From: Oryzias latipes | Taxonomy: Eukaryota > Chordata > Actinopteri > Beloniformes > Adrianichthyidae | Assembly: GCF_002234675.1 (NCBI RefSeq) | Contig: NC_019879.2 | Span: 25,291,855 to 25,355,854, forward strand | DNA: 64,000 bases | Direction: 5' to 3' | Shown here: piece after piece, positions 1 to 64,000 of the stretch | How the letters are laid out: every line of letters starts with the position of its first letter | Numbering within the stretch: the first letter of the stretch is position 1 | Translations under genes and position numbers: made by a program | The notes under the pieces: generated by a model | Told to the model about the DNA's origin: nothing | The model's database searches: none | What the model saw: only the letters and a program-made list of their open reading frames with translations

Positions 1-418
1 NNNNNNNNNNNNNNNNNNNNNNNNNNNNNNNNNNNNNNNNNNNNNNNNNNNNNNNNNNNNNNNNNNNNNNNNNNNNNNNNNNNNNNNNNNNNNNNNNNNN
101 NNNNNNNNNNNNNNNNNNNNNNNNNNNNNNNNNNNNNNNNNNNNNNNNNNNNNNNNNNNNNNNNNNNNNNNNNNNNNNNNNNNNNNNNNNNNNNNNNNNN
201 NNNNNNNNNNNNNNNNNNNNNNNNNNNNNNNNNNNNNNNNNNNNNNNNNNNNNNNNNNNNNNNNNNNNNNNNNNNNNNNNNNNNNNNNNNNNNNNNNNNN
301 NNNNNNNNNNNNNNNNNNNNNNNNNNNNNNNNNNNNNNNNNNNNNNNNNNNNNNNNNNNNNNNNNNNNNNNNNNNNNNNNNNNNNNNNNNNNNNNNNNNN
401 NNNNNNNNNNNNNNNNNN
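1..418. other. assembly gap (run of N)
   Basis: All bases are N. The gap cuts off the unrecognised minus-strand gene whose first coding exon starts at 536. Confidence 1.
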
Positions 419-536
419 CCCCGCAGGCTTTGGGCTCCTCGTCCTCCGTAACCTTCCCGTCGTCGTCCATGTCCACCGCGTTCTGCATGTTCAGCTCCTC
501 AAAGTCGGTCTGCATCGACGCATCTTTCTTAGTCAT
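419..536 (-). CDS. first coding exon of an unrecognised gene, cut by the gap
   Basis: The minus strand is open from an ATG at 536 (good context, A at -3) to the gap, giving about 39 residues that start MTKKDASMQTDFEELNMQN and continue with a very acidic stretch (DMDDDGK, EDEEP). The base composition is clearly coding-like (GC-rich, CpG-containing) against AT-rich flanks, and the homology-like signal stops sharply just upstream of the ATG. I do not recognise the family. No signal peptide or membrane segment is visible in the part present. It lies downstream of cfap91 on the same strand. The overlapping plus-strand frame at 430-693 looks like a shadow. The coding status is inferred from composition and start context only. 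Confidence 0.5.
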
Positions 537-1265
537 CCTCGCTTTAAGATCAACACAAGAACTTAAAGCATCCATGTCGGGTCTTTTCAACAACAAAACT
601 AAATATGAACTGTTACTTAAATATTTTTTTATAAAAATCAGAAATCCTCCAAATTGTATTCAATTTGAAATACCTTCACTTTCTTTTAATTGAACATTTT
701 TGTTTAAAAAATGAGCTTCTGTGGAAAAGGGTTAGAAAATGAGCGGCAATTTTCCAACATTTTCCTCCCCATGCAATTTAATGGAGAAAAATGACAGAAG
801 GAAAAAGACTCAAGGCTAATAAATCTCCTGTCTTCCCCTCCATCTATTCCTGATCAGCAGCTTGAGGTGATTCACAGGAACATTTAGAAAGTGCAGCACA
901 GCAGTGCAGAGCAATTATGCTCTCTTAGACCAAAATAGCCACTCTTTATGCTCCAAACGACATCAATTGGATACCCCCCCCCCCCATGATTGATTTTTTA
1001 ATATATTAAAGCTCATCATTTGTGGCTTTAATTGGTTTATTTTTCATAGATGTAAAGTATTTCAGCTCAGGTGTGGATCAGCTCCTCATATCTATCTTTC
1101 ATTGCAGCAGAAACACATTTCTGGTGTTTTTGAATCGACATGTTGGGTTTCAGTGAGTTCCTCTGTCTGTCAGGTAGAGACTCTGTTTCCACACGTCTCC
1201 GTTTGACTGATTGAAACCCCAGGTTAGATAATCCAGCAGCTGCTCATCAGGGGTCATGAACTCAC

Positions 1266-1336
1266 CTGGTGACTCCAGATGTTTGGCAGGTTCGGTCCGG
1301 AAGCCCCTCCTCGCGGATCCCACCAGAGTTTGGACT
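1266..1336 (-). other. candidate 5' exon of the gene starting at 536
   Basis: On the minus strand a pyrimidine-rich acceptor (ctgttctcttcag) at about 1337 and a consensus donor (CAG|GTGAGT) at 1260-1265 bound a 71-base CpG-containing exon. All three minus-strand frames are open across it, so I cannot tell coding from untranslated sequence. It probably belongs to the gene whose ATG is at 536 and may be 5' UTR. The open frame around it (1150-1527) has no ATG before its last 35 codons. Confidence 0.35.
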
Positions 1337-1984
1337 CTGAAGAGAACAGGTGAGACGCGGCGTCGTTTTCTTGTTGGACTCGTTGACTCTGCAGAAAGGG
1401 GCTGGCATGTGTCTGCGGCTGCTACAAGTATTTCATGCTGACGGCGGAATTCAGCCACGCCCACTATGATCACATTATCTGACTTCAACAATCTGGCTGT
1501 TTGTGTAAAGTTTTTTCCCCCCAACAATATATAAACCTATTTCATTTCTTTGTTGTTTTATGTTAAGGCTGTTTTTTTCTGTAACAAATAAAAAGTACAC
1601 AAACTCTCATCTCAACATTACAAAATAGGCTGTTGTTGGGTTTGTTTTGACGTTACTGCCCTCTAGTGGTCACATTTGAAACTGCACTAAAGTGGATTCT
1701 TCTGTTTTAAGAATTTATGTCGTGAAAAATGGGTTTGTGAGTTTAATAAAACATACATGACTGTTTATTTGGGCCAAAAAAAAGAAAAGAAAAAAAGCAT
1801 ATTTTTTGTTACAGAGAGAAAAACATTGCAGACCTAGCTACACTTCCAGCAATCTCAGATTTTGATGAGGTAAGTTTACGCTTATTAACTTATAGTTATA
1901 CTATTATTACTATTATTATTATTATTAATCAGTCAGTTTGCTGTTGCTGTCACATTGAAGTTAATGCTAACCTCAGACCCATAC

Positions 1985-2480
1985 GGTGTTACACACCCAC
2001 ATGTTATTGTGGCATTTTTCTGATGATGGACGACACATATTGAGAAAATTCTTTTTTTCAAATCGTTGTGAATCAGGAGCAGACGAATGAAGAAGATCGC
2101 CTTTGTGACTTTGAAAATACGCTCCCTGCTCTGCTCCATTCTGATGCATCCAGACAAATGCATCCATGTCCGACTGCACTGGCATCTGGATCAAAACTGT
2201 ACAACATTGCTTGCCACTTTAGTTGCATCAGTAATGTTTGGGAGTGTGAGGGGCTGTAAGCTACAAGGCGAGCCCATGAACAGAAAATGATAGGAAAGGG
2301 GGCGGGGTTACTCCACACCAACAATTAGGAGGTGAACTTCTCCTGCCGCTCTGCAGAAGCTATGTCCCAGAAAATGACACAGGTTGTTGTTTTTGACTAA
2401 AAAACTCATCATAATTAAAAAGAAAAACAAAAAAAGCATGAGGAACGCTTTAAAACAAGATCAAGCACTAATCGTTTCTC
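1985..2480. repeat. MITE-like family A, copy 1
   Basis: This shares blocks with copies at 28.5, 33.1, 35.5, 55.1, 57.0 and 57.9 kb: a segment about a GTTGTGAATCAGGAGCAGAC core, a 'GGAGTGTGAGGGGCTGTAAGCTA' type block, a GGGGGCGGGGTTACTC block, and a CTATGTCCCAGAAAATGACACAGG block. It is non-coding; the short frames on both strands are chance. Confidence 0.7.
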
Positions 2481-2971
2481 CACATCAAAATGGTTTTGTT
2501 CAGTTCCAGACATCTATAAAGGTTATTCAAAAAGGAAAACCATAAAACAGTTGCCAAATGTATCCCAATAGACCGTCTGTCGGGTTTTACAATAATCAAG
2601 GTTCAACGTTCGACTAAAATCCACACCAGAAGGGTCAAAGTGGAGGTTTTGTCTATAAACCTGAGGAAGGTTAAAGTGTTTATATGTGAAATGACCCAAA
2701 ACCCACAATTTAAACCAAATATCAGAAAGACTTTTAAACAGTTTTAGTCCAAAATGATTTTTTCCCCCACTTTTGATGATTGAAAAGCTTCTGGATGAGA
2801 CTGAAAAATGTGTAGCTAAAGAAATCCGTCTGTAATCCCAGCCACAGTTTGACTTGTTGACTTTGGTTGCTATGGTGACTAGTCACAGTGTGTTTACTTG
2901 GGGTCAGGGGAGGGAAAAGAGCTTGTTGTTGACCGCTTTCACACGTTCTCATCATTTTGTGTCAGTTTACT

Positions 2972-3038
2972 GTTATTATGGGATGGAGAACATGTTGGGC
3001 TGTGTGCTGAGCCCAACATGTTTTCCATCCCATAATAA
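2972..3038. repeat. near-perfect inverted repeat (hairpin), ~29-bp arms
   Basis: The left arm (about 2972-3001) and right arm (about 3009-3038) are reverse complements, with one difference that would be a G-U pair in RNA. The loop is about 7-8 bases (tgtgtgct). It lies 46 bp past the cfap91 stop codon on the minus strand, so it is in or just beyond the 3' UTR. Confidence 0.9.
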
Positions 3039-3083
3039 ACAGCTGTAGTCCTTCATGGAAGAATGAACCCAATTCGGCATATT

Positions 3084-9604
<6,521 letters not shown>

Positions 9605-10500
9605 TTTCTTCCCAACATTTAAACGTTATAAACTATTTTAAACGGAACTCAACTGTTCACTGAGCGGCGGCGGCAGCTGCCGTCCGGATCACGTACAGGT
9701 AACCATGGAGACCGAGAAACTAACAGCTAAAAAGAGGGAGGAGCTAGCGCAAGGGAGGGAGGAGCTAGAACAAGTTCTAGTGGCATTGTCCTCACAATAG
9801 GGGGACATTTATTAGGAAAATTAAGCTTTAAATTGAATTTTTATCAGTAATTCTACATTCAAATCGTTGTGAATCAGAAGCAGACAAAAAATAAATAAAT
9901 AAACACAGTTTGTAAATAGTCATCAGATGACAAAGTCTATTTACGTCTTTGTTTTGCTTTTCTGAGCTGCCATCTGGCTTATGGAGCCTGTGACCTGATA
10001 TGGGTAAAAAAAATAATAATACAAATTCCTTCCCAAGAAAATTATTGTGGCCTTTTACACACCCAGTTTTAATCTACCCGTGATTAACTTAGATGCTTCC
10101 GGTTACGGATTTACTGTAAATAAAATAACTGGTTTAAAGCAGTAATATAAATAAAATGTATTTAAAAATGTATTTTTCCATTGCATCATTGATGTTTCCA
10201 TTGTCTATACAGCGGCTCAGCGGGCGGCTGGCTGGACAACGGACAGAGAGCCGCTGCAGGGTGTGCAGCCAGCCAGATCGGGCCTCCTAAAACTTATGAT
10301 ATTTTTCTTATTTTCATCGAGACAATAAAAAAAAAATCTTGTAGTTTGATTGTTGTTTTTAATTTTTAATTTATTTTTCCCCTCTCTAACTAATGCGGGT
10401 CGTAGAGACACGGAAGTAGCCTTTTGCAGTTGGAGGGAAGCTCACCGCACAGGGAGAGACTTTGAATGATCTCATGAACACAGACATGGATATATATATA
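9605..10500. other. cfap91 upstream region, no gene seen
   Basis: The first ~150 bases continue the CpG-rich stretch that covers cfap91 exon 1 (about 9360-9720) and probably hold its promoter; I see no TATA box. A short fragment of MITE family A (GTTGTGAATCAGAAGCAGAC) is near 9862. The remainder is AT-rich without supported features. Confidence 0.6.
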
Positions 10501-10501
10501 T

Positions 10502-11104
10502 GAGAATGTGGAAAAGACCAGAGAGATGGTTATGGACTTCAGGAAGAAACCACCACCTTCCCAGTCCCTCAGCATCTTTGGCAGAGATGTGGCAGAGGTT
10601 GAGGAGTACAAATACTTGGGAGTAACCATCGACAACAGACTGAGCTGAAGAGCAACAGCACTGCTGCATATAAGAAGGCCAGCAGCAGACTCCATTTCCT
10701 GAGGAGGCTAAGGTCCTTCAACGTGTGCAGCAAGATGCTTGAGATCTTTTACCAGTCTGTTGTGGCCAGCACTCTGTTCTTCTCGGTGACCTGCTGGGGG
10801 GGCAGCATATCTGCTAAGGACAGTAATAGACTGAACAAACTGATCCGAAGAGCTGGCTCCGTAATCGGTTGTAAAATGAATTTGAATCTGTGATGGAGAG
10901 GAGGACTTTAAATAAGCTTGTATCCATCATGGATAATCCTGAGCATCCTCTCCATCCTGTACTGGATGGTCAGTTTGATTGTTCTGGTTCTCTGTTGTCG
11001 TCTACTGTGTGTACGTTTGTATCTTGAGCCTAACGCCAACGCTGCAACAACCCAATTTCCCAAGCTGGGATCAATAAAGTATCTTTATCTTATCTTATCT
11101 TATC
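10502..11104 (+). mobile_element. 5'-truncated non-LTR retrotransposon (L2/Rex1-like), reverse transcriptase C-terminal remnant
   Basis: Plus-strand translation, with frame breaks, gives the end of a LINE ORF2: a VMDFRKK block, EEYKYLGVTIDNRLS, then RLHFLRRLRSFNVCSKML, FYQSVVASTLFFSVTCWGG and NRLNKLIRRAGSVIG. It ends in GGGATCAATAAAGTATC followed by (TTATC)n, a typical fish LINE tail. There is a stop and frame change just after RLS and stops after NLNL, so it is dead. The longer minus-strand frames here are shadows. Confidence 0.85.
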
Positions 11105-14100
11105 AGAAAGCTTTTTTTTAAAGAAAAAAATAATGATAATTATAAGACCACTGGGAACGCTTTTACAACAGTATAAAAGATGATCATCTTGTTGTCTCAT
11201 CTTGTCTTTTGAAACTACAAGTGCTGCATGTGAGAGAAAAACAGCCAGAGCTGGGTAAAGGTGGAAAAGTGTTTGGGAATACAAGGATAGCTAGACATTT
11301 GTTATGGTCTTGTTGTCTCTATAAAACTGGAATGTGAGGTGGGCTAGTTTTCACTAGAACTTCCTGTTTTTAAATCTATTCGGTTCCCAAATGTTACGTG
11401 TAAAACCTTATTGATACAAGCCTTTATAAACTTTGGAAACCCACAAACTAAACATTTTCTGTCATCTTTCTGTAATCTCTAATGAGCACATTGAAAGGCT
11501 GTAAAGGTACAGTTGCAGAATACAAAAGTATACCATAAAAAACGTATCTGTTCCTAAACAATTTAAAACTGATTAAAGGTAATAAAAGCACTTACTGCAC
11601 CTACTTGATTTGATTTAAACATTTTTTGGAATAATTATTTATCTTTATTTGTTCACCATCAATCCTATTACAATTCCTTTTTTATAATCAACAATAGAAA
11701 AGACGTGAGAGTAGAAAAAGGTTTGAATGTCTCAACAATGTTTTTCTTTCCTTTTTCTATTTTAGAAACAATTTTCTTCAATCTTCATCCTTCAGCACAC
11801 TTATTTTGGGTCGATTCTGTCTTCAACAGGAAGCCGTGTTATCTGGGGGAAATGGTGCAGACGCGTACATCCACGCACAATGCACATTACAAAACATGCC
11901 TCACTCATTCTACATCAGCTTTTTAATTCTTTTTCTTCCTCTTCGGGAGTTTGTATTTTTAGATTATAACGCTGACCAAGGTAATAATACTTCACAGCTG
12001 AAAGGTTTTGTAAGTTTTTAGAAAAAACAACAACTAGTTCCTCTGATGTGAAATATGCCAGCTCACAGTCAGCTGACACTGCTGTCTACATGAAAAGAAC
12101 CAATGAAGTATTATTAGATCTTAGAAAAAAAACAGCTTTCTGGGTATGTTTACATCTCACACTCCTCTCTGTTTTTCTTCCTTCCATCATTCAGTTATTG
12201 TTTTTCATTTTTTTTTAGATTTACACTTCAGTTTTAAGGTGATTTATAAAAGTGAAACCTAAAGATATCCACCAAGTGCAACAGTTGGTGAAATACTTTT
12301 GTGTTCTGCTTTTTTCTCTCTCTCATTTTTCAAACTGAACACGGCCAAAGGGGAGAATATACCGCAAAAAGAAAGTCAGGTTTATCAAGCTTCAGAAAAA
12401 ATAGACAGCTCATTGCAAGATTACCCATAAACCACATTCCACATATAATTTGCAGATCCTCGCTTCCCGCACACAAAACGAATACCACATATCAGTTACA
12501 TCTGTTATTTCTCAAAGGCAGAAAAGTCAGTTAATACACTTGCACCCACATAAAAAAATCTATGTAGGCAAACGGTGTGATTCTTAAACGGCACGTTGTT
12601 GTTACAGCAGATAATCTCGACCACAACCTCTGCAGTTTTGCACCAACTCAGCATTTTGGATGTCTGCTCTGATAACTGTCATTCTCTCCAGTCAACACAA
12701 TAAACCCGACATGACGCTTCACTGTGTGGAGCACAGTTTTGTTGAACTAGGCTTAAAAATAAACTCATAGCTACCTTATCTTTTCATTGGTTCTACAAAT
12801 GTGTAGATCCCTGGCCTTACAGGACAAAATACCAGCAACACAAACTATGTAAAGCTGAAAAAAACCTCTATTTACAATGACAAAAATGTATTGTCTATAA
12901 AATTCCTGCTTAATGTTATGAGGAGCAGAGTCCTGTCATTGTAAAAATACTTTCATGCAGAGCAAAAATGGTTATTATGACAAGACATTTTGGAATATGT
13001 TCTTGGTTGGATTTACAGGTCTTTCAGATTGTTTTAAAGCTGTTGACCATCATGACTCAGGCCTTAAGAAACATATCATAAGCATTGGTGACTTGGTGAT
13101 TTGGTGACTATCATTTAAGGTCAAAGCTGACCAGACGCTTTCACACACTCTTTCAGCCTGACCGGGTTTGTAGAAATCGACAGGAAAGCCTGAACATTTC
13201 ATCTTTTTGTTTTGTTTTGCTTCCTTCGACCCAGAGAAAACCAAACCACCTGGAAAAGTCGTGCAGTTACAACAGTTGCTCCTCAGAGGGCGCTATGGCC
13301 TTGCATGAACCCTAAAGTCCCTGCGTATCCATCCATCCATCCATCCATCCATCCATCCAAACCTGTTTTAATTTTGATCCGGAAGGGCAAAGGCAGTCAC
13401 AGTCAAAAACACAAACTCTGGTGGGAACCAAACCCTACAGTGTGAAAGAGCCTTTAACCTTTCAACTCAACCCTCAAGTGTTAATGTTGAGTCTCAAGTG
13501 GTGAATTGATCCCACAATGATCCTGTGTCAGGGACATTGACTGTATAAGAGAAGTGGACTGAATGAGTGTGACATCACCCTTAATCCTTGTGCTATCTTG
13601 TGAGGTCCAGACTCAACATTAACACCCTTACATCGACGTGTTCTACCTACCATCACAAAGGTGGATAAAGGTGGAAAGATTTCGTGTCATCCATGGACAC
13701 CAGTGAAGATCACAAATCATTGAAGGAAAAAGGTTCAGCGCACTGTCTAGTGGAGTCCAGATGACCCAACTCCCAATGTTATAGTACCTAGGATAGCACA
13801 AGGGTTAAAAAATGGTTTTACCTCTGGCTCCAACCAAATAAAGTTAATTCAGTTGCAATTTTTTCGCAAAATGGACGCCACCATTTTAGAAACAGAGGAC
13901 ATCAGTGATTGGTCTGAGTTGGTCTGAGTCAATGTTTGTGTGTTTTAACTTGTTTGAAGGCCACACCCCTACTACGTGAAAGCGGGCTTGGGAGGATCTG
14001 TCAAACTTTTTTGAACATTTGACGTGAGAAAGCATACTTTCATTGAGGCATCTGATTGGTTGGTTGAAAAAAATTTTAATAACTTTTATTACAGAAAAAA

Positions 14101-15350
14101 AGTGGGATTATCAACAATATGTTAATAAAAGGAGTTGATGTGATTTTGTTTTCTTGCAGCCATCGGAAACGTCATCAGTCCAGTTTCCATATACGGTGGT
14201 CAGGGCAGACGCTTTTCCAGCAGGCTGGGTTACCTCGCTTTAAATGTGCCGTTATCGTATTGTACAGGCTGCTAACAGCAAAGCTGTTCAGGATTTCCTA
14301 AAAGAAATTCTTTAAAAAATGTAAAATAAAAGAGGTACTGTACTGCCTAAGGGGAATTTAAACAATAAAAAGCATAAAAACACTACAAGATTTTTCTGTA
14401 AATGTCATTTTAGTCAAATGGTAAAAATGCAGCATGCTTTACAAATTAACGTCAAACCTTAAGATGATCTAATTTTTACAACCAGGACAGACCGTTGTCT
14501 TATCAGACCATAAGCTTATCTAACCATAACTCTAACCACAATGTTTATTGCAACCTTATTCTTCCAAATGCTTCCTTCCATTCAAGGAGTTGAAAAATTG
14601 GAAATTGGTAAAATATAAGCTGTATTTATTGCATGTCTTTACATTTTTGATGATTCATAAAAGAAAAAGAAAAAGAATTGTCAAAACCAAAACAAAAAAT
14701 AGTAAAAAAAATAAAAAAGAAAGAAAAACATCAACCCCAGAGAACTCGAGATCAATTTCCTTTTGGGCTTTTAAATTTAAGTTGACAATTTGTATTTTGT
14801 TTGTTCATTTAGCAAAGCAGCAATTAAAAGCAGCCAAAAACAAAACCCATACAAATAAGAATAAACATAAAAATAAATAAAACAAAGAAGAATGCTTTAA
14901 ATTAGTATTTAAGGCACCAAAAAAGAAACCAAAAAAAAAGTAGCCTGGATGACCGCAATGAGGAAGTTAAAGAAATTCCTAAAAACACAGCACAATGGTC
15001 GTCAAAATAAGGTCATTTCTGATCTGGGGAGGCCAACAGTTATTACTAATTTATTCACCATAAAGTGAATTAGTCAAGTTGTTGGAAGCTCAGAAGTGAA
15101 CTATCAAAACTTTTGAGTTTTCTTTTAGGATTCCTTTGTGAGAAGTTTAAAGAAACCAGTAAAATGTTGGTGTTCTGCTTCATGGTGTTGCTCTTCTGAA
15201 GTACCGTGTGACTGACACGAAAGGAAACGGCTGTCTTTGTCTTTACATATCAGACGTCACTCTGTGAAAGAGCAGGGCAAACGTTTGGGTGGAAAGGAAA
15301 GAAGGAAGAGAAAAAAAAAGAAGGGAGGGATTTGGTTTGTCACCCTTTTT
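11105..15350. other. AT-rich intergenic stretch between LINE remnant and CD200R gene
   Basis: No frame here has family features. It contains a short (ATCC)n run at 13327-13358 and a MITE at 13586-13806 (listed separately). Around 14.65-14.95 kb there is an A-rich, lysine-coding stretch that is low-complexity rather than a gene. Confidence 0.6.
13586..13806. mobile_element. MITE family B, copy 1
   Basis: A ~220-bp element with terminal inverted repeats: left AATCCTTGTGCTATC, right GATAGCACAAGGGTTA. The inside matches copies at 39.77 and 40.62 kb (CATCGACGTGTTCT..., GTCATCCATGGACACCAGTG) in the opposite orientation. It has no coding capacity. Confidence 0.8.
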
Positions 15351-15354
15351 TTTT

Positions 15355-15363
15355 TATAAAAAG
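15355..15363 (+). promoter_or_regulatory. TATA box of the CD200R-like gene
   Basis: TATAAAAAG follows a T-run and lies about 190 bp before the start codon at 15544. Initiation would be expected about 30 bp downstream, near 15385-15390, giving a ~155-base 5' UTR. Confidence 0.55.
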
Positions 15364-15543
15364 GGCGTCAATGATTCACGGTTGGCTTGTTCTAGTCATC
15401 AAACCCAGAACTTGTGGGGTTTTGAGGAGTAAGAAACAGGAGTTGTAGAGAACAGAAACGTTGACGTCCCAGCTTCTGTTCAGAAGGGTTGAGATGAACC
15501 CGTGAAACAGTTGACAGATTAAGGAGTTGTCAGAACTGCAGAG

Positions 15544-18500
15544 ATGATGAGGCCCAATCCTTGGATTTTGATCATGACTATCCTGCTTTCTGTGGCGTGG
15601 AGCCTGGAGCGAGGTGTGAATTTCTTACTTACTTTTTACCTTGACAATTTTAATAATGATTTCATATTTAATGGAGAAATATTTTGCCCTTTTTTTCTAT
15701 TTATTAATTGTAAAAGAGTTGTTTGTGAAACCAAAGTAATTTCTGTGAATAATGGAGTGATGGAGTCTAGATCCACACTGATTTCTTCTAAATTGTGACT
15801 CACTGTGGAAAGATGGTGGGCCTGCACCAAAGCAGACGAGGCAGAAACTCTCGTTTCACAACAGACGTGTGATAAGGTTGCCCTGTCTTTCTATACGAGG
15901 AGGAAGCACGCTGCCACTTGCTGTGATCTGATGATGCAGCTCTTCTCATCTGTCGGGGTCGCCAAGTTGTGGTTTTGCAGTCATGAACTTTATTTTGGTA
16001 ACACCTGACTGAAGTAAACAAGCAGCAGCTTTTGTGGAGGAGCTTTAGCAAACCGCAGCCATGGAGCTCTGAACTTTCCACAACCCGTTGCTTCCACACA
16101 GCTCTTCTAGAGTGCAGATGAAGGTTTAAGAATGGAACAGAAGCCTTGGTCTGTTCAATGAAACTGCGGTTTTCTTTCCTTTTGCTAGTCCTTTAAACAA
16201 AGCTAAAAGAAAAACAAAAAAACCTGTTTCCCTCCTGACCTTTTGTAATCCTGCTGCTCTTTTTATTCGTGGCCTTTTCTTAAAAAAACTGACTCCCTAA
16301 AATACTAAAACTGCATGACTACTAACGCACATCTGATGACTACTGTTCTCCATATTGCTCTGTTTGGAGTGAATCACTACTAACTTCAAAGAAATCTTTT
16401 ATTTTACTAACATGTTCCTTAACATTCACCCTCATCTCTCTCAGGAACTAATGAAAACCCCTCTGTGAACCCAACCAAAACCCCTCAGCCATCTAAGTAT
16501 TATGGTAATTTTTATTTTTCTATTTTTTTAAACAAAGAATTGTAAAGGGAAATGTCACAGCAGTCCACACTCAGTCTCTTTCTTAACATTTTCTTAAGCG
16601 CTTTGTTGAACTACGGTGAGTGACAATGTTGGGTATTTAAGTTTGAAAGATATTTTTATTCTGTAAAAACTAACATACGAAAGCCTTATAAACAAAGTTT
16701 GATTTGACAAAATGAAAGGAAAGCTGTTATTACTTGGAAATGATTATTAAAATTTAAAATTTTTCTTTTTGAAAAGAAATTCACACTCAAAAATAATTAA
16801 ATCAGAAATGTGAATTTTTCTTTGTATAAAATCTGTTATTTGTTTCCTTTGGGAGACAAACCAAAGCTTTTTTATTCTCTATTGGTCATAAACACTATTT
16901 TTGTGCTCAAGGTAAACCTTGTTTTCAGCTCAAATTGAAGTATAAAAGTAATAATGATCTCCTTTTTGTCATTCAATATCAAACTTTTTTTTATTCCATT
17001 AACTTTGCTTTGTCATGATTACACGATAATATTGGTATATGTCAATTATATGCTGTCAGTAAGTGAAAAAAAGGTGTGATTTGTGATTTGAAATGTAAAT
17101 TTAATGCGAGTTTTCCTGCTTTTTTTTGCAGCAAACAAAAGTAAAGTTTTCAATAACGGGAGCAATGTTAATCTAACGTGCAGTGATAAGACGTGGAATG
17201 AAGTACTTCATGTCATCTGGAATATATACTTTCGAGATCACTCCTGCAAGATAACCTTCAGCAGTTCAGGTGAAGCTGGTGAGAACTCCTGCAGAGATGG
17301 CATGTCTCTCCGGAACACTTCCAGCGCTCAGTCGTACCTGTACATCCCAAACTTTTCCACTGACGATGTGGGAATGTATGAGTGCGAATCCGTTTACAGG
17401 GGTGGAAGGGAAAATTACAACATCAATGTGTCAATCACAGGTAAGACCTTGTTCTGGTGATAGACTAAAAAGCTGCTTCAGGATCTGATTTGTAAAACAT
17501 AACATAGAAAAAGTGGGGGCCGTGAAACTTTTAGGGTCTTCATAAAAACTTCTAAATGTTCTGCTTAAAACCTTTATATATAAGAATTTTAGAAAGTATT
17601 TTGCATCTGTTATTTCTGTTTATATATAAAAAATCTGTTTCATATATTTTGTCTTTAATTGTGTAGTTGCTCCCAAAATATCGGCCTGGCTTGAGTACGA
17701 CGGCAGCAAAACGGTGGCGGTCTGCAGAGCCGAGCAGGGAAACCCCGCCGCCAACATCAGCTGGAGTCCTGCAGAAAACAAATCTGTGATGAGCATGAAC
17801 CCGTCCGATGGGTTTTTTAACGTTGAGAGTCGTCTTTCTGAAGAGGAATTTCCAGAAAACTTGACCTGTATTATCAGTCATCAGCTGTGGAATCAGGACA
17901 AGACTTTGGTACCAGACAGGAGCAAAATGAAGGCTGCAGCAAAAGGTTTTTGCATTTCATTAGCCATTGCTTCCATCTCCTGACTACCATAAGAAACTCT
18001 ACCATACGAAACCCTAAAACCTACAATTCCCAGTGCTCCACCCCTTCACATGATTAAAAATAATTCCCGTTGAGGTGTGCACAGAAGTCTTAACGGTCCG
18101 ATGCAAAGTCTGTTCATTTCAGATAATGCTTATCCTGCCTATAACATGGTCACTCATGAAAGAAACGTGTATTCAATCAATTCTTAATACTTTATTCTTG
18201 TTATTTTTTTAGGTTTAAATCGATTTTCCACAAAAAAGCGGACTATTTGGTAATATGGTGTGACACTATATCATGTTAATGGCCTCGACTGCAGCGGCAA
18301 AGGAAAGCGATATATATGTTAAAAAAAGCATTGGTTCAGAGAGAAAGTTGACCTCTTACCGCTTGTTTTCATCCAGATGATGAAGCCAAACCTCACTTCA
18401 AAGAAACAAAGTCTAAATAGTTCAATTCCTCCTCAGATCTTTTTTCTCTCTTTATGTTCTGTGGCATCCCGGTCTCAAAATAATCAAACTAACCAAACAG

Positions 18501-19202
18501 TAAACTAAAGTAAACTATAAATCACTTGTCTTTTCTACTGTCTCGCTGATGTGATAAACTGTGGAAAAAGGTATGACAAGCTATGTTTTTTTTTTATGTA
18601 TAACATTTGGGCTACGTGACCGGAACATCTTTCTTGGGTGTGCATTATCACTTTTTAATCAATCTGCCAATCAGAATCAAGTATTCACCAGGACCACGCT
18701 ATAATCAGGTCTAGAAATATTCTTTGCAGAGGACAAATTTGCATTACTGGTAGTCAGGATGTTATTTTGAAACCAATAGTTTGTTTATTTCTTTAATGAC
18801 ATCACGGACAAATCTCTCTCCAGCTCATTTGGCCTTGACATGTACGGGAGCTGTTGGGGTCGCACTTGTAATTTTGGGAGGATTAGTATATTTTGCACTA
18901 AAGAAACCAACTTTATTACCGTGAGTAGATCATTCAAATCAGTCATTGCATGTTTCTTTTCTCTTTTCCGTTCACTTACAAAGCATGTTTGTGTTGTTTC
19001 CCCCAGGTTCTGTCAACAGACAGACACCTCTACATCTAAACCACCTATGGTGAGTCACCGGATCTTCAGGTTTCCTTTTTTTTTCTGTTTGCGTCCTCAT
19101 TTGTGACAATCTGTTCCTTTGTCTATGTAGACATCAGAGGATGTGGAAGAAGTGGAGCCCTATGCTAGCTACGTTCAACGCGTGAACTCGATCTACAACT
19201 AA
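15544..19202 (+). CDS. cd200r1: CD200 receptor-like (cell surface glycoprotein CD200 receptor 1), 7 exons
   Basis: This is a type I membrane receptor expected to bind CD200 and damp myeloid activation. Exons: 15544-15613 (signal peptide, hydrophobic ILIMTILLSVAWS), 16445-16504 (short linker), 17132-17440 (V-type Ig; Cys in NLTCSD, DDVGMYECES), 17667-17945 (C2-type Ig; AVCRAEQGNP, ENLTCIISH), 18824-18920 (transmembrane, GVALVILGGLVYFAL), 19007-19049, 19131-19202. Phases fit throughout (309 residues; human about 325-350). The tail EPYASYVQRVNSIYN parallels the human CD200R1 tail QPYASYTEKNNPLYD, which recruits DOK adaptors by its NPxY; here the proline is serine. Extra cysteines in the first Ig domain (HSCKIT, NSCRDG) fit the CD200R family. 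The Ig exons have phase-1 borders. The Ig2 donor (G|GTTTTT) is weak. I chose the first of two adjacent ATGs. Confidence 0.87.
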
Positions 19203-19678
19203 TTTCGAAGACGCGTTCGCACGAAAACCCTGCACATTAACCAAGGTCACACATCTAAATGCACTTCTTGGATTTCTTGAGAACCTGATGGCTGTGAAAC
19301 TGAGAAGAGGTGAAGTAATACAGAGAGGAAGAGACGAGGACAAGATCAAAGGCGGGTTTGATATCAACCCCGCCTTGGAAAACTGCACAGACACACACGG
19401 AACAGGGGATGTACAAAACGGCACGCTTCATCTCTGTTCAGGGCACAGGCTGCCCACGAATACTACAAATAGCATGAGTCATCAATCAGGACGGAGAATG
19501 TAAAGACTACAGAACTGAAGACTTTTACTGTTGAGGAAGGAACCAGTACACTGTATCGAGAAAAAAGTATTTTTCAATCAACGGTATAAAAGATGCTCAT
19601 CAGAAAAATTAAATTAAATGGTGCAATTCATGCAAGCAGTTTCTTTGGGATAGTGTAAATAATTATATTGCACAGTGT

Positions 19679-19684
19679 AATAAA
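19679..19684 (+). terminator. poly(A) signal of the CD200R-like gene
   Basis: AATAAA lies 477 bases after the stop codon, followed by AT-rich sequence. It is the first canonical signal downstream of the last exon. Confidence 0.7.
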
Positions 19685-20480
19685 GGATATTTAAACAACT
19701 TATCTCTGCTACTGTCTTTGGAAGAAACATTGACGGTACAAGAAAATGGGAAAAATCAGATTGAATTCAAACTCAGATGGTGTTATTTGTGTTTTTTTGA
19801 TGATCATCTTAAGTATGACTCTAACATGGAATTTGGATAGAAAGAAATAATCGGGCAAAAAAGACAACTGGCTACAGGCCTTCTTTTAATCACCTGCTTG
19901 ATTGTTGACAGTGTGAAACTCAAAAAGGTAAGCTTGTTCTGCCCTCTGCTGGTGGACAACATTACTGTGACTGTCCTACCGTAGAAAATGTCTATTTGGT
20001 TTGTAAATTTAGTTTAAAGACATCAAAAAACTAGATTGTAGATTATTTATTTCATTTATGGTGATATGAACTTCTGCTGAGATATAATGAATGACTGTTT
20101 GCTTCATCCATGAAATACTGTAGTCTGCCATGAAGGTGATCACTGGAAATGCTGAGGTGCCCTTATATTCCTAATCTGGGAGTTGGTGCTTTGTAGCTGT
20201 GAGAAGAACCCAAGTCCTGCTGGAAAATGAACCACATCAGCGGAAGGAAGCATACAATGCTCTTAATTAAAGGTCCTCATAAAGTGCTGTTTGTTAATCC
20301 TTGTGCGATCTTAACAGTCTGTTTACTCCCTCTTGTTGTATGGGTCACCAAAGCCCCAAATGAAGCCCTTTATGTTTTTTTGGTCACCCAATACAAAAAG
20401 ACGATCACCAATGAACATTTATGCACTTTTTACAACACAAACTTCCTGTCACAAAGTTTTTTTTTTTTAAATTATCATTA

Positions 20481-20693
20481 TATAAATGTGTAGTAATTAG
20501 GGTTCGACTCCGGGTTGCTCCCTGTTCCCTTCTCTACTTCTGTGCCGGTCCCAAGTCCGGTTGCTTTGAGAGGGTTGCGTCAGGAAGGGCATCCGGCGTA
20601 AAACATTGCCAAGTTTACCATGCGACTCATTCGCTGTGGCGACCCCTGATGGGAAAAGCCGAAAGGGAAACAAATATAAATGTGTAGTAATTA
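20481..20693 (+). mobile_element. young SINE/RTE-type insertion with 19-bp target-site duplication
   Basis: An insert at 20500-20674 is flanked by perfect 19-bp direct repeats (20481-20499 and 20675-20693, TATAAATGTGTAGTAATTA). It begins with GGTTCGACTCC, a perfect Pol III B box, and continues with the teleost block TGCGTCAGGAAGGGCATCCG and GCTGTGGCGACCCCTGATGG that I associate with RTE/Rex3-type 3' tails. It looks like a 5'-truncated tRNA-type SINE carried by RTE machinery. Confidence 0.8.
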
Positions 20694-20814
20694 CTTGCAA
20701 ATTATTTGTATCGAAATAGAAAAAAACTGGTAAACAATCTGGAATTTCGTTTAGTTTAGTCTTTTATATGTTGTATGAAGTGAATAATAAGTCTCAGTGC
20801 CCCACCCACCATGT

Positions 20815-21020
20815 ACAGTAGGACCACTTGGTGGGGGGGATGTGTGGACATAACTGCCAGCAACCCGAAGATTTCCGTTCAATGCCCTACCTGCCAATTT
20901 TGACTGCACCTTTTGTTACATGCATCCCTTACCCCACCACACTATATACATACACACACACACTCACACCCACACACACAAGCACACACCCACGCATGCA
21001 CGCACGCACACACACACACA

Positions 21021-21055
<35 letters not shown>

Positions 21056-22335
21056 ACACACACACACCCACACACACACACACACAAACGTCACACAAGG
21101 AAGGTGGGGTCTCTCATCTTTTGTCCACTACCCATCCCTGATGGGGACAACAGGCCCTCAGTAGTGATGGCAGTGTCCCTTGGGTGCTGGCTCTGGTCCT
21201 TGCCTCTGGTGATGGGCCTCTTTAAAATTCCAACAGTGGGGGAGCCCGGTCTGCCCATTTTTACCACGCTCCTTGGGGACCCCCACTTCTCTTGGGCGTC
21301 TGCCTCTTGGGTCTGGGGGAAGTGCCCCCTGGCTTGCTCTCTACTGGACTTCCAGTGGATCGAACAGGTGGCTGCCTTTGAGCGTGGGGTGGATCCCTCT
21401 TAGAGGACCCCTGGTTCACGCCTGGAGTTGGGGTGGACGGATGGTCTGGATTCCCGGGTGGTGGTGGGCTGCTCATCTGGTGTTGGGGGGGGGGGGACTT
21501 TTTCAGGTGGAGCCTTGTGTACTGGGACCCCTGGCACAGTGGGAGGGCTGTTCTCTGGCTGGGCTGGAGCTTGCATTCTCCCTGCCCATGTGCCCCCCTG
21601 CTCTCTGGCGCTGGGGGACCCTGTGGGGGATCCTTTCGGCCCTGGCCTGGGTGGTTGACTTTGGGTTGCCTGGTGGGCAGATTCCCTCGATCTGCCCCAA
21701 TGTTGCACCAATGTCGCCTGAGACACCAGTGCTGGTGTCTTGGGCGCCCTGGCTGCTGCTGCTGCTTTTTTGGCGAGGGTCTTGCTGTGGGGGTGACTAT
21801 GCATTCCCCCTCTTTTTACATTTCATCAACCACCATAGTAGGACAAAAACACACACCTGAGCACAGGTGTCAGCTCACTGTTGCACTAATAGTATGTGTG
21901 AGAAAATGATATACTGTATGCTTTACATGTGTTTCTTTGTATGCATAAGTATGTGCGCGTGACCTGTTTCGTGTACATGCTGACATGCTTGTGTGTGAAG
22001 GTTTTTGGATTCAACAGGTATGCCTGTAATATTTGAGTGTGTCTGTGGACAGGCCCCGCCGAATGGACTATAATTTACAACTGACAGTAATGATGATACC
22101 CCCCCACATACACACACTTCTTGAATTATCCTCCAAGTTCCTTGACCCCCTTTTTCTCCCCTTTCTTTTGCACCCTTATCCCCATCTTTAACACACACCC
22201 CCCTCCCGTCTGGTACACAAATATTAGTAAAATAATTGAAGTTTGGCCTCAAATACAAAAGGGGTTTATACAAATATGCACCACATGTGTCTGAAGATTG
22301 AGAACCCCCTATTGCAACCCAAGAGGCCTTCTGCA
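20815..22335 (-). repeat. GC-rich interspersed repeat, copy 1 (inverted relative to 29.2 kb copy)
   Basis: On the minus strand it follows the same order of blocks as 29215-30840: CTTCAGACA, ATAAACCCCTTTTGTA-TTGAGGCCAAACTT, a block next to AGGCCCCGCC(C), an ACACCTGTGCTCAGGTG palindrome, a long C-rich stretch, a (CA/TG)n tract, and finally AATTGGC-GGTAGGGC. The family is unclassified. Its C-rich part yields long open frames that code for proline-rich peptides; I do not regard them as genes. Confidence 0.75.
20950..21088. repeat. (CA)n microsatellite inside the GC-rich repeat
   Basis: About 140 bases of CA dinucleotides interrupted by CCCA and GCA units. The histidine/threonine-rich frames across it are artefacts. 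Confidence 0.95.
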
Positions 22336-22339
22336 CTTA

Positions 22340-23709
22340 TCCGTTTGCTCAGCTAATGCAAATTTAAAAAAAGTAAGGAAGTGGATAAAAAAAGTACCTT
22401 TCTCATAACACAACAAAACAACAAAATGTTGCTGTACTTTTTTGAAAAAGTTTTAATATCATGCATTTATCATAATGACAATAGATGTGGTGTGTGTTTT
22501 GAGATGTGTGTATGTATGAATTGGGGAGAGTTTGTGTGTGGTCTTTTTTTCTGGTTTTCAAATGCTTTCATGATTCATGGGTCAAATATAACCTAGAAGA
22601 CAATCTTTTTACCACATCACATCCACCTGTAAACATAAACAAGAACATCCCTTTTTCTAATGATGCATTTCATCATTTCTGTAATGTGTTTGAAACACCT
22701 GTGTGATTTTTTTTATTGTATTGACAACAGTTAATGATTGAAATATAAATAAATCAAATCAAATCAAAGTCTTAAAATTTCAAGAAGGAAAGATAGATTT
22801 AGATAATTTTCTACAACTAAACACGGTAGTAGGTCACTATTTACAGCACGATTACACACAACGATTAATTAAATCAATCAAATAGCTCAAATTCTTTGAC
22901 AATATTTTTATATAGGTTATGTTTTAAAAATAGGTTATGTTTTTTAAAAATGTTTATAGGTATTTGCCATCTGCTACTTTTAATGGCATTCATTTGCAAT
23001 GGGTTGTAGATTTGTTCCAAAACCACAACGGTTGTCATAGATGTTGTTCTGGGTAAAAACTGTAGATGTTTTGTGGCTTTATGGTTTACTTTCGAATTCA
23101 CCTCTCATTTCTCGCCAGTTAATTTGAACGCGTTCCCATCGAGTTTTTATTAGAGTTTTCAAGTAATTTTAGCGATGCAGCTTTTTTTTTTTTTTTGCAG
23201 TAAATCAATCAACAACAGTAGTTTACACACCTTTAATTATAATTAAAAAAAATTCCACAAGGAAACAAAAACAAATTCCTAACGTCACGGGATTCAAATG
23301 AATCCATTTATAAATATTTCTAAAAATATAGAAGTAGCACACATAAACATTAGGAGCCATATATAACCATAATACATTTACATACAGGAAGAGTATGTGG
23401 TTTCTGTTACGCCTAATAAATAAGGGGGCTGGAGTTTACGTGAGTTCTGACTGCACAGGTCTTTCTTTTTAGTCCAAACGTGTTTATGCTACATTATAAA
23501 CCATAAGTGGAGACTATGGGCTACGATGTTGTCAAGGCAACTGATCATCAAACTGCTTAAAAAGGCCTCAAAACTTTAAAAGAAAAAAAAGCAAAAGGCA
23601 GAAAATGATTTATCTTGAGAAGCCGCAGAACGCGGTAAAGAAACATCAGGTGCAAAAAACATGGCAGTTATCTTTTGCGTCGTCTTACATGGTTTTCTCC
23701 AGCTGTTAA
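22340..23709. other. intergenic, no gene seen
   Basis: AT-rich sequence with T-runs and a short (AATCA)n run near 22750. Nothing else supportable. Its right end probably contains the 3' UTR of the minus-strand gene at 24170-25428, since the plus-strand TTTATT at about 23714 is AATAAA on the minus strand. Confidence 0.5.
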
Positions 23710-24169
23710 AAAATTTATTTTCCCTCCAAAAGAAATATTATTTCCTTAAACCAAACAAACTCTTAAGCATTCAGCTATCAACATATTTTGTTATAAGCTT
23801 TTCTGAGGAGTATTCCAAACAAAACAGACCTTTTTAAAAAAAAAAAAAAAAAGAAATTTGGTACATTCGAGTTCACACATTTGTTTTTTAGGGTTTCTCT
23901 GCCTCCAGGTTGCACATTAGACGTCATAGTTTCTCAGGAATTACAATCATCCAACTGAAAAGGATTTGGTCCAAGGGTAGAGAGTCTCTTGAAAGGCCCT
24001 GTCTTGTTTTCATGCATCTTAGTGGCCACCTATTTCAGGTTTTCCAGAGTTACTTTGAACAAAGTTCAATCTTGACTCAACTGCAAACAAGCTCTCTTGT
24101 TGCATCAGACAATGTCAGGCCCTTTGGTCGGACAATCTCTTCGTCCAAATCCACTTTCCTCTCGTGCGT

Positions 24170-25428
24170 TTACTCCATGAGCACATAATCATCTGTGCAT
24201 TCCTCTTTGGAAGAGCAGTTGGACACCGTTTCCGGCACAAGGTTTTGTGGAGGGCCAACAGTTGCATAGTCACAGTTATCGTTTTCTATAAACCTTCTCT
24301 GTGCTTGCATGTTTTCATGGTTAATGGAGGCATATGTTACATCCTCATTAGGCTGTAAGGAAACAAGTGCAAGCTGTTAGAGCAAATAATTTTATCATCT
24401 ACAGTGTTTCTACTGTCAACATGTTTCTGGATGGATCCACGTCATTCCTCTAAACAATGAGAGACTCACTGTTTGACCAGTATGCAAATCTAGTCTTTCA
24501 TTCAAAAATTCAGATACACAAAAACCATACAAGAGAAGCTGCAGCCGACGCAAACTGAAAGTAAACAAAAAAAAGAGAGGGGGAAATCTACCTTGCCATC
24601 GATGCTTTTGTGAGATCGAGTAGAAGCCCCTGAAAGTAGAAAAAGTCAAAATGTCAAATGCTCCCATGCTTTTCAGTTTGTTTCTTCTTCTTTAATAGGA
24701 GTGTTCGTGCACTTTTACCTTTCCTCTTCTTTTTTGCTCTGTCACAAAAAAAGGAAACTGCAGTTAGAACGTGAATCCCCATGATGCTGATAGAAATATA
24801 ATCAAATTCAGAAAGAGTAATTTATTCAAAGAGAGATCTTTTTTCACTTTTTAATCTTTTGTTTAAGTTTGAAATAACAAAAAAAAACAAAGAGAATGCA
24901 TTTGAGCGATTATTGCATGAACTTGTCAGAGGTCTCTTTTACCCCATGTCTGCATTTCCTTGACAGATGAACAGATGAAGCAAACGTTGCAAGAGGAAGC
25001 AGTTTAACTACACGCAACTTTTGACTGTGAGCCGCGGCCTAATGAAGGTTTAACGTTTTCTTCATCGGGACCCTAGATAAAGATGGAATCAGCGATACAA
25101 GAAAATGCGCATTTGACTTGGCGCTGCCGCACATACACACACAAACTGAAACTATGTCTATTTTTATCAACCAACCGCTGTTTCCTTGTTAAGGAAAACG
25201 TTGAGCTGCTGCAAAACTAACGGGCAACAACATTTTATTAATTCAGGGTTTAAATTATGCTGTTTTGGGTTTGATGTTAATTTGAAAAGTTTTTGTTCCT
25301 CTAAATGCTTCACTTCAGCTTAAAAGTACATTTTGCAACTTTGAAATAAAAAAAAAAACAGTTATGGAAGATCAAGTGCACACCTGTTGGGTACAAAAAC
25401 CCTACCTGGAGGTCAAGCAGTTTCCCAT
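24170..25428 (-). CDS. small membrane-anchored tyrosine-motif adaptor, GCSAM-like, 4 exons, 87 aa
   Basis: Exons: 25428-25406, 24738-24719, 24629-24592, 24352-24170; all splice sites are GT-AG and the frame closes to 87 residues. The start is MGNCLTSRAKKKRKG: Gly2 for N-myristoylation, Cys4 for palmitoylation, then a polybasic run that should hold it on the inner plasma membrane. The last exon carries three tyrosine motifs: DVTYASINH, NCDYATV and DDYVLME. There is no Ig domain, signal peptide or transmembrane segment. Human GCSAM (germinal centre adaptor; MGNSLL start, a CYTLINH motif, a late DEYELL) has the same plan: tiny first exon, short middle exons, tyrosines in the last exon. Its gene neighbours CD200 and BTLA, as here. 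VTYASINH also resembles the BTLA tail. The ATG has A at -3 and G at +4. Gene reality is well supported; the orthology is inference. Confidence 0.68.
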
Positions 25429-25539
25429 AGTGATCCCTTAGAGTTTGTGAGATGTGTGAGGAAGAACCCCCAGGAGCACCGCTGTGGCAGCTGATGCCTC
25501 TGATCACTCTGAATCAAAATGAGGTGGCGGCAGCGAGGA

Positions 25540-25571
25540 AGAGCTGACAGAGAGAGAGAGAGAGGAAGAGG
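25540..25571. repeat. (GA)n-rich microsatellite
   Basis: A short AGAGAGAGAG tract just upstream of the GCSAM-like first exon, in its presumed promoter/5' UTR. Confidence 0.7.
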
Positions 25572-25579
25572 GAGAGGTT

Positions 25580-27110
25580 TATGCAGGACTGTTGGCTGCT
25601 ATTTTTACACCTGTGTTTGTGGGAAGCATTGCATTCATTGAACTCTCACACTTCATCGCAGAGATGTTGAGTGGAGAAATTAAAAATTTGGGATAAAAAT
25701 CAAACCAAACAATACATATTTACATCTTTAAATTACCGTGTGATGATATGTCCTTTTCTCATTAAGCTAACCTAAGCATCTCACACCTCAGGCCGACCTA
25801 AATAAAGGTGTGATCCCCTGTTCTGAGGTGTTTACATCAGGTGTTGGACAAAAAAAACAACAAGTTTGGTCTTCAAAACTGTGCGGTTTTGCAACTCTAA
25901 TCCCTCAAATATCAGGTGGTACAAAATCTCTCCACTACGATCTTCTTCCTCGTTGTCAAAGATGCAGATGGTAGCAGGTGTGACTCATTCCTGTAAGATA
26001 ATATTTTGACCTTGTTGCTAGAAGGTCTTATCTGGACGTGTGTGCAAATTTTCTCGCTCAGGAACTAATCATTTGTCGTGCAGTCGAGTTTTTTGCAGTA
26101 GTTGCAGGGAGTTGCTCTCTGCATTGTGTGTTAAATATGACTGAGAACAGCATTTTTGTTTAGTTTTTTTAGCAATATCATGTTGTAGGAAAGTAATGTA
26201 CCAATACAGGGGGCTTTTAAAAGATTTTCATTGTCAGTTAGAGAGGCATTTCCAGAAATGGCTGTGGCTAACCTTTTATTAAATTGTGGTAATTTTACTA
26301 AAAGTACTTTTTAAGATTGTTGCTGCCTCTGATGTAAAAACATTTTAATAACGTAAAAATTGAATGCATTAATGTTTGTTAAATCTCATGTGAACTGGCG
26401 CCCCATAAATGCAAATGTTGTTGGGAGCAGAAATTCCAATTTGTAGATCATTTTGTTGTTCAGACACAACAGTTCCAGGTAGTGATCTTCAAATATGCAA
26501 ATTCTATTTGCATGGAGGCGGAAAAATGTAAGGCTGAGGTCATAAAAGTTTTTTTTGGCGTCAACAGACTACACTTTATTGTCTTGTAAAACTTACGAGT
26601 CACGCGTGCTGTAAGACGCGTGTTTCACAATAGAGTAAAATGCTCTTGTGTGCAGGATGTCTTTAAAAGGCAGGTTCGAGAACAGGAAGTGGTGAGATGG
26701 CCACAAGAAGGCCTCTGCAGCGAGTTTCCCAAAGCAAAGTATTGCCCATGTAAGATAAAAAACCCAAGGAAAGGAATAATTTGAAAAACATGCGACGGTG
26801 TATATTGCTTTATGTTTATAAGTCTTCATATCAATACTTTGAAAGTCAGTACTTTTAAGCGAATAAATGATGAAACTCCTTTACTTTTCAACAAATACAA
26901 CAGCAACCTTCTATCTATGATTATGATTAAGAAAGTAAAAAAGTTGCAATTTCACAGTCATCTCAAGCTGCTGTAGTAAAAAAAAAACACAAGCAGTGTG
27001 ATATGGCCTGCCGCCACCATACGTCTTCGCCCTTATGACCCCCTTTCCCCTACCCTCACTGGCTGAGCAGCCGCTCTACGACCCTCGTGACCAACATTTG
27101 CTTTGTTTGC
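25580..27110. other. intergenic, no gene seen
   Basis: AT-rich single-copy-looking sequence. The minus-strand frame at 26593-26829 has no family features. Part of 26990-27110 (CCCTCACTGGCTGAGCAGCCGCTC) recurs inverted near 43165, so its end belongs to repeat family D. Confidence 0.5.
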
Positions 27111-27114
27111 AAAT

Positions 27115-27350
27115 ATACTAATATTGCTAAACATGCTAGCATCACATGCAGCATCTCAGAGAAAACTTTACCAAAGGGGCTAATAATGCCAACTTTGCTA
27201 ATGTTGCTAAAAGTGCTAACATCATCCAATATTTCAGAAAAATGCTAGTTATGCTTATGTGGCTAACATTGCTAGGATCGCATTCAGATTCATCAGCTAT
27301 GTCAAAAAACACATTGCTGAAGATGCTAAATTTGCTAGCAGCTCTAATAG
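27115..27350. repeat. degenerate GCTAA-type tandem repeat
   Basis: The motif (A)TGCTAA/TTGCTA recurs many times at loose ~12-18 base spacing (e.g. TTGCTAAACATGCTAGC, AATGTTGCTAAAAGTGCTAAC). The 87-residue plus-strand frame here is rich in N, A and S because of it. Confidence 0.65.
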
Positions 27351-27439
27351 TCAGTATCACATGGTGGCGCTATTGTGTTGTTCATAAAACACGTCTCCCA
27401 AATCATTGACTTTCCATGCCACGTTATGTGAGTTATGTG

Positions 27440-28060
27440 ACTTGGAAGCCTTACTGACTCCACCCCTTCTGCCTTCGCCACCCTGGTCGCACCTGCAGGT
27501 GACAAATTTATGTAAAAACACTTTTTTTTTCAAAATGGCAGCTTTTCTGTTGATTTTATCTCTTTTATCTCGTCTGGTGGTGACGAACAGGTCTATGTAA
27601 TTTTTTTCCTTGACAACAGAGGCTTTTTGTTAACCACACCCATATTCCTAATTTAGTCATATTGTATGTATATATTGTTTTGATCATCATGAGCTCACAA
27701 TTCATGTATTAAACTCATACAACATTCCAGCCAGAAATGCATGAGCAATAGATGTACGCCACTTTTGCAAGCTCGCCATGCAAACGTTGTTCAAAATCCA
27801 CAAATTTTATATGTATTTATTACATTTTTTCCCAAGTAGCTTTCCAATGATGCTTGAGGAGTTATGAGGCGACAGATCAGAAGGTAATATTTTAGAAAAA
27901 AATAAGATGGGCAGTCTCTTTCTGAGGTCTAAGGTAAACAAAATGTTGGTTGTGGTTGTGGACATCAGCTGTGGGCGTGTGTCCTGGGGCCATTCCATAA
28001 TCATTTTTAAAACGCCCTCTGGATAAATGTGCGTTTTGGTGTCAGTACTTGACTTTGATC
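27440..28060 (+). repeat. unclassified dispersed repeat family D, copy 1
   Basis: Shared, in order, with 43205-42590 (minus) and partly with 46060-46530 (plus): TTCAAAATGG, GGTGACGAACAGGTCT, TTGTTAACCACACCCA, GTTCAAAATCCACAAA, GATGCTTGAGGAGTTATGAGG and CCATTCCATAATCAT. No reading frame is conserved between copies and no terminal repeats are evident. Confidence 0.75.
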
Positions 28061-28496
28061 TGTCTTTCTTGAGCACCATGAGAGATTTTGGCCCCATTAA
28101 CAAGCTTATATTTTTTAATAACAGTTATTTGGCCTCATTATTTACATCTACGTGGAAAGGAACTCCAGAAAGTAAGGAAATAACATAAACTTCTGTCTTG
28201 AAAATAATTTATTTTACACTAACTGAGCTACATCATAAAACCTGAAGTTAGGTTTATTTCTGTCCTTCCCCCCATGAAGCAATCTACCAGAGACTTTTAG
28301 AGACTGCTGTGCAGATGCAACCTTGAAAAGCCACAGATAAAAGTGGAAACCACAAACCAGTGAGCTCTGAAGTAAGATGCTCTGTAAAAGTCTACAGGTC
28401 ATACCTTAACATATAATAAACTGCTAGGCTGTTGTTTAGTCATCTCAATTGATCCTTTCTCTTTATTCTTTTATGTCAGAAGTAACTTCAGATTGA

Positions 28497-28960
28497 AATG
28501 TTTAAAGTCCCACTCTGATCATCTTTTTACGGTGTTAAAAGCATTCTCAGTGGTCTTTTTTATTCTGATTATACCGTTTTTAGCCAAAATAACAGAAAAA
28601 GATGTCATTTTCTTGGACCTAGATTCTTCGGAGCTGCAGGAGTTCATTAGAACTCATTGGAACCTCTTTCACACTTCCCATCATCCATCTGTTCACACTC
28701 TCTCCCGCTAGCTTACAACCCCTCACACCCCCAACCTAACGTTACCAGTGCAACAAAATGGCGAGCAAAATTGGAGATATCCAGCCAAACAGCTTTGATC
28801 CAGATGAATGGATCGTGGATCCACTCCCCTAAAAGTGGAGGCCTCATAATGAAGCAGAGCAGGGAGCTTGTGGGCCGCAGATTGTAGTTTGTATGTATCT
28901 TTTTCAAAAGGGCATTTTTTGTCTGCTCCTGGTTCACAATGATTTAAATTAAGAAATATA
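28497..28960. repeat. MITE-like family A, copy 2
   Basis: Begins TTTAAAGTCCCACTCTGATCATC, includes GGAGCTGCAGGAGTTCATTAGAA, a TCTGTTCACACTCTCTCCCGCTAGCTTA block and TGCAACAAAATGGCGAGCAA, and ends within GTCTGCTCCTGGTTCACAATGATTT. The short frames on both strands are chance. Confidence 0.8.
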
Positions 28961-29156
28961 TTTATTAAGAAGCTTAATCTTTTTGATAAATGTCTGCCAT
29001 CATGAGAAAAATGGAAATAAACTCTGTAAATAAAAAGAAAAGCTGCAAACAAAAGAAACACTGCTGCAAATATATGCTGCAAGCAAAAAAACATGGGTAA
29101 AAAAATTGATATGCAAAAATAAATAAATAAATTAATAAAAGTCTCGGCAAAAGTGA

Positions 29157-29182
29157 ATTTTTTTTTTTTTTTTTTTTTTTTA
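29157..29182. repeat. poly(T) run
   Basis: About 25 consecutive T just upstream of the GC-rich repeat. It may be the reversed tail of a retroposed sequence, but no matching body was recognised. Confidence 0.6.
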
Positions 29183-29214
29183 ACTTGTCCTGTCCAACAG
29201 CTGGGCAGACAGAT

Positions 29215-30840
29215 GAGAGCTGAGGGCCTCTTGTGTTGGACATATTTTACTTTAACAAGAGGGGTTATTAATCTTCAGACAAACCAAAGGTATGTCTGGA
29301 TAAACCCCTTTTGTAATTGAGGCCAAACTTTATTAATTTCAATCATGTCTGAAAATCTTTGGTGTTGGACCGGACGGAAAAGGAAAGAGGGGAAGAAGAG
29401 AGAGGGACGATAGAGAGAGGGGGGGTAGGGGGTGATAATAGGAGGGGAAGGGGGATAAGACCATGAAGCAGCATAAAGCAACAAGTTTACTGGTTGTTAA
29501 TCATTATGGTAAGGTTCAAATGTAGTACAATAAGGGCGGAGCCTGTCCACACACACACTCAAATGTTATAAACACATCTGCTAGCTGCAAAAACTGTCCA
29601 CCTGTCGACATGTATACAAAACAGATAGTGTTCACACGCATACTTATGCCTTAAAACCAACTAGTGTGAAATATTTCAGTCATTCAGTCATGCAAACTGT
29701 TAGTGCAAAGGTGAGCTAACACCTGTGCTCAGGTGAGTGTTTATGTTCTTCTAAAATGGATGGTGGAACGTGGAAAGAAGGAGGGAGAGTGCCCAGCCAT
29801 CCCCACCCCAAGACCCCCACCGCAGCAGCAGCGGCAGCCGGAATCCCCCCAACGCCACACGGGAACCGGCAGGGAACAACCGCCGCCCGGGCGACCAAGC
29901 CCGCCGCCCAGGCCAGGGCCAGCAGGACCGCCGCAAGGCCCCCAGAGCCAGAGAGCAGGGAGGCACGGAGGGAGAGAGAGCGCCGCCCCAGCCCAACCAG
30001 GAGAGCAGCCCCCCCGCCGCGCCGGGAGAACCCAACGCAGGGCCCCACCGGAGAAGGACGCCCACAGCCCCAGACGAGCACCCCACCACCACCCAGGAGT
30101 TCCGGGCATCCCCCCGCCCCAACCCCAGGTACGAGCCAGGACCCCCCAAGGGAGACCCGCTCCGCACTCCAGGCAGCCATCCGCCCGGCCCACGGTTGGT
30201 CCAGGGAGGAGCGAGGCAGGGGCCCGCCGCCACCGCCCAAGAGGGGGGAACCCCGGGGAAAAAAGAGGGCCCACAAGGGGTGTTGTAAATATGGCCCGAC
30301 CAGGCTCGGCCACAGTTGGAAATTTGGCGGGGCCCAGCGCTCAGGAGCAAGGACCAGAACCCACCCCCCAGGGACACGAACACTCCCGGCTCAGATGTAA
30401 TGTGAACCCCCCCGCCGTGCGGAGAGAGCACCGCCGGGCCCAGGAAGCCGGCACCCCGGGGACACGGCCGCCGTTGCAAAGGGGCCCGTACCCCCCACCA
30501 GGGAAGAGGCAGGGGACAGATGGTCCTAGGTCCCACCTTCCTTGCAAAATGTGTGTGCGTGTATGTGTGTTTGAGAGGGTGTGTGTGTGTATGTGTGTGT
30601 GTTTATGTTGGAATGTATATATTGAGGGGGGAGGGGTGTGTGTGCTAAGGGGGGTGCAGTTAAAATTGGCGGGTAGGGCACTGAGGGGACATCTCCTGAT
30701 TACTCACAGTGACGTCCCCTCACCCTCCCCACCAAGGGACCCTAAATGTCTAAGGTGTGGTTAAATTTGGCGGGTAGGGTGCTAGGAGGACATCCGCTGC
30801 TTGCTGGCAGTGATGTCCAAAGTGAAACTTTTTAGCCGTC
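29215..30840 (+). repeat. GC-rich interspersed repeat, copy 2
   Basis: The same family as 22335-20815 (minus), here in the plus direction. Its middle (29780-30540) is extremely C/G-rich and gives long open frames on both strands (up to 343 codons plus, 261 minus). The peptide is almost only P, R, G, A, Q and S, and fish annotations often carry such 'basic proline-rich protein' models. The 3' part has a (TG)n tract (30548-30605) and two copies of a TGGCGGGTAGGG(C/T) block at about 30668 and 30768, each followed by a GGACATC. It is non-coding as far as I can see. Confidence 0.75.
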
Positions 30841-33100
30841 AATTGTTTCTACTGAGGTGTGCTTCTGCTCCAGGCTCTGCGTACCTGTTGTTAGTTGTGT
30901 TTGTCTGGGTAGACACTGCTCTGGAGTGAGACCGTGCAGTGGTTCATGTAATTGTGTTTTGCTGCATATTGGAGTAAAGCTACAAAAGTTGATTCTCCTC
31001 TTGTTAGTGTCTCTGCACACTGAGCTTCTCCTTGTTAGCCGAAGCAAACAACAAACCGGCATCCTCCAGTTTACCTCCTTTACTTAGGGCTGCATGGCCT
31101 AACCAAATACCACATTAAGAAGCACACAAAGTGACATTCCACACTAATAACTTCACGTGCTTTCTCATTAGTTTCCTAATTCGTACTCCTGCTCCGTTTT
31201 TCTCCTTCTCACACCGGTACATCAGCAAAAACATTCCCTGATAACCCACTTCCGTTGGGGCTGTTTTGATTGTAGCTATTCTTTTTCTTTGCATCCGCAT
31301 TTCTGTTTATTTGCAGTGTTTCCTTTATTTGCAACATCATTTTTTAAACTGTATTAGTGTTGCATTATGCAGCGTTTCCTTTATTTGCAACTTCATTTTT
31401 TTTTTAACTGTATTAGTGTTGCATTAGTGTTTCTTTTTTATGTTAGCTTACCTACTTATTTTGCTGCGATGGCTGGTCATATGTAGAAACAGAGAACTCC
31501 CTGATCAGAGTGCCGGTCTGTTCCAGGGCCACACAATCACATGCACACCTAAGAGACACCTTAGAATTATTAATAAACCCTGTGAGGCATGTTTTTGGAC
31601 TACAGGAGGAAGTGCCTGGAGAAAACCCATACATGCAAACAAGAGCACCAACTACTACACCACTGTGCAGGCACACTGTTAAAAAAGTTAGATCTTCAAG
31701 CCCCCGTCATAAAGCTTTTACCAAAAAAGAAACCCTCTGAAATTCTGCAACATCTTAAAGTAAAAAACAGACTTGGGGTTGTTTTAAAAAAAAAAAAAGT
31801 AATAAAACCAAGCAACACATGAGTAAAGTGCGAGCAGAATTAAGGCGATGAATGACAAAATGACAACATCACACCTACAAGTAACTTGTGAAAACAGCAG
31901 CGTCCTGTGACAAGTTACATTTCACTAATGTAAAATATACATTTCACTGCATATTATATTATGTTTGAATTTGGACTCATCCATAAAAAATAAAATAAAA
32001 TATTAAATAAAAAACAAAAAATAAATACATTTGGGGGGAAAAAGGAATTAAACATTTTGTAATTGTGTGCAATTTTTATTCGGCCCATGTTTCTTCTTGC
32101 ACTGTACCAGTGGTTTCTGCCCTTTAGAAAATAACACAACAGTTTAGAAAACACTTGAGGAAGCTCTAGAGCAGAGATGAAGTAGCTTTTAGCAGCACCT
32201 CTGTTTCTAATTCAGAAAAAGGAATAAACCTTTATGATGATTTAGGTTGGTAAAAAAAAAAGTGTCTGTCCAAGGAAACTAATATAACTCTTTCTGGGAT
32301 TTTCTTTTTAAATGAAAAAGAAATCAACTGGAATTCCTCTTGAGGTTAACAATCTAAGAAAGATCCTGTTTGAAAGATCCTGTTCAGGTTTCTATGCAAT
32401 GGCTGCCCCTGACTTCAAGCACCAGATGGGGCTGTTGATCCAATCTGACTCGGAGAAAACAGCGAGGCATAAAGGCTTCAGCTACTGGTTTCCCAACAGG
32501 AAGGAAAAGAACAAAATAAAAACAACTTGACAAACAGCATCTGCATCTACTAATTATTAAAAAAAGTCATTTGATTTCCTCCCCTTTGGATATTTCATCT
32601 TAGTTTCCTCCAAGCTTTTTTTTTAAAGTTGGTGTGAACCTTTGTGTTTCTACGGGCCTTGCGATGGACTACCGCACCCTTCAGGGTGTACACTGCCTTC
32701 GCCCAAGAGTAACTGAGATAGGCTCCCTGTAAACTTTCATCTACCGTAACTCTTCAAATGTTTCTGAAATTAATCTGATTCCAGCTGATTCTGAATAGAG
32801 AAAAGCAGCTTTGCGCTGATATACAACACTCTGAATTGCCTCTAAGTGTGCATGTTAGTGTGAGTTTTTTATAAAAGACAAACCTTCTCCCAATAGAAAT
32901 GCTGGACTTGGGTTCAGTCTTCTCTCCGTCCACAACCGTCTCTGGAAACAGAATGAACTAATTCAACCCAGAGGGGTAGACTAGGAGGGCTAATGACCGT
33001 CTCCCTCACTCCAGCTAAGAACAAGAGAACTTTCAACAACCCAAAACCACTTAGACCTGTTAGATCTACAGCACTTAGACCTATAACATGAGAGGTCATG
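30841..33100. other. intergenic, old repeat fragments only
   Basis: A direct repeat GTTTCCTTTATTTGCAAC-TCATTTTTT-AACTGTATTAGTGTTGCAT occurs twice at 31317-31430. Parts of a widespread teleost repeat are at about 31520-31660 (minus) and 32620-32740 (plus, GATGGACTACCGCACCCTTCAGGGTGTAC). No gene features are visible. Confidence 0.5.
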
Positions 33101-33107
33101 TCTTCAA

Positions 33108-33640
33108 GTCCCACTTCAATTATCTTTTGATCTATTTTAAAAGCGTCCCCAGTGGTGCTTGAAATATATTTATGCAGTTTTCAGCTAAAAACTTGTGTTG
33201 TTTTTTTGGGACATAGTTTCTGCAGAGCTACAAGAGTTCATTAGAGCGGTACTGGAACTATCCTGGCGTACAGTTTTGAGCCAGATGCCAACTCAGACAA
33301 GGAAAGCAAAGACGGACATCAGGGATGTCAGAATCCGGGCCTCCAGGATCAGGGTCCAATATGTTTTTCAAACCATCCATAGAAGCTCCTTATTGGTTAA
33401 TCCCACCTGATCCAGGTAATCGGCAGCAGGAGGGATTTCTGGAAAACCAGCAGGAGGCCAGCCTTTGAGGTCTGGAGTTTGACAACCCTGACGTACATGG
33501 ATCTAGTGGATGCATCAGAATGGAGCAAAGGGAGCCTGTGACTTGCCGACTGTAGCAGCTGTGTCACTAACACAGCTTTTTCAAACAGTCTTTTATAATC
33601 TGCTCCTGATTCACAGCAATTTAAATAAAGAAATTCTCAG
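33108..33640. repeat. MITE-like family A, copy 3
   Basis: Begins AAGTCCCACTTCAATTATCTTTTGATCTATTTTAAAAGCGT and includes GCAGAGCTACAAGAGTTCATTAGA. It is interrupted at about 33315-33490 by a foreign segment (GGGCCTCCAGGATCAGG ... GAGGTCTGGAGTTTGACAACCCTGAC). It resumes with TGGATGCATCAGAATGGAGCAAA and GCTCCTGATTCACAGCAATTT. Confidence 0.7.
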
Positions 33641-35077
33641 AAAGGCTATTTTATCCTTAATTTTATTTATAATAAACAATAAATAAAAAGGAATGGACAG
33701 ACTATTTGGAATGATTTAATGAGTATGCATAGACAAAATATGACTAATACATGATTCAGATATTTTTTAGGCCTTGAAGGCCCTGCATCACTTCAATACG
33801 TGTATCTTGGCAACAAATAAACGCTTGAGATTCAGTTTTGTTGAACAAGAACATAAGCTTCGTTCTGCATGCCCCTCATGTGAAAGTACAGCACTCTCTG
33901 AAATGAGGTTTGCATACAGGAAATGTTCTCATGACAAACAGACAAACACACGTGTGCATGACGACTGCACAGATTATGTGGGACGTCGGAGGTGGTTGAC
34001 TTCTTAAGACCCAGAAAAGCTGCTGTTGTTGCTCATTTCAAAACCTTCTGAAGATAAGATCAAGCCAAATGGATAAACAGAAACGGTGCTTTAGATTCAT
34101 CTGTCTGGTGAGGCGATGAAGGTAATCGTTTGTGTTCTTTGGGAAAGCAAACACATCAGTGAGTTAATTAATGAATACTTGATTTAAATGTGTAGATTTG
34201 CCCTTTGTTGGAGGGCAGGAAGTTCACCACTAATGTGTTGATGTTGCCTCAAATAATTTTATATTTAATGTTCTGCAGCCGTTTGTACAGATTCTTGGTT
34301 CAATTTTGCATTTAGGTGGATTTTAACAAGAGTATTAAAAATAGAAAAAAATATAGTAAAATATTGTTATGAAAGTTCACCACATATAAACATGGTAAAC
34401 TGTGACCATCAATACTACTGGAAAGAAAAAAAACATACAAAACACAAGTTTTTTAACTTTTTCCATAACTGTTTTGATTCAGCATAAAACAAAAAGTCTT
34501 TAACTGTAGACCTTCATGTCAAAAAGGATAAAGTGTTTTATGGACCATAATGTCAACCAAAATGAACTTTTATGACATAAGGATTTTCTGTTTTCCTCTT
34601 TGTCGTATGTTAACATGTAGTTATTGATATGTTAAATGACAACATATGCTTTTATCGAGGGTAGCCAGCCTGTAGATCAGGTATAGATTTCTGATGCTCA
34701 TCATATGACTACTACTACTAGTGTTCTGAAATGTTGTGGAAGTGGAAAAATAAACTCTGTACTATTTACAGGCTTTTACTTGTGTCTTGTAGAATGATCA
34801 GCTGTCCTAACATTGTGGACAGATGCTAAATATTGCAGCTGTTAAAAGTCAATTAGAGAATTACACAAAGGAAAAAAAAACTGTCATGTTTGATTTTTAA
34901 GCATGTTTCCTTCATGATGACGGCTTAATCAGATGTGAAAAACAGCTGTAGAACTGTCAGACATCCCAACAATTTCTCACTCTCAGGTATGCAGTATATT
35001 TTACCCCAAATATCCAGATATTCATGTATGATACCACAGTGTTCATGTTAACTGAGACTGCTTTTTGTTTTCCAAAG

Positions 35078-36782
35078 ACATGCCCCAAGACATCGAAGAG
35101 AACAGCTTTAACAATGAAGGTACAGCTTTTTTCCGTCATTCAGATGTGTTTGATTCAGCTCGGGATTGCAGATCTGGTTTTTTTTTTTTTTTTTTACACC
35201 AGACTGACTCCTGGTCCTGGCTGGCTTACTTTTCCATGTGTGTCAGCATCGTTGTTCTGCTGATCTCTCTGACACTGATAACAGTCCTGTGCTACCGGTC
35301 GTGGGGCGGTAAGATCCTTCACCTGTACAGCAGTATATTTTGAGTTTTTAACTGATCAAAGAAATATTGAATGTTTTTTTTTTTGTTTTTTACAGGACTA
35401 CAGACCTGCATACATGCAAAAAGAAAGGTGAGATGAAAACACTCAGATTTTGGATAATTTTCTAGTTTTAAGAAATAGGAAGAAGATAACCAGTTTTATT
35501 TTCATACGATGCTGGCCAACAAAACAAAGTTCCAGTCTGATCATCTTTGGATCTATTTTAAAAGTCTTCCCATTAGCTTTTTTAATGATGATAATACCAA
35601 TTTTTAGCCAAAAAAAAAGTGTGAGTTTTGCAGTGTAAGCCCTTCCCTTCCCATTCCCCATCTGTTCACATTCTCTCCCGCTAGCTTACAGCCCCAAACA
35701 AACCCAAACAGTAGCGGTGCAACAAAAATGGCGAGCAACAGTGGAGTGATCCAGACATACAGTTTTGATTCAGATTCCATTTAGAAATAAAAAAAAATAA
35801 TTTAAAATAATAAAATTAAAATAAAGACGTTCATGGATCTATTTGTCTGCAAGTGGATGCATCAGAATGGAGCAAAGCAGGGAGCTCTGCTCTCCATGAC
35901 GTATTTTCTACGTTACAATTCAGAACAATTTGAATGCAATTTTAAGCTTCATTTCTGTAATATTTGTCCTCAAGCATCAGTCAAAAAATTCTGTTTAAAA
36001 TGGCTTGTAGCTATTATTTAGGTGCTACAATCAGACAAATAGATCTATTAATGTCTTTGTTTTCCTTGTCTGAGCTGGTATCTGGATCAAAACTGTTTGG
36101 CTGGATTGCTCAACATTTTTGTTGCACCAGTAATGAATGGTATGTTGAGGTTGGAAGGGGCTGTAAGCTAGCAGGAGAGTGTAAACAGATGGATGATGGG
36201 GAAGGATTACTCCTGAGTAACTGTTCCAAACAACTCAGAGGTGAATTTTTAATAATCTCTTGCCTCTCTGCAGACACTATGTCCTAGAAAACGACACAGG
36301 TTTTTTTTATTTTTTATTTTGGCTTAAACTTGCATAATCATAATTAAAAGACCACCAAGAATGCTTTAAAAATAGATCAGAAATGATCAGAGTCTGACTT
36401 TAAAAACACCAAAAACACAATTTTCATAGGAATGGGTTTTGAACTAACACAATTAAGTTGTGTACTTATTTTGCAGCAGGGGATGTCAAATCAAATGATA
36501 CCAATCCTCCCAAAGATGAGCTCTCCTCCAGGCCTCCATTCCAGCTTCTCACTTCTGTATGACGCTCACTGTTCAAACTCTGCAAGAGCAACCACTGTGT
36601 CTTTCAGCCCCACGGAGAATCAGCCCGCTGCTGCAAACAGTGACGGTAAAACCAGAGTGTCAGACACAGTGATCTACTCTGTCATCACCATCAGAGGAAG
36701 TGGAAAACCTGTTGCCGCCTCACAAGTCGAGAGAACAGAATACGCAGCAATCAAAGTGACAAACTTCCAGGAAAGCTCGTGA
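35078..36782 (+). CDS. BTLA-like inhibitory receptor, stalk, transmembrane and ITIM/ITSM tail; Ig part not found
   Basis: Exons: 35078-35119 (14-residue stalk, TCPKTSKRTALTMK), 35203-35308 (transmembrane, YFSMCVSIVVLLISLTLITVLCY), 35396-35427 (GLQTCIHAKRK), 36477-36782. Frames join 0, 0, 1, 0. The last exon holds an ITIM (TVIYSVI) and an ITSM-like motif (RTEYAAIKV) about 24 residues apart, close to the C-terminus. This is the BTLA/PD-1 arrangement (human BTLA IVYASL and TEYASI), and such motifs recruit SHP-1/SHP-2. CD200 and CD200R genes nearby match the human BTLA neighbourhood. I found no Ig exon or convincing signal peptide in 28-35 kb upstream, so the listed start is an internal exon. It could be a gene with a very distant or diverged ectodomain, or a remnant. 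The intron between exons 3 and 4 is mostly MITE family A. Confidence 0.58.
35520..36405. repeat. MITE-like family A, copies 4-5 (two joined) in a BTLA-like intron
   Basis: The left part has AAAGTTCCAGTCTGATCATC, TCTGTTCACATTCTCTCCCGCTAGCTTACAGCCCC and GTGGATGCATCAGAATGGAGCAAA. The right part runs in the other direction (GCTGGTATCTGGATCAAAACTGTTTGGCTGGAT, GGGGCTGTAAGCTAGCAGGAGAGTGTAAACAGATGG) and ends ATGATCAGAGTCTGACTTTAA. It fills most of the 1.05-kb intron. Confidence 0.8.
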
Positions 36783-38126
36783 TGGTTCTCTCATGAACAC
36801 AGTTCTCCTTAGAGCTCCTTAGTTCTCTCATGAACTGTGTTCTGCTTAGAGCAGAGTTGTGTGCAAATTTCCTGTGCCCCAGTTTCAAGACAAGACGACT
36901 TTTGCACACATATATTGTAAGCTTTACACATTTCTTGCATGCATATTGATGAATAGTGTAATGACTATGTTTTACTGTATATTAGATCAAATTTATTTGA
37001 AAGTAAACATATGTACCAGTTTTTCTTAACTAATGTGTAAATTTTTTTGTTTAACGCGACTCCCACCAACGCATTTCCTAGTCATTTTTTAAACAATTCG
37101 TCACTTTTTCTTTCTGTCTTACTCATGTTTCTATTTCGAGTTATTGTTTCCTTTAAATGGAAAAAACGCCAGCTCTTGTGTGAGTCAATACAGAACGAGT
37201 TGTCTTTGTTTTCCATGCAGCATTCCCCCCCTCAGTGTGATTTAATATCAAAAAGTACAAAACCAACTTTACCCCATTTTGGAAACATTAAATGCGTTGT
37301 GATTTACAGTGATTTGGATATGATTTAAGTTTAGATAAAAATGTAAAAAAAATCAGGCCTAAAATTTATTATTGAATATATTATGAAAGGAAAAAAAGAC
37401 CACTTTCCTGTCTACCCTTCCCCCAGACCACAATGGAAATTTCCGAGATGACATGACAGAGACGTGAGGCGGTCAGGAAGCAGAAAGGCTCAACAGATGA
37501 ACTCTGGCTCTTGAAGCGTGGGGATTCTGTTGGAATGAAAACGCACAGTCGGGGATTTTCCAATTCAAGCCAAAGATTTATTACCCTAACAATATTTCTA
37601 ATACAGATATCCAGGCTCAATCAATTTCCCTGAATGCCTGCTATTCAAACAGGGCTCACAGCAGGAACACAAAGATAAGAGTGCAGTTTCTTTCCCTTCC
37701 CAGGGATTTATACAATGTATTGATCAATATGTACTGTAAATTAAGATAGGAGGGTGAAGAATTCACCTGGTCAGTGGTCTTCCGTTACGTTGAACCCAAG
37801 AACGTTAGCTGATACGTCACCATCTGCCCAGAAAGAATCCACAACACATCCTGCAAACAGCCTCCCCCCACATCATGAGAGCCTGGCATCCACCTCCACA
37901 ACCTATCCCCCCATGTGTCTGCTCCTCTAATCTGCAGTGGGGCCTCTCACATGTATGATGTATGATCTGATGAAAATGATTCTGAACCAGTTCTATGGGT
38001 TGTATAGTCTTCATTCTCTAGCTTCACTTTTTTCTTTTAGTTAACGCAAGAGGAACAAACTGTTTATAACTGCAACAGAAAACAGAAATTTTCCACTACA
38101 GATTTATTATGTCTGTGTCACATTGT

Positions 38127-38215
<89 letters not shown>

Positions 38216-39760
38216 TGCTCTTAGGTCAAGGCATCATTTGTTAAAACTAAATAATAACAAAATAAGAAAATAGTGCATCATTTGGTCGCTGAAAGACAAA
38301 AAGATACAATCAATTGTTTTACAAAAAAAGCATCATTTGTTGGGTAGTTGCCTCAGTCACTGAAATCAAGAAGTTACAGGTAGAAAAGAGTGGTTACACT
38401 TTTAAAACAAGCATATTAATAATAATAATGAATATGAATGAACACTAGGCAACCCCGACACCAGCTATTATCCAATTATATGAGCTAATACAGATGTGAA
38501 AATACAGATAATACAGATGTGACCAAAGCAAAGATCAAATATTTCATGTCATGATGGCAGCCAAAAGTATCCGTAGTTCTGACTCTCCAAAACAGTTTCT
38601 TCTTCTCTCCCAGCGCAGACCCAGCTAACAATTGCAATTTAAGATATATGTTGTTTTTTTCGAGTTTTTCTCAGAAAACTCTTTCATCTTCCTTTCATTT
38701 GAGCGCTCCGCCTTTTCCCATATGGACCTGTGCAACTCTAATTGAGAGACGGCATTAAGTGTTGCTGATCGATGTGACGTGAATAAATTCTGTCTGACAG
38801 TGACTGGAATCCATGTCTAAGAGGAAAAGGGTGAAAAGTTTAACTGCTGTTGAGCAGGAATCCCCAGTCAGGGGACCACAGCGTGTTTCTGAAAGGACAT
38901 TTTTTTATTCAGCCAGTTGGAGTTCACACACAGTTTATGGGCTCGTATTTTTTTGCCTAACATAGGGAGAATTGCATTATTTTTCTTCTCTCTGGTGGAC
39001 AAAGCCTTGATTCAGATGGCAGAGTGACAGCATGGAGGCGTGAGCAAAAAGCCTGATTAGATCAAACCCAAAGTGTCTTGGAGATTGAGTTAACCTGCAG
39101 CACTGTAAAAAAAAAAAACTCTCACAAAGGGATCTGAGCGCTCATTGGCGGCACCAAATCTCCATCTGTAGATAGATGTAATCCACCTGAAGTTTGTGTT
39201 ATTACTTGAGTATAAGTATAGCAAGTATACCAGAATACCATGTGTATTTCGTGTAAGAAGTAACTGAATACTTCTTCAGACTAAGTTGGAACATATTAAG
39301 TTTAAAATACATAGAAAGTAAAAAGTAAATGTCCAATACACGGTCACTTTTCGTATAAGCTAAGTTGTTACACCCCTGTCTAGGGGCTTGTAAAAGGATG
39401 AACAAATTAAATACCACTACGACTCAAAAATTCTCACAAACAAACCCAGGCTTAAAAATAAGCTGGGAATTTATACACACAAAAACTCAAAACTATTAAA
39501 AAAAAAACAATAGACAAGGACCATAGCCTGTAGAGAAAAGTGTGAAAATGTTTGTCTGAGAAAAGTCTATAAAGTGTGTAGTGAGGACTTTTACAACCTT
39601 AAAACATCTCTAATCCTAGTTTGCAGATTGAATCTATCTGGGTTACTTTTAGAACGTAACTCCAGCGATAAATGGGGGAAACACTGCAATCGGGCATTTT
39701 GCATATACCTTAGGATATCAGAAGAGCATCAAAGATTAATATATAGCCATAATATACTCT
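36783..39760. other. BTLA-like 3' region and intergenic, no further gene seen
   Basis: Just after the stop a ~33-base direct repeat (TTAGTTCTCTCATGAAC type, 36784-36850) occurs twice. The rest holds only the microsatellite at 38129-38215 and unremarkable AT-rich sequence. Short frames at 37047, 37381 and 37817 show no family features. Confidence 0.5.
38129..38215. repeat. (GACA)n microsatellite
   Basis: About 87 bases of uninterrupted ACAG/GACA tetranucleotides. The absence of interruptions suggests a polymorphic locus. Confidence 0.98.
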
Positions 39761-39766
39761 GTGTAA

Positions 39767-39973
39767 CCCTTGTGATATCCTAGGCACTTTAACGTGGGGA
39801 GTTGGGTCATCTAGACCCACTAGACAGTGCTCTGAACCTTTTTTTCTTCAATGAGTTGTGATCTTCACTGGTGTCCATGGATTACATAAAATCTTTCCAC
39901 CTTTATCCCCCTTTGTCATGGTAGGGAGAACACGTCAATGTAAGGGTGGGGTCATCTAAGATAGCACAAGGGA
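39767..39973. mobile_element. MITE family B, copy 2
   Basis: Ends AACCCTTGTGATATCCTAGG and AAGATAGCACAAGGGATAA. The inside is nearly identical to the copy at 40621-40832 (GGGAGTTGGGTCATCTAGACCC, CTTCACTGGTGTCCATGGATTACAT). Confidence 0.9.
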
Positions 39974-40620
39974 TAATAGTATTTTGTAGTACCCCTCAAA
40001 TTTGAAGACTGCATTTTGTCCATTAAGATATTGTTGAGGCTGGGGCAACTACAAATATCATATTTTGTAACAATTAAGCGAAAGGCCGCTATCTTTAAAA
40101 CTGGACGCCATTTTGGACTTTTCTTGTGGCAAGTGTGCTTTTCTGAAAGTGGGAATCCTGAGGTACATCCATGTCAAATTTGGTGTTTGTACCACAAAAT
40201 GCAGTATTCAGTTAGTATATTTCCTACACAACATGTTCATGGTCTATTGTATACTTGTTATACTTATACTCAAGTATATTCAATACTACAGGATAAACGT
40301 CAAGGGTTTTTTTGTGAACAGGGGATTCTTGGGGGATACTTGTCCTTTTCCACAATATATCAACATTAAATTGAAATGTCTTTATTATCCATCAGAAATA
40401 TGTTTCAAAACTTTCACACTTTTTTGACACATTTTGTGCCCAAATAAATCAACATTTTTAAAGAAATTTTGTAAACATCTTTTAGAAAGACATTTAAAAT
40501 TTGAAGCCCAGGGAAGAACTTCTACATCTAAATGTTTCTAACTCATTAAAACTGGGTTGGGCTTGAAATAAACTTTGTTTTCTATTGCTGTATTGATAGT
40601 AATGTTTGTCTTCTTGCTGT

Positions 40621-40832
40621 GTAACCCTTGTGCTATCCTAGGCACTTTACCATTGGGAGTTGGGTCATCTAGACCCGCTAGACAGTGCGCTGAACCTTTT
40701 TTCTTCAATGATTTGTGATCTTCACTGGTGTCCATGGATTACATGAAATCTTTCCACCTTTATCCACCTTTGTCATGGTAGCGATAACACGTCAAAGTAA
40801 GGGTGGGGTCATCTAAGATAGCACAAGGGTTA
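40621..40832. mobile_element. MITE family B, copy 3
   Basis: Ends AACCCTTGTGCTATCCTAGG and AAGATAGCACAAGGGTTAA, about 210 bp, in the same orientation as copy 2 and only ~650 bp from it. The right flank reads TTAATGG and the left TGTAACC, so a TTAA-type target is possible but not shown. Confidence 0.92.
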
Positions 40833-40839
40833 ATGGCAA

Positions 40840-41740
40840 CAGCATTAACACTTCCATGGGAAAATATGTGAGCCTCATGTTATCCCATAGCTTAAAGTAG
40901 AGCCCAGAGCTGATGAGCTTTTATTGTCTCTGCATGAAGATATGAGCATATTTTCCAAATCTTCTTTGAAGCTGTTTCTCGTTTGGCTGGGAATGAAAAG
41001 GCCCCCAAACAGCAAACATCTGGCAGGCAGATTTGACGTATTTCAGAGGAATTTACTTTAAAAGATGATATTGTTAAAAACTATTAAAGTTGTTTTGATT
41101 TTTTTTAATTTAATTTAAAGATTACATCTCTATTAACTTTGAATACAAAGTTAGCACTAAAAAATAACCAAATTTGATATTGATTTTAAAATTTGACCGG
41201 AATGCAGCCTATTGAGACGACTATTGTACTGCGTTGTAATATAATGCTATAGAAATAAAATTGAATTGAATTTTCTTGTTACATTTTTCAGGACAATAAC
41301 AACTATTTGATTATTTTAGTGTGTTTTGATTTGCAGTTTCTAATATTTGACTTATTAAATCATTATAAAGGTACATATTGTGCCTTATTACATCATTTTG
41401 GTTTGTCTCTTTGATTTGAAACTAATGAAATATCAGTGACAGGAGCTCCTCTCTGATATATTAAACCTGCAAACCACTGATAGTTTTTCCAAGTATGAAG
41501 AAGGAACAACCAGTAACAGGACGTGCATTCTTCTCCGGGGCACCTAAAAGGTTTCAGCGTTGCTTCGTTAGCAACTGATTCAAGCCATCTGACCGTGGAA
41601 TTTAACCTCCAACCAAAACACACAAGGACATCAGAAAGTAACACACAGAATAAGTCATGCTAAAATATTTGCAACAATCATGACACAAACAAAGCCCTTT
41701 TAGCTTGTGTAAGAACGTCTGTAATTTCCCCAGTGGTACA
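40840..41740. other. intergenic, no gene seen
   Basis: AT-rich. The minus-strand frame at 41393-41644 has no recognisable domain. This region lies just beyond the likely 3' end of the CD200-like gene. Confidence 0.5.
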
Positions 41741-41749
41741 ATAAAGTTT

Positions 41750-41755
41750 TATTTC
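41750..41755 (-). terminator. candidate poly(A) signal of the CD200-like gene
   Basis: On the minus strand GAAATAAAACTTTATTG lies about 290 bases after the stop codon at 42045. A plus-strand AATAAA (about 41740) sits in the same short palindromic patch. Confidence 0.5.
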
Positions 41756-42044
41756 TTGTGCCAATCAAGTTGGTTATTAAAAGGACACATCTTAATTTTT
41801 CTTGCTGTTATTTTACACAAGTTCACAAACATCCCAGTTCATGTCACAGTTTTTATGATCTTTAAACTGGATTCAGACAAATACGAAAAATATAAAACCA
41901 GTCAGGACAGACAAAAAAAAAAAAAGAGTTTTCCAGACTCATAATCATTTTATAAACCTCCGTAGAGATCCTGCTGTTCGGAATGCGTGGCCCTCATCAA
42001 TTACAGAGTCAGGAGAAAAGGAAAGATCAGCCAAAGTGCTCCAC

Positions 42045-59852
<17,808 letters not shown>

Positions 59853-59859
59853 CTTCTTC

Positions 59860-61440
59860 TCTGCTCAAGGCCAAGACCAAGAGGAGATTTTATGATTCTA
59901 TTAGCCTTTCCAAAGTGAAATCATCAGCTTCTTTGACTGGTGCTCCAACTCTGCATGACTTCTGAAAAGCTAACCCCGTTTCACCTTCATGCAGAGTAGA
60001 CTTTGCTCCTGAAATAACCCAGAAATGCACCGAAGGGCTCCAAAAGACAATTTTCACATTGTTTTAAAATAAAGTTTGGATTGGATAAAGAATGTAAGAC
60101 TGGCACAAAGTGTTTTTTTTCATAAAATTATTAAACAAATAAAACAAGTATAAATACGGTATATTTTCCTTTGGTTTCATAATTATTGGTTGCAAAACCC
60201 CATAAAACAGTTATACTGTTTTACAATTTAGGCTAAGAGCACAATTTTGGCAAACAAATAGTTATTTTTAAAGACAATTATCAATAAAATATCACTCAAA
60301 ACACTTTACAGGGTGTAAAGCTACATTCAATTAAAAACATACATGTAATAACAGGATAGTTTACCAAGCTAATGATTAAATATCAGATTTTACTTAATCT
60401 TCTTTATTAAAATTTTAAGTAAGGATACTAAATCCACCCAATTTTTTTCTTTTGGTTTTAGTTGAATGTGTATTCAGTAAAATAAAAACTCACCTTTTAA
60501 GTTCTGAAAAGTTAAAGCCAAAAAGAGTTTTTGAGATGATCTACCTCCTTAACATCTTTTGCATCCCAATGATTATGATCCAGCAGCCTTTGGGCACATG
60601 AAAAAGGCAAGAAGGCAGTTGCATTCATCAAATCTTCTCTTCTTTCCACGCCACAAACTCAAAGAAGGCTGATCTGAACGGAAGGAGCTGAGAATGAGGA
60701 CAGAATGAGTGTTCACAGCACTTAGGGGACTTTTTAGCCCTCTGCTGGTGACACGTAGACACTGCGTCCAGAATGAGATGAGTCTGTGGAGCTGCAGTGG
60801 ATTAACAAGGTTTTGGAGGACATGATCTTAATTAAAAATGAGAAATAACTAAAAAAATAGAGAGGTTGTTCGTTTTGAACTACAGCCATTACTATGACTC
60901 CAAAACAAAACATTTTCTATAATGAATACAGCAATTTATTTATAGGTCGTAAGCTTATCTGTACAAGAAAAACAGAGGTCAGCCACATAGAAAGATTGCC
61001 AAACAAATATAATGATGACGCAAGAAGGAAAAAAGCCCAATAACGATTCATTCATATTGATATTTTTTATAGCATACGGTCTATTTGAATGGGCTAAAGA
61101 TAGCTCAAATAAAACAAACAAATGTGAAAAAAGGCAAAATGGATGTATTAAAGCAACCAAATAAAATAATATTTATATTTAATATTATAAGTAATAATAA
61201 AAAATATTTATCGTAATATTAGTAATATTTGTTTTTAGATATTTATAGATATTTATGTTTTTTTTTTAATTTTTATCTTGGTATTTATTCTTATCCTTTT
61301 TTTATTTTATTTACTTTTAATTACCTATATACTGTACCTCAAATTGTGTATTCTGACTGTAATTTTTAATAAAGTGGGGTCTGTGTACTCCTTTTTACCG
61401 ATTGGATCATGAGTCTGGAATAAATTCTATTCTGTTCATC
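59860..61440. other. region between divergent CD200-like and gpr89 starts
   Basis: About 1.8 kb separates the ATG at 59852 (minus) from that at 61669 (plus). It is strongly AT-rich (61150-61330 almost only A/T). The 60700-60790 part is less so. No exon or TATA box was assigned with confidence. Confidence 0.5.
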
Positions 61441-61668
61441 TATTTTGATTCGATATTGCGATGACGTCAGATTCATGCGCCGGAAATACTCGTTGGTGAC
61501 GCATTTAGTTGCCGCGGTTGTAGCGAAATGCTAAACTGCATTAAACTAATTTTAAATGAAAATTTCACAATATTTGTAGCAAATTGTTTACTTCTTTTGG
61601 TCAGAATGCACTGAAATGATCTTCGTTCTTTCTATTCGCGGTTTATAAACGTTCGGCGTTTATTCATC

Positions 61669-63345
61669 ATGTCGTTTCTGGTGGACTCTGTCATCATGTT
61701 TACCTCTCAGGTAATTTTTGTTAGCATTCACTTAATTAGACCCGTTTTTATTTAAGAAGTTAGGACGTAAATAAATTAGTACTTAGCAGTACGTAAAAAA
61801 CTGCGTTCCCAGATCACATTGTTGTAGTACTTAGCAATACTTTTGTGTTGTTAGCATGCTTTATTACAGACCTTTTATCTAACAATATTTTTAGTTCTCA
61901 TTCTTTGGAAATGAAGTACACAGAAGGTCCCGTAAAGAGTTTTATTTTTAATATTCCTGATGCTTTTGAGTTTGTTTTTGTAACTTAAAAAAAGCAGAAG
62001 ATCTTGGAATCCAATGATTCAAATTCCAATAGGGAATCAATAATTAGTCACTGAAGCAAGCAGATCATAAACTTATTTCTTTCTGTCAGGCAAACTTTAA
62101 GCTAATAGTAAAAATTGTAAACTCAAATCAAAATGAAAAGAAATACATGCAGTTAACAGGCTTTCTTACATTCAGCTTAAGGAACAGTTCTAAGCCTGGA
62201 CTTCCAGTTTTTTAGTTATATAAAACCCTGTTTTGTTTTGACTTTAAGCACCAGAAGACTGCCTGAGAAGGTCCATTAGCTTCTTATAGAGTGGAGTAGA
62301 GTCTTATAGAGTTCTTATAAGTGGTTGATATTAGATCTATAATTTTAAGGTGTACTTTGGTGCTGAGCCATGCAGAGACCTGCACACTAGCAAAACTGTT
62401 TAAAGTTTGTTCTCTGAGCAACAGGAAGTAATACAAAACCGCCAAATGTAGTGAATATTAATGGAGAAACAGCCTGATTCACTGCTCTTTGACCATGCAA
62501 ATTATAGTTAAAGTTTGAGATTCAGTTTTAAAATTTTCCTTAATAAATGTAAAACCTCTTAGCAGAAAACGACATTAAATATGTTTTTGCATCGCTTAAT
62601 GAATTTGTTTTTCTGTGGTATTAGAAATGAATGATCTAATTTAATATGGATTTTTTTTTTTTTCTGAAATATTTCTTTTTGAATAAAACAGGTTCTATTC
62701 TTTGGGTTCGGTTGGTTGTTTTTTATGCGGCAGCTATTCAAAGACTATGAGGTAAGCTTTTTGTAGATTTTGCATTAAATGCACTCATCATTCATTTTGC
62801 ATTGTAATTTTTTATCATACGTTGTGTTGATCATTGGGTGAATCCCGTACTGACTCTCTGTTTTTGCTTCAGGTGCGGCAGTATGTAGTCCAGGTGGTTT
62901 TCTCTGTCACATTTGCATTTTCATGCACCATGTTTGAGCTCATTATCTTTGAGATCCTGGGTGCCTTAAGTAGCAGGTGTGTTCTGTAACTATTCAATTC
63001 CAATGTGCATGAAAAGCAATGTATAAATTATAATTGTTCTCTAACAGTTCAAGGTATTTCCACTGGAAGCTGAATCTGTATGTGATTCTGCTGGTTTTAA
63101 TCTTCGTGGTGCCTTTCTACATCGGTTACTTTGTTGTCAGTAACATACGCCTGCGTGAGTACATCCTGTTTTTGAAACTAAAGTAATGGAATGATGTTGA
63201 TGACCACATCCCATAATAAGTGCTTTACTGTTTGTCCATCTAGTGCAGAGGCAAAGACTTCTATTTGCGTGTATGGTGTGGTTCACTTTCATGTATTTCT
63301 TCTGGAAGTTGGGAGACCCGTTCCCCATCTTGAGTCCTAAACATG
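61669..63345 (+). CDS. gpr89: Golgi pH regulator, first five exons (partial, runs off window)
   Basis: GPR89 is a multipass membrane protein, a voltage-dependent anion channel of the Golgi that supports acidification. Exons: 61669-61710, 62692-62751, 62873-62976, 63048-63154, 63244-63345. All splice sites are GT-AG and the phases agree (0, 0, 2, 1, then 1). The protein starts MSFLVDSVIMFTSQ and continues with FFGFGWLFFMRQLFKDYE, SVTFAFSCTMFELIIFEILG, SSRYFHWKLNL, VPFYIGYFVVSN and FFWKLGDPFPILSPKHG. It is nearly identical to the human N-terminal ~138 residues, with hydrophobic segments where the first transmembrane helices lie. The start has CAT before ATG (C at -3), matching the human start exactly. 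Remaining exons lie past the window. The sequence from 63346 to 64000 looks intronic. Confidence 0.97.
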
Positions 63346-64000
63346 GTAAGAGTTTATTCATTTTTATTTTTTAAGCTTCTTAAATTTAGTCCAAATTTAA
63401 GTCGAATGTTTCACAATTAATAACAAATCATTCAGACCTCAAATATAGGTGATTAGAGCATCATTTAAAAAATAAATGATGCTCTTTTTTATGAAAAAAA
63501 GAAAATAAGTATTTCTGGTTTTGCTAAATCCTTACGTTTAATGAAATTTGAGTATCTCCGGTTAGCTGTAAATGATCATTTTTGTAAATAGTCAATAGTT
63601 GAGGTGGATGCAGGAGGAGAGTTAGAAAGAGGTGTGTGACTCACTGTTATTTTGACCCCTGAAGGAAGCAGCAGAAAAGCAAAGAAAAATATGAAAAAAG
63701 CACAGCAGACTTTTTTTTTAAAGGTTTCCGAAGTGACCTTTTGCTTCGTTCTGCTTTAGAAAAATCTGCACTAAATCAATTATTCTTATAGTCACAAACA
63801 ATAAAGGCTCATAGAATCCATTTAATTTTTCTACTGCAACATTTTCTGTGGGCTCCAACTAAATCTTTGCATTAATGAACTTAAACTAACTTTATTGACA
63901 AGGACGATTGCAACATATGAACTAGCCTCTGCCCAACAGTAAATGTAAAAATAATAACTTTAAATGTTGACAGGAGTCAGGAGAGGAGATGTTAGTTTTA
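63346..64000 (+). other. gpr89 intron 5 (to window end)
   Basis: The donor GTAAGA at 63346 opens an AT-rich intron. I see no sequence for the next conserved gpr89 exon before the window ends. Confidence 0.7.

Follow-up and report, generated by a model that had tools for sequence, protein, structure and literature searches.

A short candidate tyrosine adaptor encoded near CD200 in Oryzias latipes and its possible kinship with GCSAM and GCSAML

Does a small, finely divided locus in the fish Oryzias latipes encode a relative of the signalling adaptors GCSAM and GCSAML, and would such an adaptor be older than the germinal centre? According to PMC10450919, bony fishes have neither a discernible white pulp nor organised zones of lymphocytes, and the main text of that paper does not mention GCSAM, HGAL or GCET. 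Literature searches for GCSAM together with teleost, zebrafish or fish returned no paper on a fish GCSAM; database annotations may already name the gene. The locus was studied within a window of 64,000 nt, the whole stretch of DNA analyzed (C21:25291855-25355854, NC_019879.2), and positions below are given within this window. A first-pass annotation of the sequence had proposed that the locus encodes a GCSAM-like membrane adaptor.

On the minus strand, four exons with GT/AG at all borders join into a 264-nt frame, including the stop codon, that encodes 87 residues. The coding part of exon 1 (25406..25428, 23 nt) specifies MGNCLTS and the AG of Arg8 and ends in phase 2; its start codon has A at -3 and G at +4. 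Exon 2 (24719..24738) is a micro-exon of 20 nt that carries the polybasic patch AKKKRK, and it is followed by the 38-nt exon 3 (GASTRSHKSIDGK; 24592..24629). Exon 4, the tyrosine exon, begins in phase 0 and spans 183 nt (24170..24352), with the stop codon at 24172-24170. An AATAAA polyadenylation-type signal lies approximately 450 nt past the stop on the same strand (23714..23719). The first-pass annotation had described GT-AG exons of 23, 20, 38 and 183 bases in one frame, with an MGNC start, the AKKKRK patch and the motifs VTYASI, CDYATV and DDYVLM; the exon structure was borne out, and every one of these sequence features is present in the spliced frame.

Splice sites were scored with textbook consensus matrices. 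The interval 24.0-26.2 kb contains 114 GT sites, among which the donors of the model rank 1, 5 and 7, and 140 AG sites, among which its acceptors rank 1, 3 and 5; the exon 1 donor and the exon 3 acceptor head their respective lists. A search for start/donor/acceptor paths leading into the tyrosine exon at phase 0, which was blind to the protein, returned exactly the four-exon model as its top path (score 41.9). When 821 other window segments of the same length were searched, 8 scored at least as high as the model; these 8 overlap and correspond to four places, and one of the four, on the plus strand at 16.4-17.8 kb, spans a genuine Ig exon. Myristoylation-type starts are found in 10 of the 1545 ATG contexts in the window that have their first eight codons open. 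The observation is confirmed and is better than chance, and the locus is likely to be a real gene.

The protein is short and probably disordered, and a Pfam scan of its 87 residues returned no family at E values up to 10. The N terminus, MGNCLTSRAKKKRK, places an MGN myristoylation-type start beside a basic cluster, and the charge is divided along the chain: residues 1-27 contain nine K/R and one D/E, and the remainder contains 3 basic and 12 acidic residues. Cysteines occur at positions 4, 54, 73 and 79 only, the tyrosines are Y34 (VTYASI), Y56 (CDYATV) and Y83 (DDYVLM), and the C terminus is DDYVLME. Y34 is ITIM-like and is followed by INH, which includes H39. A GRB2-binding YxN is absent, with xN following none of Y34, Y56 and Y83, and neither a CxC palmitoylation pair nor a C-terminal PDZ-binding motif is present in the 87-residue protein. 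The membrane adaptor that had been proposed fits this sequence, and the locus product is likely an acylated tyrosine adaptor.

Gly2, Cys4 and the charge split together suggest that the protein is anchored to the membrane by two acyl groups and by electrostatic attraction, leaving an acidic tail free. Gly2 would be myristoylated and Cys4 palmitoylated, and the acyl groups, together with the basic patch (residues 10-14), would anchor the protein at the inner face of the plasma membrane. VTYASI has the form of an ITIM, and YxxM is the form bound by PI3K p85. The acidic tail may be phosphorylated at Y34, Y56 and Y83 by Syk/Src-family kinases, after which phospho-Y34 (VTYASI, ITIM-type) could dock SH2 phosphatases and phospho-Y83 (YVLM, YxxM-type) could dock PI3K p85. 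The protein would thus be a small cytosolic scaffold that tunes Syk-coupled immunoreceptor signalling, and it would have a short GCSAML-like architecture without the GRB2 and PDZ-RhoGEF arms of human GCSAM. For the fish gene we infer transcription, acylation, phosphorylation and partners, as well as orthology. At 24505-24645 (minus strand), the frame of exon 3 also continues into intron 3 and gives a hydrophobic stretch, and a retained intron 3, if used, would encode a possible membrane segment. A membrane isoform produced by this read-through was considered but not adopted, since the intron is rich in T and the stretch probably arose by chance.

Membership of the HGAL family (PF15666) is defined by a match to the curated profile of more than 27 bits. 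Control sequences matched this profile (human GCSAM, 6.5e-43; human GCSAML, 6.8e-28; mouse Gcsam, 1.5e-38). Against the whole genome (734,051,031 bases in 25 contigs) the profile identified one unrelated place, at an E value of 5.76, and missed the adaptor locus (one first-look candidate was scored). Because the HGAL profile finds neither the protein nor the locus, the fish protein is, by the defining test, not a member of the family. When human GCSAML itself was searched against the whole genome, only two weak places were returned, on C24 and C16, with E values of 2.57 and 9.53.

A profile comparison had been proposed in the first-pass annotation, and its outcome was divided. The curated HGAL profile gave no match, but a profile made from the two human proteins, GCSAM and GCSAML, placed the spliced fish protein at rank 1 among itself and 1659 ORFs of the window, with an E value of 0.011 that is short of HMMER's inclusion threshold; the frame of the tyrosine exon alone was fourth in this ranking. 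Shuffled controls matched the real score of the two-sequence profile in 0, 1 and 1 of 3000 cases, and with a three-sequence profile, to which the mouse protein was added, 4, 6 and 3 of 3000 shuffles did as well.

In Smith-Waterman alignments, the fish protein scored 62 against human GCSAML, a value attained in 1 of 2000 shuffles, and 40 against human GCSAM, attained in 87 of 2000. For the tyrosine exon alone, the corresponding numbers of equally good shuffles were 93 and 548 of 2000. A single-pair BLASTP in the GCSAM/GCSAML comparison gave an E value of 2e-04. The similarity between the fish protein and GCSAML is suggestive, and part of it comes from the basic and serine-rich residues that exons 2 and 3 contribute.

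GCSAM (HGAL, GCET2; mouse M17) has in common with the fish protein an MGN start, which in mouse GCSAM we take to be MGNC, a polybasic cluster and a tyrosine tail that lacks a transmembrane (TM) segment. Both also contain Y-x-x-I-N-H with the FBXO10 histidine, the shared INH block running from Y34 as ASINH39 in the fish protein and from Y86 as TLINH91 in human GCSAM. The fish protein differs from GCSAM in that it has no CxC pair, no GRB2 YENV site and no C-terminal PDZ motif and is half the length. Human GCSAML (C1ORF150) shares with the fish protein the MGN start, the basic region and the absence of both a PDZ tail and a CxC pair, and the block EEVCYTVINH in the human protein is the counterpart of EDVTYASINH in the fish protein. 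The fish protein is shorter, with 87 residues compared with approximately 135, and has three tyrosines rather than four; human GCSAML carries a YEN GRB2-type site that the fish protein lacks, whereas Cys4 is present in the fish protein and missing from human GCSAML. In PMC11518702, H91 of human GCSAM is given as the FBXO10 site, and GCSAML is described as having neither the CxC pair nor the PDZ motif.

The position of the first intron provides a further point of comparison with GCSAML. Human GCSAML exon 1 contributes 29 coding bases and exon 2 contributes 60 bases, and skipping of exon 2 replaces Ser with Arg at the border, according to PMC10333346; this Ser-to-Arg change implies that intron 1 of human GCSAML is in phase 2. 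Fish exon 1, with its 23 coding bases, is also in phase 2 and divides an Arg codon as AG/A. A short first coding exon followed by a phase-2 intron 1 is therefore common to the fish gene and human GCSAML.

Within the window, the adaptor is positioned between CD200R-like Ig exons on its low side and CD200 on its high side. On the plus strand, the Ig receptor at 17092..18920, which we take to be CD200R-like, comprises an Ig V-set exon (17092..17460; Pfam V-set), a C2-type exon (17630-17983; Pfam C2-set) and a TM exon (18824-18920); CD200R is absent among the 60 PDB matches listed for this receptor. CD200 (OX-2) is on the minus strand and includes a V-domain exon at 56187..56582 (Pfam V-set; best PDB match OX-2 4bfi_B, E 4.8e-11), a C2-type exon near 45.6-45.9 kb and a TM exon at 43924..44025, which with its best donor (8.1) runs from phase 1 to phase 1. 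The TM and V exons are approximately 18 kb and 31 kb, respectively, from exon 1 of the adaptor. A second CD200-like V-set exon was observed at 59357-59710 (minus strand) and is approximately 30% identical to the V exon at 56.2 kb over 127 aligned residues.

Exons of CFAP91 were matched in two pieces, at 5451-5840 and 6603-6860 on the minus strand (PF14738, E 5.6e-07 and 1.4e-13), and the former also has a PDB match to CFAP91 (E 0.0076). On the CFAP91 side, a GSK3B exon lies approximately 44 kb from the adaptor (E 7.3e-36), and a cholecystokinin receptor is located farther out on the CD200 side. These neighbours were taken from among the reading frames listed, and the flanks may hold more genes. 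In the human genome, GCSAM lies, we assume, close to CD200 at 3q13.2, with CFAP91 and GSK3B presumably at 3q13.33. No DUF4174 (CCDC80-type) gene was found near the window, with matches on C12, C10 and C21 of which the nearest is 13.5 Mb away, and no ATG3/ATG10-type gene was found near it, with matches on C2 and C17. The distance of the DUF4174 and ATG3/ATG10 genes counts against tight 3q13.2 synteny. The phrase 3q13.2/CD200/BTLA occurs in PMC10353714, and a literature search for 3q13 together with GCSAM found no paper. The window also contains a tandem array at 47960-48525 (87-base unit, 6.6 copies, 97% matches), with long open stretches on both strands, and an ORF at 10603-10890 (plus strand) with an ALKBH8_N-type match (E 2.3e-10). 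Matches of the ALKBH8_N type are often seen in fish transposon remnants.

The adaptor has a single match in the genome: at E values up to 10, the 87-residue protein matched only its own tyrosine exon (two first-look candidates were scored). A second CD200 cluster, at C2:23144575-23182204 (L016-L019), contains at least five CD200-like V domains, the best of which is 56% identical to CD200 in the window, and this cluster is perhaps a duplicate from the teleost genome doubling. No adaptor copy was detected beside it in the 50 kb at C2:23180001-23230000, where the best tblastn E value was 0.32. This interval includes a long open frame (L021, C2:23196523-23198655) that by eye resembles a Ty3/gypsy-type retrotransposon polymerase. 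Relatives of the adaptor were also sought in viral contigs, in which eight stretches had the peptide pattern and none was confirmed.

How else might the locus be explained? It might not be a gene at all, with an open exon and splice sites that arose by chance or with a pseudogene in decay, and the four other places (8 of 821 segments) that score equally high in the window would agree with this. The frame is, however, unbroken over four exons, the splice sites rank highly, the start has A at -3 and G at +4, the myristoylation start is rare (10 of 1545) and AATAAA is present, and we consider this explanation very improbable. Slightly less remote, yet still unlikely, is the proposal that exons 1-3 are fortuitous and that the tyrosine exon encodes the cytoplasmic tail of a BTLA- or CD200-like Ig/TM receptor. 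VTYASINH is like the ITIM of human BTLA, which is presumably of the VYASLNH type, and like the fish protein, BTLA and other ITIM/ITSM Ig receptor tails have a second downstream tyrosine. In the comparison with a human BTLA tail, 24 of 2000 shuffles were as good for the whole protein, a better result than that against GCSAM (87 of 2000), and 55 of 2000 were as good for the tyrosine exon, compared with 93 of 2000 against GCSAML; the exon alone is therefore no closer to GCSAML than to that tail. Ig genes lie around the locus, and one weak donor at 43907 (3.7), belonging to the CD200 TM exon, would end in phase 0 and fit exon 4. With its best donor, in contrast, the CD200 TM exon ends in phase 1, and joining it to exon 4 gives an immediate stop. 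Splicing of the tyrosine exon to a minus-strand Ig/TM exon, which the first-pass annotation had named as the case against its own model, would thus be out of frame with the best donor and in frame with the weak donor at 43907. A scan of the minus strand from 24.2 to 64 kb for TM exons (acceptor at least 7, donor at least 5 and a hydrophobic segment) gave five candidates at three places, and the sole phase-0 candidate is unlike a receptor. No Ig/TM exon joins the fish gene in frame via a good donor, and its exon 1 supplies an acylation start, whereas Ig receptors have a signal peptide. The other gene with a TM segment and an ITIM-type tail (35-37 kb) runs in the opposite direction, on the plus strand. 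Intron phase and the absence of TM exons with good, fitting splice sites therefore disfavour a receptor tail. The plus-strand gene (35203-36779) has its TM exon at 35203-35308, and the tail that comes after it contains YSVI and TEYAAI (ITIM/ITSM type); a simple pattern and visual inspection revealed no Ig exon upstream of this TM exon in 26-35 kb, and the tail has no clear similarity to the human BTLA tail (321 of 2000 shuffles as good).

An acylated tyrosine adaptor could also have arisen independently of GCSAM, with the same plan and no shared ancestry. Motifs as simple as an MGN start and a short YxxI/L tail evolve again and again, the HGAL profile is unmatched, the similarity comes down to a handful of residues near INH plus basic and serine-rich residues encoded by exons 2 and 3, and the BTLA tail is about equally similar. 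Independent origin would, however, leave the GCSAML-like short first exon in phase 2 and the CD200 neighbourhood as two coincidences, and we regard it as doubtful, although it deserves more weight than either a receptor tail or a spurious gene. Kinship with the GCSAM family is favoured by the GCSAML similarity, the phase-2 first intron and the CD200 neighbourhood, which are independent and of weak-to-moderate strength. It is not established, because the HGAL profile is unmatched, the tyrosine exon on its own resembles GCSAML no more than it does a BTLA tail, and several GCSAM motifs are missing. The proposal of a fish GCSAM relative consequently stands in part: GCSAML similarity, the phase-2 intron and nearby CD200 speak for it, and the HGAL profile and the lack of GRB2, CxC and PDZ motifs speak against it. 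The balance tips modestly toward a single-copy, four-exon gene for an 87-residue acylated adaptor that is a divergent fish relative of GCSAM/GCSAML with a short architecture. Divergent kinship is thus the more probable reading of the protein, orthology of the gene with GCSAM/GCSAML is unproven, and descent rather than convergence is what we infer.

Whether fish hold a single ancestral GCSAM/GCSAML gene near CD200, in a short form with a lipid anchor, an ITIM and a YxxM but without the GRB2 and PDZ-RhoGEF arms, seems to us an evenly balanced question. The location close to CD200 points to an origin of such adaptors before germinal centres, although the sequence match is weak. Such an adaptor in fish would agree with GCSAM acting outside germinal centres, since PMC12132402 lists GCSAM among the highly phosphorylated proteins of natural intraepithelial T cells. 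Fish lymphoid tissue contains Aicda-positive cell clusters ringed by melanomacrophages, as reported in PMC9772432, and the adaptor is a candidate gene to seek in these clusters. If the ancestral-gene reading is true, the adaptor would predate germinal centres and would first have served innate-like or general immunoreceptor signalling, and land vertebrates would have acquired its B-cell germinal-centre features at a later stage. The signalling part and the germinal-centre structure could then be assigned separate ages.
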